A stretch of DNA of 64,000 nucleotides from positions 124,001-188,000 of the forward strand of contig NZ_JARGNB010000003.1 of NCBI RefSeq assembly GCF_030167915.1, in the 5' to 3' direction. Shown here piece after piece: positions 1 through 64,000 of this stretch. Both the position numbers and the translations under genes were made by a program. Under the pieces are notes generated by a model. It searched no databases. It was not told where the DNA came from and was given only the letters and a program-made list of their open reading frames with translations. Position 1 is the first letter of the stretch. The number at the start of each line of letters is the position of its first letter. This DNA comes from Aquabacterium humicola (GTDB lineage Bacteria > Pseudomonadota > Gammaproteobacteria > Burkholderiales > Burkholderiaceae_C).

Positions 1-1
1 G

Positions 2-1315
2 CCACCCCCGCCGCCGGTGCTGCCGGAGCCGGTCGCCGTCGCGGCTGAGCCGAGTGCGTCCAGTCCGGCGCCGCTGCCGCCCACATCGTCGGTTATCAGA
101 CCGGACGAGCCGGCGTCAGCCGTGCCCGCAGAGCCCGATCCGGCCGAACGGGCTGCACGGCAGCGGGCCGAGCAGACAGAAGCCGCGCGACTGGAAGCGG
201 CGCGGGCCGAAGCCGCTCGCGTGGAGGCTGCGCGCGCCGAAGCTGCGCGCCAGGAAGCCGCGCGTCAGGAAGCCGCGCGCGCCGAGGCGGCCCGACAGGA
301 GGCGACCCGGCAGGCTGCGGCCCGCGAGGAGGCCGAGCGACAGGAGGCGGCGCGCCAGGCCGCGCAGCGGCGTCAGGCTGAACAGCAGGAGGCGGCCCGC
401 CAGGAGGTGGCGCGCGCCGAAGCCGCCCGCGCCGAGGCTGCGCGGATCGAGAAGGAGCGCCAGGAGCACGCCCGGCAGGCCGCGGCGCGGCAGGCCGCCG
501 AGCAGGAGGCCGCTCGCCAGCAGGCACAGCGTGAAGCAGCGCGCCAGGAGGCCGAGCGGCAGGCTGCGCAGCGCCAGGAGGCTGAGCGGCAGGCCGCGCA
601 GCGGCGGGAGGCGGAACAGCAGGCCGCGCAGCGGCGGGAGGCCGAACAGCAGGAGGCTGCGCGCCAGCTCGCCGCCGCACGCGCCGAGGCTGCGCGCCGG
701 GAGGTCGAACGCCAGGAAGCCGCACGTCAGGAAGCCGCACGCGCCGAAGCGGCCCGCCGCGAGGCGCAGCAGCAGGAAGCCGCCCGCCAGGCCGCGGCGC
801 GTGACGAGGCCGCGCGCCGTCGCGCCGAGGAGGACGAAGCGCGCGAAGCCCGCCGCCGCGCGATGGGCCGCCAGCTGGACGAGGAAGCCGCGCAGCGCCA
901 GGCCGCCGAGAAGGCGCAGGAGGCCGCGCGCTCGACCAGCCTGCTGCCGCATTCGTGGAGCACCGCCCGGCGCGGCCGCCTGTTCGGCCGCATCGACCCG
1001 CATGCCGCGCTCGTGGCCTATGGCGAGGCCTTCGCGCGCAAGATCCACGAGAACATGACGATCGACATGGTGCGCGAGGCCGCGAAGCGCCCGCACGTCG
1101 ATCCCGTCGTCACCGTCGCGATCCGCCGCGACGGCTCGGTGGAGTCGATCACCATCGTCGTCTCCAGCGGCGTGCCCGAGATCGACGACGCGGTGAAGCG
1201 CATCGTGCACAGCCAGGTGCCGTACCGGCCGTTCCCGCCGGCGCTGGCGCAGGACTACGACGTGGTCGAGATCCGCCGCACCTGGCACTTCGACGTCGCG
1301 GTGCGCCTGCAATAG
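2..1315 (+). CDS. TonB/TolA-like energy transducer, Ala/Glu/Arg-rich coiled coil (5' partial)
   Basis: The reading frame is open to the left edge, so the true start and any N-terminal membrane anchor lie outside; the first visible residues are proline-rich. From about residue 45 to 310 the protein is an almost uninterrupted run of EAAR/QEAAR-type units, expected to form a long charged helix like TolA domain II. The last ~90 residues (around TVAIRRDGSVESITIV and PYRPFPPAL) look like a TonB/TolA C-terminal domain, which contacts outer-membrane or periplasmic partners. By family, such proteins couple inner-membrane proton-motive force to the envelope. No exbB/exbD or tolQR gene is visible here, so I cannot say whether it is TonB or TolA. 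The repeat makes long spurious reading frames on both strands. Confidence 0.8.
   Translation, partial: PPPPPVLPEPVAVAAEPSASSPAPLPPTSSVIRPDEPASAVPAEPDPAERAARQRAEQTEAARLEAARAEAARVEAARAEAARQEAARQEAARAEAARQEATRQAAAREEAERQEAARQAAQRRQAEQQEAARQEVARAEAARAEAARIEKERQEHARQAAARQAAEQEAARQQAQREAARQEAERQAAQRQEAERQAAQRREAEQQAAQRREAEQQEAARQLAAARAEAARREVERQEAARQEAARAEAARREAQQQEAARQAAARDEAARRRAEEDEAREARRRAMGRQLDEEAAQRQAAEKAQEAARSTSLLPHSWSTARRGRLFGRIDPHAALVAYGEAFARKIHENMTIDMVREAAKRPHVDPVVTVAIRRDGSVESITIVVSSGVPEIDDAVKRIVHSQVPYRPFPPALAQDYDVVEIRRTWHFDVAVRLQ
176..925 (+). repeat. Degenerate GAxGCCGCGCG-type codon repeat encoding EAAR units
   Basis: Within the TonB/TolA-like gene, short units of about 15 bases (variants of cag-gag-gcc-gcg-cgc) recur dozens of times. 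They encode the helix-forming EAAR/QEAAR pattern. The units are imperfect in both sequence and spacing. Such tracts change length readily by slippage or recombination, so the copy number may differ between strains. Confidence 0.75.
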
Positions 1316-1333
1316 GCACGCCACGGGATGCCG

Positions 1334-1353
1334 ATGCCGCGGCATTGCGGCAT
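1334..1353. terminator. Small hairpin between the TonB-like gene and the hydrolase gene
   Basis: ATGCCGC (1334-1340) and GCGGCAT (1347-1353) form a perfect 7-bp inverted repeat with a 6-base loop, 19 bases after the upstream stop codon. There is no T-run, so it may be a terminator or a processing stem. Confidence 0.35.
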
Positions 1354-1385
1354 GATCGGCCGCCCCCCCCTTGCGGGAGAAATCC

Positions 1386-2189
1386 ATGCCCAACGTCATC
1401 TCCGACGGCGTGTCGATCCACTACGAGGTGCGCGGGCAGGGCACGCCGGTGCTGCTGCTGGCGGGGCTGGCGGGCATCGGCGCCTCGTGGGGTCCGCAGA
1501 TCGATCTGTTTGCCGCGCACCACCGGGTGATCGTGCCGGATCACCGCGGCACCGGCGCGTCCGAGCACACGGCGCAGGGCATGACGATCGCGCAGCATGC
1601 GCGGGACATGGCACGGGTGATCGACGCGGCCGCCTGCGGGCCGGTGCATGTGGTGGGCTCGTCGACCGGCGGTGCGATCGCGCAGCGGCTGGCGATCAAG
1701 CATCGCGAGCTGCTGCGCAGCGCGACGATCATCTCGTCGATCGCCCGCGCGGACGCTTACTATCGGCGTCAGTTCGAGATGCGCCGCCGCATGCTGACCG
1801 ACTCCGGCCTGCGCGCCTCGACCGAGGCCAACGCCCTGTTCCTCTTCAGTGCGCGCTTCATGCGCGAGCAGCCCGAGCGTGTGCAGGCCTGGGTCGATGC
1901 CGCGTCGGCCGGCCCCTTCGAGCCCGAGATCGCCTTCGCCCGCATCGACATGATCGTCGGACATGACGCCTGGGACGATCTGCCGTCGATCACGACGCCG
2001 ACCCTGGTGCTGGTGGGCGAGCGCGACGCCTGCGCGCCGACGCATTTTTCGGCCGAGCTCGCGCAGCGCATCCCGGGCGCCGAGTTCATCGTGCTGGACG
2101 GCGGGCACTTCATCTTCCTGGAACAACCCGAGCTGCTGCACGACACGGTGGCGGCCTTCATCGCAAGGCACACGAGTGACGGACGGTGA
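1386..2189 (+). CDS. Alpha/beta hydrolase
   Basis: A 267-residue alpha/beta-hydrolase-fold enzyme. The nucleophile elbow is GSSTGG (about residues 92-97), the oxyanion region is near LLLAGLAG, the acid is in VGERDACAP and the catalytic histidine is in DGGHFIF near the C-terminus. The overall pattern resembles 3-oxoadipate enol-lactonase and RutD-type hydrolases, but the substrate cannot be read from sequence. The ATG at 1386 is preferred over an upstream in-frame codon because a GGGAGA Shine-Dalgarno lies just before it. It stands alone, converging with the chorismate mutase gene. Confidence 0.85.
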   Translation: MPNVISDGVSIHYEVRGQGTPVLLLAGLAGIGASWGPQIDLFAAHHRVIVPDHRGTGASEHTAQGMTIAQHARDMARVIDAAACGPVHVVGSSTGGAIAQRLAIKHRELLRSATIISSIARADAYYRRQFEMRRRMLTDSGLRASTEANALFLFSARFMREQPERVQAWVDAASAGPFEPEIAFARIDMIVGHDAWDDLPSITTPTLVLVGERDACAPTHFSAELAQRIPGAEFIVLDGGHFIFLEQPELLHDTVAAFIARHTSDGR

Positions 2190-2211
2190 TTCCCGGACGG
2201 TCGCGGTCACA

Positions 2212-2228
2212 GCCCGGCGCCACCGGGC
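2212..2228. terminator. Convergent-gene hairpin
   Basis: GCCCGG and CCGGGC arms with a 5-base loop sit between the stop codons of the hydrolase (plus strand) and the chorismate mutase (minus strand). It is a plausible shared terminator without a T-tract. Confidence 0.45.
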
Positions 2229-2235
2229 GCGCGGT

Positions 2236-2508
2236 TCACACCGACCGGTGCTCGCGCACGACCTCCTCGATCACCAGGCGGAACACCGCCGCGACCAGTT
2301 GCGGCGCCAGGCCGCTGGCCGCTGCAAGTTGACGATGGCGCTGCTGCTGCGCGGCTTCGCGATCGGCATCCACCGCGGGCAGGGCCGCGCGGGCCTTGAG
2401 CCGGCCGACTTCCCGCGTGACCGCGAAGCGCCTGGCCAGCAGGCGGACGAGCTCGTCGTCGAGCTGGTCGATCTCGGCGCGCAGCGCCTGGAGCGTCTTG
2501 TCGGTCAT
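2236..2508 (-). CDS. Chorismate mutase, AroQ class (type II), stand-alone
   Basis: The 90-residue protein has the all-helical AroQ pattern: LRAEIDQLDDELVRLLARR in helix 1, then VGRLKA and a second half rich in Q and R with VFRLVIEEV. These place the catalytic Arg, Lys and Glu/Gln positions of the family. It would convert chorismate to prephenate in the cytoplasm for Phe/Tyr synthesis. The ATG (2508-2506) overlaps the stop of the GNAT gene in an ATGA junction, so the two are translationally coupled. No secretion signal is present, unlike periplasmic AroQ-gamma forms. Isochorismate-pyruvate lyase (PchB-like) is a less likely alternative. Confidence 0.85.
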   Translation of the reverse strand: MTDKTLQALRAEIDQLDDELVRLLARRFAVTREVGRLKARAALPAVDADREAAQQQRHRQLAAASGLAPQLVAAVFRLVIEEVVREHRSV

Positions 2509-2987
2509 CGTGCCTCGCCGGTCGCCGCGCCCTCGGGCTGGCGGACGTAGTAGTTGTCCCACTCGGCCGACTCGATCAGCCGGAAGCCGTGGCGCAGGTA
2601 GAACTGGTTGGACCGGCTGTGCTTCAGCGCGCCCACGCGCAGGGGCCGGCCGGCGGCATCGGCGTCGGCGAACAGCACGGCCAGCACGGCGCCGCCGAGG
2701 CCGCGGCCTTGCGCCGCGGGCAGCAGGTAGAGGTGGTCGAGCAGCAGGCCGTCGTCGAGCGGCCGCACGACGACGAAGCCCACACGCTGGCCGGACGCGA
2801 CGATCTCCCGCGTGTGATCGGCTACGAAGGTACCGAGGAAGCGATCGCGGGCGCGCTGGGCATCGAATCGTCCGACGGCTTCCAGGCTCTCGCGCATGGC
2901 CTCGACGCGAATGCGCGCCAGGTCCTCCGCATCGCTGGGGCGGACGGGGCGGAGCTCGACGGGCGGTGCGGACACGGTGCGGTTCAT
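2505..2987 (-). CDS. GNAT family N-acetyltransferase
   Basis: A 160-residue GNAT-fold protein. The acetyl-CoA-binding motif A is visible as LYLLPAAQGRGLGGAVL (about residues 91-107), and the C-terminal NQFYLRHGFRLI is typical of motif B. The acceptor substrate is unknown. It is the first gene of a two-gene unit with chorismate mutase. Confidence 0.85.
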   Translation of the reverse strand: MNRTVSAPPVELRPVRPSDAEDLARIRVEAMRESLEAVGRFDAQRARDRFLGTFVADHTREIVASGQRVGFVVVRPLDDGLLLDHLYLLPAAQGRGLGGAVLAVLFADADAAGRPLRVGALKHSRSNQFYLRHGFRLIESAEWDNYYVRQPEGAATGEAR

Positions 2988-3048
2988 GGCGGCAGGACAA
3001 GGGCCGCGGGATCGTACCTGCCGCCGGCGCCCGGTCGCCCGGCCGGCC

Positions 3049-3552
3049 TCAGCCGCCGCGCCGTGCCGTCGCGACGACGCTTCGCACGCCGATGATCAAG
3101 AGGCCCAGCACCCCCGCGGCGGCGCAGGCCGTGTGCAGCATGTCGAGCGGGACGATGCCGAGCAGGTGATTGCGCCCGGACCACGGCGCCAGCGGCGCGA
3201 TGTCGGCGTGCATCAGGCTGTCCAGCGCCACGTGCGACCAGGCGCCCAGCGCGGCGCCGATCACCACCGGCCGCAGCGACAGGCCTTGCCAGTCCAGCGG
3301 GTTCGGCAGGCGGATGCGCGCGGCGCACCGCCGCAGCGCCGGGAAGAGCCCGATCAGCGCCAGCGCGGCCAGCGTCGCGCCGAGGTACGAGTGGAAGAAC
3401 GCATGCACCGGATGGCGATGGTTCACGAGGTTGTAGAGCGACTCCACGTCGATCGCCACGTTGGCGGCGCAGAAGGCCAGGAAGCTGACCTGCCGCGGGG
3501 CGGCGGCGTGCAGCAGCGCACCGGGGCCGAAGTGGAACGGGGTGAAGGGCAT
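3049..3552 (-). CDS. Integral membrane protein, DUF4184 / metal-dependent hydrolase-like
   Basis: A 167-residue protein with about four hydrophobic segments. It begins MPFTPFHFGPG, the signature start of the DUF4184/YdjM-like membrane hydrolase group, and keeps histidines (HPVHAFFHS, WSHVALDS, LMHAD) that could bind a metal. Catalytic activity has not been shown for most of this group, so only membrane localisation and family are claimed. It follows the beta-lactamase-fold gene on the same strand at 18 bases. Confidence 0.7.
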   Translation of the reverse strand: MPFTPFHFGPGALLHAAAPRQVSFLAFCAANVAIDVESLYNLVNHRHPVHAFFHSYLGATLAALALIGLFPALRRCAARIRLPNPLDWQGLSLRPVVIGAALGAWSHVALDSLMHADIAPLAPWSGRNHLLGIVPLDMLHTACAAAGVLGLLIIGVRSVVATARRGG

Positions 3553-3570
3553 GGCGCGTCGGCCGCGGCA

Positions 3571-4629
3571 CTACGGCGCCTTCGGCGCCGCCGGCGTGTC
3601 GCGCCGCCACGGCGCAGCCGCGAGGATGCGGCGGTAGAGCGCGGTGAACTGCTCCGCGTCGACCCCGGGGCCGTCGAACAGCCCCCAGCCGACGCGGTGC
3701 ACCACCACCAGGTCGCGCGCCGCGTTGATCAGCAGGAACTGGCCGCGGCTGCCTTCGGCCCACACGTTGCCGAAGGCCGGCCGGGTCCACCACATGTAGC
3801 CGTAGGCGCCACCGGGCGGGAAGGTGGTGACGGCCCGCGTGCTCTCGGCGATCCATTCGGGCGCCACGATCTGCCGCGGTCCCCAGCGTCCCTGCCGGGA
3901 CACCAGCAGGCCGATCCGCGCGAGGTCGCGCGCCGACAGCCACATCATGTAGGCCGGGTGCTCGCTCGCGTCGATGCGGTTGAAGCGGAAGTGTTTCGCC
4001 GGCTGCAGGTCCTGGAAGCCGAGCGGCTGCGCCAGCTCGGCCTCGAGGCCCTCGAACACCGTGCGGCCGGTGGCGCGCTGGTACACGGTGCCCAGCACGT
4101 TGAAGTCCCAGTTGTTGTAGTACCAGAACGTGCCGGGCGCGTGGCTGCCGCGCTCGGGCCGCTGGCGCGCCATGTCGGGCGTCTCGTTGGCGGCCGGCAG
4201 GTAGACGCCCGAGCGCGCCTGCATCAGCTGGCGCACGGTCGCGCGCTTCTCGTCGGCCGTCAGGCCGGCCTTGTCGTCGATGCCGAGTTCGCCCAGCGAC
4301 TTGTCCAGGTCGATGCCGCCGCGCCCGGTCTGCATGCCGATCAGCAGGCTGAGCAGGCTCTTGCGCACGGAGGCCACGTCCAGCGGCCGCTCGATGTCGC
4401 CGAAGCGATGCACGATCACGCCTTCATGCACCACCAGGTAGGCCGCGCTGCGCAGCTGGCGCGCGAGCTCGTCGGCCTGCTGCAGCTTCTCGGCGGACCA
4501 GCCCTTGGCCGCGGGGTCGACCTCGGTCCACTGCGCCGCGGGATAAACCGCATCGGACGCGGCCACGAGGCCGCCGGCGGCCAGGCCCAGCACCAGCGCG
4601 GCGCAGACGATGCGGCGCAGGTGCCTCAT
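3571..4629 (-). CDS. Secreted serine hydrolase, class C beta-lactamase / penicillin-binding-protein fold
   Basis: A 352-residue protein with an N-terminal hydrophobic signal (CAALVLGLAAGGLVAA). The SxxK active-site motif is SVRK (about residues 87-90) and the second motif is YNN (171-173), in the order expected for the beta-lactamase/transpeptidase-like superfamily. A true class C beta-lactamase is unlikely, because these stand-alone family members are mostly esterases or peptidases. It overlaps the stop of the upstream alcohol dehydrogenase by four bases (ATGA), so the two are co-translated. Substrate unknown. Confidence 0.8.
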   Translation of the reverse strand: MRHLRRIVCAALVLGLAAGGLVAASDAVYPAAQWTEVDPAAKGWSAEKLQQADELARQLRSAAYLVVHEGVIVHRFGDIERPLDVASVRKSLLSLLIGMQTGRGGIDLDKSLGELGIDDKAGLTADEKRATVRQLMQARSGVYLPAANETPDMARQRPERGSHAPGTFWYYNNWDFNVLGTVYQRATGRTVFEGLEAELAQPLGFQDLQPAKHFRFNRIDASEHPAYMMWLSARDLARIGLLVSRQGRWGPRQIVAPEWIAESTRAVTTFPPGGAYGYMWWTRPAFGNVWAEGSRGQFLLINAARDLVVVHRVGWGLFDGPGVDAEQFTALYRRILAAAPWRRDTPAAPKAP

Positions 4630-5672
4630 GGCTGCAGCACCGTGCGGCCGCGCACCGCGCCGTCGCGCAACGCGGCCAGCGCCTCGTTGACCTCGGCCAG
4701 CGGCCGGGTGGTCACCGGCAAGGCCGGCAGGCCGCCCCGGCGCGCCAGGGCCATCAGTTCCCCCATCTCGGCCAGGCTGCCGACGTACGAGCCGATGATG
4801 CTGATCGCGCGCAGCGGCAGCATCGCCGGCGTCACCGTCGCTGCGCCGCCGAAGAGCCCCACGCTGACCAGCCGGCCGCCCTTGCGCAGCATCGACAGGC
4901 CGAAGGAGAAGGTGCTGGCCGCGCCGACGAAGTCGATCGACGCGGCGGCGCCTCCGGTGGCCTTCATGAAGGCCTTTGCCGCATCGGCATCGGTCGGGTC
5001 GAGGCAATCGGCCGCACCGGCCTCGCGCGCGAGGTCCCACTTGCCGCGGTCGATCTCGGCGACCACCGGCCTGACGCCGAGTGCCGCAGCGGCCACGCGC
5101 ACGCCCGACAGGCCGACGCCGCCCGCGCCGATGACCAGCAGCGTGTCGCCGGCCTCGAGCGGCGCGCATTTCTTCAGCGCGCTCCAGGCGGTCAGGCCCG
5201 AGCAGGCGTAGGTGCAGGCCTGCGCCTCGGGCAGCGGGTCGTAGGCGAAGAGGTAGCGCGGGTGCGGCACCAGCACGTGGTCGGCGAAGCCGCCGTCGCG
5301 GTTGACGCCCAGCGCCCGTGGCGCGGCGCACAGCTCTTCATGGCCGCCGCGACAGGTGCCGCACGTGCCGCAGCCGATCCACGGGAATACGACCCGCCGG
5401 TCGCCGACCTCGACGCCTTGCGCGTCGGGTCCGAGCGCGACGACGCGACCGGCGATCTCGTGGCCCAGCACCCGCGGCGGCGCGATGCCGCGGCTCAGGT
5501 CGAGCCTGTTGCCGCCGCCGAGGTCGAAGAAGCCCTCGTGCAAGTGCACGTCGCTGTGGCACAGCCCGCAGCTGCCGACCTGCAGCAATACCTCGGTGCC
5601 GGTGGGCCGCGGTGTTTCGCGCAGCACCTGCGCCAGCGGTCGGCCGAACGCGTCGAAGGGGTAGCTGAGCAT
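4626..5672 (-). CDS. Zinc-dependent alcohol dehydrogenase (MDR superfamily)
   Basis: A 348-residue medium-chain dehydrogenase. Catalytic zinc ligands are in SCGLCHSDVH and GHEIAGRV. The structural zinc site is the CGTCGTCRGGHEELC cluster. The nucleotide fold is GAGGVGLSG, followed by an acid (VVAEID) that suggests NAD rather than NADP. It should oxidise or reduce an alcohol/aldehyde pair; the substrate is not inferable. The gene is divergent from trpS and leads the unit that includes the serine hydrolase and the DUF4184-like protein. Confidence 0.9.
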   Translation of the reverse strand: MLSYPFDAFGRPLAQVLRETPRPTGTEVLLQVGSCGLCHSDVHLHEGFFDLGGGNRLDLSRGIAPPRVLGHEIAGRVVALGPDAQGVEVGDRRVVFPWIGCGTCGTCRGGHEELCAAPRALGVNRDGGFADHVLVPHPRYLFAYDPLPEAQACTYACSGLTAWSALKKCAPLEAGDTLLVIGAGGVGLSGVRVAAAALGVRPVVAEIDRGKWDLAREAGAADCLDPTDADAAKAFMKATGGAAASIDFVGAASTFSFGLSMLRKGGRLVSVGLFGGAATVTPAMLPLRAISIIGSYVGSLAEMGELMALARRGGLPALPVTTRPLAEVNEALAALRDGAVRGRTVLQP

Positions 5673-5778
5673 CGTCTCACCTCGCGATCCGAGCGCCGAC
5701 TGTAGCGGCGCATCGAGCCGGGATGCCGGCGGGCCGGGCGCCGACTACGATGTCCCTGAAGCATCGAAGGCCCCGCGA

Positions 5779-7098
5779 ATGACCGAACGTTTCCTCACCG
5801 GCATCACCACCACCGGCACGACCCACCTGGGCAACTACGTCGGTGCCATCCGGCCCTCGGTGGTCGCCAGCCGGACGGCCGGCGTGGAGAGCTTCTTCTT
5901 CCTGGCCGACTACCACGCGCTGATCAAGTGCGACGACCCCGAGCGCGTCGCGCGCTCGCGCATGGAGATCGCCGCCGCCTGGCTGGCAGCGGGCCTGGAC
6001 ATCGAGCGCGCCACGTTCTACCGCCAGAGCGACGTGCCCGAGGTCACCGAGCTGACCTGGCTGCTGAACTGCGTGACGCCCAAGGGCCTGATGAACCGCG
6101 CCCATGCGTACAAGGCGGCGACCGACGTCAACCGCGCCGCCGGCGGCGAGCTCGACGACGGGGTCAGCATGGGCCTGTACGCCTACCCGATCCTGATGGC
6201 CGCCGACATCCTGCTGTTCAAGGCCACGAAGGTGCCGGTGGGGCGCGACCAGGTGCAGCACATCGAGATGGCGCGCGACATCGCGCAGCGCTTCAACCAC
6301 CAGTTCGGCCGGGGTCGTGCGCTGCTGGTGCTGCCCGAGGCGCAGGTCGACGAGTCCCTGGCCACCTTGCCCGGCCTCGACGGGCGCAAGATGTCGAAGA
6401 GCTACGACAACGTGATCCCGCTCTTCGCCGGCGGCGCGAAGGGCCTGCGCGAGGGCGTGGCGCGCATCGTCACCGACTCGCGGCTGCCGGGCGAGCCGAA
6501 GCACACCGAGGGGGTGGCGCTCGTCGCCATCCACGATGCCTTCGCGACGCCGGCGCAGCGCGAGGCCTTCCGCGCCGACCTGCGCGCGGGCCTCGGCTGG
6601 GGGGATGCGAAGGAGCGCGTCGTGCGCCTGGTCGATGCCGAGCTGGCGCCGCTGCGCGAGCGCCACGCCGAACTGCTCGCGCAGCCGCAGCGCATCGAGG
6701 ACGCGTTGCAGGCGGGCGCCGCCAAGGCGCGGCGGCGCTGCGCGCCGCTGATCGCCGAGCTGCGCGACGCGGTCGGATTGCGCGCGGTGCGCGCGCCGGC
6801 CTCGTCTCCCCGATCGGCCCCGGGCGGCGGCGCTGCGCCCGCGACCTTCAAGCAGTTCCGCGAAGCCGACGGCCGCTTCCGCTTCAAGCTGGTCGATGGC
6901 GACGGCACGCTGCTGCTCGACAGCGAAGCCTTCGACGACGCGCGCGCGGCCGGCCAGTGGGTGAAGCGGCTGAAGCACGAAGGCCCCGGCGCGCTCGGCG
7001 ATGCGCCGGTGGCCCTGGCGCCGGGTGTCGAACACGCGCGGGTGGTGCAGGTGCTGGCGGACCTGGCGGCGCTGGCGGCCGGGGCCGCGGATGCGTGA
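5779..7098 (+). CDS. trpS: Tryptophanyl-tRNA synthetase
   Basis: A 439-residue class I synthetase that charges tRNA-Trp. The HIGH-type motif is THLGN (about residues 15-19) and the KMSKS loop is intact at about 204-208. The Trp-binding and dimer regions (QSDVPEVTEL, GLYAYPILMAADILL, PVGRDQVQHIEMARDIA) are all recognisable. It is about 100 residues longer than the short bacterial form. The extra C-terminal part (FKQFREADGRFRFKLVDGDG) resembles a small DUF1508/YegP-like domain and is linked through a proline/glycine-rich hinge; such extensions are common in betaproteobacterial TrpS. Confidence 0.95.
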   Translation: MTERFLTGITTTGTTHLGNYVGAIRPSVVASRTAGVESFFFLADYHALIKCDDPERVARSRMEIAAAWLAAGLDIERATFYRQSDVPEVTELTWLLNCVTPKGLMNRAHAYKAATDVNRAAGGELDDGVSMGLYAYPILMAADILLFKATKVPVGRDQVQHIEMARDIAQRFNHQFGRGRALLVLPEAQVDESLATLPGLDGRKMSKSYDNVIPLFAGGAKGLREGVARIVTDSRLPGEPKHTEGVALVAIHDAFATPAQREAFRADLRAGLGWGDAKERVVRLVDAELAPLRERHAELLAQPQRIEDALQAGAAKARRRCAPLIAELRDAVGLRAVRAPASSPRSAPGGGAAPATFKQFREADGRFRFKLVDGDGTLLLDSEAFDDARAAGQWVKRLKHEGPGALGDAPVALAPGVEHARVVQVLADLAALAAGAADA

Positions 7099-7265
7099 AG
7101 GGCATGACGCGGGTACCGCTGCAAGGACGGGGCGCGGCCCCGCGCGTGACGGGCCGGCAACGACCGAGGGAAAACCGCGCCGCGCATTCGCGGGGGTGGG
7201 CGTTACACGATCACACGTGTCATCGACACTGGGATTCCCATATCGATTCCCGAGGAGAGAGCGTG

Positions 7266-8072
7266 ATGTTCCAACGTCTGACCCTCACGGCCGTGACGGC
7301 TGCCGCGCTGCTGACCACCGTTCCGGCCCAGGCCATCACCGATGGCGAGCTCGACGGCAACCGCCATCCCAATGTCGGCCTGATGGTCGCACTGGACTCG
7401 CTGGGCAACCCGATGTGGCGCTGCAGCGGCACGCTGGTGTCGCCGCGCCACTACCTCACCGCCGGCCACTGCACCGACGGCGCGGCGCGCGTGACGATCT
7501 GGTTCGACGCCGACATCGATGCCGGCCGCCCGGGCAATGGCTATCCGACCAGCGGCCAGGTGTTCGGCACGCCCTACACGCACCCGCTGTTCCCGACGGC
7601 CTCCTTCGTCGTCAACGACGTCGGCGTCGTCGTGCTCGAGAACGACTTCGGCGCGCCGCCCTACGCGACGCTGCCGGCCATCGGCGCGCTGGACCAGCTG
7701 GCCAGACGTCGCGGCAAGCAGGACGTGAGCTTCACCGCCGTCGGCTACGGCCTGCAGAAGAGTTTCCCCGACGCGGCGAGCTGGCAGACGCAGGCCAACC
7801 GCGTGCGCATGCTCGCGACGCCCAAGCTGCTGCAGATCAACGTGCCCGGCTTCACCGGCGACTTCTCGGTCCTGCTGTCGAACAACGCCAACACCGGCGG
7901 CACCTGCTTCGGCGACTCCGGTGGGCCGAACTTCATCGGCAGCTCGAACGTCATCGGCGGCGTCACGTCCTTCGGCATCAACGGCAACTGCGCCGGCACC
8001 GGCGGCGTGTTCCGCATGGACACGAGCAACGTGCAGGACTGGCTGAAGACCTTCCCGGGCCTGATGCCCTGA
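7266..8072 (+). CDS. Secreted trypsin-like serine protease (S1)
   Basis: A 268-residue protein with a clear Sec signal ending near PAQA (residues 18-22). The S1 catalytic triad is visible: His in TAGHC, Asp in NDVGVVVL, and the nucleophile Ser in CFGDSGGP. A GAGGAGAG Shine-Dalgarno precedes the ATG at 7266. It probably acts outside the cytoplasm. It converges with the esterase lipoprotein gene and has no obvious partner. Confidence 0.88.
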   Translation: MFQRLTLTAVTAAALLTTVPAQAITDGELDGNRHPNVGLMVALDSLGNPMWRCSGTLVSPRHYLTAGHCTDGAARVTIWFDADIDAGRPGNGYPTSGQVFGTPYTHPLFPTASFVVNDVGVVVLENDFGAPPYATLPAIGALDQLARRRGKQDVSFTAVGYGLQKSFPDAASWQTQANRVRMLATPKLLQINVPGFTGDFSVLLSNNANTGGTCFGDSGGPNFIGSSNVIGGVTSFGINGNCAGTGGVFRMDTSNVQDWLKTFPGLMP

Positions 8073-8076
8073 GCAC

Positions 8077-8105
8077 GGGCGCGCGGGCACGGCGGTCGCG
8101 CGCCC
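8077..8105. terminator. Bidirectional hairpin between convergent genes
   Basis: A perfect 9-bp inverted repeat, GGGCGCGCG (8077-8085) and CGCGCGCCC (8097-8105), lies between the protease and esterase stop codons. It is a good candidate for termination in both directions, although no T-tract follows. Confidence 0.55.
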
Positions 8106-8119
8106 GCCGCGCGCGGTGA

Positions 8120-8968
8120 TCAGCGCGGTGCTGCGAAGTACCGCGACAAGGCGTCCTCGAAGGCGGGCAGGTCGGAGCCGACGTGCGTGCTGTTGTACTC
8201 GGCATGCGCCAGCGTCAGGCCCGGATGGGCTTCCGCCGTCATCTGCTCGTAGAGCGCACGGACCATCGGGCCGTTGAAGTTCTGGGCCCCCGCGAGGAAC
8301 AGCGTCGCGGGCAGCGCGCGGCCCGCGATGCTCTGCTCGTACTGCAGGTAGCCGGACGCATTGCCGTGCGTGCCGAAGCTCGAATCGGTCGACAGGTAGT
8401 GCGAGAAGCTGAGGTTGCCCGACGGCGCTTCCAGCACCAGCGCGGCGACGACGAAGTAACCGCCATGCGACAGGCCCGACAGCGCGCGGCGCTTCGCATC
8501 CGCGCGGTACTGGCGCTCGATCGCGGGCGCCAGTTCCGTGGCGACGAACTGCAGGTAGCTCGCGGCGCCGGGCAGCAGGAAATCGCTGTTGCGGCGCTGC
8601 GTGCCGCCGATGCCCACCAGGATGGCCTGCGTGCCGCGGCGCTGCATCACGTCCTTGAAGGCGTCGAAACGCGGCTGTCCGCCGGGGCCGTAGGGCGCGT
8701 CGCCTTCGGTGGCGTAGATCACCGGCAGCAAGCCGGTGCCGCTGGCGTAGGACGCCGGCAGCCAGACCTGGATCGCATAGGCAGCGCCCGTGTTCTGCGA
8801 CACGAGCGTGAAGCTGATCACCTGCCCGCTCGGCTGAGACGGCGGATCGCCTGTCGATCCGCCGCCGCCGCAGGCCGACAGCGCCGCTGCCAGCAGCACC
8901 AGGGCGTGGCGCCGCGAGGGCTGCAGGCGCCGCAGCGGGTCTCGTGCCGATCGATCGACAACAGGCAT
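8120..8968 (-). CDS. Esterase-family lipoprotein (alpha/beta hydrolase)
   Basis: A 282-residue protein. The N-terminal signal ends in a lipobox (AALSAC), so it is predicted to be lipid-anchored. The mature part matches the esterase D/enterochelin-esterase group: an N-terminal strand region (FTLVSQNTGAAYAIQVWLP), then nucleophile GLSHGG and a C-terminal histidine (NSTHVGSD). The start at 8968 is chosen because it places the signal peptide at the N-terminus; an upstream in-frame extension lacks signal character. Substrate unknown; siderophore or acyl esters are possibilities only. Confidence 0.8.
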   Translation of the reverse strand: MPVVDRSARDPLRRLQPSRRHALVLLAAALSACGGGGSTGDPPSQPSGQVISFTLVSQNTGAAYAIQVWLPASYASGTGLLPVIYATEGDAPYGPGGQPRFDAFKDVMQRRGTQAILVGIGGTQRRNSDFLLPGAASYLQFVATELAPAIERQYRADAKRRALSGLSHGGYFVVAALVLEAPSGNLSFSHYLSTDSSFGTHGNASGYLQYEQSIAGRALPATLFLAGAQNFNGPMVRALYEQMTAEAHPGLTLAHAEYNSTHVGSDLPAFEDALSRYFAAPR

Positions 8969-9068
8969 GGGCACTCCAGGGCTCTCGGCGAAGCGAAGCG
9001 CGCAGCTTAAGGCGTGGGAACCCCCGATCGCGACGGGCCGCGCCGGGCGCACAATGCATCGGACACCC

Positions 9069-10559
9069 ATGCCGAAGATCGCCCGATCCGACATCGTCGT
9101 CCCGAACAAGCTCGAGCCTGCCGCGCGCGAAGGACTGATCGAGGCGCTCTACAAGGTCCACTGCCAGGTCTTCGACGGCGTCAGCCGCGACGCGTTCGCG
9201 AAGTACGTCGTCGAGTCGAAGGCCGAGCACACCTGGATCAACGTGCACCGCGATCACGCCGGCGAGATCGTCGGCTACTTCGCGCTGCACATCTTCGAGC
9301 GGGAGCTGGGCGGCCAGGCGTGCGCCATCTTCCGTGCGGAAGCCGGCACCTTGCGCACCCACCGCGGTGGCAATACCAATACGCGCTTCGGCCTCGAGCT
9401 GGCGCTGCCCTACCTGCTGCGCCACCCGGGGCGGCGGATCTACTACCTCGGCTCGCTGGTGCACCCGTCGAGCTACTGCCTGTTCGACAAGCTCTTCGAC
9501 GTGGTCTGGCCGAGCGCCCGGCATCCGCCGCCGCCGGACGTGCTCGCCTTCATGGACGAGCTGGCGAACTCGTTCGGCCTCGAGCGCGTCAGCGCCGACA
9601 ACCCGCTCACCCGCCAGGTGCACTGGATCACGCGCGACACCGAGGTCGAGCGCCACTACTGGCGCCAGTGCAACAAGCCCGCGGCGCGTTTCTTCATCGA
9701 GGCCAACCCTGGCTACGGCGAGGGCGATGGGCTCGTCACGCTGGTGCGGGTCGACGCGCACAACCTCCGGCACCTGATCGCCAGCTTCTTCGGCGAGCGC
9801 TACGCGCGGCGCAAGGAAGCGTGGATGGTGCGGCTGTACCGCCTGCCCATCGGCGGGCAGCTGCTGCGTCCGGCGGAGGTGGTGCGGCGCCTTCAGGCGA
9901 CCACCCTGTTCGGCTCGTTCGACGCCCCGAGCCTGGCCACGCTGGCACGCAGCGCGCAGATCGTCGCGCTGCCGGCGGGCAAGGACCTTTTCCGGGCCGG
10001 CGACCCCGGCGACGAGCTCTACGTGATCGCGCGCGGCGCCGCCTATGTGCTGTCCCCGGGCGTTGGCGACGGCGAGGGTGGGGGCGACGCCCACATCATC
10101 GACGAGCTGGCCGCCGGCGACCTGTTCGGCGAGATCGCGATGCTCAGCGGCGATCGCCGCAGCGCCTCGGTGCGCACGGCCACCGCGACGCTGCTGATCC
10201 AGATCTCGCGGCCGGCCTTGTTCTCCATCCTCGATGCCCACCCGGAGCTCAGCGAGATCATCTGGAAGAACTTCGCCGCGCGGCGCTTCGACGACTGCGT
10301 GCGCAGCCTGCCGGGGTGGAAGACGATGGCGCGCGCGGCGCGGCTGGCGGTCGTCGACGCGGGGCAGCACCGGCCGCTGGCCGCGGGCGAGCGCGCCGAG
10401 CTGAGCGCCGGGGACCGGCTGCTGGTGCTGCTGGGCACCGTGCAGGTCGAGCAGGCGGGCACGTCCACCGTCGTGCGCGCGCCCGCCTTCTTCGACACGA
10501 CGCAGGCGATGGCCGTGACCGCCAGCGGCGCGGCGCGCATCGTGCGGATCGCGCGCTGA
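9069..10559 (+). CDS. N-acyltransferase-like domain fused to a cyclic-nucleotide-binding domain
   Basis: A protein of about 496 residues with two regions. Residues ~1-255 look like a GNAT-type acyltransferase (GEIVGYFALHIFE, then RIYYLGSLVHPSSY). Residues ~280-420 are a cNMP-binding/CAP-type beta-roll (LFRAGDPGDELYVIARGAA, GDLFGEIAMLSGDRRSASVR), with the GE...R(S/A)A phosphate-cassette features. The remaining ~80 residues look like a partial second beta-roll. A regulated acyltransferase gated by cyclic nucleotide is an inference. An alternative ATG lies at 9054. It is convergent with the phospholipase gene. Confidence 0.75.
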   Translation: MPKIARSDIVVPNKLEPAAREGLIEALYKVHCQVFDGVSRDAFAKYVVESKAEHTWINVHRDHAGEIVGYFALHIFERELGGQACAIFRAEAGTLRTHRGGNTNTRFGLELALPYLLRHPGRRIYYLGSLVHPSSYCLFDKLFDVVWPSARHPPPPDVLAFMDELANSFGLERVSADNPLTRQVHWITRDTEVERHYWRQCNKPAARFFIEANPGYGEGDGLVTLVRVDAHNLRHLIASFFGERYARRKEAWMVRLYRLPIGGQLLRPAEVVRRLQATTLFGSFDAPSLATLARSAQIVALPAGKDLFRAGDPGDELYVIARGAAYVLSPGVGDGEGGGDAHIIDELAAGDLFGEIAMLSGDRRSASVRTATATLLIQISRPALFSILDAHPELSEIIWKNFAARRFDDCVRSLPGWKTMARAARLAVVDAGQHRPLAAGERAELSAGDRLLVLLGTVQVEQAGTSTVVRAPAFFDTTQAMAVTASGAARIVRIAR

Positions 10560-10583
10560 CGACAGCCGCGGATCGCCCTGTCG
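10560..10583. terminator. Convergent-gene hairpin
   Basis: CGACAG (10560-10565) and CTGTCG (10578-10583) pair across a 12-base loop in the 28-base gap between two convergent stop codons. No T-run is present. Confidence 0.4.
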
Positions 10584-10587
10584 CCTG

Positions 10588-12153
10588 CTACAGCGCGTCC
10601 TCGGACACCAGCAGCGATTGCAGCCACAGCACGAAGTCGAGCCACAGGCTCGCGTGCGGCTCTTCGCGCCGCACCTGGGTCTGGCCGCTGTCGTCGCGGA
10701 CATGCCATTCGACCGTGTGGCCGTCTTCGCCCAGCTGCAGCCGGTACATGCTGCCGAAGGCATCGGCGCGCAGCAGCCCGAGTGCTTGTTGCGTGAGCGC
10801 CGCGCAGTCGATGGTGACGCCGAGCTCGGTATTCAGCGTCGCCGAGCGAAGATCGAGGTTGACCGACCCCACCACCATCCAGCGCCGATCCACGCCCGCC
10901 ACCTTGGCGTGCAGGCGGGGCGTGGACTTGCCGAAGACCCCGAAGGTTTTCGACCGCCGCACCAGTTCGGGACCGAACTCGTACACCTGCACCCCCAGCC
11001 GCAGCATGTCGGCGCGGTAGCGCGAGTAGGCGCGGTACACCAGCGGCTCGTCGGTGGAGCCGAGCGAGTTGGTGACGATCAGCACGCGCGTGCCGCGCTT
11101 CTGCGCTTCGCCCATCATGCGCAGGCCGACCGGACCGGGCAGGAAGTACGGATTGACGATGACCACCTCCTCGCGCGCGGCGGCGATCACGTCGAGCTTG
11201 GCGCGCATGGCCGGGCTGGCCTTGTTCGGGTCCGGCGGTTGCAGCACCTTGTCGGGCGGGTCGTCGTGCACGCGGGCACTGCCGGGCAGCAGTTGCAGCC
11301 GGCCCTGCGCGATCTGCGCCCGGACCGTGCTCTGGCCCAGGTAGTCCTTCGGCGGCACGTTCGGCGGCGGACCGGCGATTTCCGCCAGCCGCACGTCGAA
11401 GTCGGCGCGGCGCTCGGCGGGCTTCATCGCGCGTTCCAGCGCGTGCAGCCGCTGCTCCAGCGCCCACACCTGTTCGCTGTTCCAGTAGCGGTCGAAACTG
11501 GCCGACAAGTCGCGCACGACGGCGCCGGTGGAGAGCACGTCGAGGTCGATGAAGTTGGCCTGGCCGTGGCGCGTGAAATATTCGTCGGCGAGATTGCGCC
11601 CGCCGTAGACGGCCACCTGGTTGTCGGCGACGAAGAGCTTGTTGTGCATGCGGCGGTTCACGCGCGAGAACTCGTGCAGCGACAGCAGCATGCGGCGGAT
11701 CGGCGTGCCGAAGCGTTCCGGCAGCGGGTTGAACAGGCGCACCTCGACGTTCGGGAACGCGGCCAGGCCGCGCAGCACGAGGTACAGGTCGCCGGCGTAA
11801 TAGTCGTCGACGAGCAGCCGCACGCGCACGCCGCGCAGCGCGGCATCCCGCAGCGCCGACAGGAAGGCGGCGCCGGCGGTGTCGGCATGCACGTGGTAGT
11901 ACTGCGCGTCGATCGAACGCGTCGCCGCTTCGGCCAGCGCCAGGCGCGCATCGAAGGCCATTTCGCCGCTGGGCAGCAGCCGGAAGCCCGACTCGCCGCC
12001 GGCAGCCTCGGCCAGGCTCGCCGCGGCGATGCGCCCGAGCGGCGTGCCGCCGGTATCGGCGAGGGCGCTGCTGGCGGGCTGCTGGACGCGCGGCGGCAGC
12101 GTCGTGCACGCGGACAGCAGCAGCACGAAGAAGGCGGTGAACCAGCGACTCAT
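10588..12153 (-). CDS. Phospholipase D / cardiolipin synthase family lipoprotein
   Basis: A 521-residue protein with a lipoprotein signal (FFVLLLSACTT). Two HKD motifs of the PLD superfamily are present: HNKLFVADNQVAVYGGRN and RLHAKVAGVDRRWMVVGSVN, each with the downstream G-G/S and N. The arrangement matches YmdC/ClsC-type phosphatidyltransferases that act at the membrane in phospholipid metabolism. The ATG at 12153 is chosen because it starts directly at the signal. Other PLD activities, such as hydrolase or nuclease, cannot be excluded. Confidence 0.85.
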   Translation of the reverse strand: MSRWFTAFFVLLLSACTTLPPRVQQPASSALADTGGTPLGRIAAASLAEAAGGESGFRLLPSGEMAFDARLALAEAATRSIDAQYYHVHADTAGAAFLSALRDAALRGVRVRLLVDDYYAGDLYLVLRGLAAFPNVEVRLFNPLPERFGTPIRRMLLSLHEFSRVNRRMHNKLFVADNQVAVYGGRNLADEYFTRHGQANFIDLDVLSTGAVVRDLSASFDRYWNSEQVWALEQRLHALERAMKPAERRADFDVRLAEIAGPPPNVPPKDYLGQSTVRAQIAQGRLQLLPGSARVHDDPPDKVLQPPDPNKASPAMRAKLDVIAAAREEVVIVNPYFLPGPVGLRMMGEAQKRGTRVLIVTNSLGSTDEPLVYRAYSRYRADMLRLGVQVYEFGPELVRRSKTFGVFGKSTPRLHAKVAGVDRRWMVVGSVNLDLRSATLNTELGVTIDCAALTQQALGLLRADAFGSMYRLQLGEDGHTVEWHVRDDSGQTQVRREEPHASLWLDFVLWLQSLLVSEDAL

Positions 12154-12272
12154 GGCTTCGATTCGGACCCGCATCGAACGTTGCGCCGATTCTGCGCCCT
12201 TGCGGCGGCCCGTGCGCGGTGAAAGGTTCAAGCGCCGGCAGTGCGCTTTGTCACCGCGCGCGGCGGCCGGTG

Positions 12273-13526
12273 TCATGCCGCTGCCGCCTCCGGCGAGCGC
12301 CCGGGCGTGCTGCTGCTGCGATAGGCCCAGAACCGCGGCAGCGCGAAGCCGGTGAGGATCACGCCCGCCAGGCAGATCGCGCCGCCGATCCAGATGGCGG
12401 CGGAAACCCCCCAGGCATCGGCCATGAAGCCGGCGCGCGCGCTGCCGATCAGCGGGCCGGTGAGGTAGCTGATCATCTCGATGCCCGCCAGCCGCCCACG
12501 TAGCGTGTTAGGAATGGTCTCGTTCCAGATCGTGCCGCGGAAGACGCCGCTGACCATGTCGGCCGCGCCGGCCGCGGCCAGGCAGGCCAGCGCGAGCATC
12601 AGGCTGGGCGCGAAGCCGAGCGCGACGATGCCCAGCGCCCACGCGGCCGCGGCGATGACCACCGCGCGGCCATGGCGCGTGACGCGGCCGGCCCAGCCGC
12701 TGAACAGGCCGATCGCCAGCGCGCCCACCGACATCGCCGACAGCAGCCAGCCCACCGACTCGGTGCGGCCGTTGGCTTGCGCCATCGCCGGGAACAGCGC
12801 CACCGGGAAGGCGAAGGCCATCGCGATGATGTCGACGATGTAGGTGCCCATCAGCACCGGCCGCGCCCACGCGAAGCGCAGGCCCTCGGCCAGGTCGGCC
12901 AGCAGGTGCGGGCGCTCCCCGGGCACGCCGGCCGTGCCCACCGCCGCGCGCGGGATGCGGGCAATGAAGAACAGCGCCGCGAGGAAGGTGGCGAAGTCGA
13001 ACAGGTAGGCGCCCACCGCGCCCCAGCGCGCCAGCAGCAGCCCGGCCAGTGCCGGCCCCGCCACCATGCCCACCGTGCCGCGCACCGAGGACAACGCGGC
13101 CACGGCGGCGAACTCCTCGGGGCGCGCGAGCTTCTGCGTCAGCGCCTCCAGCGCCGGCCGATGGAAGCCGCTGGCGCCCTGCAGCACCGCCACCAGCGCG
13201 TAGATCGCCAGCACGCTGGGCGCGGTGGCCAGCGCATTGGCCAGCAGCCCGGCCAGGCACAGCGCCATCAGCGCTTCCGACGCGATCAGCAGGCGCTTGC
13301 GGTCCACCCGGTCGGCCACCGCGCCGCCGAGCAGCCCGCAGGCGAGCACCGGCACCAGCTGCACCAGGCCCAGCAGGCCGACCTGCGCATTGGAACGGGT
13401 CAGCTCGTAGATCTGCCAAGGCACGGCCACGTAGCTGACCATCGTGCCCAGGCCGGAGATGAACTGGCTGGCGAAGAGGCGGCGGAACGCGGTGTTGTGG
13501 CGCAGCGGGCCGATGTCGATGAGCAT
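12273..13526 (-). CDS. MFS transporter, EntS (MFS_3) type
   Basis: A 417-residue permease with about 12 hydrophobic segments. It shows the MFS loop motif GGAVADRVDRKRLL between helices 2 and 3 and the N-terminal FRRLFASQFISGLGTMVSYVA typical of the EntS/MFS_3 branch, which exports enterobactin or small lipophilic compounds. No siderophore biosynthesis genes are nearby, so the substrate is open. It ends 119 bases upstream of the phospholipase gene on the same strand. Confidence 0.85.
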   Translation of the reverse strand: MLIDIGPLRHNTAFRRLFASQFISGLGTMVSYVAVPWQIYELTRSNAQVGLLGLVQLVPVLACGLLGGAVADRVDRKRLLIASEALMALCLAGLLANALATAPSVLAIYALVAVLQGASGFHRPALEALTQKLARPEEFAAVAALSSVRGTVGMVAGPALAGLLLARWGAVGAYLFDFATFLAALFFIARIPRAAVGTAGVPGERPHLLADLAEGLRFAWARPVLMGTYIVDIIAMAFAFPVALFPAMAQANGRTESVGWLLSAMSVGALAIGLFSGWAGRVTRHGRAVVIAAAAWALGIVALGFAPSLMLALACLAAAGAADMVSGVFRGTIWNETIPNTLRGRLAGIEMISYLTGPLIGSARAGFMADAWGVSAAIWIGGAICLAGVILTGFALPRFWAYRSSSTPGRSPEAAAA

Positions 13527-13581
13527 GCACGGGATTCTGGCGCGCCCGGCCGCGGGCGGGCGCTGGTGATCGCGGTCGCCT

Positions 13582-13599
13582 TCTGACGTGTCTGACGTG
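13582..13599. repeat. Perfect tandem 9-bp repeat TCTGACGTG x2
   Basis: Two adjacent copies of TCTGACGTG (13582-13590 and 13591-13599) lie 55 bases upstream of the MFS start codon, in the divergent region with the ABC_sub_bind gene. It may be a regulator site, but nothing else supports that. Confidence 0.5.
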
Positions 13600-13706
13600 T
13601 GCAACCCCCGGCCGGCCCGCTGCGCGCCGGCCCAGGTCGAGGCCAGGCCGCCCAAGCTTGCCGGTAGGCCGCCGACAGGGCAAAGTCCCTCGTCGCAGGT
13701 GCCCAG

Positions 13707-14678
13707 ATGACCGTGAACCGACGCGCCGTGCTGTTGCTGCCGCTCATGGGGCTGGAGACGGTGCGTGCGCAGGCGGCGAAGGTTCGGCTGGTGGGCTACC
13801 TGTCGCTGGCCCCGCCCGGCATCGGTCTGCGCGCGTTCCGCAGCGCCCTGCAGGCGCTGGGCTACGTGGAGAGTCACAACCTGCGCTTGCTGACCCGTTC
13901 CGCCGATGGCCACACCGACCGCCTGGACGAACACGTGGCCGGACTGCTGGCACACAAGGTCGACGTGCTGGTGGTCGTCTCGACCGCCACCGCCGTCGCG
14001 GCGCACAAGGCCACGACGACGACTCCCATCGTCTTCGTCAGCGTCATCGATCCGCTCAAGGTCGGCCTGGTGGCCAGCCTGGCCCGGCCCGGCGGCAACA
14101 TCACCGGCATCGCCGGCTGGGTGGGCAACGCCGGCTTCGCCGGCAAGTGGATCGAGCTGCTGAAGGAAGCCGCGCCGGAGATCACGCGAGTGGCCGTGCT
14201 GTCGAATGCCGCCAACCCGCAGACGGCGCAGCAGTTGAGCGAGATCGAAGTCGCCGGCAGGGCCCTGCAGCTGCGGCTCGAACTGCTCGACGCGGGCAAC
14301 CCCGCCGCACTGGAGCGGGCGCTGGGCGACACCGTCGCTCGTGGTGCGCAAGGGCTGCTGGTGGCGGGCGACCCGTTCTTCAGCGTCCAGCAGGCCCGCA
14401 TCACCCGGTTCGCGGCCAGCCGCAGGCTGCCCGCGGTGTACTTCTTTCGCTCGTTCGTCGAGGCCGGCGGGCTGATGAGCTACGGCGCGCACCAGGAGGA
14501 CTCCTATCGGCGCGCCGCCGCGTATGTGGATCGCATCCTGAAGGGTGAACGGCCGGCCGACCTGCCGGTCGAGCTGCCGGCGCGCTTCGAACTGGTGATC
14601 AACCGGCGCGCCGCGCGCGACATCGGCCTGGCGCTGCCCGCGGCGCTGCTGATGCGCGCGGACGATGTCATCGAGTGA
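13707..14678 (+). CDS. ABC-type substrate-binding protein, ABC_sub_bind (DUF534/TrpX) family, orphan
   Basis: A 323-residue periplasmic binding protein with a short N-terminal signal (NRRAVLLLPLMGLETVRAQA). The family hallmarks VSVIDPLKVGLVASLARPGGNITG and the C-terminal YVDRILKGERPADLPVELP/FELVINRRAARDIGL block are all present. The family binds amino acids or aromatic compounds for import. No permease or ATPase gene is adjacent. A homologue of the same family lies at 39196-40176, also an orphan. Confidence 0.85.
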   Translation: MTVNRRAVLLLPLMGLETVRAQAAKVRLVGYLSLAPPGIGLRAFRSALQALGYVESHNLRLLTRSADGHTDRLDEHVAGLLAHKVDVLVVVSTATAVAAHKATTTTPIVFVSVIDPLKVGLVASLARPGGNITGIAGWVGNAGFAGKWIELLKEAAPEITRVAVLSNAANPQTAQQLSEIEVAGRALQLRLELLDAGNPAALERALGDTVARGAQGLLVAGDPFFSVQQARITRFAASRRLPAVYFFRSFVEAGGLMSYGAHQEDSYRRAAAYVDRILKGERPADLPVELPARFELVINRRAARDIGLALPAALLMRADDVIE

Positions 14679-14736
14679 TCGGCGACGCCGCCGTATATTG
14701 CTCGGCACGACTGGCCCTCTTCGAGGAGACCGACGC

Positions 14737-14844
14737 ATGCAAAACCGGATCGGCATGGTGCAGCCCAATGCGCACACGGGGTCGGCGCATCGTCACAGCG
14801 CCGCGCGGTGGTGGCCCCGCCCCCATCGGAGGACTGCGCGGTGA
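14737..14844 (+). CDS. Putative small upstream ORF (35 aa), coupled to the S9 peptidase
   Basis: A GAGGAGA Shine-Dalgarno (14723-14729) precedes an ATG at 14737. The frame runs 35 codons (beginning MQNRIGMVQPNAHTG) and its TGA overlaps the GTG of the S9 peptidase in a GTGA junction. This geometry suggests a leader peptide or small protein translationally coupled to the peptidase. The sequence matches no family I recognise, and it could be a chance frame. Confidence 0.3.
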   Translation: MQNRIGMVQPNAHTGSAHRHSAARWWPRPHRRTAR

Positions 14845-16730
14845 GTCCGGTCAGCGCCGCCTGCGGCACCTGGCCGTCGCCGATCAGCGCCGCGTGCGTG
14901 GCGGCGGGCAGCAAGCCGCTGTCGTCACTGCGCGTCGAGGGTACAAGCATCCACTGGCTGCAGGGGCTGCCCGAAGAAGGCGGCCGCGTTGCGGCCCTCG
15001 TGTCGACGCCCGCCGAGTCGCTGCCGCGGCGGCTCACGGCGGCGTCGCTCAACGTGCGCACCCGCGTGCACGAGTACGGCGAGGGCGCCTACGCCCTCGC
15101 CGGCGAGGTGCTGTACCTGTCGAACTTCGCCGACAACCTCGTCTATCGGCAGGGCGCCGATGGCGTGGCTCGCGCGATCACGAGTGACCGCTTGCAGCGC
15201 TACGCCGACTTCGAGCTTGATGCGGCGCGGCGCCGCCTGATCGCGGTGCGCGAGGACCATCGCGACGCGTCGCAGGAGCCGCGCAATTCGCTGGTCGCGA
15301 TTGGCCTCGATGGCGCAACCGAGCCGGTCGAGCTGGCGGCGGGTCACGACTTCTACGCTGCCCCGCGCCTGTCGCCCGACGGCCGGCAGCTGGCCTGGCT
15401 GGCGTGGAACCATCCTTCGATGCCGTTCTTCGACACCGAGCTGTGGCTTGCCGACGTGGCCGCGGACGGTACGCTCGTCGCGCCGCGGCGCCTCGCCGGC
15501 GGCATCGGCGAATCGCTGGCGCAGCCCGAGTGGTCGCCCGACGGGCACCTCTTCGTCGTCTCGGACCGCTCGGGCTGGTGGAACCTGTACCGCGTGACGG
15601 CCCCGAAGGCGCTCGAAGCGCTGTGCCCGATGGACGCCGAGTTCGCGCATCCGCAGTGGGTCTTCGCGCGCAACATGTTCGGCTTCAACGGTGCCGACGA
15701 GATCATCGCGACGTGCATCGAGCAGGGCGTGAGCCGGCTCGGCCGCATCGAGGTGGCCACCGGCCGCTGGACGCCGATGCCCTGCGCCTGCACCGACATC
15801 GACGAGTTGCGCATCGGGCCGGGTTTCATCGCCCTCATCGGCGGCTCGCCGACGATGCCGCGGCAGGTGCTGCGCATCGATCTCGCCGACGGTGCCAGCA
15901 CCGTGCTGGCCCGCAGCGTCGACGAGCTGCCCGATGCGGCCTGGCTCGCCGCGGCGCAGCCGATCGCGTTCCCCAGCGCCCGTGGCCGCAGCGCGCACGC
16001 CTTCTACTACGCGCCGACGAACCCCGGCTTCGTGCCGCTGGCGGGCGAACGTCCGCCGCTCGTCGTGACGAGCCATGGCGGCCCCACTTCGTCGACCAAT
16101 ACCAGCCTGCGCCTGAACGTCAACTTCTGGACCAGCCGCGGCTTCGCGCTGGTCGACGTCAACTACGGCGGGTCGACCGGCCATGGCCGCGCCTATCGAG
16201 AGTTACTGAACCAGGCCTGGGGCATCGTCGATGTCGAGGACTGCGTCGCCGCAGCGCGCCACCTGGCCGCGCAAGGGCTCGTCGACGCGCAGCGCATGGC
16301 CATCCGCGGCGCGAGTGCGAGCGGCTTCACGACGCTGTGCGCGCTGATCTTCCACGATGTCTTCAAGGCCGGCGCCAGCTACTTCGGCGTCAGCGACCTC
16401 GCGGGGCTGGATGCCGACACGCACAAGTTCGAGTCGCGCTACACGACCAGCCTCGTCCCGCGCGCCGACTACGCGGCCCGCTCGCCGCTGGCCCACGCCG
16501 ACCGGCTGAACGCCCCGGTGATCTTCTTCCAGGGGCTCGACGACAAGGTGGTGACACCGGCCCAGTCGGAATCGATGGTCGCGGCGATGAAGCGGCGCGG
16601 CGTTCCGGTCGAGTACCACGCCTTCGAAGGCGAGGGCCACGGCTTTCGCAAGGCAGCGACGATCGAGGCCTGCATGGAGGCGGAGCTGGCGTTCTATGGG
16701 CGGGTGTTCGGATTCGATCCGCACGCCTAG
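14841..16730 (+). CDS. S9 family peptidase (prolyl oligopeptidase / acylaminoacyl-peptidase type)
   Basis: A 629-residue two-domain enzyme. Residues ~30-370 form WD-like beta-propeller blades (RLSPDGRQLAWLAW, EWSPDGHLFVVSDRSG). The C-terminal ~250 residues are an alpha/beta hydrolase with nucleophile GASASG, acid in GLDDKVVTP and histidine in GEGHGFRKA. The NYGGSTGHGRAYRE stretch is typical of dipeptidyl aminopeptidases. GTG at 14841 is chosen because GGAGG sits 7-8 bases before it; upstream in-frame codons lack one. No signal peptide, so cytoplasmic. Confidence 0.88.
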   Translation: MSPVSAACGTWPSPISAACVAAGSKPLSSLRVEGTSIHWLQGLPEEGGRVAALVSTPAESLPRRLTAASLNVRTRVHEYGEGAYALAGEVLYLSNFADNLVYRQGADGVARAITSDRLQRYADFELDAARRRLIAVREDHRDASQEPRNSLVAIGLDGATEPVELAAGHDFYAAPRLSPDGRQLAWLAWNHPSMPFFDTELWLADVAADGTLVAPRRLAGGIGESLAQPEWSPDGHLFVVSDRSGWWNLYRVTAPKALEALCPMDAEFAHPQWVFARNMFGFNGADEIIATCIEQGVSRLGRIEVATGRWTPMPCACTDIDELRIGPGFIALIGGSPTMPRQVLRIDLADGASTVLARSVDELPDAAWLAAAQPIAFPSARGRSAHAFYYAPTNPGFVPLAGERPPLVVTSHGGPTSSTNTSLRLNVNFWTSRGFALVDVNYGGSTGHGRAYRELLNQAWGIVDVEDCVAAARHLAAQGLVDAQRMAIRGASASGFTTLCALIFHDVFKAGASYFGVSDLAGLDADTHKFESRYTTSLVPRADYAARSPLAHADRLNAPVIFFQGLDDKVVTPAQSESMVAAMKRRGVPVEYHAFEGEGHGFRKAATIEACMEAELAFYGRVFGFDPHA

Positions 16731-16739
16731 ACTCGCCAC

Positions 16740-17000
16740 ATGGGACGCCTGACCTTCAGCATCAATGTCACCCTGGACGGCTGCGTCGACCACCAGGAGG
16801 GCATCGCCGACGACGAAACCCACGCCTTCTTCACCCGCCTGATGGACGAGAGCGCGGCGATGCTGTGGGGCCGCGTCACCTACGAGATGATGGAGAGCTA
16901 CTGGCCGGCGGTGGCCCGCGGCACGCGACGGCTGGAGCTGGTTTCGGTGAAGGCGCTCGGCAACGGCGCAGTGGCGATGCGCTACCGGCGTGCGGGCTGA
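16740..17000 (+). pseudogene. RibD/dihydrofolate-reductase-like protein with an internal deletion
   Basis: The first ~60 residues (MGRLTFSINVTLDGCVDH, then LWGRVTYEMMESYW) match the N-terminus of the RibD C-terminal/DHFR-like family. The last ~23 residues (LELVSVKALGNGAVAMRYR) match the family's extreme C-terminus. The central ~90-100 residues, including the VVGGGPSL-type nucleotide-binding region, are missing, and the join keeps the frame open. Normal members are about 180-190 residues. I infer a decayed gene that lost its middle by an in-frame deletion; an active mini-protein is unlikely. Confidence 0.65.
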
Positions 17001-17391
17001 CCAGAGCAGCCCCCGTGCTTAGGGTTGCTTAGGGTGGAGCTTCTGTGGCGATCGACTGCCAAGTCTTGGTCGGGGGACTGAAAGGTAACTTCCGCTGGAG
17101 TACTGGCGGTTGGGAGCAGCCTCTATAGCCGTTTTGCAGCGTTGTCGGTCACTCGGGCGCGAAGGCCGGACTCACGCTGACTGCCCTCAAGCAGCCGCCA
17201 GACTCGGCGACCGCGAACGGAACGAAGGTCAGCAGTACGAGATACAGCGGTCGTGGACCTGAGGTGTGGCGGCCCTCAGCCCGCGCCGCTGACTGCTTCT
17301 CTCCGAGCCGAACTTGCGCTGTCGACCCTCAGCGGTCATACGTGGCGCGCAAGAGCTGTCGTTGGCACTACCAGTTCGTTCAGTGCCCCGA
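17001..17391. other. Gene-free spacer, 391 bases
   Basis: No convincing coding frame, RNA gene or strong terminator is visible. By eye it is lower in GC than the flanks, with short degenerate motifs resembling those in other spacers of the 17-27 kb region. It lies between the DHFR-like remnant and the stop of the M1 peptidase. Confidence 0.4.
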
Positions 17392-19992
17392 TCACAGCGG
17401 ACCCTTACTCCGTACCCGTGCCGCCCGCTGCAGCAGATCACCCGCCTGGAGCACTCGCTCGCGCAGCTTGAGCGGAAAGTCCGGCGACTGCGCTGCCAGG
17501 TAGCGCTGCACGACCGCGGCAGTCGCGGGCGAGCCATGCCCGTGCAGCACGCTGTCCACCCATTGGCTGTCGAAAAAGGTGCCGCCGTGCCGGCGCACGT
17601 CGAGCAGCATCTCCAGTGCGGGTTGCACCAGCTGCGCCGATGTCTCCGCGCGCACCGGGTGATGTAGTTCCGATAGCCCGTCGATGACCCACTCCTCCGG
17701 CTTGCGCTTGGCTGGGTCGCGCAGTTGTCGGAACCATGCTTCGCGCTGCGCCGGACTCGGCGAGAGCACCTCCCGCAAGTACGTCATGCGCGCCTTGCGA
17801 TCGGGATTGGCGATGCGCTCGATCTGCTCGTCGAGGATCTGGCTGGAGCCGACGACATCACGCCGGGCAAGCTCCCTGGCGAGTCTTGTCTCGTCCGCCT
17901 CGCTAAGCGGCAGCCCGGCCACGGCGGCATCGCGCTTCCAGACCAACCGCAGCCAGCTCACCGTCTCCGAGGAGACTGCCAGCGACTGCAGCGCCTTGAA
18001 CCAGACCGACTTGCGCGGTGCGTCCGCTGCATCCGCAAGCCGTTGCCTCAACAGCGTCTCCAGTTCCCCTGCGGCTTGGACGCGCTGCTGCGGCGTCAGG
18101 AAGCGCCACCACAGAGTGCCGAGGTCACCCAGCAGGTAGGACGCAACCTGCTCGTCGCCTTCCGAGCGCAGGGCCGCCAGCAGCGTGGGCAGAACTGCCT
18201 GCGGGGTCATGCGGCCGGCCAGCATCGCTTCCCACAACCCCGACCACGCCACGGCGCGAGTCAGTGGGTCCTGAAGCGCAGAGAGGTTCTCCGCCAAGAA
18301 GCGGCGTGAGCGTTCGTCGAACTGGAAATCAGCGTAGGCCCAACCTTGCCCTCCTGCGAGGACGGCATCCGGCAGGCAGTTGCCCGCGTCACGCGTGAGG
18401 TCGACGCGGGTCGACTGCATGTCTGCGCGCAGGTCAAGTTGCCCGCGAGAGCAAAGCAATGTGATCCGAAGTTCCTGCGGCCAGCGGAGCTTGCGACCCC
18501 GCGGGGCTGTTTCGATCAGACGCAGACTGTCCAGACGACCGTCGGTGAGACGCAGTTCGGTCCGGATCGAGGGCCGCCCGGGTTCGTCGATCCAGACGCG
18601 GCTCCACTCGCGCAGGTTGAAGCGTGCGCGCGGGGCGAGTGCCGAAATGAGGTCATCCCAGGTGGCGTTGGCGTAACTGTGCCTGCGCAGGTAGGTGCGC
18701 AGTCCGTCGCGGAACTCCTGCTCTCCCAGCATCACCTCCAACTGGCGCATCACCACGGGGGCCTTGGCATAGATAAGGTTGCTGTAGAGGTCGGCCGCAT
18801 CGGCCAGGTTGCCCAGGGGCTGGCGGATCGGATGAGTGCCCGCGGAGCGGTCGGTGGGGTAGGCACGCAGGTGGTTGTCGACGAAGAACGCAAGGTCGTG
18901 GCGGACATCCGGGAACAGCGGGTCGGCGATCTTCGACGCCATGAAGCTGGCAAAGACCTCCTTGGTCCAGACGTCATCGAACCAGCGCATCGTGACCAGA
19001 TTACCGAACCATGCGTGCGCAACCTCGTGCGCAATCAACCTTGCGCGCCACAAGCGCTCTCTCTGAGTGGCCGACTCTTCGAGCATCAGCTCTTCGGAGT
19101 TGTAGGCAGTTGCGCCGACATGCTCCATGCCCGGAAACGGAAAGGTCGGCAGCAGCACGAAGTCGTACTTCTCGAACGGGTACGACAAGTTGGTGTATTC
19201 GGCCATGTGCGCCAACGAACGCGCGTGCAAGTCGAATATCTCCTCCCGGTTGCGGATGAGCTTGGCGGCGTCAGTCTCCCGATGGAACATACGCAGCATC
19301 CGCCCATCCCGCATGCCGGTCTCCATGCGAAGGGCCCCGGCCACGAAAGAGACCAGATAGGTGGAAATGGGCTTCGTTGCACCGAAGCGAACACGAGCGC
19401 GATCACCGACCACCACGCGTTCGAGTTCGGCGCCGTTGGCGACCGACAGCCAAGGCGCAGGATGTTCCAGCGTGATGCTCCAGCGCGCCTTCAGATCGGG
19501 CTGGTCGAAGCATGGGATTGCCCTGCGTGCCTGGGCCGGAACGAACACAGTGAACAGCTGGTCGTCGCTGCGATTCAGCGGCCCATCGCCAGCGGTGAAC
19601 TCGATCTCCAGCTCGTTCTCGCCGCGGCGCAGCGACGCAGCCGGAAGCACGAGGTGCCCGTTGACCGACACGGGAACTGCCGGCACTCCATTGGCCTTCA
19701 ACTGGATCGCTTGCTGCCGATCAGGTTCGAAGTCGAGCACTAGCGGGCGGGTGCGATCGGACAGCAAGAAGCGCAGCACCATGTGTCCGCTGATCGGCGC
19801 GTCCTTGTTGGCAGGAATCGACAGGCTCACCTCGTAGCGTATGTCGCTGACCATCGTCGCGCGCGCGCGGGCCAGATCCTGCGCGACTCCCGAGGCCGGA
19901 GCTGCAGTCTGCGCTGACGCCAGCGTTCCGGTCAGCAGCAACGCTGCGAGCAGCTTCCCTCGGCAGAGGTCGAGCGACTTCATCTGGATCAT
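17392..19992 (-). CDS. Secreted M1 family metallo-aminopeptidase
   Basis: An 866-residue zinc aminopeptidase with a Sec signal (KLLAALLLTGTLASA). The GAMEN-type exopeptidase motif appears as PGMEHVGA (about 287-294). The zinc motif is HEVAH (322-326) with the third ligand Glu at about 345 (VWTKE). The N-terminal beta-saddle, thermolysin-like domain and long helical ERAP1-like C-terminal half are all present at normal length. It should trim N-terminal residues from peptides in the periplasm or outside. Starts at 19992 and 19983 are both possible; neither has a strong Shine-Dalgarno. Codon use by eye is less GC-extreme than in the 30-60 kb genes. Confidence 0.88.
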   Translation of the reverse strand: MIQMKSLDLCRGKLLAALLLTGTLASAQTAAPASGVAQDLARARATMVSDIRYEVSLSIPANKDAPISGHMVLRFLLSDRTRPLVLDFEPDRQQAIQLKANGVPAVPVSVNGHLVLPAASLRRGENELEIEFTAGDGPLNRSDDQLFTVFVPAQARRAIPCFDQPDLKARWSITLEHPAPWLSVANGAELERVVVGDRARVRFGATKPISTYLVSFVAGALRMETGMRDGRMLRMFHRETDAAKLIRNREEIFDLHARSLAHMAEYTNLSYPFEKYDFVLLPTFPFPGMEHVGATAYNSEELMLEESATQRERLWRARLIAHEVAHAWFGNLVTMRWFDDVWTKEVFASFMASKIADPLFPDVRHDLAFFVDNHLRAYPTDRSAGTHPIRQPLGNLADAADLYSNLIYAKAPVVMRQLEVMLGEQEFRDGLRTYLRRHSYANATWDDLISALAPRARFNLREWSRVWIDEPGRPSIRTELRLTDGRLDSLRLIETAPRGRKLRWPQELRITLLCSRGQLDLRADMQSTRVDLTRDAGNCLPDAVLAGGQGWAYADFQFDERSRRFLAENLSALQDPLTRAVAWSGLWEAMLAGRMTPQAVLPTLLAALRSEGDEQVASYLLGDLGTLWWRFLTPQQRVQAAGELETLLRQRLADAADAPRKSVWFKALQSLAVSSETVSWLRLVWKRDAAVAGLPLSEADETRLARELARRDVVGSSQILDEQIERIANPDRKARMTYLREVLSPSPAQREAWFRQLRDPAKRKPEEWVIDGLSELHHPVRAETSAQLVQPALEMLLDVRRHGGTFFDSQWVDSVLHGHGSPATAAVVQRYLAAQSPDFPLKLRERVLQAGDLLQRAARVRSKGPL

Positions 19993-20375
19993 CGTGGCAC
20001 CCGAGCAGTAGGCAGGCTGCGCTCCTTCTACGGTTCGTGACCCGGCAGACAGGAAGCGAAGCCAATCTACCTTGAACTTCCTGCTGGCACCATCGAGCTT
20101 CCCACCGATCCGGCAGGCGGGCCAATCCAGCGGCCGGCCGTCACGTTGAGAGGCGGCTCCTGGCCGAAACGCGTCCCTCGCTTTGCGAGAGCACTTGGAG
20201 CAGCGAGCCCAGTCTCCAGGCCACATCCACCCGCCGGCCGGCGCGGCGCCCAAGGACAGCCCGCGTGCAGGCACATCGGCGATGTACAGCGGCCGAGGCC
20301 AGAGCCGGCGACTGTGCGCCACACCGGCCGACTGCGTGCACGGCTAGACTGAATGTACGCACGACGGAGCGCGAG
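19993..20375. other. Divergent spacer, 383 bases
   Basis: It lies upstream of both the M1 peptidase (minus) and the FMN reductase (plus), so it must hold both promoters. I see no clear -35/-10 pair and no coding frame of quality. Confidence 0.4.
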
Positions 20376-20966
20376 ATGGTCGACAAGATCCTGGTGTTCT
20401 ACGGTTCCTACCGGTCCGACCGCATGGGCATTCGCCTGGCGGACTTCATCGTCGACGGGCTGCGGCAGCGTGGCGCCGAGCCCCAACTGGTCGACGCGAA
20501 GGCGCTCAACCTGCCGATGCTGGACCGCATGTACAAGGAGTACCCGCCCGGAACTGCGCCCCAGCCGCTGGAGACCCTGGCTCGCGAGATCAAGGGGGCC
20601 GACGCCTTCGTCTTCGTGACGGGCGAATACAACTGGGGGCCCCAGCCGGGCTTGAAGAACCTCACCGACCACTTCCTGGAGGAGTGGTTCTGGCGGCCGG
20701 CCGCGATTGCCAGCTATTCCGCCGGGCGCTTCTCGGGTGTGCGCTCGGGCACCCTCTGGCACGGCATCCTCAGCGAGATGGGAATGGTGGTGGTGTCGAG
20801 CACGCTGGCGGTGGGTCCGATCGCCCAAACGCTTGACGCCGCTGGCCAGCCGGTCGGCGCCTCTGGCGAGTCGCTGCGCAAGGCCTTCAGCCGCTTCGCC
20901 GACGACTTGGCCTGGTGGACCGAGGCGGCGCGAGCGCAGCGGGCGCGCCAGGCGCCGCCGTACTGA
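20376..20966 (+). CDS. NADPH-dependent FMN reductase family protein
   Basis: A 196-residue flavodoxin-like protein. The phosphate loop is FYGSYRSDRMGIRLAD and the flavin-contacting motif is VTGEYNWGPQPGLKN, both typical of PF03358 (azoreductase/chromate-reductase/NADPH:FMN oxidoreductases). It starts at an ATG preceded by GAGCGCGAG. It stands alone. The physiological electron acceptor cannot be told. Confidence 0.87.
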   Translation: MVDKILVFYGSYRSDRMGIRLADFIVDGLRQRGAEPQLVDAKALNLPMLDRMYKEYPPGTAPQPLETLAREIKGADAFVFVTGEYNWGPQPGLKNLTDHFLEEWFWRPAAIASYSAGRFSGVRSGTLWHGILSEMGMVVVSSTLAVGPIAQTLDAAGQPVGASGESLRKAFSRFADDLAWWTEAARAQRARQAPPY

Positions 20967-21203
20967 GGCTTCGGGGCAGCGGCAACCCCTTGCCAGCCCT
21001 CTGTGCTTCTGCGGAAAGCGGTCTCTCGTGGCGAACCGCTCCTGGCCGAGACGGTGAGTTCGCGGCGCCCCAGAAAGCTGCCCATCGAGCGCCACCACAC
21101 CATCACGCCAAGTTCGTGCCCGCGAGCAAGTTGACGCTCGGCAAGGCGTTCGGGCAGGGGAAGGTTCATCGTCTTCGCCCCTCAACCCCGACTGGAGACC
21201 GTC

Positions 21204-21825
21204 ATGGAATCCAACGCCAGCGCTGCACACCGCGAGCCGTGGAACAAAGGCAAGATCGTTGGACAGAAGGCGCCGTTCAAGCTGAAGGACATCTGGGCCC
21301 TGCGCATCCGGCTGCAGATGGAAGGCCGAGTTCGCGAACTCGCCCTTCAACTTGGGCATAGACAGCAAGTTGCGTGGCTGTGACCTGGTGGCCCTGAAGG
21401 TTCGCGACATCTGTCATGGCGACCAGGTGGCGGCCCGTGCCATCGTGATGCAGCACAAGACGCAGCGACCGGTTCAGTTCGAGATTACCCAGGCAACGAG
21501 AGAGGCCGTTCAGGCGTGGATCAAGCTGGCCGCGCTGAAGGCCGACGACTACCTCTTCCCGAGCCGGCTCCACGAGTCACCGCATCTCGGAACTCGGCAG
21601 TACGCTCGCATCCTCGGGGTCTGGGTCCACGACTTGGGCTTGGACCCGGCCGACTACGGTACCCACTCAATGCGGCGCACCAAGGCGACGCTGATCGACC
21701 GGCGCACCAAGAACCTGCGGGCAGTCCAGCTGTTGCTTGGCCATTCCAAGCTCGAGTCGACCGTCCGCTACCTCGGCATCGAAGTCGACGACGCTCTGGA
21801 GATCTCCGAGCAAACAGAGATCTGA
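21204..21825 (+). pseudogene. Tyrosine recombinase (phage-type integrase), frameshifted
   Basis: A good Shine-Dalgarno (GGAGACC) precedes the ATG at 21204. The frame begins MESNASAAHREPWNKGK and continues to about 21355 before running into a stop. From about 21340 the coding sense moves to another frame and gives the catalytic part: ALKVRDICHGD, then HSMRRTKATLI and LLGHSKLESTVRYLGIE, with the R..H-R/K-H-Y residues of tyrosine recombinases. The shift fits a 2-base loss at gcccTTCAAC. The whole would be about 206 residues, a short integrase type. I call it inactivated; a sequencing error is possible. Confidence 0.75.
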
Positions 21826-22008
21826 AGTCGGTCTGACTGGGTCGCGCCTCGATCCGCACGGAACGGCGCCGCCGGCGGTCCTGAAGGGCAGCTTCCTGGC
21901 GGCACCGCGAAGTTCCGGCCCCGGCCAGCAGCAGTCGGTGACGATAGACTGCTTCAGGGTGTCGGCAGGCGGTGGCCGCCGACTCGTAGATTGGAGTGAG
22001 TGAAGAAC

Positions 22009-23538
22009 ATGCGGGTCTTCGAACGGATCGCCATAGTTGTTCTCCTGACCGTGCTTGCGACTGCTGGAACCGGCGTGAGCGCGGCAGCGCAGCGAGAGGA
22101 GTGGCCAACGCAAGGCTGGCACCGTTCCTCACCCGAAGCGCAAGGGATGGACTCGAACGTCCTCGCCGAAGCATTCGACGAGATTCGCCGGCGCCAGATC
22201 GCCATTCATAGCCTGACGATCGTCCGCAATGGTTACCTCGTACTGGATGCGTACTTCTGGCCGTTCCAGGACAACCTCCTGCACGACACGGCGTCGGTGA
22301 CCAAGAGCGTCACCTCCACACTCGTTGGCGTCGCCATCGGCCAGCACAGGTTGAGCAGCGTGACGCAACCGGTGACGGCGGTTCTCGGAGCGCCGTCTAT
22401 CGCCAACCTCGATCCGCGCAAGAAGCGCCTGACGGTGGAGCACCTGCTCACGATGACATCCGGGCTCGACTGCCACCACGACAAGGGGGAGATCACCCTC
22501 ACCCAGATGAGAGGGAGTCCGGACTGGATCGGGTTCATGCTCGGCCTCCCGATGGTGGTCGAGCCTGGCGGCGTCTACGAGTACTGCTCCGGCGGCATGC
22601 ACTTGCTCTCCGGGATCATCACCAAAGCGACCGGCGTGAGCGCGCTCGACTTCGCCCGGCACGCACTGTTCGCTCCCCTTGGCATCGAAGAGGCGGCCTG
22701 GCCGTCCGACGCCCAGGGCATATCCCACGGCTGGGGCGACTTGCACCTTCAGCCTCGCGACATGGCGAAGATCGGCTATCTTTGGCTGCGAGGTGGCCAA
22801 TGGGAGAACCGGCAGCTCGTCCCGGCAGACTGGATGCGAAGCGCAGTCCAGGTGCACTCTCAGCCGGGCTCCAGTCCAGGACCGGGGTACGGATACGGTC
22901 TCTGGATCTATCCCGACAGGAACCCGCCGATATTCGAGGGACTCGGCCGAGGCGGGCAGCGCATCAGCGTCGTGCCAGCGAAGAACCTCGTCGTCGTGTT
23001 CACTGGTGGAGAGTTCGAACCGGGCGACATCGGCCAGTTCATCGGCCGCGCCATCAAATCCGACCGCGCGTTGCCTGAGAACTCGGCAGACGCGGCGCGG
23101 CTCGCGACTGCCGTACGGGCTGCGACGGAGCCGCCGGCTGCGCGACCAGTCACTACCGCGCCGACGCAGGCAAAGGTGATCTCGGGCCGCACCTACGCGC
23201 TCGACGCGAATCCGTTCGACCTCAGATCGTTCTCGCTCACCTTTTCGGGAGGTGCGACGGCCCAGCTCCAGTTGGAACTGGTCGACCGGCTTGACAGACC
23301 GCGACCGGTTGGATTGGACGGCGTTCCCCGCGTCTCGCCTGATGGGCGATTCGGATTGCCGGTCGCGGTAAGTGGTGCCTGGGAGAGTGCCAACTCGTTC
23401 GTCCTCGACTACAACGAGGTGGGGAACATCAACAACCGCCGCTTCCGCCTGACATTCGTCGATGAAGGGACCTCCGTGGAACTCACTGAGACGTCCGAGC
23501 CGCTGGCAACGGTGCGGTACCGCGGACGCGCACGGTAG
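22009..23538 (+). CDS. Secreted serine hydrolase, beta-lactamase / PBP fold with C-terminal beta domain
   Basis: A 509-residue protein with a Sec signal (IVVLLTVLATAGTGVSAAAQ). The SxxK motif is SVTK (about residues 96-99), and YCS within YEYCSGGMHLL is the second motif. Residues ~1-350 are the catalytic domain, and the last ~130 residues form a strand-rich module (TYALDANPFDLRSFSLTFSG). It is a family relative of the gene at 3571-4629 but longer and not close. The GTG at 22000 is an alternative start, but it is too near the GGAG. Substrate unknown. Confidence 0.82.
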   Translation: MRVFERIAIVVLLTVLATAGTGVSAAAQREEWPTQGWHRSSPEAQGMDSNVLAEAFDEIRRRQIAIHSLTIVRNGYLVLDAYFWPFQDNLLHDTASVTKSVTSTLVGVAIGQHRLSSVTQPVTAVLGAPSIANLDPRKKRLTVEHLLTMTSGLDCHHDKGEITLTQMRGSPDWIGFMLGLPMVVEPGGVYEYCSGGMHLLSGIITKATGVSALDFARHALFAPLGIEEAAWPSDAQGISHGWGDLHLQPRDMAKIGYLWLRGGQWENRQLVPADWMRSAVQVHSQPGSSPGPGYGYGLWIYPDRNPPIFEGLGRGGQRISVVPAKNLVVVFTGGEFEPGDIGQFIGRAIKSDRALPENSADAARLATAVRAATEPPAARPVTTAPTQAKVISGRTYALDANPFDLRSFSLTFSGGATAQLQLELVDRLDRPRPVGLDGVPRVSPDGRFGLPVAVSGAWESANSFVLDYNEVGNINNRRFRLTFVDEGTSVELTETSEPLATVRYRGRAR

Positions 23539-24300
23539 TTGTCAGGCAGGCGGCAATTCGTCTGCGAATGCCCTCCGACTTGTGGCGACGCACCTGGCGG
23601 TATCAGCGTGCCAGCAATGCCGTCAGCCGTGAACGCGCGTTCGCGTTACGACCGGCTGCAGCGGACGTCGCTGCGCGTGGCTGCTCGACTGGAGCGTTGA
23701 GCGACGGTTTTCTGGCGGCTCGCTGCAACGACACCAGTGACCGCAACGGGTTGAGCCGAGCCCGTCGAACGAACGGGGAGCGGTCGTTGACGGTGTGAGA
23801 CCGCGCTGCAGCATCACGTGGATCAGGCTACCGCCGTATTGCTGTCACTCACGGGGGCAGCAGTCGAGTGGTCGCAAGACTCAATGTCAGCTTGATATCG
23901 CTCACCGTCAGTCCGCCCGCCGGCAATCGCGGGCCCCTAGCGCTGCTGCGGAGCGGCCCCTCTTTCTGCCCGGGTGAGCTCGATCACTGCTCCGAAGCCA
24001 AGCGCCCCGAGGTCGGGCGCGGTGTCTGGGCATTTTGCGAGATCGAGACACCTGCCGCCGCTCAGAACAACCGCTCCGCCGCGGCAGCCGTCAGAAGTTC
24101 TGCCGCCGTCTGCCGATCGACCGGCCCGGCCAGGCCGAGCCAGCGGGGCGGCGGCACCGACTCCGGCGGCCAGGCACTGGAACCGCACATCGCGCTGCCG
24201 CAGGGCTGAGGCTCGGGCGAGCGCGCGGGCGCCGCTCGATTCATGGGCGAGGCGGCCTCGGTTGTGCGGCAGGGAGGCGATCGCGGCTTCGCCGCCGACC
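23539..24300. other. Long gene-poor spacer, 762 bases
   Basis: No reading frame here has family character. A minus-strand frame of 60 codons (24244-24062, starting MNRAAPARSPEP) follows the nuclease-propeller gene, but it lacks a Shine-Dalgarno and I cannot support it. Around 23750-23775 a stretch (GGGTTGAGCCGAGCCCGTCG) resembles degraded intergenic repeats seen in related genomes. It may be decayed DNA. Confidence 0.4.
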
Positions 24301-26745
24301 TCACGTCCACAGGCCCGCCCATCCCCAGGCAAAGTCCGACGGTTCCTGGCCCGGCAGCGCCGCCGCGCGTGCGTGGCGCTCGCCGCAGCGAACCGTGTAC
24401 AGGCGCTGCCCATGCTCGCGCGAGCGGCGCGTCATGAAGGCAAACTGCGCCTCGTCGATCGTCCAGCACACGCGCGTGGGCAACAGCTCTGGGGAGGCCG
24501 CCGTGTAGCGCACGAGCGGTTCGCGCGTGCCGTCCGCTGTGTCTATCCGCAGCAGGATGCGTCCATGGTCGCTTCGTGGACCGGCCAGCAGCGCGCGGTG
24601 GCCGCCCGGGGACACGGACAGCGCGGCATCGTCGCTGTTCAGCGCATGCAGCTCCCGCCTGGCATCGAGGATGTAGGCACCACGGTGTCCCAGCCGGATC
24701 ACGGCAGCACCCCCGCCGCCGACCGGGCTGTGCACACGCCACGCCTCGCGCGCGAAAACCGAGGTATAGCGGCTCGATCTGCGCTCGAGGGCATGCTCCC
24801 AGAGCAGCCCGGCTGTGGCATCGACCAGTTGCAGCAGGGCTTGCTCCTCGCTCTCCTGGCGCAGGGCGAAGAAGCAGGTCGGCTCGGTCGGGTGCCAACC
24901 GACGATCTCGGCCGCCAGGTCGATCTTCCGCTCGGTGCCTTCGGCGTCGAAGACGCGGTCGCGGTCGTCGAGCGCAAGCGCGAAGTGCGAGCCATCGGCC
25001 GACCAGCCGAGCGTCGGCTGGAAAGAGCCGCGCTTGTCCGCCGAGACGACCCGCGGCGGCGCGCCGGCGTGCACCAGCAGCACCTCGGACTCGCGTGCCA
25101 CCAACAAGGCACGCCCGTCGGGCGCCGCGTCCAGGCGAGCACTATCGCCGCTCTTCTGCGCGGTCCAGCCCGCGACCGGCTCAGCCTCGCCACCGGCCTT
25201 CACGCGCCACAACCCGGCCGGCTCATCGACTTCGCGCGCTTGCGTCGCCCAGTACAGCAGCTCCATCGCCTGGGCGGCGCGGCGCTTGCCGGGGGATGCC
25301 GCAGCGGAAGCCGAGACGACCGGCGCCGCGCCGTGGAAACCACGCGCGTGCACGGCATCGGCGAGCTGCAGCTCGAGCCTGCGCGCCAATGCGCTGTCCG
25401 GCGCGATGTCCGCCGCGAGCACCCAGGTGCGGCTCGCGGCGCGCGTGAGCTCGAAGCGGTAGGTTGGCATGTCGAAGTAGTTGACGATCGCCGTCAGGTC
25501 GGCATCCAGCGCCGCATAACGCACGAGCACCTTTTGCACCTTGAAGCGCGTGTAGCTGCGGCCGTGCTTCGGATCGATGATCGCGATCGGGCGCCCTTGC
25601 GGCGGCTTCAGCACCAGGTCGGGCATGTCGGCTCCCGCGCCGCCCTCGCTCTCGCCCTCGCTCCAATACTGGTAGTGGACATCGACGCTGCCACCGGCAA
25701 ACCGGGCGCTCGCCACCGGCGCCGTGGCGCGTCCGTAAGCCACATGCCACGCTCCGGCGTGCACGCCGTGCAGTTCGACGCGGCCGCCGCAGCCGTGCAA
25801 GGTCTTGAGCACGCGCACCAGCAGCCACAGCTCATACAGGCGCCAGCGTGCGGGCCAGAACTCGGTGCGCAGAAAGTCGTGGAAGCCGCTCTCGATGCGC
25901 GCGCCTTCGGTCACGTCCGCTCCCAGCGAGCGCAGCTGCGACGAGAGCAACTGCACTTCGTCGGCGAGCGAGGCGACGGCCGGGTTGGCGGGGATGCGCT
26001 CGTCGCAATCGAACGAAGCCAGCTCGTCGAGCACCGCCGGCAGGTGCTGCTGCACGCGTTGCAGCGCGCTCGTGGCGCCGGCAGATAGCGGCACGGACGC
26101 CAGAGCCGCGCTCGTGGCTTCCACCGCTTCGACGGCGAGCTGGAGCGCCGTCAGATCCTGCGGCGAACACGCCGCTCGTTCGACCGTGTGCGTGCTGCCG
26201 GGGAACTGACGCCACATCGCCTGAAGGGTCGCGTCAGACGAGTCTTGCAGCGCGCGGCCGAGACTTGTCACCTCTTCGTCGGTCGTCCGCTGCACGAGCG
26301 ACTCGGGATCCACGCGTGCAGCCACATCCTCCAGCGCAGCGGCGATCGCGTGGGCGCGCGCGTCGAGCGACGATCGATCCGGCGCCGCACCGGCAAACGC
26401 CCATGCCGAATCCAGCCCGCTCAGATCGAGCCTCAGCTCGCCGCCTCGGAGCTGCATCTGTCCACCCAGCGGTGCGCCCTGCGCCGCGCAGTAGTCGGCG
26501 ACCTCGCTGGCCATGCGCGCAAAGCGCTGCGCGAACCGGAACAGCACGGCCACGGCATCGGTCGCATCCAACCCTTGCAGCAATTCCAGCGCACGCCGCC
26601 GTGCGGCACCCGGCTCGTCGGGCGCCGCCTCACCGAACGCGGCGATGAAGTCGCTGATGTCGGCGTCGGCGCGCAGCAGCTCGCGCAGATCGGGTGCGGC
26701 GTCTGGGGGACCCGGCGGTCGTGGGTTCCGCTTCTTCGTGGCCAT
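24301..26745 (-). CDS. Large protein: helical N-terminus, McrC-like PD-(D/E)XK nuclease domain, C-terminal beta-propeller
   Basis: An 814-residue cytoplasmic protein of unrecognised function. Residues ~1-290 are helical and Ala/Asp-rich. Residues ~295-440 carry features of the McrC/DUF2357 group of PD-(D/E)XK nucleases: YELWLLVRVLK (about 323), then MPDLVLK (about 374) and AIIDPKHGRSY (about 388), with the lysine-rich follow-up VQKVLVRYA. This gives E, D and D-x-K candidates for the metal site. Residues ~495-814 have repeated strand blocks (LGWSADGSHFALALDD, LSVSPGGHRALLAG) of a TolB/WD-type propeller. The start at 26745 is chosen as the ATG nearest the charged N-terminus (MATKKRNPRP). It is divergent from the MFS fusion. 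A defence or DNA-processing role is only an inference. Confidence 0.6.
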   Translation of the reverse strand: MATKKRNPRPPGPPDAAPDLRELLRADADISDFIAAFGEAAPDEPGAARRRALELLQGLDATDAVAVLFRFAQRFARMASEVADYCAAQGAPLGGQMQLRGGELRLDLSGLDSAWAFAGAAPDRSSLDARAHAIAAALEDVAARVDPESLVQRTTDEEVTSLGRALQDSSDATLQAMWRQFPGSTHTVERAACSPQDLTALQLAVEAVEATSAALASVPLSAGATSALQRVQQHLPAVLDELASFDCDERIPANPAVASLADEVQLLSSQLRSLGADVTEGARIESGFHDFLRTEFWPARWRLYELWLLVRVLKTLHGCGGRVELHGVHAGAWHVAYGRATAPVASARFAGGSVDVHYQYWSEGESEGGAGADMPDLVLKPPQGRPIAIIDPKHGRSYTRFKVQKVLVRYAALDADLTAIVNYFDMPTYRFELTRAASRTWVLAADIAPDSALARRLELQLADAVHARGFHGAAPVVSASAAASPGKRRAAQAMELLYWATQAREVDEPAGLWRVKAGGEAEPVAGWTAQKSGDSARLDAAPDGRALLVARESEVLLVHAGAPPRVVSADKRGSFQPTLGWSADGSHFALALDDRDRVFDAEGTERKIDLAAEIVGWHPTEPTCFFALRQESEEQALLQLVDATAGLLWEHALERRSSRYTSVFAREAWRVHSPVGGGGAAVIRLGHRGAYILDARRELHALNSDDAALSVSPGGHRALLAGPRSDHGRILLRIDTADGTREPLVRYTAASPELLPTRVCWTIDEAQFAFMTRRSREHGQRLYTVRCGERHARAAALPGQEPSDFAWGWAGLWT

Positions 26746-27401
26746 CGACAACCTCCGCCCGCGCGCTTGGCGCGCCAAAAGATGGTAGCTCCGCGGCGGC
26801 GATCGGGCACCCCGTCGAGGACAACTTCGCGCCTGCGCGGGCGACAAGCTGGTTGGGCTGAGCGGCTGACCGCCTTGGAGAAGCCCGAAGGACGGGTTTG
26901 GGTCGAGTTCGGTCGAACACATCAGGCCAAGGCGCCGTTGGCGAGCCCTCACAACCTTGCCGGCCGCGGTCGAGTGACTGGTGACTGATCTACAGCGGCC
27001 GATCGAGGCGAAGGTCGCCGAGCAACAGGTGATCGTGGCAGCGGCCGTTCGTGCCGTTGAGCGCGAGTGTCCGCAACCAGTCTGCTCCTGCCGTTCGCCC
27101 CCGAGGCTCGAACGCGAGCGGTGGCCCAGGGCAGACATTCCTCAAGGCCTTGGAAGGGTCCGGGCTCGAAGGGCTGCGACCGTCGTCGCGCGTGCCGGCG
27201 CGTAGCGTCGGTGCAGAATCGCGCTTGGCCTGGGATCAGCGATACCCGGGAGCGGAAGGGTCGCGAAAGGAGGCTGGTCATGCGTTCGTGCGAGCTTCCA
27301 GCCATTGGTCGACCCCGTTCCGCGCTACCTGCCCTGGCCCGCGCGAACCTCGCGGTCTAGCCGACCGCAAGAACAGCTTCACGCGCCAGGCGCGACTGAG
27401 C
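26746..27401. other. Divergent spacer, 656 bases
   Basis: It separates the nuclease-propeller gene (minus) from the MFS fusion gene (plus). Frames in it are broken and show no family resemblance. It presumably holds both promoters; no confident element was identified. Confidence 0.4.
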
Positions 27402-29846
27402 ATGTTCTCGCAAGGTTCCCTGAATGAGGGCGTGCGCAAGCGCGAGGTTTTCGGGTGGGCGATGTACCACTTCGCCACCGCGGGCTACACGGCCTTCCTG
27501 CCTGCCATCTGCAGTGCCTATTTCGTCGGCGTCGTCGATGGTCGCGCCGCCAAGTCGCTCGGGTCCTTGGCGGCCGCGTTGACCTTGGCCGGCCTGTTCG
27601 TGATGCTGACCATGCCGGCGGTCGGTGCATATGCCGACCTGCGCGCGGCGAAGAAGCGGCTGCTGGCACTCAGCACGGTGGGCTGCGTCGCCGCCACAGC
27701 GTCGTTGGCCGCTGCCGGTCCGGGCGACCTGTTGCTGACGATTGCCGCGATCGTGCTGTCCAACATCTTCCTTTGCTACGGCGAATCATTGATCGCAGCC
27801 TTCCTTCCCGAACTGGCGCGGCGCGACGCGATAGGCCGGGTCTCTGGCTGGGGCTGCAGCCTCGGCTACGTCGGAGGTTTGCTGACGTTGGGCCCCGGAT
27901 GGGTACTGGCGGCGCAGGCCAGCGGCGAGGCAGCGGCGCAGTTCGTTCCGGTGACGATGCTGATCACCGCGGCGGTATTTGCGGTCGCTTCGCTGACCAC
28001 TCTCGTGCTCCTGAAGGAACGAGCGATCCCGCAGCCATGCGCGTTCCAGACCGAGGGGCTGGAGGCCTCGCTGCGCCGGCTGCAGCAGACATTTCACGCG
28101 GCGCGGCGCTACCGTGACTTCGGCTGGCTGCTCGCCTCTGCGGGGGCTTGTCAGGCAGGCATCTCGATGATCGTCACGCTGGCCGCGGTTCACGCCAGGG
28201 AACTCGGCTACGAGCAGGCGGACACGATGACGCTCTACTTCCTGATGACTGCCGGGGCGGCCGTTGGCGCGCTCTTGCTCGGACACTGGCAGGACCGCGG
28301 CGGCCACCGGCGCGCACTGGCTGCCACGTTGTTGGGCTTGATCGTGACGGCGGTGCTGGCGGCCGTCGCGACGAGCGCGACGCTGTTCTTGGGGGCGGCG
28401 GTCATGGCCGGGCTGTGCATGGGCTCGAGCCAGTCGGCTGGCCGCGCGATGGTCGGTCTGCTGGCACCCCCATCTCGGCGGGCCGAGTTCTACGGCCTGT
28501 GGACCTTCGGTGTGCGGCTGTCTGGGTTGATCTTCGGTCCGCTGATCTCGGGCCTGATCACCTGGATGGACGGCCACGATCGCTTGGCGTTCGTCTCGAC
28601 GGGCCTGTTCTTCATGCTCGGTCTGTGGCTGCTGTGGCACGTCGACATGGCGCGCGGTGAGCGTGCGGCCGCCGAAACCATGGTCGTCGAAAGAGAGCGT
28701 GAAGGCGGGCCCGACGCGCACGGCTCGTATGGCCCAACTGCAACGAGCGCTGAGCACGGGCGGACCGTTGAAGCGCCGATCCGTTCGATCAGCTGGGGTG
28801 TGTTCTTCTTCCTTTTCGCCGTGAGTGTCTTCGCACTGGAAGTCTTCGTATGGATTCAGCGCGGGTTCAAGGGTGCGCAGGTGGGCTCGATGGTCCTTGT
28901 GCCCTGCTTGGTGTACTACGGGCGCCGACTCGTTGCCAGGCCGGCATTTCAGGTGGCGCTGGAGGATCCCCGGGCGCCGGTGATCTACCTGCGCTCGTTC
29001 TCACAGGAGGGCCAGGAGGCGGCCCAAGATGGAAGTCCCGGCTATGTCCGCGCCGAGAGCCGGCTCGTTCCCGGCCTTGAACGTGTCGGGCCCGTGCTGG
29101 CAATCGGGCGCCCCGGGGAACGACTAACCGTGCCGGGCGCCGCGCGCCTTTACGTTGGTCACGATGACTGGCAGCAGTTAGCGCGGAGCCTGATGCGCCA
29201 GGCGAGCCTGGTCGTCATCCGCGCAGACGCCAGGCAGGTTGGCCCGGGCTTGGCGTGGGAAATGGCCGCCGCCCACGAGGCCGTGCCGGCAGAGCGGCTG
29301 GCCATCTGGCTGCCGGGACGGCCGGACGCGCAGCAATTCGACAAGCTCCGCGCGCTCGTTCAAGAGGCGACGGGGTGCGAGCTGCAACCTGCGCCGGCAA
29401 AGGGCGGCTTCCTGCGTTTCGGGGTATTGGGGCGGACACACTGGACCGCATCGCTTGACGACGTGCCGGCCGTGCGCCGCGCGGCAGCAAGCGGGCAGGG
29501 ACCGCTTGCATCGTCTCCTTTGCGCAGCCTGCTGTCCGAGCTCAGGGCACGCGAAGTCAAGCCACCTGGCTTCGAACTTCACCGATGGGTGTGGCTGATC
29601 GTCCTGCCATGGCTCGTCGCCGTCGTTGGCGGCGGCCTCTGGTTCTCGACGCAGACGGGCAGCCCGGTCCTGCTGCAGGCGGCCCTGCTGGAGGCCACTT
29701 TCGTCGCCTTCCTTGCATTGGGGCTCGCGTTCGATTGTTACGTGAAGTGGCCGCACAAGCGCTTCGGCTCCTCGCTGATCGTCGCCGCGCTGCTGGTAGC
29801 TCACGCAGCCTGGTACATCATGCGCGTATGGCCAGGCCTTGGCTGA
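27402..29846 (+). CDS. UMF1/Atg22-type MFS permease fused to a Rossmann-like cytosolic domain and extra membrane helices
   Basis: An 814-residue protein. Residues ~10-420 form a 12-helix MFS unit like the UMF1/Atg22 branch (FGWAMYHFATAGYTAFLPAI; loop DRGGHRRAL). After a polar linker, two helices (~467-515) lead to a domain beginning VIYLRSFSQEG. It continues with IGRPGE, GAARLYVGHDDWQ, SLVVIRADARQVGPGLAWEM and RLAIWLPG. This order (LRSF, GRPGE, DDWQ, GxxWE, LLLP-type strand) is a conserved but poorly described cytosolic module found in bacterial membrane proteins, possibly nucleotide-binding or TIR-like. Two more helices end the protein. The transported or sensed molecule is unknown, and the fusion is unusual. 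Confidence 0.65.
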   Translation: MFSQGSLNEGVRKREVFGWAMYHFATAGYTAFLPAICSAYFVGVVDGRAAKSLGSLAAALTLAGLFVMLTMPAVGAYADLRAAKKRLLALSTVGCVAATASLAAAGPGDLLLTIAAIVLSNIFLCYGESLIAAFLPELARRDAIGRVSGWGCSLGYVGGLLTLGPGWVLAAQASGEAAAQFVPVTMLITAAVFAVASLTTLVLLKERAIPQPCAFQTEGLEASLRRLQQTFHAARRYRDFGWLLASAGACQAGISMIVTLAAVHARELGYEQADTMTLYFLMTAGAAVGALLLGHWQDRGGHRRALAATLLGLIVTAVLAAVATSATLFLGAAVMAGLCMGSSQSAGRAMVGLLAPPSRRAEFYGLWTFGVRLSGLIFGPLISGLITWMDGHDRLAFVSTGLFFMLGLWLLWHVDMARGERAAAETMVVEREREGGPDAHGSYGPTATSAEHGRTVEAPIRSISWGVFFFLFAVSVFALEVFVWIQRGFKGAQVGSMVLVPCLVYYGRRLVARPAFQVALEDPRAPVIYLRSFSQEGQEAAQDGSPGYVRAESRLVPGLERVGPVLAIGRPGERLTVPGAARLYVGHDDWQQLARSLMRQASLVVIRADARQVGPGLAWEMAAAHEAVPAERLAIWLPGRPDAQQFDKLRALVQEATGCELQPAPAKGGFLRFGVLGRTHWTASLDDVPAVRRAAASGQGPLASSPLRSLLSELRAREVKPPGFELHRWVWLIVLPWLVAVVGGGLWFSTQTGSPVLLQAALLEATFVAFLALGLAFDCYVKWPHKRFGSSLIVAALLVAHAAWYIMRVWPGLG

Positions 29847-29862
29847 CTCCGGCGCACGAGAA

Positions 29863-29896
29863 CGCGCCCGGATGTGCCACTGCACACCCGGGCGCG
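29863..29896. terminator. Strong bidirectional hairpin between convergent genes
   Basis: CGCGCCCGG (29863-29871) pairs with CCGGGCGCG (29888-29896). The stem continues inward with TGTG/CACA after one mismatch. It lies in the 72-base gap between the MFS fusion and the glycine-zipper gene and is a convincing rho-independent-like stem without a long U-tract. Confidence 0.6.
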
Positions 29897-29918
29897 CTGC
29901 TTCAGTCGGCTCGCGAAC

Positions 29919-30452
29919 TTACTTGCCGTCGCGGTCCGAGTCGCCCGGGGTAGCGCGTTCGACCGCATCGCTCACGCGATGCCACGCGTCACGCGTGGCG
30001 TGCTTCGCGCGGTCCCAGTCGAGGCTGGACGTGCCGCGGGCGGTGCTCCACTCGCGGCTCAGGTCGTCGTCGACCTCGTCGAAGCTCTTGCCCGGGTAAC
30101 GCGAATAGGCGTCGACGCCGTAGCGGTAGGCGGGACCGTAGTCGTCGTAGCTGGCGTCGCCGGTCACGTAGGGGCGCGCCGTGTAGTTCTCGCGCCAGTA
30201 GGTGTCCTCGGCGGTGGGATTCAGCGCCTTGCCGGCGCCGGCGCCCATCAGGCCGCCAGCGATCGCACCGGCCGCGGCGCCGATGGCCGCACCCACCGGG
30301 CCGGTCAGGCCGCCGACAGCCGCCCCGGCCGCGGCGCCGCCCATCACGCCGCCGGCGACGCCGCCGGCGACGGCGCCGACACCGGTCGCGACCGGGTGGT
30401 CTTCCACGGCGTCGGTCAGGTCGGACTTGTTCAGGTCACGGGACTTGTTCAT
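29919..30452 (-). CDS. Glycine-zipper domain protein
   Basis: A 177-residue protein. A polar start (MNKSRDLNKSDLTDAVEDH) is followed by an ~60-residue Gly/Ala-rich zipper (GVGAVAGGVAGGVMGGAAAG) with GxxxG spacing, able to insert in or pack against membranes, and a charged Tyr/Asp-rich tail. Similar proteins in Burkholderiales are uncharacterised and are often linked to stress. AAGGAGACCCGAG precedes the ATG at 30452. The next gene in either direction is not co-transcribed. Confidence 0.75.
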   Translation of the reverse strand: MNKSRDLNKSDLTDAVEDHPVATGVGAVAGGVAGGVMGGAAAGAAVGGLTGPVGAAIGAAAGAIAGGLMGAGAGKALNPTAEDTYWRENYTARPYVTGDASYDDYGPAYRYGVDAYSRYPGKSFDEVDDDLSREWSTARGTSSLDWDRAKHATRDAWHRVSDAVERATPGDSDRDGK

Positions 30453-30610
30453 CTCGGGTCTCCTTGAAAACACAGGTGGGTCGCGGGGCCGCGGACTGCG
30501 GCCCCGACATCACCGAAGCGTAGAGAGACGGGCGTGCCCGCGGCGTCGGCGGGCAGGCCGACGCAGCTTCCGCATCACCGGATGGCGGGGTAGGCCCCGG
30601 CCTACCGCGC

Positions 30611-30623
30611 TTGCGAATCGCAA
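30611..30623. promoter_or_regulatory. Perfect palindrome TTGCGA-A-TCGCAA
   Basis: A 13-base palindrome 117 bases upstream of the PQQ-propeller gene. A possible -10 (TATCAT, 30636-30641) follows 12 bases later, which would place the palindrome over the -35 region. A closely similar core is found in the hairpin at 45274-45297. Confidence 0.4.
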
Positions 30624-30739
30624 ACCTTGCGCGCCTATCATCCGCGGCATCGCCGTTCGCCGGAGACCGCCATCGTCACGCGCCGCCCTTCGATGCCGGC
30701 TTTCGCGCCGGCCCTCGCGCCGGCCTTCGTGCCGGGCTG

Positions 30740-32212
30740 ATGCGCATGCAGCGCCGCAGCTGCCTGGCCGCCGGCGTCCTGCTGGCCGCCGGCGTGCGCG
30801 GCGTGCCGGCCGCCGCCGACGGCATCGACGGCCGCTGGCTCGCCAGCGCCGGTCCGCCGGACAACCGCGCGTCGATCGGCCTGGCGCTCGAGCGCGGCCC
30901 GGACGGCACGCTGCAGGCCCGCTACACGATCGATCTGGTGAACTTCTACGGCGTGCCGCTGCCGCCGTTGCAGGCCGACGGCGAAGGCCGCTGGACGCTG
31001 AAGCAGTACGGCGTGGCGATCGAGCGCACCGCCAACGGCCTGCGCGTGACCGGCCTCGCCGACGAGCCGCTTCTCATGGGGCGCGTCGATGCGCTGCCGC
31101 AGGCGCCGCAGCGGCCGCTGCCGCCCGCCGGCCCCGAGCCGGCGTGGCAGCTGCGCCTGGGCGGCGCGATCTACGCACCGGCCGCGGTGCAGGGCCACCG
31201 TGTCTACGTCGGCAATGCCGATGGCGTGATGGCCGCGGTGGACGCCCGCAGCGGCACGCTCGCGTGGACCTTCGCCGCCGGCCGCGCGATCCACGGTGAG
31301 GCCACCGTCACCGACGAAGCCGTGTTCTTCGCCTGCGACAACGGCTGGCTCTACCGGCTCGACCGCGCCAGCGGCAAGGAAGCCTGGCGCCACGACCTGG
31401 GCGATGCGCGCGTGCCGCGTGTGCCGCCGAATCCCTTCGTCTTCGACTACGACCATGCCGGCCCGCGGCCGGTGCTGCACGACGGCGTGCTCTACATCGG
31501 CGCCGGCGACGGCGGCTTCCATGCGGTGAATGCCGACAGCGGCCGCCCGCGCTGGCGCTTCGCCGCGGCCGGCAAGGTGCGCGGCAGCGCGGCGGTGCTG
31601 GGCGACGGGGTGGTGTTCGGCACGCGCGACGGCGTGGTCCACGGCCTCGATCGCGCCAGCGGCCGCGAGCGCTGGCAGTTCAAGACCGGCGGTCCGGTGG
31701 TCAGCACGCCGGCGGTCGCCGGCGAGCGGCTGATCGTCGGCGACCGCGGCAGCCGCCTGAACGCGCTGCTGCCCGGCCGCGCCGAGCCGGTGTGGAGCCA
31801 GCCGTGGTGGGGCTCGTGGATCGAGTCGTCGGCCGTCGTGCACGGCGACACCGGCTACATCGGCTCGGGCGACCTGTTCCTCGTCTCGGCCTTCGATGTC
31901 GCGACCGGCCGCCACCACTGGCGCACGTTTGTCGGCGGCTGGGTGCTGCAGCGGCCGCTGGTCACCGAGCGCTGGGTCTATGCGTCGCTGTCCGGCGCAC
32001 GCCGGCGTGCGGCGCACTTCCTGCCGCAGCAGTCGGGCCTCGCGAAGCTCGACCGCCGCGACGGCCGCATCGTCTGGCAGTGGCGCGCGCCGGCCGCGTC
32101 GCCGGGCGCCTTCCTGTTCGGCCAGGTCGCGGCGCCGGCGGCGGTGGCGGGCCGGATCGTGCTCGGCGGCGTGGACGGCACGCTGCTGGCCTTCGACGAT
32201 CCGCCGGGCTGA
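30740..32212 (+). CDS. Secreted PQQ-type beta-propeller protein
   Basis: A 490-residue protein. The N-terminus (MRMQRRSCLAAGVLLAAG) is an export signal. About 100 residues of a first domain precede a run of PQQ_2/quinoprotein-like blades, each with a VYVGNADGVMAAVDARSG-type turn (tryptophan-docking repeats AWTF, AWRH, PRWRF, ERWQF, HHWRT, VWQW). It may be a scaffold such as BamB-like proteins or a PQQ enzyme; catalytic Ca2+ and PQQ ligands of alcohol dehydrogenases are not evident. It converges with the regulator gene with only 14 bases between stops. Confidence 0.8.
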   Translation: MRMQRRSCLAAGVLLAAGVRGVPAAADGIDGRWLASAGPPDNRASIGLALERGPDGTLQARYTIDLVNFYGVPLPPLQADGEGRWTLKQYGVAIERTANGLRVTGLADEPLLMGRVDALPQAPQRPLPPAGPEPAWQLRLGGAIYAPAAVQGHRVYVGNADGVMAAVDARSGTLAWTFAAGRAIHGEATVTDEAVFFACDNGWLYRLDRASGKEAWRHDLGDARVPRVPPNPFVFDYDHAGPRPVLHDGVLYIGAGDGGFHAVNADSGRPRWRFAAAGKVRGSAAVLGDGVVFGTRDGVVHGLDRASGRERWQFKTGGPVVSTPAVAGERLIVGDRGSRLNALLPGRAEPVWSQPWWGSWIESSAVVHGDTGYIGSGDLFLVSAFDVATGRHHWRTFVGGWVLQRPLVTERWVYASLSGARRRAAHFLPQQSGLAKLDRRDGRIVWQWRAPAASPGAFLFGQVAAPAAVAGRIVLGGVDGTLLAFDDPPG

Positions 32213-32226
32213 CCGCAAGCCGGCGT

Positions 32227-34716
32227 TCAGTCGACCGTGGCGACCGCCAGCGCCGCCGCCGCGCCTTCGTCGAGGCCGCGTCCTTCAGACGATAGCGCCG
32301 CGGCGGTCTCCGCGCCCAGCGCGGCCTGCACGGCGCCGGCGACGCGATCGAACAGCTGCTGCTCATCGGGCGATACCGCGTCCTGGCGCAGTGCGCGCCG
32401 GGCAGCGACGAAGCCCAGCAGCCGCCCGGCGCTGCGCCAGTGCCGCTGCGCTTCGACCAGCGACAGGATCCAGCGCCAGGCCACGCCGGTGCCGAAGCGG
32501 CGCTCCGCGGCCAGCAGCTGCGGCAGCACGGCACGCGCCTCGGCAAAGGCGCGCATCGGCAGCAGCGCCTCGCCCAGCATGTACAGCGCCCACAGCCGGT
32601 TGGCGTTGTCGTCGGCGCCGGCGTCCTCGATGCGCTGCAGCAGCGCGCGGGCGCGCTCGGCGGCTTCGGGATGTCGGCCGAGCTCGATCAGCGCGGCGCA
32701 GACATTGGTCTCCGCCGCCTGCGCCATCGCATTCCAGCCTTGTTCGCGCGCGAGCCGCAGCTCCTGCTCGCGGCAGGCCAGCAGCGCGACGTGGTCGCCG
32801 CGCACGCGCGCCGCTTCGGCCAGCGCGCCGTGCACGCGCAGCTCGGTGCGCGGCGGGAGGCCGCTGGCCGCCGCGTGCTGCTGCTGCAGCTCGGCGCAAG
32901 CCGCGTCGAGCGCGGCCCCGGCCTCGCCGATCGACCGCACGCGGTGGATCAGCGCGGTCAGCAGCTCGTTCGGCTGGTCCAGCCGGCGCCACAGCGCGAC
33001 GGCCCGCTGCGCCGCCGGCTCCGCCGCCGGGTCGCGGCGCACGTTCAGCAGGTAGGCCAGCGCCGACCACCACTGGGCCTGCGTCGGCAGCGGCAGCGCG
33101 TCGCCGTGCGCCTGCATCGCCGGCTGCAGCTGCAGCATCCAGTCGGTGGCCTCCTGGCGCCAGGGCGTGAAGCCGACCAACTGCGCGGCGCGCGCGCTCA
33201 GCTGCGCGGCGGTGGCGAGCTCATGCTCGCGGGCCCACTGCAGCGCATCGCGCACGTTGTCCATCTCGGCCAGCGATTGCGCATCCGATTCGCCGCGCAC
33301 CAGCAGCGCCAGCACCGCCGCGGCATGGCGGCGGCGCACCGACCGCTGCTCGTCGGCGGTCATCGAATCGAGCGCGTAGGCGCGCATCGTCTCGAGCAGG
33401 CGGTAGCGCGGCGGGTCGTCGCCGCTGACGCCGACCAGCGAGCGTTCGACCAGCGCCGCCAGCCCGTCGACGATGTCCCAACGTCCGATGTCCTCGTCCG
33501 CGGTCAGCGTGACCGCCAGGTCCAGCGTGAAGCCGCCGGCGAACACGCCCAGCATGCGGAAGAGGCGCTGCTCCGCATCGCCCAGCAGGCCGACGCTCCA
33601 GGCCAGCGCGTCGTGCAGCGTGCGATGCCGTGCCGGCGAATCGCGGCGCCCGCGCGACAGCAGCGCGAATCGTTCGGCCAGCGCGTCGTGCACCGCGCGC
33701 AGGCCCATCAGCGGCACGCGCGCGGCGGCCATCTCCAGTGCCAGCGGCAGGCCGTCGAGCTGGCGCGCCAGCGCGGCGAGCAGCGGCCGGGCGTCGGGCG
33801 CCACCTGGAAGCGGCTGTCGGCGGCGGCGATGCGGTCCAGCAGCAGCGCCAGCGCGCCGTCGTTGGCATCGCCGGCGGGTTCGACGGCCAGCGGCTCGAT
33901 GCGCAGCAGGCGTTCGCCGGCGACGCCCAGCGGCCGCTGGCTGGTGACCAGCAGGCGCAGCCCCGGCGCATCGGCCAGACCCGCGGCCCACACGGCGCAG
34001 CGTTCGGCGAGGTGCTCGGCGTTGTCCAGCACCAGCAGCAGGGGGTCGCCGCCGCTGGGCAGCTGGCGGCGCACCTGCGCCACCGGGTCGCCGCCCTCGC
34101 CGTCGGCCAGCTGCAGGCCGAGCGCGCGGGCGATGGTGCGGGCGATCGCGCCGGGCAGCTGCTCGGCCTGTGTCAGCGGCGCGAGGTCGACCCAGGCGCC
34201 GGGGCCGGTCCAGCCGGCCAGCGTGTCGCGCGCGAGGCTGCTCTTGCCGACGCCGGGCATGCCCAGCAGCGTGGTGCAGCCGCCGCCGTCGCGCAGCCGG
34301 GCGGCCAGGTGGCTGCGGTCGGCGCCGCGGCCGTAGAGGCGCGGCGCGCCGGGCGGTGGGGCGGGCGCCGCGTCAGCGGCCGTCGCGGCGGTGGACGCCT
34401 GCGGCGGCGCCTGCAGCACCACGCTGAGCCGGTAGCCGCGGCCCGGCACGGTGGCGATGGCGTCCTCGCCCAGCAGGCGCCGCAGCGCATTGACCTGCAC
34501 CCGCAGGTTGTTCTCCTCGACGACCAGCCCGCGCCACACGGTGGCCAGCAGCTCGCTCTTGGTCAGCACCTGGTGCGGGCGCGCGGCCAGCGCGATCAGC
34601 ACGTCGAGCGCGCGGGCGCCGAGCGCGGCGGGCTGGCCGTCGACCAGCAGCTTGTATTCGGCCGGGCGCAGCTCGAAGCGGCCGCCGGGGCCGAAGCGCA
34701 GCGGCCGGGCCGGCAT
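32227..34716 (-). CDS. Winged-helix (OmpR-type) DNA-binding ATPase transcriptional regulator
   Basis: An 829-residue regulator. Residues ~1-105 form a Trans_reg_C winged helix (LDVLIALAARPHQVLTKSEL, VNALRRLLGEDAIATVPGRG). An NB-ARC/STAND-type ATPase follows, with Walker A GMPGVGKSSLA and Walker B PLLLVLDNAEHL. The C-terminal half is TPR-like helices. The type senses a signal through the ATPase and repeat region, then binds DNA. ATG at 34716 is chosen to begin the winged-helix domain. It is divergent from the hemerythrin/peroxiredoxin run, so control of that run is a reasonable but unproven guess. Confidence 0.85.
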   Translation of the reverse strand: MPARPLRFGPGGRFELRPAEYKLLVDGQPAALGARALDVLIALAARPHQVLTKSELLATVWRGLVVEENNLRVQVNALRRLLGEDAIATVPGRGYRLSVVLQAPPQASTAATAADAAPAPPPGAPRLYGRGADRSHLAARLRDGGGCTTLLGMPGVGKSSLARDTLAGWTGPGAWVDLAPLTQAEQLPGAIARTIARALGLQLADGEGGDPVAQVRRQLPSGGDPLLLVLDNAEHLAERCAVWAAGLADAPGLRLLVTSQRPLGVAGERLLRIEPLAVEPAGDANDGALALLLDRIAAADSRFQVAPDARPLLAALARQLDGLPLALEMAAARVPLMGLRAVHDALAERFALLSRGRRDSPARHRTLHDALAWSVGLLGDAEQRLFRMLGVFAGGFTLDLAVTLTADEDIGRWDIVDGLAALVERSLVGVSGDDPPRYRLLETMRAYALDSMTADEQRSVRRRHAAAVLALLVRGESDAQSLAEMDNVRDALQWAREHELATAAQLSARAAQLVGFTPWRQEATDWMLQLQPAMQAHGDALPLPTQAQWWSALAYLLNVRRDPAAEPAAQRAVALWRRLDQPNELLTALIHRVRSIGEAGAALDAACAELQQQHAAASGLPPRTELRVHGALAEAARVRGDHVALLACREQELRLAREQGWNAMAQAAETNVCAALIELGRHPEAAERARALLQRIEDAGADDNANRLWALYMLGEALLPMRAFAEARAVLPQLLAAERRFGTGVAWRWILSLVEAQRHWRSAGRLLGFVAARRALRQDAVSPDEQQLFDRVAGAVQAALGAETAAALSSEGRGLDEGAAAALAVATVD

Positions 34717-34805
34717 GTGCTCGAGGTGTCCGCTGTCCGCCAAGTCCCGCCCCGCCGTGTTGTTCGCCGGCGGCGAGCTTAAGGCAGGACGCGGCGCCGA
34801 TTTAA

Positions 34806-34813
34806 CAACGTTG
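34806..34813. promoter_or_regulatory. Palindrome CAACGTTG in the divergent regulator/hemerythrin promoter region
   Basis: An 8-base palindrome inside the AT-richest patch (TTTAACAACGTTGAA) of the 178-base divergent region. Its position fits an operator or promoter for the regulator gene, the hemerythrin gene, or both. A weak match could be chance. Confidence 0.3.
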
Positions 34814-34894
34814 AAGATGCGCCCGGACCGGCCCGCGCCGATCATGCAGGCACTGCCCGCCGACGCCCACGGCGATCTCCACCGGAGCCCCGCG

Positions 34895-35602
34895 ATGACC
34901 GAACCCGATGTCTCCGTTCCCGCCGTGATGCGCAACTACCACGAGGTGCTGCGCAACGATCTGGCCCGGGTGCTGGCGCCGCTGGCCGGGGCCGGCGACA
35001 CCACCGCGTTCGCAACCGCCTGGCGGGCCTATGTCGACGCCATCGACGTGCATGCGGCGATGGAGGACGGTGTCGAGGGCGCCGGCGGCGGCATCACCGC
35101 GCTGCTCGACCAGGTCTTCGACGGGGCCGCCGGTGCCGCGCTGTTCCGCGCCGAGCACGCGCACGAGCATCGGCTGCAGGCCGCGGTGAGCCGCGCGATC
35201 GACACCGGCCCCGCCGCGCTGCGCGAGGCCTTCGCCGCCTACCGCGCCGCCGCCGAGGCGCACCTGCAGCACGAGGAGGACGTGATGATGCCGCTGGTCG
35301 CGCGCCTGCCCGCGCCGAAGGCGCCGTTGTTCGCGTCGTGGTGCGTCAGCGCCGGCATCGCGCACGGCGGCTTCGAGCACTTCGTCGCGCATGGCGTGCA
35401 GTCGCTGTCGCGGCACGGCAGCACGAAGAACACGCCGGTCGGCGCGACCCGCGTCTTCGTGCAGGCGCTGAAGGCGGTCTGCAAGCCGGACCAGTGGCGG
35501 CGCTACCTGCCGATCGCCCGTGCCGCCGCGGCGCCCGGCATCTGGGCCGGCGTGCTGGCCGAGGTGCCGAGCCTGGAGCACGCGGCCGCGGCACTGGCCT
35601 GA
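34895..35602 (+). CDS. Hemerythrin-like (HHE domain) protein
   Basis: A 235-residue cytoplasmic protein with the spaced histidine/acid ligands of an HHE cation-binding domain: NYHEVL, DVHAAMED, EHAHEHRL and HLQHEEDVMM. These proteins hold a di-iron centre for O2, NO or peroxide sensing, or for iron handling. The length exceeds the minimal domain, and the last ~90 residues (HGGFEHFVAHGVQSL) are a family extension. ATG at 34895 follows ACCGGAGC. It heads the run with the peroxiredoxin and flavoprotein genes. Confidence 0.8.
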   Translation: MTEPDVSVPAVMRNYHEVLRNDLARVLAPLAGAGDTTAFATAWRAYVDAIDVHAAMEDGVEGAGGGITALLDQVFDGAAGAALFRAEHAHEHRLQAAVSRAIDTGPAALREAFAAYRAAAEAHLQHEEDVMMPLVARLPAPKAPLFASWCVSAGIAHGGFEHFVAHGVQSLSRHGSTKNTPVGATRVFVQALKAVCKPDQWRRYLPIARAAAAPGIWAGVLAEVPSLEHAAAALA

Positions 35603-35663
35603 CACGCTGCCCCCCGAGCCTTCCCGATTTCCCCCGCCCACTTGCCCACATAAGGAGCATTCC

Positions 35664-36317
35664 ATGTCCCTGCGCATCAACGACATCGCCCCCGACTTCG
35701 ACGCCGACACCACCCAAGGCCGCATCCGCTTCCACGCATGGATCGGCGACAGCTGGGCCATCCTGTTCTCGCACCCGAAGGACTTCACGCCGGTGTGCAC
35801 CACCGAGCTCGGCTACATGGCGCGCATCGAACCCGAGTTCACCCGGCGCAACGCCAAGCTGATCGGCCTGTCCGTCGACCCGGTGGGCCAGCACGAGGCC
35901 TGGTCGCGCGACATCGAGGAGACGCAGGGCGCGAAGGTCACCTACCCGATGATCGGCGACAGCGACTTGACGGTGGCGAAGCTCTACAACATGCTGCCGG
36001 CCGAGGACACGGCCGCCGACGGCCGCACCGCCGCCACCAACGCGACCGTGCGCTCGGTGTTCGTGATCGGCCCGGACAAGAAGATCAAGCTGATGCTGAC
36101 CTACCCGATGACCACCGGCCGCAACTTCGACGAGATCCTGCGCATGCTGGATTCGCTGCAGCTCACCGCCAAGCACCGCGTCGCGACGCCGGTGAACTGG
36201 AAGCAGGGCGAGGACGTGATCATCACCACCGCCGTCAGCAACGAGGAAGCGGACAGGATCTTCCCCGGCTACAAGACCATCAAGCCCTACCTGCGCACGA
36301 CGCGGCAGCCGTCCTGA
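35664..36317 (+). CDS. 1-Cys peroxiredoxin (Prx6 type)
   Basis: A 217-residue protein of the AhpC/TSA superfamily. The peroxidatic cysteine is in FTPVCTTELG (Cys45), with no resolving Cys. The Prx6 C-terminal domain is present (TPVNWKQGEDVIITTAVSNEEA). It reduces H2O2, alkyl and phospholipid hydroperoxides using an external thiol donor. A TAAGGAG Shine-Dalgarno is 7-8 bases before the ATG. The following flavoproteins are candidate electron donors. Confidence 0.93.
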   Translation: MSLRINDIAPDFDADTTQGRIRFHAWIGDSWAILFSHPKDFTPVCTTELGYMARIEPEFTRRNAKLIGLSVDPVGQHEAWSRDIEETQGAKVTYPMIGDSDLTVAKLYNMLPAEDTAADGRTAATNATVRSVFVIGPDKKIKLMLTYPMTTGRNFDEILRMLDSLQLTAKHRVATPVNWKQGEDVIITTAVSNEEADRIFPGYKTIKPYLRTTRQPS

Positions 36318-36386
36318 TCCCGGCGCCGTCCGTCGGCCGCGCAGCACCCGCATGCCATCCGTTCCGGTCCACGAGGAGAGACTTCG

Positions 36387-37538
36387 ATGAAGACACGCAT
36401 CACCGTGCTCGGCGCCGGCTTCGGCGGCCTGGAGCTCTGCACGCTGCTGTCCGACGCGCTCGGCGAACAGGTGGCCATCACACTGATCGACCAGTGCGAT
36501 GCCTTCGTCTTCGGCTACTCGAAGCTCGACGTGATGTTCGGCCGCACGACGCTGGACGCCGTGCGCCTGCCGTACCGCCACTTCACGAAGCCGGGCGTGC
36601 GGCTGCTGCGCGAAACGGTGACCGCGATCGACCCGCTGACGAAGCGCGTGATCACCGACGCCGGCCAGCACGACGCCGACATCCTGGTCATCGCGCTCGG
36701 CGCCGACTACGACTTCGCGGCGACGCCGGGCCTCGTCGACGTCGACGAGTTCTACTCGGTCGCCGGCGCCGCGCGCCTGCACCACGTGCTGCCGGGCTTC
36801 GAGCGCGGGCACGTGGTGGTCGGCGTCTGCGGCGCGCCCTACAAGTGCCCACCGGCGCCGAGCGAGTGCGTGCTGATGCTGCACGACATGCTCACCACGC
36901 GCGGCGTGCGCGAGCAGTGCGAGATCACCTTGGTGCTGCCGCTGCCGAGCCCGGTGCCGCCGTCGCCCGAGACCTCGAAGGCGCTGCTGGCCGCGTTCGC
37001 CGAGCGCGGCATCCGCTTCATGCCGAACCGGCGCGTCACCGCGGTCAGCGCCGCGCAGCGCGTCGCGATGCTCGACGACGGCAGCGAGCTGCCGTTCGAC
37101 CTGTTCCTCGGCGTGCCGAAGCACCGCGCACCGCAGGTGGTCGAGGCCGCCGGCCTGGCCGAGGACGGCTGGGTGCCGGTGAACCCGCGCACGCTGCAGA
37201 CGAAGTTCACCGACGTCTACGCGGTCGGCGACATCGCCAACACCGGCACGCCGAAGGCCGGCGTGTTCGCCGAGGGCGAGGCGAAGGCGGTGGCGACGGC
37301 GCTGATCGCGCGTTTGCGCGGCGACGGCGAGGGCCGGCTCTACGACGGCGCCGGCACCTGCTACATCGAGTTCGGTGGCGGCCGCATCGGCCGCGTCGAC
37401 GTCGACTTCTTCTCCGGCCCGAAGCCCACCGGCACCTATCACGAACCGGACGTGGCCCTGCGCGAGGACAAGGTGCGCTTCGGCGCCAGCCGCATCGCGC
37501 GCTGGTTTGGCGGCTCTCCCGGCAGGTCTTCGCGATGA
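36387..37538 (+). CDS. NAD(P)/FAD-dependent oxidoreductase, SQR/NDH-2-like
   Basis: A 383-residue pyridine-nucleotide-disulphide-oxidoreductase-fold protein. FAD-binding motif is VLGAGFGGLELC and the second FAD motif is DVYAVGDIAN. The set of cysteines (VCGAPYKCPPAPSEC) resembles sulphide:quinone oxidoreductases, but I cannot confirm the three catalytic Cys of SQR. A GAGGAGAG Shine-Dalgarno precedes it. Its stop overlaps the ATG of the next gene (ATGA), so they are co-translated. Confidence 0.83.
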   Translation: MKTRITVLGAGFGGLELCTLLSDALGEQVAITLIDQCDAFVFGYSKLDVMFGRTTLDAVRLPYRHFTKPGVRLLRETVTAIDPLTKRVITDAGQHDADILVIALGADYDFAATPGLVDVDEFYSVAGAARLHHVLPGFERGHVVVGVCGAPYKCPPAPSECVLMLHDMLTTRGVREQCEITLVLPLPSPVPPSPETSKALLAAFAERGIRFMPNRRVTAVSAAQRVAMLDDGSELPFDLFLGVPKHRAPQVVEAAGLAEDGWVPVNPRTLQTKFTDVYAVGDIANTGTPKAGVFAEGEAKAVATALIARLRGDGEGRLYDGAGTCYIEFGGGRIGRVDVDFFSGPKPTGTYHEPDVALREDKVRFGASRIARWFGGSPGRSSR

Positions 37539-39196
37539 TCGGCCGCGACGACCTGGCGCCCGTCGCCTTCCTGGCCGGCGTGCCCGCCGACGACCTCGAC
37601 CGCCTGCTGCAGGGCGCGGCCGACGTGCGCCTGGCCGCCGGCGAGTACGCGGTGCACGAAGGCGCCGAGCGGGCGCTGTTCGTCGTGCTGTCCGGCCGCA
37701 TCGAGGTCACCAAGCTGATCGACGGCATCGAGCGCGTGATCGGCACGCGCGCGCCGGGCCAAACCTTCGGCGAGGTGCCGATCACCTTCGGCACGCCGTT
37801 CCAGGGCAGCTACCGCGCCACCGAGCCGTCGCGCGTGATGCAGATCAGCGCGCGCCAGTTCCACACGCTGGCCGCGGCCGCGCCGCAGGTGCTGACGCAT
37901 GTCGCCGCGGTGGCCAGCGAGCGCATCGGCGGGCTGCGCGGCATCGCCACCGCGCCGGCGCAGGTGCGCGCGCTGATGGTCGGCCAGCGCTGGGACGACG
38001 GCGTGCGCGAGCTGCGCAGCTTCCTCACCCGCAACCAGATTTCGCACGACTGGCTGACACCCGACGCCCCCGAGCTCGCGCGGCGCTGGCCGGGGACCCC
38101 GCCGGCCGACGACCAGCTGCCGGCGCTGCGGTGCGACGACGGCAGCGTGCTGCTGCGCGCGACGATCCGCGACGTCGCCGGCAAGCTCGGCCTGCAGACC
38201 GCCCCGCGCAGCCGCGACTACGACACGATCATCATCGGCGCCGGCCCGGCGGGGCTGGCCGCGGCGGTCTACGGCGCCTCCGAAGGCCTTCGCACGCTGG
38301 TGATCGAGCGCGAGGCGCCGGGCGGCCAGGCCGAGACCTCGTCGCGCATCGAGAACTACCTGGGCTTCCCCACCGGCGTCTCCGGCGAGGAGCTCGCGCG
38401 CCGCGCGTTGCAGCAGGCCAGCCGCCTCGGCGCCGAGATCATGGTCACGCGCCGCGTGGTCGGCATCGATCCGGTCGAGAAGGTGGTGCAGCTCGACGGC
38501 GGCGAGCCGGTGCGCGCGCGTTCGATCATCGTCGCCAGCGGCGTCAGCTGGCGCCGCCTGGCCACCGAGGGCTTCGATCGCCTGCTCGGCAAGGGCGTCT
38601 ACTACGGCGCCTCGCGCAGCGAGGCCGGCGCGACGCAGGGGCAGGACATCCACCTGATCGGCGCCGGCAACTCCGCCGGCCAGGCGGCGATGTTCTTCGC
38701 CAACCACGCGCGCACGGTCACGCTGGTGGTGCGCGGCGACGCGCTGGAAGCCAGCATGTCGCACTACCTGGTCGAGCAGCTGCGCGGCAAGCCCAACATC
38801 CACGTCGCGCTGCGCAGCGAGGTGCGCGCGGTGCACGGCGAGAAACTGCTGAATGCGATCGACCTGTTCGACCGTCCCAGCGGCCAGACGAAGCGCATCG
38901 ACTCCGGCGGCGTCTTCGTCTTCATCGGTGCCGACGCCGAGACCGACTGGCTGCCCGATGCGGTGGCCCGCGACGCGCGCGGCTACGTGCTGACCGGCGA
39001 GGCCGCCGCGAAATCCGGCCGCTGGTCGCTGCCGCGCGACCCCTACCTGCTGGAGACCAGCGTGCCGGGCATCTTCGCCTGCGGCGACGTGCGCGCCAGC
39101 CAGGTCAAGCGCGTCGCCGCCGCGGTGGGCGAGGGCAGCATGGCGATCGCGTTCGTGCACCAGTTCCTGGCGACGCTGGCCCGGGAACCCGCCTGA
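37535..39196 (+). CDS. cNMP-binding domain fused to thioredoxin-reductase-like FAD oxidoreductase
   Basis: A 553-residue protein. Residues ~1-130 are a cyclic-nucleotide-binding beta-roll (YAVHEGAERALFVVLSGRIE, GQTFGEVPITFG). After a linker of about 90 residues comes a TrxB-like domain from ~225: IIIGAGPAGLAAAVYGASEG, GGQAETSSRIENYLG, LIGAGNSAGQAAMFF and GIFACGDV. The redox-active CxxC of true TrxB is missing, replaced by VYYGASRSEA, as in known TrxB-like fusions. So it probably passes electrons by another route. The stop shares one base with the ATG of the next gene. Confidence 0.85.
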   Translation: MIGRDDLAPVAFLAGVPADDLDRLLQGAADVRLAAGEYAVHEGAERALFVVLSGRIEVTKLIDGIERVIGTRAPGQTFGEVPITFGTPFQGSYRATEPSRVMQISARQFHTLAAAAPQVLTHVAAVASERIGGLRGIATAPAQVRALMVGQRWDDGVRELRSFLTRNQISHDWLTPDAPELARRWPGTPPADDQLPALRCDDGSVLLRATIRDVAGKLGLQTAPRSRDYDTIIIGAGPAGLAAAVYGASEGLRTLVIEREAPGGQAETSSRIENYLGFPTGVSGEELARRALQQASRLGAEIMVTRRVVGIDPVEKVVQLDGGEPVRARSIIVASGVSWRRLATEGFDRLLGKGVYYGASRSEAGATQGQDIHLIGAGNSAGQAAMFFANHARTVTLVVRGDALEASMSHYLVEQLRGKPNIHVALRSEVRAVHGEKLLNAIDLFDRPSGQTKRIDSGGVFVFIGADAETDWLPDAVARDARGYVLTGEAAAKSGRWSLPRDPYLLETSVPGIFACGDVRASQVKRVAAAVGEGSMAIAFVHQFLATLAREPA

Positions 39197-40176
39197 TGCG
39201 ACGCCGCGCGGCCGTCCGACACTGCATCGCGTCGGGCATCGGCACGCTGGCGTGGCCACTCGCGGCAGTCGCGCAACGGCTGGAGCGCAAGGTCGTGATC
39301 GGCTTGCTGAGCCAGAGCACCCGGTATGCGCCGCTGGTCGAGGACCTGCATAGGCAGCTGCGCGAGGTCGGCCGCACAGAGGGCTTCACGGTCGAGATCG
39401 AGGAGCGCTGGGCCGACGATCAGTGGCAGGCCTTGCCGAAGCTGGCGCTCGAGCTCGTGGCGCGCCAGGTCGACCTGATCATCGCCAACGGTGACACGCC
39501 GACTGTCAGCGCCGCGGCCGGGGCCACCCGGACGATTCCGATCGTCTTTCTCTGGGTCAGCGATCCGGTAGGCCAGGGCCTGATCCGCAGCCTGCGCCAG
39601 CCCGGCGGCAACATCACCGGCTTGTCGATCCTGGGCCCGGAACTGGAGCTGAAGCGGCTGGCGCTGCTGAAGGAAGTGGTGCCCAAGGTCACGCACGTGG
39701 CGGTGATCACCAACCGCGCCGCGGCCGACCTGGCGGCGCCGCTGCGGCTGCTGCAGTCCGCCAGCGCATCGCTCGGGCTGCAGCTCAGCGTGTTCGACGT
39801 GCGCGAACGAAACCAGCTCGCCGGCGTGCTCGATCAAGTGGCGACGGCGAACGTGCACGGCCTGCTCGTGCAGGACGACTACATGCTGAACCTGCTGGTC
39901 GGGCAGGTGGCCGCGTTTGCGCTGAAGCAGCGCCTGCCGCTGGTGGCCGAGAACTTGAGCGAAGGCGTGCTCGTCGCCTACCGGTTCGACTGGGACGAAC
40001 AATTCATCCGCGCCGCCAGGCTGGTCGGTCGAATCCTGAAGGGCGCGCATCCGGGCGACTTGCCCGTCGAGCAGCCGACGCGCTTCGAGCTGATGATCAA
40101 CCTGCGCACCGCGCGGGCATTGGGCATCACGGTGCCGAATGCGGTGCTGCTGCGGGCGGACCGGGTGCTGGAGTAG
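39196..40176 (+). CDS. ABC-type substrate-binding protein, ABC_sub_bind family, orphan
   Basis: A 326-residue periplasmic binding protein, paralogue of the gene at 13707. The signal is near IGTLAWPLAAVAQ. Family features include VFLWVSDPVGQGLIRSLRQ, GGNITGLSILG and LVGRILKGAHPGDLPVEQP. The ligand is unknown. It overlaps the previous stop by one base, so despite its unrelated function it is read as part of the redox run; no permease or ATPase is nearby. Confidence 0.83.
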   Translation: MRRRAAVRHCIASGIGTLAWPLAAVAQRLERKVVIGLLSQSTRYAPLVEDLHRQLREVGRTEGFTVEIEERWADDQWQALPKLALELVARQVDLIIANGDTPTVSAAAGATRTIPIVFLWVSDPVGQGLIRSLRQPGGNITGLSILGPELELKRLALLKEVVPKVTHVAVITNRAAADLAAPLRLLQSASASLGLQLSVFDVRERNQLAGVLDQVATANVHGLLVQDDYMLNLLVGQVAAFALKQRLPLVAENLSEGVLVAYRFDWDEQFIRAARLVGRILKGAHPGDLPVEQPTRFELMINLRTARALGITVPNAVLLRADRVLE

Positions 40177-40330
40177 GTCGGCTCGACCTGGCGGGCCCCT
40201 GCCGCGATCGCGAATGGCCCGTCGCCGTGCCGCCGCGATGGCCCGCGATGGCCCACTCGGGCGATCCCCCGCCGGAGCTCCGTCGGCACGATGACCTCAC
40301 CCGCAACCCCCCGCCGTGAGGACCTTCCCG

Positions 40331-41173
40331 ATGAACCCCGCCCCGACTGCCTTGCCCGACCCGCGTCCCGAGCTGATCGCCCCGGACACCTTCCTGATCC
40401 CGCACTTCGCCCCCGGCCCCGACGGCCTGTTGCTGCCGGTGAACTCGATGGTCATCCGCGGCCGCGAGCCGGTGATCGTCGACACCGGCGCGCCGCTGCA
40501 CCGCGACAGCTGGCTCGAGAAGGCCTTCTCGGTCGTCGAGCCCGAAGACGTGCGCTGGATCTTCCTGTCGCACGACGACGGCGACCACACCGGCGCGCTG
40601 ATGGACGTGCTGGAGCGCTGCCCGAAGGCGACGCTGGTGACCAACTTCTTCACCGTCGAGCGCCTGGCGCTGGAGAAGCCCGCGCTGCCGCTGCACCGCA
40701 TGCGCTGGATCGAGCCCGGCGGCCACTTCGATGCCGGCGACCGCACGCTGCACCTGTTCCGCCCGCCGATCTTCGACGGCCCGACCTCGCGCGGCATCAT
40801 CGATTCGAAGACCCGGGCGATGTGGATCGTCGACTCGTTCGCCTGCTTCACGCCCGGCTCGCTCGACGCCGACGAGCTGCCGCCGGAGCTGCTGGCCAAC
40901 GTGATGCCGGCGCTGAACAGCGCGGTGTCGCCGTGGCACGCGTGGCTCGACCGCTCGACCTACGGCCGCCATGTCGACGCGGTCGAGGCGCTCGGCGCGC
41001 GTACCGTGGCGTCGGCGCATGGCCCGGTGCTGCGCGGCGAACGCCTGGCCGACGCCTTCGACCGCTTGCGCGGCCTGGCCGGCGCGCCGATCATCCCGAC
41101 GCCGGGCCAGGAACTGCTGGACCAGCTGCTGGCCCCGACGCTGGTGCCGGCGATGGAGGCGGTGCCGATCTGA
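40331..41173 (+). CDS. MBL-fold metallo-hydrolase
   Basis: A 280-residue protein. The metallo-beta-lactamase metal motif is LSHDDGDHTGAL, with the acid/His ligands VDTGAPLHRDS upstream and VASAHGP downstream. The pattern (NSMVIRGREPVIVDTGAP, WIVDSFACFTP) resembles ODP/flavodiiron-related MBL proteins. The ATG at 40331 has GAGGA 8 bases before it. Reaction unknown. Confidence 0.83.
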   Translation: MNPAPTALPDPRPELIAPDTFLIPHFAPGPDGLLLPVNSMVIRGREPVIVDTGAPLHRDSWLEKAFSVVEPEDVRWIFLSHDDGDHTGALMDVLERCPKATLVTNFFTVERLALEKPALPLHRMRWIEPGGHFDAGDRTLHLFRPPIFDGPTSRGIIDSKTRAMWIVDSFACFTPGSLDADELPPELLANVMPALNSAVSPWHAWLDRSTYGRHVDAVEALGARTVASAHGPVLRGERLADAFDRLRGLAGAPIIPTPGQELLDQLLAPTLVPAMEAVPI

Positions 41174-41222
41174 CGGCGTGCAGGCCGGCGGATGGCCCCG
41201 CCCGATGCAGGAGACGTCATCC

Positions 41223-42026
41223 ATGGGGCCCATGCGCTTCGCCGTCGCGGCCGCCGCGGCCGCCGTCACGCTGCTCGCCGCGGCCTGCGCGATGGCGCCG
41301 CCCGATCCCGACGAGGGCGTGCGCCGGGCGCTTGCGCCGACCGGGGCGCTGCGCGTGGGCCTGATCAGCGTTCCCGTGCACGCGCTCCGGGACCCGTATT
41401 CCGGCGAGCTGCGCGGCGTCTCGCATGACCTGGGCCGCGCGCTTGCGGCGCGCCTGGGCGTGCCGTTCGAGCCGATCGTCTACCCGAACCCGGCGGCCTA
41501 CGTCGCTGCCGGTCAGGCCGGGCAGTGGGACATCGGGTCGCTGGGCGTGACCAGCGCGCGCGAATCGGTGTTCGATTTCGTGCAACCGCACCTCGAGGTC
41601 GACCACGGCTACCTCGTGAGCGCCGGCTCGCGCATCGAGGCGGTCGGCGATGTCGATCGCCCCGGTGTGCGCGTGGCCCTGGTGGAGGGCAGCGCATCCG
41701 ACCTGGCCATCGCGCGCGACCTGAAGCGGGCCACCGTGCTGCGCGGGCGCGACCTGTCGACGCTGATCGACCTGGTGGTGATGGGCGACGCCGACGTCAT
41801 CGCCGCCCAGAAGACGAACCTGTACAACATCGCGCCGCGCGTGCCCGGCGCGCGTGTGCTCGATGGCAGGCCAGGCACCGAGCAGCAGGCGCTGGCGCTG
41901 CCGAAGGGCCGCGGCGCGGCCGGTCTGGCCTGGCTGCGCGGCTTCGTCGAGGACGCCAAGCGCCGCGGCCTGGTGCAGCGGGCCGTCGACCGCGTCGGCC
42001 TGCGCGGCGTCGCGGTGCCGCCTTGA
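41223..42026 (+). CDS. Solute-binding protein (family 3) lipoprotein, orphan
   Basis: A 267-residue protein. The signal VTLLAAACAMAP includes a lipobox. The body matches SBP_bac_3: GALRVGLISVPVHALRDPYSGELRGVSHDL, then LGVTSARESVFDFVQPHLEVDHGYLV. The family binds amino acids or organic acids. The ABC permease and ATPase are not in the neighbourhood. CAGGAGACG precedes the ATG at 41223. Confidence 0.84.
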   Translation: MGPMRFAVAAAAAAVTLLAAACAMAPPDPDEGVRRALAPTGALRVGLISVPVHALRDPYSGELRGVSHDLGRALAARLGVPFEPIVYPNPAAYVAAGQAGQWDIGSLGVTSARESVFDFVQPHLEVDHGYLVSAGSRIEAVGDVDRPGVRVALVEGSASDLAIARDLKRATVLRGRDLSTLIDLVVMGDADVIAAQKTNLYNIAPRVPGARVLDGRPGTEQQALALPKGRGAAGLAWLRGFVEDAKRRGLVQRAVDRVGLRGVAVPP

Positions 42027-42054
42027 CGGGGCGCACCACCGGGCACTGCCCCGT
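42026..42054. terminator. Hairpin after the solute-binding gene
   Basis: ACGGGGC (42026-42032) and GCCCCGT (42048-42054) pair across a 15-base loop just after the solute-binding stop. It is a probable terminator, with only TG after the stem. Confidence 0.5.
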
Positions 42055-42139
42055 TGTCGTGGCCGTTGCTTTCGTGCGCTAGGAACCGCGCGCGCCCAGC
42101 GCGCGATCCGCCCGCCGCCCTGATGGCCGCGGTACTGGA

Positions 42140-42796
42140 TCAGCGGCTGGCGCCGATGCTGCAGGCGGTGGCGGCCTGACCGGCAGGCCGGCGCACGCGG
42201 CCGCTGGCCGCCAGCGCCAGCGCTGCGGCCGCCAGCAGCGCGAGCGTGCCGGGTGCCGGCACGCTGACGACCGCGCCGGTGGCCAGCGGCACGTCGATCG
42301 GCAGGCCGATCGAATCGACGAAGACCGCGCTGCCGATGATCGGCTCGACCAGGCTGGTGCCGCGGGCCAGGCCGTCGAAGCTCAGCATCGCCAGCCGCAG
42401 GCTGGGCAGCACCTGGCCGTTCGGGTCGGTCTGCAGCAGGAACAGCGACGAGACCTCCAGCAGCGAGACCTGGTCCACGTGCAGCACGCCCGGCGCGCTG
42501 ACTTCGGCAATGCCCACCGTCTCGGTGTCCGGGATGCCCAGGTAGTCGTCGAACTGCAGGTTCAGGCTCGCGGCCGGATGGAACGCGAGCACGGCCGGAT
42601 CGAAGCCGATGTCGATGCTGAAGCCGCCGAGGATTTCGTCGGTCAGGCCGCTGAGGCGCAGCTCGAACTGCGCGCTGCCGCCCAGGCCGATCACCGGCGG
42701 TCCGACGCGCTCGACCGTCAGCACGGGGGCGGCGAGCGCCGCTGCGCCGAACATCGCGGCGAGCGAGAACACGATCCACGTCAGCAGCCGTTTCAT
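42140..42796 (-). CDS. Cohesin-like domain protein with PEP-CTERM sorting signal
   Basis: A 218-residue secreted protein. Signal: RLLTWIVFSLAAMFGAAALAAP. The body (GLGGSAQFELRLSGLTDEI, GFSIDIGFDPAVLAFHP, RLAMLSFDGLARGTS) follows the strand pattern of cohesin/NEAT-like immunoglobulin modules. The C-terminus is VPAPGTLALLAAAALALAASG followed by an Arg cluster, a PEP-CTERM variant (VPxP, hydrophobic helix, RR) handled by EpsH/exosortase. Its start is 35 bases downstream of the dockerin protein's stop, on the same strand. This suggests binding of the neighbour's dockerin, an inference from family pairing. Confidence 0.6.
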   Translation of the reverse strand: MKRLLTWIVFSLAAMFGAAALAAPVLTVERVGPPVIGLGGSAQFELRLSGLTDEILGGFSIDIGFDPAVLAFHPAASLNLQFDDYLGIPDTETVGIAEVSAPGVLHVDQVSLLEVSSLFLLQTDPNGQVLPSLRLAMLSFDGLARGTSLVEPIIGSAVFVDSIGLPIDVPLATGAVVSVPAPGTLALLAAAALALAASGRVRRPAGQAATACSIGASR

Positions 42797-42831
42797 GGTG
42801 CGCCCTTTCGATCGTTCGATCGTTCGAGTGC

Positions 42832-45222
42832 TCAGCATGGTGCGCCGAGCGGATAGGTGAACATCAGCGCGAGCTGCCGCGCATCGATCACGTCGACGCG
42901 GCCGTCGCCGTTGAGGTCCATGCGGGCCCGAAGCGCCGGGGAAGCGATGGCCTGCCCCCGCACGACGGTCATCAGGAGGTCGAGGTCGCGCCTGTCGACG
43001 CAGCCGCCGCCGGTAAGGTCGCCGGTGATCGTGCCCATCGTCCAGCTCAGCGCCAGCCGCGGGCCGCCGACCGAGCCGGACAGCTTGTAGAGCTCGCCTT
43101 CGCGCGAGCCCAGGCGCGCGCCGCGGAAGCTGCCGTCCGTGGTCGGGGCCACGAGCACCAGGCCCCCGTTGCTCGCCTTGTTGTCGATCCACTGCTGCGC
43201 CGCCGCGGTGACGTGCCAGCGCAGCGTCGATCCGATCGAGGTGACCGGATACACCGAGGGTTCGCGCGCGATCGGCTGCCCGGCCAGCGGCGCGGCATCG
43301 AATGCCGGCTGCGTCGTGTTGTTCGCGGCCTGCGGATCGGGGTTGCTGCCGGCGCCGGCCCACGCGACGCCGAAGGCGCCGTCCGGGTCGCTCAGGTTGG
43401 CCGGCGCACCCAGCGGCTTCAGGCCTTCGTAGCCGTTGCCTTCGACCCACGCCGGCACGCCGGCGGCCACGCGGTGGGCCTGCAGCGTCAGCAGGCTGGT
43501 CGCCGGGGCGCCGTCGAAGCTGTGCAGCGCGGCTTCCAGCGTCGCCGCCGTGAGCTTCAGCCCGGCGATGGCCGACAGATCGAAGCGCACCAGTGCACGC
43601 ATCGCATCGGGTGCGCCGGGCGGCCGGCCGTCGCCGCCGCGGCCGCTGCCGGCCAGCAGCGTGTCCTGCAGGCCGTAGTTGTCGTTGCGGCGGACGTCCA
43701 GGTCGGTGCGTACCGTCGTATCGGCCACCGCCTTCATCGTCAGCAGCGCCGGCGCCAACTCCATCGCGCCGACGTCGCAGCGCGCCGTGCCGTTGCCGTC
43801 GCCGTCCTGCATGCCGGGCAGGCCGCGTTGATCGGTGCCGTCGTGGCAGCCGCCGCCTTGCACGCGGTCGACCGCCAGGCCGCCCGGCAGCGGGGCATGG
43901 GCCAGCGTCATGCCGCCCCAGTTGCGGGGCACGAGGTCGATCACCGTCGACGGATCGAAGCCGGCCAGGTCGCCCACCGCGGCGAAGTGGCAGCTGCCGT
44001 CGCTGTCGAGGTTCCAGCCTTCCGATGCACTGCCGGTGTCGGCGCTGCAGTTCGCGCCGGTGCCGGTGCCGGTGGGTCCGAGGGTCGCCGCGACAAGGCT
44101 GTTGCGGGCTGTCAGGACCGTGGCCACGATCGCCGCGTCGCCCGCGGGTGCCAGGTTCGTCGCGACCGTCGCGTTCGACAGCAGCAGCTCGGCGCCGAAG
44201 TAGGCGCCGGCGCGCACGGCCGCCGCGTTGCCGCTGAGCGTGCTGCTGGCCAGCCACAAGAACGGCTCGCTGGCGATGGCGCCGCCGCTGCCGCTGGCGC
44301 GGTTGCCGCGCAGCTCGGAGCGCACGATCTCGAGCGGAGCGCCCGACATCGAGATGTCCAGGGCCCCGCCATTGCGCTGGTGGTTCACCGTGCGGTTGTT
44401 GGCGAGCGTGGAATCGGCGATGCGGCTGGGGCCGTGCAACTCCCACAGCATCGCACCGCCGCCCTGGTTGCTCGCCCCGGTCACGGCGATCGAGCCGGCG
44501 GTGTTGTTCGACAGGCTCGACTGCTCGATCTCGAACGCGCCGCTGCCGATGATGGCGCCGCCCTGGCGGGCCGCGCTGTTGTCCTCCAGCCGGCTGCGCT
44601 TGATGAACACGCGGGTGAACTGCGCGTCGATCGCGCCGCCCTGCGTGGCGCGGTGGCCGGTCAGCGCCACGCCGTCGAGCGAGAGGGTCGACGAGTCGAT
44701 GAGGATGGCGGCGCCGTTGCCGTAGAACTCGTCCGGCGTGGCCGGGAACAGGTCCCCGCCGCGCAGGCTCAGGTTGACCAGTTTCAATCCGCCCGGCGGT
44801 TCGAAGCCGCCCGGCGTCACCGACAGCAGCCGGAAGCGCGGCGCGCCGGCGCCGCGCCGGATCACCGTGAAGTCGGCCCCGGTGCCCTGGATGATCAGCT
44901 CGCGCGAGCCGCCGCACTCGGTGTTGTCCAGCCGGACCAGCGGCAGCCCCGTCCGCGGCGTGGCATAGGCGCCGGCCCAGGGCGCCGGCAGCGTCCAGGT
45001 GCCCGCGGGCAGCACGATGCGATTGCTGCAGTCGGCATGGTCGTTCGCGGCGATGATCGCCGCCGCCAGGGCCGACACATCGCCGGCCGCGACGTTGAAG
45101 GTGGCCGCTTGCGCCGGTCCTGCCAGCGTGGCGAGGCCGGCCGCGGCGGCCAATGACACCGCCACGGCATGCCGTCGCGGGTGGATGCGCGGCGCGGCGC
45201 GGTTGCTGGCAACTCGCAGCAT
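42832..45222 (-). CDS. Secreted parallel beta-helix protein with C-terminal dockerin
   Basis: A 796-residue extracellular protein. Signal: VAVSLAAAAGLATLAGPAQA. Residues ~40-520 show repeated right-handed beta-helix rungs (NNTA, GGAMLWE, NGGALDIS, GSGGAIASE). Residues ~525-730 resemble a DNRLRE/CBM96-like sheet module (DTTVRTDLDVRRNDNYGLQD, RALVRFDLSAIAG). The end has two dockerin type I loops, DLTGGGCVDRRDLDLLM and DLNGDGRVDVIDARQLAL, with Ca2+-binding Asp/Asn spacing. Catalytic residues are not recognised. The natural partner would be a cohesin, and the next gene carries a cohesin-like module. Confidence 0.75.
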   Translation of the reverse strand: MLRVASNRAAPRIHPRRHAVAVSLAAAAGLATLAGPAQAATFNVAAGDVSALAAAIIAANDHADCSNRIVLPAGTWTLPAPWAGAYATPRTGLPLVRLDNTECGGSRELIIQGTGADFTVIRRGAGAPRFRLLSVTPGGFEPPGGLKLVNLSLRGGDLFPATPDEFYGNGAAILIDSSTLSLDGVALTGHRATQGGAIDAQFTRVFIKRSRLEDNSAARQGGAIIGSGAFEIEQSSLSNNTAGSIAVTGASNQGGGAMLWELHGPSRIADSTLANNRTVNHQRNGGALDISMSGAPLEIVRSELRGNRASGSGGAIASEPFLWLASSTLSGNAAAVRAGAYFGAELLLSNATVATNLAPAGDAAIVATVLTARNSLVAATLGPTGTGTGANCSADTGSASEGWNLDSDGSCHFAAVGDLAGFDPSTVIDLVPRNWGGMTLAHAPLPGGLAVDRVQGGGCHDGTDQRGLPGMQDGDGNGTARCDVGAMELAPALLTMKAVADTTVRTDLDVRRNDNYGLQDTLLAGSGRGGDGRPPGAPDAMRALVRFDLSAIAGLKLTAATLEAALHSFDGAPATSLLTLQAHRVAAGVPAWVEGNGYEGLKPLGAPANLSDPDGAFGVAWAGAGSNPDPQAANNTTQPAFDAAPLAGQPIAREPSVYPVTSIGSTLRWHVTAAAQQWIDNKASNGGLVLVAPTTDGSFRGARLGSREGELYKLSGSVGGPRLALSWTMGTITGDLTGGGCVDRRDLDLLMTVVRGQAIASPALRARMDLNGDGRVDVIDARQLALMFTYPLGAPC

Positions 45223-45264
45223 GGCAGGCTCCTGGGGATCACGCTCGCGGCAGTCTAGGAACCG

Positions 45265-45307
45265 CCCGGCTGCGCCGATTGCGAAATCGCAATCGGCACC
45301 GGCCGGG
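45265..45307. terminator. Very stable hairpin between the diguanylate cyclase and the dockerin gene
   Basis: GCCGATTGCG (45274-45283) and CGCAATCGGC (45288-45297) form a perfect 10-bp stem with an AAAT loop. An outer CCCGGC/GCCGGG stem (45265-45270, 45302-45307) extends it. It lies about 40 bases after the GGDEF stop and 52 bases before the dockerin start, both on the minus strand. It may terminate the former or control the latter; its core also resembles the palindrome at 30611. Confidence 0.55.
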
Positions 45308-45336
45308 ACCACGGCGATGGACACGCCCTCCGGACG

Positions 45337-47091
45337 CTAGGTCCGCCCGCCTGCCGCCGCCCGCTCCCAGCGCGCGATCTGCCCGCCGCCCGACTGCTTG
45401 CCGCGGTACATCGCCGCATCGGCGCGCTGCAGCAGCACCGGCGGTGTCGCGCCGTCGCCGGGCGCCAGCGCGAAGCCCACCGTCGTGCCGAGCACGCAGG
45501 GTTCGCCGCCGCTGATCGCGAACGGCGCGTCGAAGGTCTGCCGCAGGTGTTCGCCGATCTCGCGCGCCTGCGCCTCGCCGCGCAGGCCCTCGACGACGAT
45601 GACGAACTCGTCGCCGCCGAGCCGCACGACGAGGTCGCCGCTGGCGCTGCGCACGCGCGCCTGCAGCCGGCGCGCGACGGCCACCAGCAGCTCGTCGCCG
45701 GCTTCGTGGCCGTGGCGGTCGTTGACCGCCTTGAAGCCGTCGAGGTCGAGCAGGAACACCGCCAGCTGGTGCTGTTCGGAGGCCCGGGCCAGCCCGCGGT
45801 CGAGCGCGGTGAACAGGCCGCGCCGGTTCGCCAGCCCGGTCAGCGGGTCGGTGTGCGCCAGCGACAGCAGCGTCTCGCGCTCCTGCGTCGCGCGGCGCGC
45901 GGCCGACTGCACCGCCTGCAGCCGCAGCGCGATCACCCGCATGAAGAGCAGGATGTCCAGCGTCGCGCCGATCTGGAATGAATGCAGGCTCCAGAACCCG
46001 GCGTCGATGCGGCCCTGGATCAGCCCGACCATCACCGCGGTAGAGACGAAGTAGCCGATCCACGCCAGCAGCAGCGTCCAGCCGACAGGATCGCCGCGCC
46101 GCGCCAGCACCACCGCGCCGGGCAGGCCGAGCAGCGAGGGCAGCAGGCCCAGCGTGCCGACGATCGCGCTGACCTGGTGCACGTCGAGCAGATCGGCCAG
46201 GTGCGCCGCCGCCGCGACGACCAGCAGCGCCGCGATGCCCTTCATCAGCGGCGCGAAGCCCGCCCAGCGGTGCGGCCGCAGCGCATGTTCGACGAAGAGC
46301 GACGACCCCGCCGAGGCCAGCAGCGCCAGCGCGCTGCCGGCATGGCGCTCGATCCATGGCTGGTCCGGCCACAGCGTGTGCGAACCGATGCCGAACTGGA
46401 ACAGCGAGAAGAAGACACTGGCGGTCGTCAGCAGCGCGTACTTGCCGAACAGGTGCTCGCGCAGCGCCACCCACTGCATCAGGCTGTAGACGATCAGGAA
46501 CAGGCCGAGGCCGCCGAGCACGCCCTGCAGCAACTGCTCGTGCAGCGCGCGGGCATGGAATGCCGCGGGTTTGGCCAGCGTGATCGGGAGGATCAGCCCC
46601 CCCTGCGTCTGCACGCGCAGCCACAGCTCGGCCGTGCCGCCGGGCGGCAGGTCCAGCGGCACGGCCAGCGTGCGGCTGGCCAGCGGACGCGAGGCATAGG
46701 GCTGCAGGTTGCCCAGCGTCAGCGAGCGTTGCACCTGCTCGCCGACGACCACGTGCACGTCGACGCGGTTGAGCGGCGGGTAGTCGATGTCCAGCACCCA
46801 GCGCCCGTCCGACGTCGGCGCGACGCGCAGCGCCAGGCGCAGCCAGACGGCGGTCTTTTGCAGGCCGAGCGAGCCGCGTGCGCCGCCCGGCAGCGCGAAG
46901 CGCGCGGCGTCCGCGCGGGCCTGCGCGAGCGTCAGCGGCACGCCGCCGGCCTCGGCCAGCACGGTGACGGCCGGCCAGCCGTCGATGCGGCCGGCGGCGT
47001 CGTCGAGCACCAGCGCCTGCTGCGCCCACGCGGGCGACCACGCGGCGAAGGCCAGGGCGATCAGCAGCAGCAGGCGGGTCGACAGTCGCAT
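45337..47091 (-). CDS. Membrane diguanylate cyclase with 7TM-DISM sensor
   Basis: A 584-residue protein. Signal (LLLLIALAFAAWSPAWA), then a periplasmic 7TMR-DISM extracellular domain up to ~180 (VWLRLALRV, IDYPPLNRVDVHV). Seven hydrophobic segments follow (~185-385) and the cytosolic GGDEF domain starts at ~410 (DPLTGLANRRGLFTALD, RLGGDEFVIV). The intact GGDEF motif supports c-di-GMP synthesis; no EAL domain follows. The ligand is unknown. It would respond to an external cue and alter motility, biofilm or exopolysaccharide. Confidence 0.9.
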   Translation of the reverse strand: MRLSTRLLLLIALAFAAWSPAWAQQALVLDDAAGRIDGWPAVTVLAEAGGVPLTLAQARADAARFALPGGARGSLGLQKTAVWLRLALRVAPTSDGRWVLDIDYPPLNRVDVHVVVGEQVQRSLTLGNLQPYASRPLASRTLAVPLDLPPGGTAELWLRVQTQGGLILPITLAKPAAFHARALHEQLLQGVLGGLGLFLIVYSLMQWVALREHLFGKYALLTTASVFFSLFQFGIGSHTLWPDQPWIERHAGSALALLASAGSSLFVEHALRPHRWAGFAPLMKGIAALLVVAAAAHLADLLDVHQVSAIVGTLGLLPSLLGLPGAVVLARRGDPVGWTLLLAWIGYFVSTAVMVGLIQGRIDAGFWSLHSFQIGATLDILLFMRVIALRLQAVQSAARRATQERETLLSLAHTDPLTGLANRRGLFTALDRGLARASEQHQLAVFLLDLDGFKAVNDRHGHEAGDELLVAVARRLQARVRSASGDLVVRLGGDEFVIVVEGLRGEAQAREIGEHLRQTFDAPFAISGGEPCVLGTTVGFALAPGDGATPPVLLQRADAAMYRGKQSGGGQIARWERAAAGGRT

Positions 47092-47465
47092 GGAACGGCA
47101 AGGCCGCCGCGGGCGGGCAGCCAGCCGCGGCGGGAGGGTCGGAGCTTCGAGGTTGTATCAGCAGGCGGGCCGCGGCGATCGGGAATCAACCGGGTGGACA
47201 GGCGCGCGTCTGTCGGCCATCGGGGCCGGCGGCCCGTGCACCAGCCCGGTGCTGGCGCCGGCGCCGCTCCCCGCGACAGTGCATCGATGCACGCCGACGG
47301 GCACGCCACCGGGGGAAAGCACCCCGGCCACGGGGCTGCGGCGGGGCGGTGGCGGGGCTTTGGAGTTGGCCCGTCGCTTGCTTGTATACCGACTAGAACA
47401 CCAACCGGCGTGCCAGACGCGGGCCCGGCACGCCGCCCGCCTTTCCCGACCCGCAGGAGCCTTCG
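47092..47465. other. Divergent spacer upstream of the ureide operon, 374 bases
   Basis: It holds promoters for the diguanylate cyclase and the 12-kb biuret operon. No supported gene is present. The only clear element is the GTATAC site listed separately. Confidence 0.5.
47381..47393. promoter_or_regulatory. Candidate GntR (FCD-type) operator with GTATAC core
   Basis: CTTGTATACCGAC contains the palindrome GTATAC within a TTGTATAC half-site, 77 bases before the first gene of the ureide operon. FCD-type GntR regulators commonly recognise T-G-T-N-x-A-C-A or TTGTATACAA-type palindromes. The regulator gene at 58635 is at the end of the same run. An additional TAGAAC downstream could be part of a -10. 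The link is inferred. Confidence 0.45.
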
Positions 47466-48572
47466 ATGACCGTCCTTGCCAGCACCCGTCGCGACTGGAT
47501 CCTCCGCACCGGTGCGTTCGCCGCCGCGTCGACCGGTCTCGCCGCCTGGGCGCAGAAGCCGATCACCGTCGGCTTCATCTACGTCGGCCCGCGCGACGAC
47601 TACGGCTACAACCAGGCGCATGCCGAGGCCGCGGCGCAGGTGCGCAAGTTCGCCGGCGTCAAGGTGGTCGAGGAGGAGAACGTGCCGGAGACCAATGCCG
47701 TGCAGAAGGCGATGCAGGGCATGGTCGCGCAGGACGGCGCCTCGCTGCTGTTCCCGACCTCGTTCGGCTATTTCGATCCCCACATCCTCGCGCTGGCGCC
47801 GAAGAACAGCGGCGTGCGCTACGCGCATTGCGGCGGGCTGTGGAGCGAGGGCAAGCATCCGAAGAACGTCGGCAGCTTCTTCGGCTACATCGACGAGGCC
47901 CAGTACCTCAACGGCGTGATCGCCGGCCACCAGAGCAAGAGCAAGAAGCTCGGCTTCGTCGCCGCCAAGCCGATCCCGCAGGTGCTGCGCAACATCAACG
48001 CCTTCACGCTCGGCGCGCGCTCGGTCGACCCCAAGATCACCACCTCGGTGATCTTCACCGGCGACTGGAGCATGCCGGTCAAGGAAGCCGAGGCGACGAA
48101 TGCGCTCGCCGACCAGGGCGTCGACGTGTTCACGATGCACGTCGACGGGCCGAAGGTCATCGTCGAGACCGCGGCCAAGCGCGGCAAGTTCGTCTGCGGC
48201 TACCACGCCAGCCAGGCCAAGCTCGCGCCGCAGGCCTACCTGACCGGCGCCGAGTGGAACTGGATCACCGCGTACAAGCAGATCATCGACGCCGCCCATG
48301 CCGGCCAGCCGCATCCGAACTTCGTGCGCGGCGGGCTCAAGGACGGCTTCGTCAAGAGTTCGCCGTACGGATCGATGGTCGGCGAGGCTGCGCGCAGGCA
48401 GGCCGAGGACGTGCGCCGGAAGATGATGGCCGGCACCTTCGACATCTTCGCCGGCGAGCTGAAGGACAACACCGGCAAGGTGGTGATCCCCAAGGGCACG
48501 GTGCTGAAGCAGACCGACGTGACGCTGGAGGCGATGAACTACCTCGTCGACGGCGTGATCGGCAAGGTCTGA
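47466..48572 (+). CDS. BMP-family ABC transporter substrate-binding protein
   Basis: A 368-residue periplasmic protein with an export signal (RRDWILRTGAFAAASTG, twin-arginine-like start). The BMP/Med family pattern is visible: ITVGFIYVGPRDDYGYNQAH, PTSFGYFDPHILALAPK, YIDEAQYLNGVIAG, HVDGPKVIVETAAKRG. These proteins bind nucleosides or related heterocycles. It is the first gene of the operon and is followed by its two permease genes. The ligand here is more likely a ureide or triazine-like compound, from context. Confidence 0.88.
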   Translation: MTVLASTRRDWILRTGAFAAASTGLAAWAQKPITVGFIYVGPRDDYGYNQAHAEAAAQVRKFAGVKVVEEENVPETNAVQKAMQGMVAQDGASLLFPTSFGYFDPHILALAPKNSGVRYAHCGGLWSEGKHPKNVGSFFGYIDEAQYLNGVIAGHQSKSKKLGFVAAKPIPQVLRNINAFTLGARSVDPKITTSVIFTGDWSMPVKEAEATNALADQGVDVFTMHVDGPKVIVETAAKRGKFVCGYHASQAKLAPQAYLTGAEWNWITAYKQIIDAAHAGQPHPNFVRGGLKDGFVKSSPYGSMVGEAARRQAEDVRRKMMAGTFDIFAGELKDNTGKVVIPKGTVLKQTDVTLEAMNYLVDGVIGKV

Positions 48573-48687
48573 TGGATCTCGCTGCTGCGCGACCCGATCC
48601 TGCGCCTGCGATGCTCGCCGTACCGGAGTACGGCTGCGCTTCTCGACGCAGCCTCGGGCGCTCGCGACGCGATCTCCATCAGACCTT
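48564..48687. repeat. Long imperfect inverted repeat at the stop of the binding-protein gene
   Basis: AAGGTCTGATGGA at 48564-48576 is repeated inverted near 48674-48687 (TCCATCAGACCTT). Between them are partly complementary stretches with a short internal hairpin GCCGTAC-CGGA-GTACGGC (48617-48634). Together they make a fold-back of about 125 nt that overlaps the stop codon. Such stems after a binding-protein gene often stabilise the upstream mRNA and reduce downstream expression. It could also be a dispersed element. Confidence 0.6.
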
Positions 48688-48711
48688 CGTAACGCCTGAC
48701 GCTGCCCTGGC

Positions 48712-49833
48712 ATGAAGCCACCCCCCTCTTCCTGGCACGCCGCCGCCGAAAGCGTGCTGCTGCCCGCCGGCGCGATCGCCGCGGCGCTGCTGCTGTTCGG
48801 CGTCTTCGTCTGGTTCGGCGGCGCGAGCCCGTGGGAGGCCTGGACGCTGCTGGCGAAGGGCGCGTTCGGCGACGCGTTCTCCTGGCAGAACACGCTGCAG
48901 CGCGCGGCGCCGCTGATGCTGACGGCGCTCGCCGTCGCGCTGCCGGCGCGCGCCGGGCTGACGGTGATCGGCGGCGAGGGCGCGCTGGTGCTGGGCGCGC
49001 TCGGCTGCGCGGCGCTGCCCATGCTCGTCGGCCTGCCGTCCGATGTGAGCGGCAGCGTGCTGGTGCTGCTGGCCGGCGCCGTGCTGGGCGCGGCTTGGGC
49101 TGCGCTGGCCGGCGCGCTGCGGCAATGGCGCGGCGTCAACGAGACGATCTCCAGCCTGCTGCTCGGCTACATCGCGATCGCGCTGTTCAAGCACCTCGTC
49201 GAAGGGCCGCTGCGCGACCCGGCGAGCCTGAACAAGCCGTCGACCCATGCGCTGCCCGAAGCGCTGCGCATCGGGCCCATCATGGGCGCCGCGGCGCCCG
49301 ACAGCCTGCTGGGCGACGTGCACTGGGGCCTGGTGATCGGCGTCGCGCTGTGCTTGGCGGCGGGCCTGTGGCTGACGTTCACGACCTCCGGCTTCGCGCT
49401 GCGCGTGGTCGGCGGCAACGCGCGCGCGGCACGGCTGGTCGGGCTGCCGACCGACGGGCTGATCGTGCTGGCCTGCGCGCTCGGCGGCGCCTGCGCCGGG
49501 CTGGCCGGCGCGATCGAGGTCGCCGCGGTGCACACCTCGGCCAACGCGTCGCTGATCGTCGGGCTCGGCTACACCGGCATCCTGGTGTCCTTCGTCGCGC
49601 GCCACAACCCGTGGGCGATCCCGCCGGTGGCCTTGCTGTTCGGCGGCTTCGCGGCGGCCGGCAGCCTGCTGCAGCGGCGGCTCGGCCTGCCCGATGCGTC
49701 GGTGCTGGTGCTGCAGGGCTTCGCCTTCGTCTTCATCCTGGCAGCCGAGGCGCTGCGCGGGCGCCTGTTCGACCTGCCGGTGCCGGCGCTGGGGCGGCTG
49801 CGCCTGGCGGCGAGCATGGGCCGCGCGGTCTGA
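48712..49833 (+). CDS. ABC transporter permease, BMP/branched-chain type (1st)
   Basis: A 373-residue membrane protein with about nine hydrophobic helices. The BPD_transp_2 features are NETISSLLLGYIAIALFKHL and the EAA-like region RVVGGNARAARLVGLPTDGLIV. It follows the fold-back structure and precedes the second permease by 10 bases. It forms the membrane channel with 49844-50764 and the ATPase at 54107. Confidence 0.88.
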   Translation: MKPPPSSWHAAAESVLLPAGAIAAALLLFGVFVWFGGASPWEAWTLLAKGAFGDAFSWQNTLQRAAPLMLTALAVALPARAGLTVIGGEGALVLGALGCAALPMLVGLPSDVSGSVLVLLAGAVLGAAWAALAGALRQWRGVNETISSLLLGYIAIALFKHLVEGPLRDPASLNKPSTHALPEALRIGPIMGAAAPDSLLGDVHWGLVIGVALCLAAGLWLTFTTSGFALRVVGGNARAARLVGLPTDGLIVLACALGGACAGLAGAIEVAAVHTSANASLIVGLGYTGILVSFVARHNPWAIPPVALLFGGFAAAGSLLQRRLGLPDASVLVLQGFAFVFILAAEALRGRLFDLPVPALGRLRLAASMGRAV

Positions 49834-49843
49834 AGCACGTTCG

Positions 49844-50764
49844 ATGGACGGCGCCGCACTCATCGACCTGCTGCTCGCGATGCTCGGCGGCGCCATCCGC
49901 GTCGGCACGCCGTTCCTCTTCGTCAGCCTCGGCGAATGCCTGACCGAACGTTCCGGCCGCATCAACCTCGGCCTCGAAGGCGTGCTGGTGTTCTCGGCGA
50001 TGGCCGGCTTCGCCGGTTCGTACGCCACCGGCTCGCCGTGGCTCGGCGTGCTGCTGGCCGGGGCCAGCGGCGCGGCGCTGGCGCTGCTGCACGGGCTGCT
50101 GTGTTCGCTGCCGAGGGTGTCGGACATCGCCACCGGCATCGCGCTGATGCTGCTCGGCGCGGGCCTGGCGTTCTACCTCGGCAAGCCACTGATCCAGCCG
50201 CAGGCGGCGCAGATCCCGTCGATCCCGCTCGGCGCGTGGAGCGATTCGCCCGCGGTGCAGAGTGCGCTGTCGATCAACGCGCTGTTCCCGCTCGGGCTCG
50301 CCCTCGCCGGGCTGCTGGCCTGGGGTTTCGCCAATACGCGCTTCGGCCTCGTGGTGCGCATGGCGGGCGACTCCAGCGACGCGGCGCGCGCGCTGGGCTA
50401 TTCGGTCAACGGCGTGCGCATCGCCGCGACCAGCGCCGGCGGCTTCATCGCGGGCCTGGGCGGCGCGTCGCTGTCCCTGTACTACCCGGGCAGCTGGAAC
50501 GAAGGCCTGTCGTCGGGACAGGGGCTGATCGCGGTGGCGCTGGTGATCTTCGCGCGCTGGCAGCCGTGGCGCTGCCTCGGCGCGGCGCTGCTGTTCGGCG
50601 GCGCCGGCGCGATCGGGCCGGCGCTGCAGTCGGTCGGCATCGGCGGCGGCTACTACCTGTTCAACGCGGTGCCGTACGTGCTGACGCTCGGCATCCTCGT
50701 CGCCACCTGTTCGCCGCGGCGCGCATTGAAAGGCGCGCCGCTGGAACTGGGTGTCTCCCGCTGA
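49844..50764 (+). CDS. ABC transporter permease, BMP/branched-chain type (2nd)
   Basis: A 306-residue membrane protein. Typical start [18 protein letters not shown] and [14 protein letters not shown] mark the second permease of BMP-type importers (YufQ-like). The cytosolic loop is [20 protein letters not shown]. Pairs with the preceding permease. It precedes biuret hydrolase by 32 bases. Confidence 0.88.
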
Positions 50765-50796
50765 CTCGCCGCCGACCTCACGCGACAGGACCTCGC

Positions 50797-51480
50797 ATGC
50801 CGACCATCGCCTCCGAACCCTATGCCTGGCCTTACGACGGTGACCTGCGCGCGGCCAATACCGCGCTGGTGATCATCGACATGCAGACCGATTTCTGCGG
50901 CTACGGCGGCTACGTCGACCGGATGGGCTACGACCTGTCGCTGACCCGCGCGCCGATCGAGCCGATCCGCCGCCTGCTGGCCGCCGCGCGCGCGAAGGGC
51001 CTGCACGTGATCCACACCCGCGAGGGCCATCGGCCGGACCTCGCGGACCTGCCGGCGAACAAGCGCTGGCGCTCGCAGCGCATCGGCGCGGGCATCGGCG
51101 ACGCCGGCCCCTGCGGCCGCATCCTGGTGCGCGGCGAAGCGGGCTGGGAGATCATTCCCGAGCTTGCACCGGTCGACGGCGAGCCGGTCATCGACAAGCC
51201 CGGCAAGGGCTCGTTCTGCGCCACCGACCTCGAGCTGATCCTGCACACGCGCGGCATCCGCAACCTGATCCTCACCGGCATCACCACCGACGTCTGCGTG
51301 CACACGACGATGCGCGAGGCCAACGACCGCGGCTTCGAGTGCGTGATGCTGTCCGACTGCACCGGTGCCACCGACCGCGGCAACCACGAGGCCGCGCTGA
51401 AGATGATCCAGATGCAGGGCGGCGTGTTCGGCGCCGTCTCCGAGTCCCGTGCCGTGATCGAGGCGCTGAACGCGCTCTAA
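50797..51480 (+). CDS. biuH: Biuret hydrolase
   Basis: A 227-residue cysteine hydrolase of the isochorismatase-like fold. It cleaves biuret to allophanate and ammonia. The catalytic triad is Asp28 ([11 protein letters not shown]), Lys134 ([12 protein letters not shown]) and Cys167 ([17 protein letters not shown]), with spacing matching that I recall for Rhizobium BiuH (D36, K142, C175). The middle part ([26 protein letters not shown]) is also very close to the BiuH sequence as I remember it. It sits inside the transporter run upstream of allophanate hydrolase, which would take its product. Confidence 0.88.
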
Positions 51481-51496
51481 CCCCGAAGGTGTTGTG

Positions 51497-52510
51497 ATGA
51501 CCGACCGTTCCGCCGACCGTTCCGCCGACTGTTCAGATCCCTCCCGCCGAACCGTGCTGAAGGCCGGCGCCGCGTCCGCCGCGCTGATGGGCCTGAGCCG
51601 CCGGGCGCTCGCCGCCGACGACAAGATCGTCATCGGGTTCTGGCCGATCGCCTCCGGGCTGCCGCTGTATGCCGGCCTCGAGCGCGGCTTCTTCAAGGAA
51701 GCCGGCCTGAACGTCGAGGGGGCCAAGTTCGCCAGCGCCCAGCAGGTGGCCGAGGCGATGATCGCCGGCCGCGTGCACGGCTCGGCCAACGGCACCGCGT
51801 CCGCCGCGCTGGCGCTGGCCGAGATCACCAGCCCGAACCTCTTCAAGATCATCTGCAGCAACCCGAGCAACCGCACGCTGATCCTCGACGAGTTCGTCGT
51901 GCCCAAGGACTCGGCGGTGAAGTCGATCGCCGAGCTGGCGGGCAAGAAGGTCGCTTCGGGCCCCGGCATCCAGAACGTCACGCTGGCGAAGATCATCCTC
52001 GAGAAGAACGGCATCCCGAACCCGCAGGTGATCGAGCTGCCGATCGGCCAGCACGTGCCGGCGCTGGCCGCCGGCCAGATCGACGCGGCCTACACGCTGG
52101 AGCCCACCGGCACCGCCGGCCGGCTGAAGGGCCTGACCCGCGTGCTGGAGCCCGGCGTGATCTCGAAGTACGTGCTGGGCGACCACGACGCGCCCTGGTT
52201 CGGCGGCTCGGCCAGCGTGAGCACCGCCTTCCTGAAGGACAAGCCCGAGCTCGCGAAGCGCTACGTCGCGGCCTACGCCAAGGCGGTCGACTGGGTGCGC
52301 AAGAACCCGGTCGAGGCGCGCAAGCACATGGACGGCTTCACCGCCATCGAGGAGGCGCTGGCCAAGGAAGTGCCGCTGGCCGGCTTCACGCTCTACAACG
52401 AGTTCAAGCCCAGCGACATCGAGCACTTCCAGAAGTTCTTCGACGTCTTCACCGAGCGCAAGATCTTCGCGAAGCGGCTCGACGTGAAGTCGCTGATCTA
52501 CGCGGGCTGA
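51497..52510 (+). CDS. SsuA/NMT1-type ABC substrate-binding protein
   Basis: A 337-residue periplasmic protein. A twin-arginine-type signal is visible (SRRTVLKAGAASAALMG). The body (IVIGFWPIASGLPLYAG, VEGAKFASAQQVAEAMIAGR, ELAGKKVASGPGIQNV) is the NMT1/SsuA aliphatic sulphonate/thiamine-precursor/nitrate-binding family. With the permease and ATPase after it, it makes a complete SsuABC-type importer for an unidentified nitrogenous solute. Confidence 0.87.
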   Translation: MTDRSADRSADCSDPSRRTVLKAGAASAALMGLSRRALAADDKIVIGFWPIASGLPLYAGLERGFFKEAGLNVEGAKFASAQQVAEAMIAGRVHGSANGTASAALALAEITSPNLFKIICSNPSNRTLILDEFVVPKDSAVKSIAELAGKKVASGPGIQNVTLAKIILEKNGIPNPQVIELPIGQHVPALAAGQIDAAYTLEPTGTAGRLKGLTRVLEPGVISKYVLGDHDAPWFGGSASVSTAFLKDKPELAKRYVAAYAKAVDWVRKNPVEARKHMDGFTAIEEALAKEVPLAGFTLYNEFKPSDIEHFQKFFDVFTERKIFAKRLDVKSLIYAG

Positions 52511-52515
52511 CCGCG

Positions 52516-53283
52516 ATGGGCGCGTTCGTCTTCCACCGCCGCTGGCTGCCGCTGATCGGCCCGCTGCTGCTGTTCGGGCTGTGGCAGCTGATGATCTCGG
52601 CGCACTGGGTCAAGGCGGTGCTGCTGCCGCCGCCGATGGAGACGCTGGCGCACATGGCCGGCGTGTTCGTCAGCGGCCACATCTTCGGCGACCTGTGGGC
52701 GACCATCGTGCGCACGGTCTCCTCGTTCGGCATCGCGGTGGCCATCGGCGTGCCGCTGGGCGTGATGCTCGGCAGCAGCGAGGGCGCCTACCGCGCGGTC
52801 GAGTTCCTGATCGACTTCTTCCGCTCGACGCCCTCGTCGGCGCTGATCCCGCTGTTCCTGCTGATCTTCGGCATCACCGACATCAACAAGATCGCCATCG
52901 CCAGCTTCGGTGCGGCGCTGATCGTGCTGTTCAACAGTGCCTACGGCGTGATGAACGCGAAGAAGACGCGGGTGATGGCCGCGCAGATCATGGGCGTGTC
53001 GAAGTGGCATGTCTTCAAGGACGTGCTGCTGATGGAAAGCCTGGCGCAGACCTTCGTCGGCCTGCGCAGCGCGGTGTCGATGGCGCTGGTGATTGTCATC
53101 GTCGCCGAGATGTTCATCGGCAGCGAGAGCGGCCTGGGGCACCGCATCATCGATGCGCAGCAGGTGTTCAACGTCAAGGAGATGTACACGTCGATCCTCG
53201 TGACCGGCGCGCTCGGCTACCTGCTGAACCTGCTGTTCCTGCTGGCCGAGAAGAAGTTGATCCACTGGAGCGGCAAGGCATGA
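52516..53283 (+). CDS. SsuC/TauC-type ABC permease
   Basis: A 255-residue membrane protein with about six helices. The EAA loop region MAAQIMGVSKWHVFKDV is present and the pattern FRSTPSSALIPLFLLIFG is typical of the SsuC/TauC/NrtB group. The 4-base overlap (ATGA) with the ATPase gene shows coupling. Confidence 0.87.
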   Translation: MGAFVFHRRWLPLIGPLLLFGLWQLMISAHWVKAVLLPPPMETLAHMAGVFVSGHIFGDLWATIVRTVSSFGIAVAIGVPLGVMLGSSEGAYRAVEFLIDFFRSTPSSALIPLFLLIFGITDINKIAIASFGAALIVLFNSAYGVMNAKKTRVMAAQIMGVSKWHVFKDVLLMESLAQTFVGLRSAVSMALVIVIVAEMFIGSESGLGHRIIDAQQVFNVKEMYTSILVTGALGYLLNLLFLLAEKKLIHWSGKA

Positions 53284-54107
53284 GCGCTGCAATCCCTGCG
53301 GCGGTGCTGCCGCCCCTCCCGCTGCCCGAATCGGTGGTCACGCTGCCGGCGGCGCCGCAGACGCACGTGACGATCCGCGGCCTCTCCAAGAGCTTCGCCG
53401 GCGTGCCGCTGTACAGCCATTTCAACCTCGACCTGCCGCGCGGCAAGATCGTCTCGATTTTCGGCCCCAACGGCTGCGGCAAGTCGACGCTGATGAACAT
53501 GATCGCCGGCCTGGTGCAGCCCGATGCCGGCGAGATCCTCTTCGACGGCAAGTCGCTGAAGGACACGCCCATCGGCTACGTGTTCCAGAACTACCGCGAC
53601 GCGCTGTTCCCGTGGATCACCGCCTGGGACAACATCGCCTACCCGCTGAAGCGCCAGGGCCTGAAGGCCGCCGAGGTGAAGCGCCGCGTCGACGAGCTGG
53701 TGGCGCTGTTCGAGATCCGCTTCGACCTCAGGCGCTATCCGTACGAGCTGTCCGGCGGGCAGATGCAGACCGTGTGCATCATGCGCTCGCTGGCCACGAG
53801 GCCCGAGGTGCTGTTCCTCGACGAGCCGTTCTCGGCGCTGGACTTCGAGATGACGCTGTTCATCCGCGCCAAGCTGCAGGAAGCGCATGTCGCCACCGGC
53901 ACGACGATGGTCATCGTCTCGCACGACCTGGAAGACGCGGTGTTCCTCGCCGACCGCATCCTGCTGCTGACGCGGCGGCCCACGCGCATCGCCGAGCTGG
54001 TGCCCTTCGACCTGCCCCGCCCGCGCCAGCCCGAAGCGGTGGCCGACCCGGAGTTCGTGCGCGTGAAGGCCCACACCCTCGAAGTCTTCCGGCGCGAGAT
54101 GACGTGA
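53280..54107 (+). CDS. SsuB/TauB-type ABC ATPase
   Basis: A 275-residue ATPase. Walker A is FGPNGCGKSTL, the Q-loop is GYVFQNYRDALFPW, the signature is YELSGGQMQTV and Walker B is EVLFLDEPFSALD, with the H-loop in VIVSHDLEDAV. It powers the permease at 52516. It overlaps the next gene, another ATPase, by one base. Confidence 0.9.
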   Translation: MSAAIPAAVLPPLPLPESVVTLPAAPQTHVTIRGLSKSFAGVPLYSHFNLDLPRGKIVSIFGPNGCGKSTLMNMIAGLVQPDAGEILFDGKSLKDTPIGYVFQNYRDALFPWITAWDNIAYPLKRQGLKAAEVKRRVDELVALFEIRFDLRRYPYELSGGQMQTVCIMRSLATRPEVLFLDEPFSALDFEMTLFIRAKLQEAHVATGTTMVIVSHDLEDAVFLADRILLLTRRPTRIAELVPFDLPRPRQPEAVADPEFVRVKAHTLEVFRREMT

Positions 54108-55651
54108 TGGGCGGCCTGACGCTGGAAACCTTCAACCTGACGAAGCGCTTCGGCGCGTTCACCGCGCTCGACGGCGTGTCGCTGACGGTGCGGCCGGGCA
54201 GCGTGCACGCGCTGCTCGGCGAGAACGGCGCCGGCAAGAGCACGCTGGTCAAGTGCATCGTCGGCTACTACCGGCCCGACGACGGCGCGGTGATGGTCGA
54301 CCAGCGCGAGCAGGCGATCCATTCGCCGACCGTCGCGCGCACGCTCGGCATCGGCATGGTCTACCAGCACTTCACCGTCGTGCCCGGCATGACGGTGGCC
54401 GAGAACCTGCTGCTCGCGCGCGGTCGCCTGCCGGCGCTGATCGACTGGAAACGCGCGCGCGCCGAGCTGCACGACTTCATGCGCAGCGCACCGTTCACGC
54501 TCGACCTCGACGCCACGCCGATGGACCTCTCGGCCGGCGAGAAGCAGAAGCTCGAGATCCTGAAGCAGCTGTTCCTGAAGCCGCGGCTGCTGATCCTCGA
54601 CGAACCGACCTCGGTGCTGACGCCGCAGGAGGCCGACGAGGTGCTGGGCGCGCTGCGCGCACGCGCCCACGGCGGCGCCTGCTCGGTGGTGCTGATCACG
54701 CACAAGTTCCGCGAGGTGGCCGAGCATGCCGACGACGTCAGCGTGCTGCGCCGGGGCCGGCTCGTCGCCAGCGGGCCGGTCAGCGGCACCACGGCCGCCT
54801 CGCTGGCGCAGGCGATGGTCGGCGAAGGCCGCGTGGCGGCCGCGCCGCTGGTGCGTGCACCCCACGCGTCCGCCGCGCCGTCCGCGCCGGTGCTGTCGAT
54901 CGAGGGCCTGACCGTCACCGGCGACCGCGGCGAGCCGGCGCTGCGCTCGCTGACGCTCGAAGTACGCGGCGGCGAGATCGTCGGCATCGCCGGCGTCTCC
55001 GGCAACGGCCAACGCGAGCTGATGCAGGCGCTCACCGGCCAGCGCCGCCGCGACGCCGGCCGCGTGCGCGTCGCCGGCCGCGATTTCGGCGCGACGCGGC
55101 GCGAGAACCGCGCGCTGAAGGTGCGCAGCCTGCCGGAGGAGCCGCTGGCCAATGCCTGCGTCGCCGAGCTCGGCGTCGCGCAGAACATGGCGCTGCGGCA
55201 GTTCGACGAAGCGCCGTTCGCGCGCTTCGGCTGGGTGCGCTGGCGCCGGCTGCGGCAGCGCGCGCGCAGCTGGATCGCCGACTACGGCGTCAAGACCACC
55301 GGCGAGTCGGCACCGATGCGCACGCTGTCCGGCGGCAACGTGCAGCGCGCGGTGCTCGCGCGCGAGCTCGACGGCGACGCCGCGCTGCTGCTCGTCAGCA
55401 ACCCGGTGTTCGGCCTCGACTTCGCCGCCGTCGCCGAGGTGCACGGCCGCCTGATGGCCGCGCGCAACCGCGGCGCCGCGGTGCTGCTGGTCAGCGAGGA
55501 CCTCGACGAGCTGCTGGCGCTGGCCGACCGCATCGTCGTGATGAGCGAGGGCCGCATCGTGCACGACGTCGCCGGGCCCGGCGCCGACCGGCACGAGCTC
55601 GGCGCGTTCATGGGCGGCAAGGCGCACGCGGCGCGGCAGGCTGCGGCATGA
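54107..55651 (+). CDS. Double ABC ATPase of the BMP/sugar-type importer
   Basis: A 514-residue protein with two nucleotide-binding domains. The first is normal: [32 protein letters not shown]. The second has a degenerate Walker A ([10 protein letters not shown]) and an altered Walker B ([12 protein letters not shown]), but a normal signature ([10 protein letters not shown]), as usual for the RbsA/YufO group. It belongs with the permeases at 48712 and 49844, although the SsuABC genes and biuH are inserted between. It starts one base inside the previous stop. Confidence 0.88.
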
Positions 55652-55709
55652 GCTCGCACGGCCGTTCCGAAGGGCTCATCCCGAAGCACGCAGTGCGGAG
55701 GGTGGTCCA
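55652..55709. other. Short spacer with REP-like sequence
   Basis: The 58 bases between the ATPase and the second hydrolase contain two CCGAAG copies and a small GCAC-GCA-GTGC stem. The base pattern resembles dispersed intergenic elements that I recall from Burkholderiales genomes. It is too short to support a firm call. Confidence 0.3.
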
Positions 55710-56429
55710 ATGAGCGCACGCCCTGAAATCCTGGTCGAGCTGCCCGCGGCGCAGCCCTTCGCCTGGCGCTTTCCGCTCGAGCGCAGCGCGCTGGTCGTGA
55801 TCGACATGCAGCGCGACTTCGTCGAGCCCGGGGGCTTCGGCGAATCGTTGGGCAACGACGTGCGCCCGCTGCAGGCCATCGTGCCGACCGTGCGCGCGCT
55901 GCTCGATGCCTGGCGCGCGGCCGGCGGCTTCGTCGTGCACACGCGCGAAGGCCATGCGCCGGACCTGCACGACTGCCCGCCCGCCAAGCGCAACCGCGGG
56001 GCGCCGCGCCTGCGCATCGGCGATGCCGGGCCGATGGGCCGCATCCTCGTCATCGGCGAGCCCGGCCATGCGATCGTGCCGGCGCTGGCGCCACAGGCCG
56101 GCGAGCTGGTGATCGACAAGCCCGGCAAGGGCGCCTTCCACGCGACACCGCTGCAGGCCGAGCTGCAGCGGCGCGGCATCAGCCACCTCGTCTTCGCCGG
56201 CGTGACGACCGAAGTGTGCGTGCAGACCTCGATGCGCGAGGCCAACGACCGCGGCTACGAGTGCCTGCTGGTCGAGGACGCGACCGCCAGCTACTTCCCC
56301 GCGTTCAAGGCGGCGACGCTGGCGATGCTGACCGCGCAGGGCGGCATCGTCGGCTGGACCGCCCCCACGGCGGCGCTGACCGGCGCGCTGGCCGCCGCCG
56401 CGCGCCGCCCCTTGGAGGAGACCCCGTGA
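55710..56429 (+). CDS. Isochorismatase-family cysteine hydrolase, second paralogue (possible triuret or ureide hydrolase)
   Basis: A 239-residue protein of the same fold as biuH. The triad is conserved: Asp32 ([14 protein letters not shown]), Lys137 ([13 protein letters not shown]) and Cys170 ([18 protein letters not shown]). The regions that shape the substrate pocket differ ([16 protein letters not shown] in place of [19 protein letters not shown]). It may act on another ureide, such as triuret (TrtA-like), or on an amide like ureidoacrylate; guanylurea is a third option. Its GTG-proximal end overlaps the amidase start by four bases (GTGA). Confidence 0.78.
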
Positions 56430-58219
56430 TCCCGCCGCTGACCATCGCCGACTGGCGCCGCGCGTATGCCGGCGGTGCCTCGCCGCGCGCATTGCTCGCA
56501 CCGCTGCTCGCACGCCGCCGCGCCGACGACCCGGCCTGGCTCCACCGCTGCGACGAGGCCTTCGTCGACGCCCAGCTGCGCCGGCTCGACAACTCGTCGC
56601 CCGCCGCGCTGCCGCTGTACGGCGTGCCCTTCGCGGTGAAGGACAACATCGACGTCGCCGGCCTGCCGACCACGGCCGCCTGCCCGGCCTTCGCGCACGT
56701 GCCCGAACGGGATGCCACCGTCGTGCGCCGGCTGCTCGATGCCGGCGCGGTGCTGGTCGGCAAGACCAACCTCGACCAGTTCGCGACCGGCCTGGTGGGC
56801 ACGCGCTCACCCTACGGCGAGGTGCCCAATGCCTTCGATACGGCCTACGTCAGCGGCGGCTCGAGCTCGGGCTCGGCCTCGGTGGTCGCGCGCGGGCTGG
56901 CGGCCTTCGCGCTCGGCACCGACACCGCCGGCTCGGGCCGCGTGCCGGCCGGCTTCAACAACCTCGTCGGCCTGAAGCCCACGCCCGGCGCGGTGCCGAT
57001 GGCCGGCGTGCTGCCGGCCTGCCGCACGCTCGATGTCGTCTCGGTGTTCGCGCTGACGGTCGCCGACGCGGCCGAGGTGATGGCGGTCATCGAGGGGCCC
57101 GAGGTCGACGAGCCGCGCTTCCAGCACGCACCGCCGCGGCCGGCCTGGTTCGGCGACGGCCGCACGCTGCGCATCGGCGTGCCGGCGGAGCCGGCGTGCG
57201 ATGCGGCGCTGGGCTATCACCGCGCCTTCGACGACGCGCTGGCGCAGTGCCGCGCGTGGGGCCTCGAGCCGCAGCCGGTGGACATGCAGCCGCTGTTCGA
57301 GGTCGCCCGGCTGCTCTACGACGGGCCGTGGGTCGCCGAACGCCAGGCGGTGGTGCGCACGCTGCTCGACGAACAGCCCGAGGCGATGGACCCGGTGGTG
57401 CGCGAGGTCATCGCCGCGGCGCGCCGCTTCGACGCCGCGGCCGCGTTCGATGCGCGTTATCGTCTCGAAATCCTGCGCGCGCAGCTGGCGCCGCTGTGGC
57501 AGCGCATCGACGTGCTGCTGGTGCCCACCGCGCCCACCTGCCCGACCCGCGCGGCGGTCGCCGCCGACCCGGTGCGCCGCAACAGCGAACTTGGCCGCTA
57601 CACCAACTTCGTCAACCTGCTGGGCCTGGCGGCCCTGGCGCTGCCGAGCGGCTTCACGGCGCAGGGGCTGCCGTTCGGCGTCACCTTCATCGCGCCCGGC
57701 GGCGCCGATGCGGCGCTGGCCGCGCTCGGCGCGCGCTGGGAGGCGGCGCGGGCGCTGCCGCTGGGCGCGCGGCTGCGCGAGCCGCTGCCCGCCGACCACC
57801 TGCCGGGTGCGCAGCCGCGCGCCGCGGCGACGTTGCCGCTGGCGGTCGTCGGTGCGCACCTCGAAGGGCTGCCGCTGCACGGCCAGCTGCGCGAGCGTGG
57901 CTGCCGGCTGATCGAGCGCACGACGACGGCGCCGCGCTACCGCCTGCATGCGCTGCCCGACACCCAGCCGCCGAAGCCGGGTCTGGCCCGCGTGGCCGAC
58001 GGCGAGGCCGGCCATGCGATCGCGCTGGAGGTCTACGAGATGCCGCAGGACGCGGTCGGCTCCTTCCTGGCGCTGATCCCGCCGCCGCTCGGGCTCGGCT
58101 CGGTCGAGCTCGCCGACGGCCGCTGGGTCAAGGGCTTCATCTGCGAGCCGGCGGCGCTGCAGCGCGCGGCCGACATCAGCGGATTCGGCGGCTGGCGCGC
58201 CTGGCTGGCGGCGCGATGA
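56426..58219 (+). CDS. atzF: Allophanate hydrolase
   Basis: A 597-residue two-domain enzyme. The N-terminal amidase-signature domain has Lys72 ([14 protein letters not shown]), cis-Ser146 ([15 protein letters not shown]) and nucleophile Ser170 ([13 protein letters not shown]), with the same spacing as in AtzF as I recall it. The C-terminal ~150 residues ([43 protein letters not shown]) form the AtzF/DUF1 C-terminal domain. The products are ammonia and CO2. GTG at 56426 has GGAGGAG 6-7 bases upstream. No biotin carboxylase (urea carboxylase) is present, so the allophanate source is biuret. Confidence 0.92.
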
Positions 58220-58611
58220 CACCGCAGCAGGTCGACGCGCCCGACGTCGTCGCCGACGTGCGCCGCTGCTTCGAGGCCTACGAGCGCGCGCTGATGGCGC
58301 ACGACCTCGAGACGCTGAACGGCTTCTTCTGGGAGGACGATCGCCTGACGCGTTATGGCATCGCCGACCGCCAGCACGGCTTCGCTGAGCAGGCGGCGTT
58401 CCGCGCCGCGAGCCCGGCGCCCGATTTCACGCGGCGGCTGGAGAACCTGCGCGTGCATGCCTTCGGCCCCGACTGCGCCGTCGCGCAGGTCGAGTTCGTG
58501 CGCAGCGACACCGTGCTGCGCGGCTTCCAGAGCCAGGTCTGGGTGCGCTTCGAGCCGGGCGGCTGGAAGATCGTCGCGGCCCACGTCGGCATGATCCCGT
58601 TCGGGGCCTAG
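58216..58611 (+). CDS. atzH: AtzH-like protein (DUF3225, NTF2/SnoaL fold)
   Basis: A 131-residue protein with the NTF2-like pattern ([51 protein letters not shown]). The family is found in cyanuric-acid/biuret operons (AtzH in the atzDGEHF cluster) and next to allophanate hydrolase and amidase genes. Its precise chemical step is not settled here. It overlaps the amidase stop by 4 bases (ATGA). Confidence 0.78.
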
Positions 58612-58634
58612 CGCCTCGTATCATCGGCTTTCCC

Positions 58635-59357
58635 ATGGCCACGAACCTCGCGAAGATCCCCGGCAGCGGCGCGGCCGCGACCGGCGGCGACGAGCCGCCG
58701 ACGCTGGCCGACGCCGCGTATGCGCAGCTGAAGCAGATGATCTTCGACTTCGCGCTGATGCCCGGCGACCGCTGCAGCGAGAGCGAGCTCGCGCTGCGCC
58801 TGAAGGTCAGCCGCACGCCGCTGCGCCAGGCGCTGCAGCGGCTGGAGCGCGAGGGTTTCCTGCAGGTGCTGCCCAAGGTGGGCTGGCAGGTCGCGCCGCT
58901 CGATTTCGACACCTTCGACGAGCTCTACGACCTGCGCGTGCTGCTCGAATGCCATGCCGCGCAGCAGCTGTGCGAGAAGGCCGAGCAGCGCAATGCGCTG
59001 CAGGTGCTGGCCGACATCTGGCTCGCGCCGCCGGCCGAACGGCTGGGCGACGGCGCCGAGGTCGGCCGCCTCGACGAGCAGTTCCATGCGCTGCTGGTGC
59101 AGGGCGCGGGCAACCGCGAGATGGCGCGCGTGCACCGCGAGATCACCGAGCGCATCCGCATCATCCGCCGGCTCGACTTCACGAAGTCGGCGCGCATCGA
59201 CGCGACCTACGACGAACACGCCCGCATCCTGCGCGCGATCACGCGGCGCCGCAGCGACGAGGCGCAGCGGCTGCTGCGCGCGCACATCGAGCAGAGCAAG
59301 CTCGAGGTGCGGCACATCACGCTGGACATGCTGTACCGCGCGCGCCGCTCGGCCTGA
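58635..59357 (+). CDS. GntR family (FadR/FCD) transcriptional regulator
   Basis: A 240-residue regulator. The N-terminal winged helix is at ~30-95 (LALRLKVSRTPLRQALQRLEREGFL). The C-terminal FCD ligand-binding helices hold the usual metal ligands/His positions (LDEQFHALL, YDEHARIL). It follows the AtzH gene by 23 bases on the same strand and likely controls the operon; the ligand may be a ureide. A GTATAC-type site lies at 47381-47393. Confidence 0.87.
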   Translation: MATNLAKIPGSGAAATGGDEPPTLADAAYAQLKQMIFDFALMPGDRCSESELALRLKVSRTPLRQALQRLEREGFLQVLPKVGWQVAPLDFDTFDELYDLRVLLECHAAQQLCEKAEQRNALQVLADIWLAPPAERLGDGAEVGRLDEQFHALLVQGAGNREMARVHREITERIRIIRRLDFTKSARIDATYDEHARILRAITRRRSDEAQRLLRAHIEQSKLEVRHITLDMLYRARRSA

Positions 59358-59439
59358 CCGGGTCCGATCCCGGCGCGGCCTGCGCGCCTGCCTCGACGGC
59401 CGCTGCCGCGTGGCGCGGCGGTTACGATGGCCGTCGACC

Positions 59440-62139
59440 GTGGCCACGCTCCTTCCTTCCGGCACCACCGGCGCCCATGACGACCTGCTGCTGCGGATCG
59501 CGCCGCCGCGCGTGCCGCGCCACCTGCTGGCCCGCCCGCGGCTGGCGGCCGACGCACCGCGCTGGCGCGACGCCCCGGTGCGGCTGGTGCAGGCGCCGGC
59601 CGGTTTCGGCAAGACCTCGCTGCTGGCGCAGTGGCGGCGCGAGCACCTGGCGCACGGCACGGTGGTGGCGTGGTTCACCGCCGGCGAACGGGATGACCCG
59701 CCGCGCCTCCTGCGCGGGCTGACGCTGGCGCTGCGCGCGGGCGCCGGCCGTCCGACCTTCGGCCACACGGTGCTGGAGGGCGGCGCGGGCGGCCTGACCG
59801 GGCTCGAGGCCGTCACCGCCTGGCTCGCCGAGCTCGCGCACAGCGCGCTCGACACCGTGCTGGTGATCGACGAGGCCGACCGCCTGCCCGAGCCCACGCG
59901 CGACGTGCTGGCCTACCTGCTGCGCAACGCGCCGCCCAACCTGCGCGCGGTGGTCGCCGCGCGCATCGATTGCCGGCTCGGGCTCGACGACCTCGTGGCC
60001 TACGGCGACTGCGTCGCGCTCGGCCCGCCGCAGCTGGCCTTCGAGCTGGCCGAGACGCTGGACCTGGTGCGCCAGCGCGGCGGCGGGCAGGTGGCGGCCG
60101 ACGACGCGGCGCGGCTGCACGAGCTGACCGAAGGCTGGCCGCTCGGGCTGCAGCTGGTGCTCGCGGCGCTGGCGACGGCGGGTGATGCGCGCACGGTGCT
60201 GGCCTCGATCGGCGGCCCTGGCGTGCAGGGTGGCAGCGGCGGCGCCCTGCACGAGCAGCTGGTCGGGCTGCTGCTGGCCAACCTGGCCGACGACGATGTC
60301 GCCTTCCTGACCCGCATCGCGCCGCTGGAGTTGCTGCATCCCGACCTGTGCAGCGCGCTCGCCGGCGAGCCGGCCGCGCCGCGGCTGGCGCGGCTGGCGC
60401 GCGACACGCCGGTGTTCGCGGTGGCCGAGCAGGGCGACTGGCTGCGCCTGCATACGCTGGCGCGCGAACTGCTGCGGCGCCGCTTCGCCGCGCTGCCGGC
60501 GGACGAGCAGGCGGCGCTGCACGGCGCGGCCGCCGACTGGCTGGCCGCCGAGGGTTTCATCGAGGACGCCGCGCGCCATGCCTTCTCAGCCGGCCGCGCC
60601 GAGCAGGCCTACGTGCTGGCCGAGCGCAGCCTGTACGACTCGCTGGTCTCGCGCGGCCGCCAGGGCGCGGTGCTGGACTGGCTGCAGCGCCTGCCGCAGG
60701 CCGAGCTCGACCGGCGCCCGCGTCTGCTGCTGGCCGCGGCCTGGACGCTGGGCCTGAGCGACCGCCATGCCGAGGCCGGCCGCTTCGTCGCGCGCATCCT
60801 CGCGCAGCCCGAGGTCGACGACGCGCTGCGCTGCGAATGCGCGCTGATCGAGAGCGGCGCGGCCGTCTTCGCCGACGATCCCGACCGCTTCGCCGCGCTG
60901 CACGACCCGTGGGCGGACGCGCCGCCGCTGCGCGGGCCGGTGCTGCTGCAGGTGCATGCCAACCGCACCGCCTTCCGCACGCTGATCGAAGGCGAGCCGG
61001 CGCTGGCGCGCCTGCGCCAGCAGACCGCGCCGGTCTTCGAGCACGGCCCGGCACTGGCCTACGTCGACCGCTGGCGCGACTTCATCGTCGCGCTGAGCTA
61101 CCTGTGGGAAGGGCAGGCGCTGCTGGCCGAGCAGCTGCTGCTGCCGACCTTGGCGCGCGCCGAGGCCGACCTCGGCCGGCGCAGCGTCTTCGCCTGCATG
61201 CTGGCCACCTTGCGCGCGGCCGCGCTGTGGGAACGCGACCGGCCGGCGGAGGCCGTCGCGCTGCTGGCCAACCGGCTCGACGTGATCGAGCGCAGCGGCC
61301 TGCCGGAGACCGTGCTGCTGGCCTTCCGAACGCTCGCGCGCATCGCCGCCGCCGACGGGGCCGAGCACCGCGCGCTGGAACTGCTGGCCGCGCTGGACGC
61401 CGTGGCCGTCGCGCGGCGCCTGCCGCGCCTGCGCATCGCCAGCCTCGCCGAGCAGGCGCGGCTGCACGCGCGCCGCTACCGGGCCGAGAGCTGCCGCGCC
61501 GCGCTGGCGCAGATCGACGCGTTGCTGGCCGATCCGGCGATGCCGGCGGGCCGGCTGTGGCGCCGCAGCGTCGAGCAGCTGCGCGAGGCCGCGGCCGCGC
61601 ACGTGGCCATCGCCGCGCAGGCCTGGCGCGCCGCGCTCGAGCCGCTGCAGCGCGCCGACGCCGCGGCGCAGGCGCTCAAGCTCGGCCGCCTGCACATCGA
61701 GCTGCTGGGGCTGCGCGCCTTCGCGCTCGACCGCTGTGGCGAACGCTCCGAGGCGCTGCTGCGCGAGGCCACCGACCTGGCCGAGGCCTACGGGCTGCAG
61801 CGCGTCTTCACCGACGCCCATCCGGACCTCGGCCGCTGGGTGGCCGGCCAGCGTGCAGAGCCGCCGGCCGCCGCGGCCCCGGCCGCGCCGCCGCCGGTCC
61901 CCGCGGCCGCGGCGGCGCTGCGCGCCACGCCCAGCCTGGCGCTGACGCCGAAGGAGCGCGAGGTGCTGGCGCTGCTGGCGCGCAACCTGTCGAACAAGGA
62001 GATCGGCCTGGCGATGCAGGTCGGCGAGGAGACGATCAAGTGGCACATGAAGAACCTGTTCGCGAAGCTCGATGCCGGCACGCGCAAGCAGGTGGTGCAG
62101 CGCGCACGGCTGCTCGGGTTGCTGGCGGCGGCGGACTGA
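59440..62139 (+). CDS. LuxR family ATP-dependent (MalT-like) transcriptional regulator
   Basis: An ~899-residue regulator. Walker A is QAPAGFGKTSLL (about 51-62), with a Walker-B-like TVLVIDEADRL. The middle is a TPR/MalT helical repeat, and the C-terminal ~60 residues are LuxR HTH (LTPKEREVLALLARNLSNKE, GEETIKWHMKNLFAKL). GTG at 59440 is the chosen start; no strong Shine-Dalgarno is visible and the true start may differ. Target genes unknown; it may relate to the upstream operon or to the kinase after it. Confidence 0.85.
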   Translation: MATLLPSGTTGAHDDLLLRIAPPRVPRHLLARPRLAADAPRWRDAPVRLVQAPAGFGKTSLLAQWRREHLAHGTVVAWFTAGERDDPPRLLRGLTLALRAGAGRPTFGHTVLEGGAGGLTGLEAVTAWLAELAHSALDTVLVIDEADRLPEPTRDVLAYLLRNAPPNLRAVVAARIDCRLGLDDLVAYGDCVALGPPQLAFELAETLDLVRQRGGGQVAADDAARLHELTEGWPLGLQLVLAALATAGDARTVLASIGGPGVQGGSGGALHEQLVGLLLANLADDDVAFLTRIAPLELLHPDLCSALAGEPAAPRLARLARDTPVFAVAEQGDWLRLHTLARELLRRRFAALPADEQAALHGAAADWLAAEGFIEDAARHAFSAGRAEQAYVLAERSLYDSLVSRGRQGAVLDWLQRLPQAELDRRPRLLLAAAWTLGLSDRHAEAGRFVARILAQPEVDDALRCECALIESGAAVFADDPDRFAALHDPWADAPPLRGPVLLQVHANRTAFRTLIEGEPALARLRQQTAPVFEHGPALAYVDRWRDFIVALSYLWEGQALLAEQLLLPTLARAEADLGRRSVFACMLATLRAAALWERDRPAEAVALLANRLDVIERSGLPETVLLAFRTLARIAAADGAEHRALELLAALDAVAVARRLPRLRIASLAEQARLHARRYRAESCRAALAQIDALLADPAMPAGRLWRRSVEQLREAAAAHVAIAAQAWRAALEPLQRADAAAQALKLGRLHIELLGLRAFALDRCGERSEALLREATDLAEAYGLQRVFTDAHPDLGRWVAGQRAEPPAAAAPAAPPPVPAAAAALRATPSLALTPKEREVLALLARNLSNKEIGLAMQVGEETIKWHMKNLFAKLDAGTRKQVVQRARLLGLLAAAD

Positions 62140-62145
62140 CGCCGC

Positions 62146-62161
62146 CCGCGGCCGGCCGCGG
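62146..62161. terminator. Perfect palindrome between convergent genes
   Basis: CCGCGGCCGGCCGCGG is a 16-base perfect palindrome in the 22-base gap between convergent stops, reaching the edge of the kinase gene. It may form a stem on either transcript. Confidence 0.35.
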
Positions 62162-64000
62162 CTAACCCTTCGAAGACGCGGCCACGGCCGGCGGCGCCGC
62201 CGGCAGCCAGCGCAGCAGCGTGCGCAGCAGTGCATCGACATCGAAGGGCTTGGTCATGTAGTCGTTCATGCCGGCGGCCAGGCAGGCGCGGCGCACCTCG
62301 TCGGTGGCGTGTGCGGTCATCGCGACGATCGGCAGCGCCGGCCGGTGCGGCTGCGCGCGCACGCGCCGCGCGACCTCGAACCCGTCCATGCCGGGCAGCT
62401 CGACGTCCAGCAGCACCAGGTCCACCGGCGTCGACGCCAGCAGCCGCAGCGCCTCGTCGCCGCTGGTGGCCACGCTGACCCGCATGTGCGCAAGCTCGCG
62501 CAGCACGTGGCTGGCCAGCAGCTGGTTGAGCTCGTTGTCGTCGACCAGCAGCACATGCCGGCCGCTCAGCGGCGCCCAGTCCGCCGGGTCGGCGTGCGCG
62601 GCGTCCGCCAACTCGCCGGCCGCCGGCGCGGCCACCGCCTGCAGCGGCACCTCGACGCTGAACGCGCTGCCCGCGCCGGGCGTGCTGGACGCCGCGATGC
62701 GGCCGCCCATCAGCTCGACCAGCTGCCGGCTGATGGCCAGCCCGAGCCCGGTGCCGCCATAGCGCCGCGACGTCGACTCGTCGGCCTGGGTGAAGGGCCG
62801 GAACAGCCGCTCCAGCTGGTCCGGCGCGATGCCGATGCCGGTGTCGACCACCGCGGCGCGCAGCAGCACGCGGCCGCCGTCGGCCGGCGCCGCCGACAGG
62901 CTCAGCTCGACCTGGCCGGCCTGCGTGAACTTCACGGCGTTGCCGCACAGGTTCACCAGCACCTGGGCCAGGCGCTGGCGGTCGCCGAGCAGCCAGGCGG
63001 GCACGTCGGGCGCGACCCGCACGACGAAGTCCAGCGCCTTCTGCCGCGCCAGTACGCCGACGATGGCCTCGACGTGCGCCAGCAGCTCGGACACCGCGAA
63101 GCGCGTCGGCGCGAGCTCCAGCCGGCCGGCTTCGATCTTCGAGAAGTCGAGGATGCGGTCGATCACGCCCAGCAGCGTCTGCGCGGCCAGCGTCGCGCGG
63201 GCCAGGTGCGCGCGCTGGGGTCCGGGCAGGTCGCCGCGCTGCGCCAGCTGCAGGAAGCCGAGCACCGCGTTCATCGGCGTGCGGATCTCGTGGCTCATGT
63301 GCGCGACGAAGGCGCTCTTGGCGCGGCTGGCCGCCTCGGCCGCCGCTTGCGCCTGGCGCGAGGCTTCGACCGCCTGCTGAGGCCGCAGGTCGCGCAGCAT
63401 CGCGGTGGTCAGGCGCTGCGCGCCGCGGCCCACGCTGCTCAGCGACAGCTCCAGCGGCAGCGCGTCGCCCGACACATGCCGGCCCTCGATGCGCACGCGG
63501 CGCCCCGCGCCGTCGGCCGTCGCCGGCGACGCCACCAGCGCGTCGAGCCAGTCGGCCGTCGCCAGCGGCAGCATGCGCTGCAGCGGACCGCCCATCGCGG
63601 CCTCGGCGGACAGGCCGAAGAGCGCCTCGGCGGCGCGGTTGAAGACGACGATGCGCTGGCCGGCGTCGACCGTGACGATCGCGTCCAGCGTGCCGCCGAC
63701 CACCGCGTCGAGCTGCTGCTCGCGCTCGGCGATGCGGCGCCGGCTGTCGCGCAGCGCGTCGAACGGCCGCCGCATGCTGGCGACGAAGGTCGCGCGGTAC
63801 AGCAGCGCGTAGCCGGCCAGCTTGAACAGGTGGCCGAAGATGTTCTCGAAGTCCGACGGTTCGAGATAGGCGGTGAACGCCAGCTCGCCGATGCCGACGA
63901 CGAAGGCCGAGGTGGCCAGCAGGTAGTACTGCGGCCGGCCGCCGGCCCGCGCGCGCCGCCACAGCAGCACGGCGACGGCGAGGTTGGCCGCGCACAGCGC
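62162..64000 (-). CDS. Hybrid sensor histidine kinase / response regulator (5' partial)
   Basis: The frame is open to the right edge, so the N-terminus is missing. Visible order: MASE3-like membrane helices (GELAFTAYLEPSDFENIFGH), a PAS domain (DAIVTVDAGQRIVVFNRAAE), HisKA with the phosphoacceptor His in FVAHMSHEIRTPMNA, HATPase_c (LCGNAVKF, DTGIGIAP, YGGTGLGLAISRQLVE), and a C-terminal receiver (LLVDDNELNQ; phosphoacceptor Asp in LVLLDVELPGMDG; TKPFD). It phosphorylates its own receiver and probably a phosphotransfer protein elsewhere. Stimulus unknown. Confidence 0.88.
   Translation of the reverse strand, partial: ALCAANLAVAVLLWRRARAGGRPQYYLLATSAFVVGIGELAFTAYLEPSDFENIFGHLFKLAGYALLYRATFVASMRRPFDALRDSRRRIAEREQQLDAVVGGTLDAIVTVDAGQRIVVFNRAAEALFGLSAEAAMGGPLQRMLPLATADWLDALVASPATADGAGRRVRIEGRHVSGDALPLELSLSSVGRGAQRLTTAMLRDLRPQQAVEASRQAQAAAEAASRAKSAFVAHMSHEIRTPMNAVLGFLQLAQRGDLPGPQRAHLARATLAAQTLLGVIDRILDFSKIEAGRLELAPTRFAVSELLAHVEAIVGVLARQKALDFVVRVAPDVPAWLLGDRQRLAQVLVNLCGNAVKFTQAGQVELSLSAAPADGGRVLLRAAVVDTGIGIAPDQLERLFRPFTQADESTSRRYGGTGLGLAISRQLVELMGGRIAASSTPGAGSAFSVEVPLQAVAAPAAGELADAAHADPADWAPLSGRHVLLVDDNELNQLLASHVLRELAHMRVSVATSGDEALRLLASTPVDLVLLDVELPGMDGFEVARRVRAQPHRPALPIVAMTAHATDEVRRACLAAGMNDYMTKPFDVDALLRTLLRWLPAAPPAVAASSKG

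Follow-up and report, generated by a model that had tools for sequence, protein, structure and literature searches.

The minus-strand gene at positions 24301 to 26745 of the window, by which we mean the whole 64-kb stretch of DNA analysed here, is best explained as encoding a single-chain, very divergent McrC-type PD-(D/E)XK nuclease, in which a helical front part and a C-terminal propeller would replace the McrB partner. We assign this reading a probability of roughly 0.45. The parts of it that the sequence supports are the gene itself, the order and spacing of the nuclease motifs, the series of propeller blades and the finding of no McrB-like gene in the window.

The gene runs from an ATG at 26745 to a stop codon at 24301 (window coordinates) and comprises 814 codons. 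The 814-residue protein described in an earlier note on this DNA is thus confirmed, and its strand, which that note did not give, is minus; the plus-strand frame read at 24301-26745 is broken by a stop. The open frame extends 5′ of the ATG to 27138, which would give a product of 945 amino acids, while a GGAGG ribosome site is located just 5′ of the ATG at 26745 and the coding-type codon-position GC pattern begins near 26745, inside the longer open frame. The GC contents at the three codon positions (0.746/0.537/0.842) follow the same order as in the nine neighbouring genes for which they were computed. On the evidence of its translation, ribosome site and codon-position GC, the 814-codon gene is real. 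The earlier note had furthermore placed it in a gene-poor, atypical region. Two gaps of ~760 and ~670 bp flanking the gene are all that bears this out, whereas the GC content of the gene itself (~71%) is within the normal range of the window; the flanking stretches on both sides are lower, at 64-68%.

The middle third of the protein (residues ~290-450; 25396..25878, minus strand) is supported by sequence comparison as a highly divergent McrC/PDDEXK_7-type PD-(D/E)XK nuclease in which the residues presumed to be catalytic are retained. The translation contains the motifs YELW at residue 304, PDLVL at 375 and IIDPKHG at 389, the series from which the earlier note had proposed a McrC/DUF2357 core. 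For comparison, relatives were sought through PF04411 (PDDEXK_7), which is present in 1/100 genomes of the order. The protein carrying it matched thirteen plasmid records, twelve annotated as 'DUF2357 domain-containing protein' and one as 'nuclease domain-containing protein'. Ten of these thirteen were fetched, and seven of them show a gene for a DNA methyltransferase or for an AAA family ATPase close to the DUF2357-type gene. In an eleven-row alignment of the target with ten DUF2357-type domains (A1), all six columns of the YE, PD and D-x-K motifs are invariant. These columns place the invariant Glu of the first helix at Glu305 (YELW; codon 25831..25833, minus strand), the first presumed catalytic Asp at Asp376 (PDLVL; codon 25618..25620, minus strand) and the D-x-K motif, with its invariant D and K, at Asp391-Pro392-Lys393 (codons 25567..25575, minus strand).

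Profile comparisons of the core with these relatives gave marginal scores. With hhalign, the eleven-row comparison scored 24.9, the highest of 100 shuffles reaching 21.7, and the fourteen-row comparison scored 23.5, a value reached by 1/200 shuffles, while a plain HMM of fourteen relatives scored 1.1 bits, with 8/2000 shuffles as high and the best shuffle at 8.9. One record, L028, which carries a short annotated gene, was left out of alignments A1 and A2 and of the fourteen-protein set, and was kept in the eleven-row hhalign comparison. As hhalign and the HMM each align one short piece, an ordered set of blocks was tested instead. The blocks were learned from fourteen PDDEXK_7/DUF2357 (McrC-type) proteins, a set of ten and four viral ones, and the four-block scan was confined to the family's own range of spacing. 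All four blocks are found in order at family spacing, namely YE304-305, PD375-376, D391-x-K393 and YR429-430 (the last within P427-x-YR), with a score of 33.7 bits; the shuffles had a mean of -5.0 and a maximum of 22.1, with none of 20,000 as high, while fourteen other proteins of the window scored 6.9 or less. The shuffle figures here are optimistic in that shuffling loses local composition. The block edges and pseudocount were our own choice, and the fourteen comparison proteins were picked by hand. The fourth block was added after alignment A1 had been viewed; three blocks alone also beat every shuffle, scoring 27.5 with 0/20,000 shuffles as high at family spacing, and 27.5 against a best shuffle of 26.9 (0/20,000 as high) when wider spacing was allowed. 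Four known relatives, which had also been used to train the blocks, scored 87-103 on the same three blocks, so that the target counts as a member of the type that has diverged very far. Motif expressions that were composed after seeing the target are post hoc, and our conclusions rest on the blocks learned from other proteins.

Alignments A1 and A3 differ on the placement of the helix after D-x-K, and the block scan favours A1. In this placement the H-x-Y-R-D helix of the family reads P-x-Y-R-F in the target, Y and R being kept while H and the last D are replaced. The residues E305, D376, D391 and K393 are all retained, in the E / D / D-x-K order of the PD-(D/E)XK superfamily, and together with the four-block test they uphold the nuclease assignment made in the earlier note. 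Structure prediction gave models of low confidence. AlphaFold2 with the lone sequence returned a pLDDT of 35, which is very low, with a mostly helical N-terminal region, while for the core with five rows, four of them remote PDDEXK_7 proteins and the input therefore partly circular, it returned a pLDDT of 43 and a pTM of 0.52. The order of elements in the latter model, helix-strands-helix, is compatible with a PD-(D/E)XK fold. Foldseek searches with these two low-confidence models gave no match at E ≤ 0.001; the two lists for the pLDDT 43 model (9 and 28 rows) contained no E-value better than 2 and were treated as meaningless.

The C-terminal third of the protein (residues 506-814; 24304..25230, minus strand) is probably a six-bladed TolB-like propeller, judging from blade motifs near residues 541, 582, 618, 673, 712 and 762. 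An independent blade model was built from PD40 proteins of the same genome, in which a PD40 search gave eleven matches at E ≤ 0.001, none of them at the target locus. Ten blade windows were taken, of which one was dropped from the chain test as misplaced, and the nine left in the chain model derive mostly from two proteins of this genome. The HMM of the ten windows scored 4.9 bits against the propeller region, with 5/2000 shuffles as high. A chain of six blades spaced 30-60 residues apart scored 11.7 bits against a shuffle maximum of 4.8 (0/2000 as high), and the shorter chains were matched increasingly often, by two of the 2000 shuffles for five blades, nine for four, 16 for three and 108 for two, until a single blade was not significant (320/2000). 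Four-blade chains in the N-terminal part and the core were likewise not significant (68/1000 and 338/1000 shuffles as high, respectively). The claim of a TolB/WD-like propeller is thus sustained for the TolB/PD40 type. Taken together, the four-block and six-blade-chain results make it likely that the domain order, nuclease and then propeller, is real.

The remaining part, residues 1-285 (25891..26745, minus strand), belongs to no recognised family and is probably helical, as predicted in the very low-confidence model. Searches of the 814-aa protein against Pfam, NCBIfam, PHROGs and PADLOC gave nothing above threshold: the sole Pfam listing at E ≤ 1 was DUF6058 (E 0.054, below the cut-off), PHROGs listed phrog_5901 at E 0.29, and zero matches were listed by NCBIfam and by PADLOC (E ≤ 1). 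When the protein was searched in pieces against Pfam at E ≤ 10, there were zero matches for the core and for the propeller region, while residues 1-240 gave Hydro_N_hd (0.013), DUF6058 (0.034) and HEAT_2 (0.81), all below the cut-off. PF04411 had no match over the Pfam cut-off in the protein, the core or its own genome, and PD40 had none in the protein or its pieces. The DUF2357 model was matched neither by the whole protein (E ≤ 1) nor by the first 240 residues (E ≤ 10), which a divergent version of that domain could escape. A sequence search of solved structures with the long frame returned one row, at E 2.2; that with the propeller region returned ten, at E 0.88-2, of which nine are the plant propeller UVR8. 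None of these rows is significant.

No homologue of the whole protein was observed among 60 relatives and 21 genus, 299 family, 399 order and 398 phylum genomes, sets which overlap and each of which includes the genome of origin, and the gene was seen in 1/21 genus genomes, its own only. The family, order and phylum searches scored two to three first-look candidates per genome and may have missed weak relatives. A search of the core against 369 class genomes at E ≤ 1 gave matches in 68, its own included, with a best other E-value of 0.008; at the fourteen non-self loci that it returned, frames of more than 150 aa were scanned for YE-x-W and D-[PA]-K-[HY], which yielded one lone YEAW and no homologue. 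The genome collection was also scanned twice by pattern, with 18 and 60 stretches matching and none confirmed; 8-residue patterns are estimated to miss many relatives below ~60% identity. Two viral scans and searches of plasmids and phages likewise produced no homologue of the protein. A match of 53 aa in one genome (G024; E 9e-4) was rejected as noise by eye, the frames there being shadow-like and holding no propeller or nuclease. The absence of homologues is not proven by these searches.

By Pfam, the neighbours of the gene comprise an S9 peptidase, an M1 aminopeptidase, an FMN reductase, a tyrosine recombinase remnant, a PF00144 serine hydrolase, an MFS fusion, a possible glycine-zipper protein, a PQQ/BamB-like propeller protein and a regulator with an ATPase domain. 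PADLOC (E ≤ 0.01) identified zero defence families among ten neighbours, these nine together with the frame at 12276-14777. No McrB-like AAA+ GTPase was found in the 64-kb window. A tblastn search of the window gave nothing below E 0.3 for six proteins encoded next to DUF2357 genes, five of them with a P-loop, and nothing below E 0.09 when two DUF2357 proteins were included. A P-loop-like motif occurs in five long frames of the window, among them the regulator at 32230-34935; the remaining four are, by eye, not McrB.

Both of the unusual neighbours to which the earlier note drew attention, a broken integrase and a divergently transcribed strange fusion, are present. The former is a tyrosine recombinase at ~21.2-21.8 kb (approximate bounds 21204..21825, plus strand), which is split over two frames and matches PF00589 and PHROG integrase families. 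DNA pieces 78-81% identical to this small split recombinase (21127-21826) are found in G020 (two places) and G015, as well as in G016 (two places) and G011 (short). An 893-bp segment containing the FMN reductase gene (20161-21053) has a 98.7% identical inverted copy at G000:C40:111269-112161 in the same genome, a recent duplication. The fusion (27420..29846, plus strand) was identified through Pfam, genome and plasmid searches as an MFS (Atg22-like) transporter that carries an additional C-terminal domain of no Pfam family. Among the genus genomes, the MFS part alone matches well in 4/21 (56-60%) and the C-terminal part alone in one (34%), while in plasmids five of the eight matching records match the C-terminal part only (four Streptomyces and one Embleya) and three the MFS part only. 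The C-terminal part is matched in 3/300 order genomes, its own included. The fusion was considered as a functional partner and, since its two parts were found separately where they were found elsewhere, left as a bystander. The relative of its C-terminal domain in G020 lies in a 981-aa frame (L051 8527-11469), with a 531-aa frame containing 'VMPYG' (L051 5849-7441) nearby and NADH-dehydrogenase-type genes on the other side. Pfam gave no match at E ≤ 0.01 for the 981-aa or the 531-aa frame.

In the explanation we prefer, the helical N-terminal part would probably occupy the place of McrC's DUF2357, and the six-bladed TolB-type propeller would be the likely binding or sensing module. The propeller, perhaps with the helical part, may restrain the nuclease or direct it to its target. 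Nucleic-acid cleavage would then be released when a ligand derived from an invader or from damage is bound, and would proceed without the McrB motor required by classical McrC. The catalytic activity, the gating or aiming by the propeller and helical front, and the action on invading nucleic acid are what we infer from this architecture. Counted against it are that Pfam finds neither PDDEXK_7 nor PD40, that the profile scores are marginal, that the helix motif is altered, that the AlphaFold2 models have low pLDDT and no Foldseek match at E ≤ 0.001, that a single blade is not significant, and that neither a PADLOC defence gene among the ten neighbours nor a homologue with conserved context was found. 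That the motifs are coincidental and the protein an unrelated orphan would fit the negative or marginal standard profile searches, and likewise the failure to obtain a confident model, but four ordered blocks unmatched in 20,000 shuffles and unapproached in fourteen other window proteins make this the least probable of the readings. Both folds could also be correctly identified and the nuclease inactive, serving as a scaffold. The replacement of H by P and D by F after D-x-K would be in keeping with this, as would the inactivated PD-(D/E)xK domains reported for some McrC homologues in passages of a census of McrBC systems (PMC11090510); with E305, D376, D391 and K393 all in place, however, we consider it distinctly improbable.

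A further explanation accepts the McrC-type fold and assigns it to housekeeping DNA repair or processing, or to a recently captured gene without a selected role. The peptidases, FMN reductase, PF00144 serine hydrolase and PQQ/BamB-type propeller among the Pfam neighbours, the lack of any PADLOC family there, the presence in one of 21 genus genomes and the broken recombinase and recent duplication of the region would agree with it. A housekeeping enzyme would, however, be expected in more than one of those 21 genomes, and we regard this explanation as possible, if somewhat unlikely. The divergent McrC-type nuclease remains our preferred reading; its stronger form, a one-protein restriction or abortive-infection nuclease from a branch of the McrBC lineage that has no motor, with the TolB-type propeller sensor in place of McrB, is doubtful. 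Any role in defence is a guess, for which the usual role of the family and the occurrence in a single genus genome speak, and against which stands the lack of a defence neighbour. If confirmed by laboratory work, the combination of a nuclease of a type known from restriction systems against viruses and a ring-shaped, sensor-like domain would be an unusual arrangement. It would show that nucleases of the McrC type can be re-wired so as to work with a binding domain, and a single gene would provide a simple system in which to ask what the propeller senses. The weight of the case is that of one sequence until relatives or activity are found.

In comparison with known systems, the protein is not McrC itself, since searches for a DUF2357 domain and, within the window, for a McrB neighbour found neither. 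The N-terminal DUF2357 of McrC is described as activating McrB (PMC11090510, in part), and McrC nucleases as working together with the McrB motor (passages of PMC11090510 and PMC12707154). Relative to DUF2357/McrBC-type proteins, the target has an added propeller, while neither a DUF2357 domain nor, in the window, an AAA+ partner was detected. The fusion partners of McrC homologues listed in the census passages include coiled coils and cold-shock, Ig-like, Hsp70-like and EVE domains, while 'propeller' and 'WD40' have zero occurrences in the main text of that census (PMC11090510), and no nuclease-propeller protein of this kind was among the matches listed in literature searches on McrC, DUF2357, PDDEXK, propeller and WD40. 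The six spaced blade motifs resemble the SPDG-type blade of TolB/PD40 propellers, from which the target differs in having no Pfam PD40 match and in being joined to a nuclease rather than to a peptidase or Tol function. It falls below all profile thresholds tried for PDDEXK_7 (PF04411) proteins and its H-x-Y-R-D helix is altered, but it shares with them and with DUF2357 proteins four blocks (YE helix, PD, D-x-K and x-Y-R) whose order and spacing are those of the family. As in McrC of Escherichia coli McrBC and CnuC of CoCoNuT, a putative PD-(D/E)XK nuclease is contained within a larger multi-domain chain, and the order of its motifs suggests that the protein works like a McrC-type nuclease.
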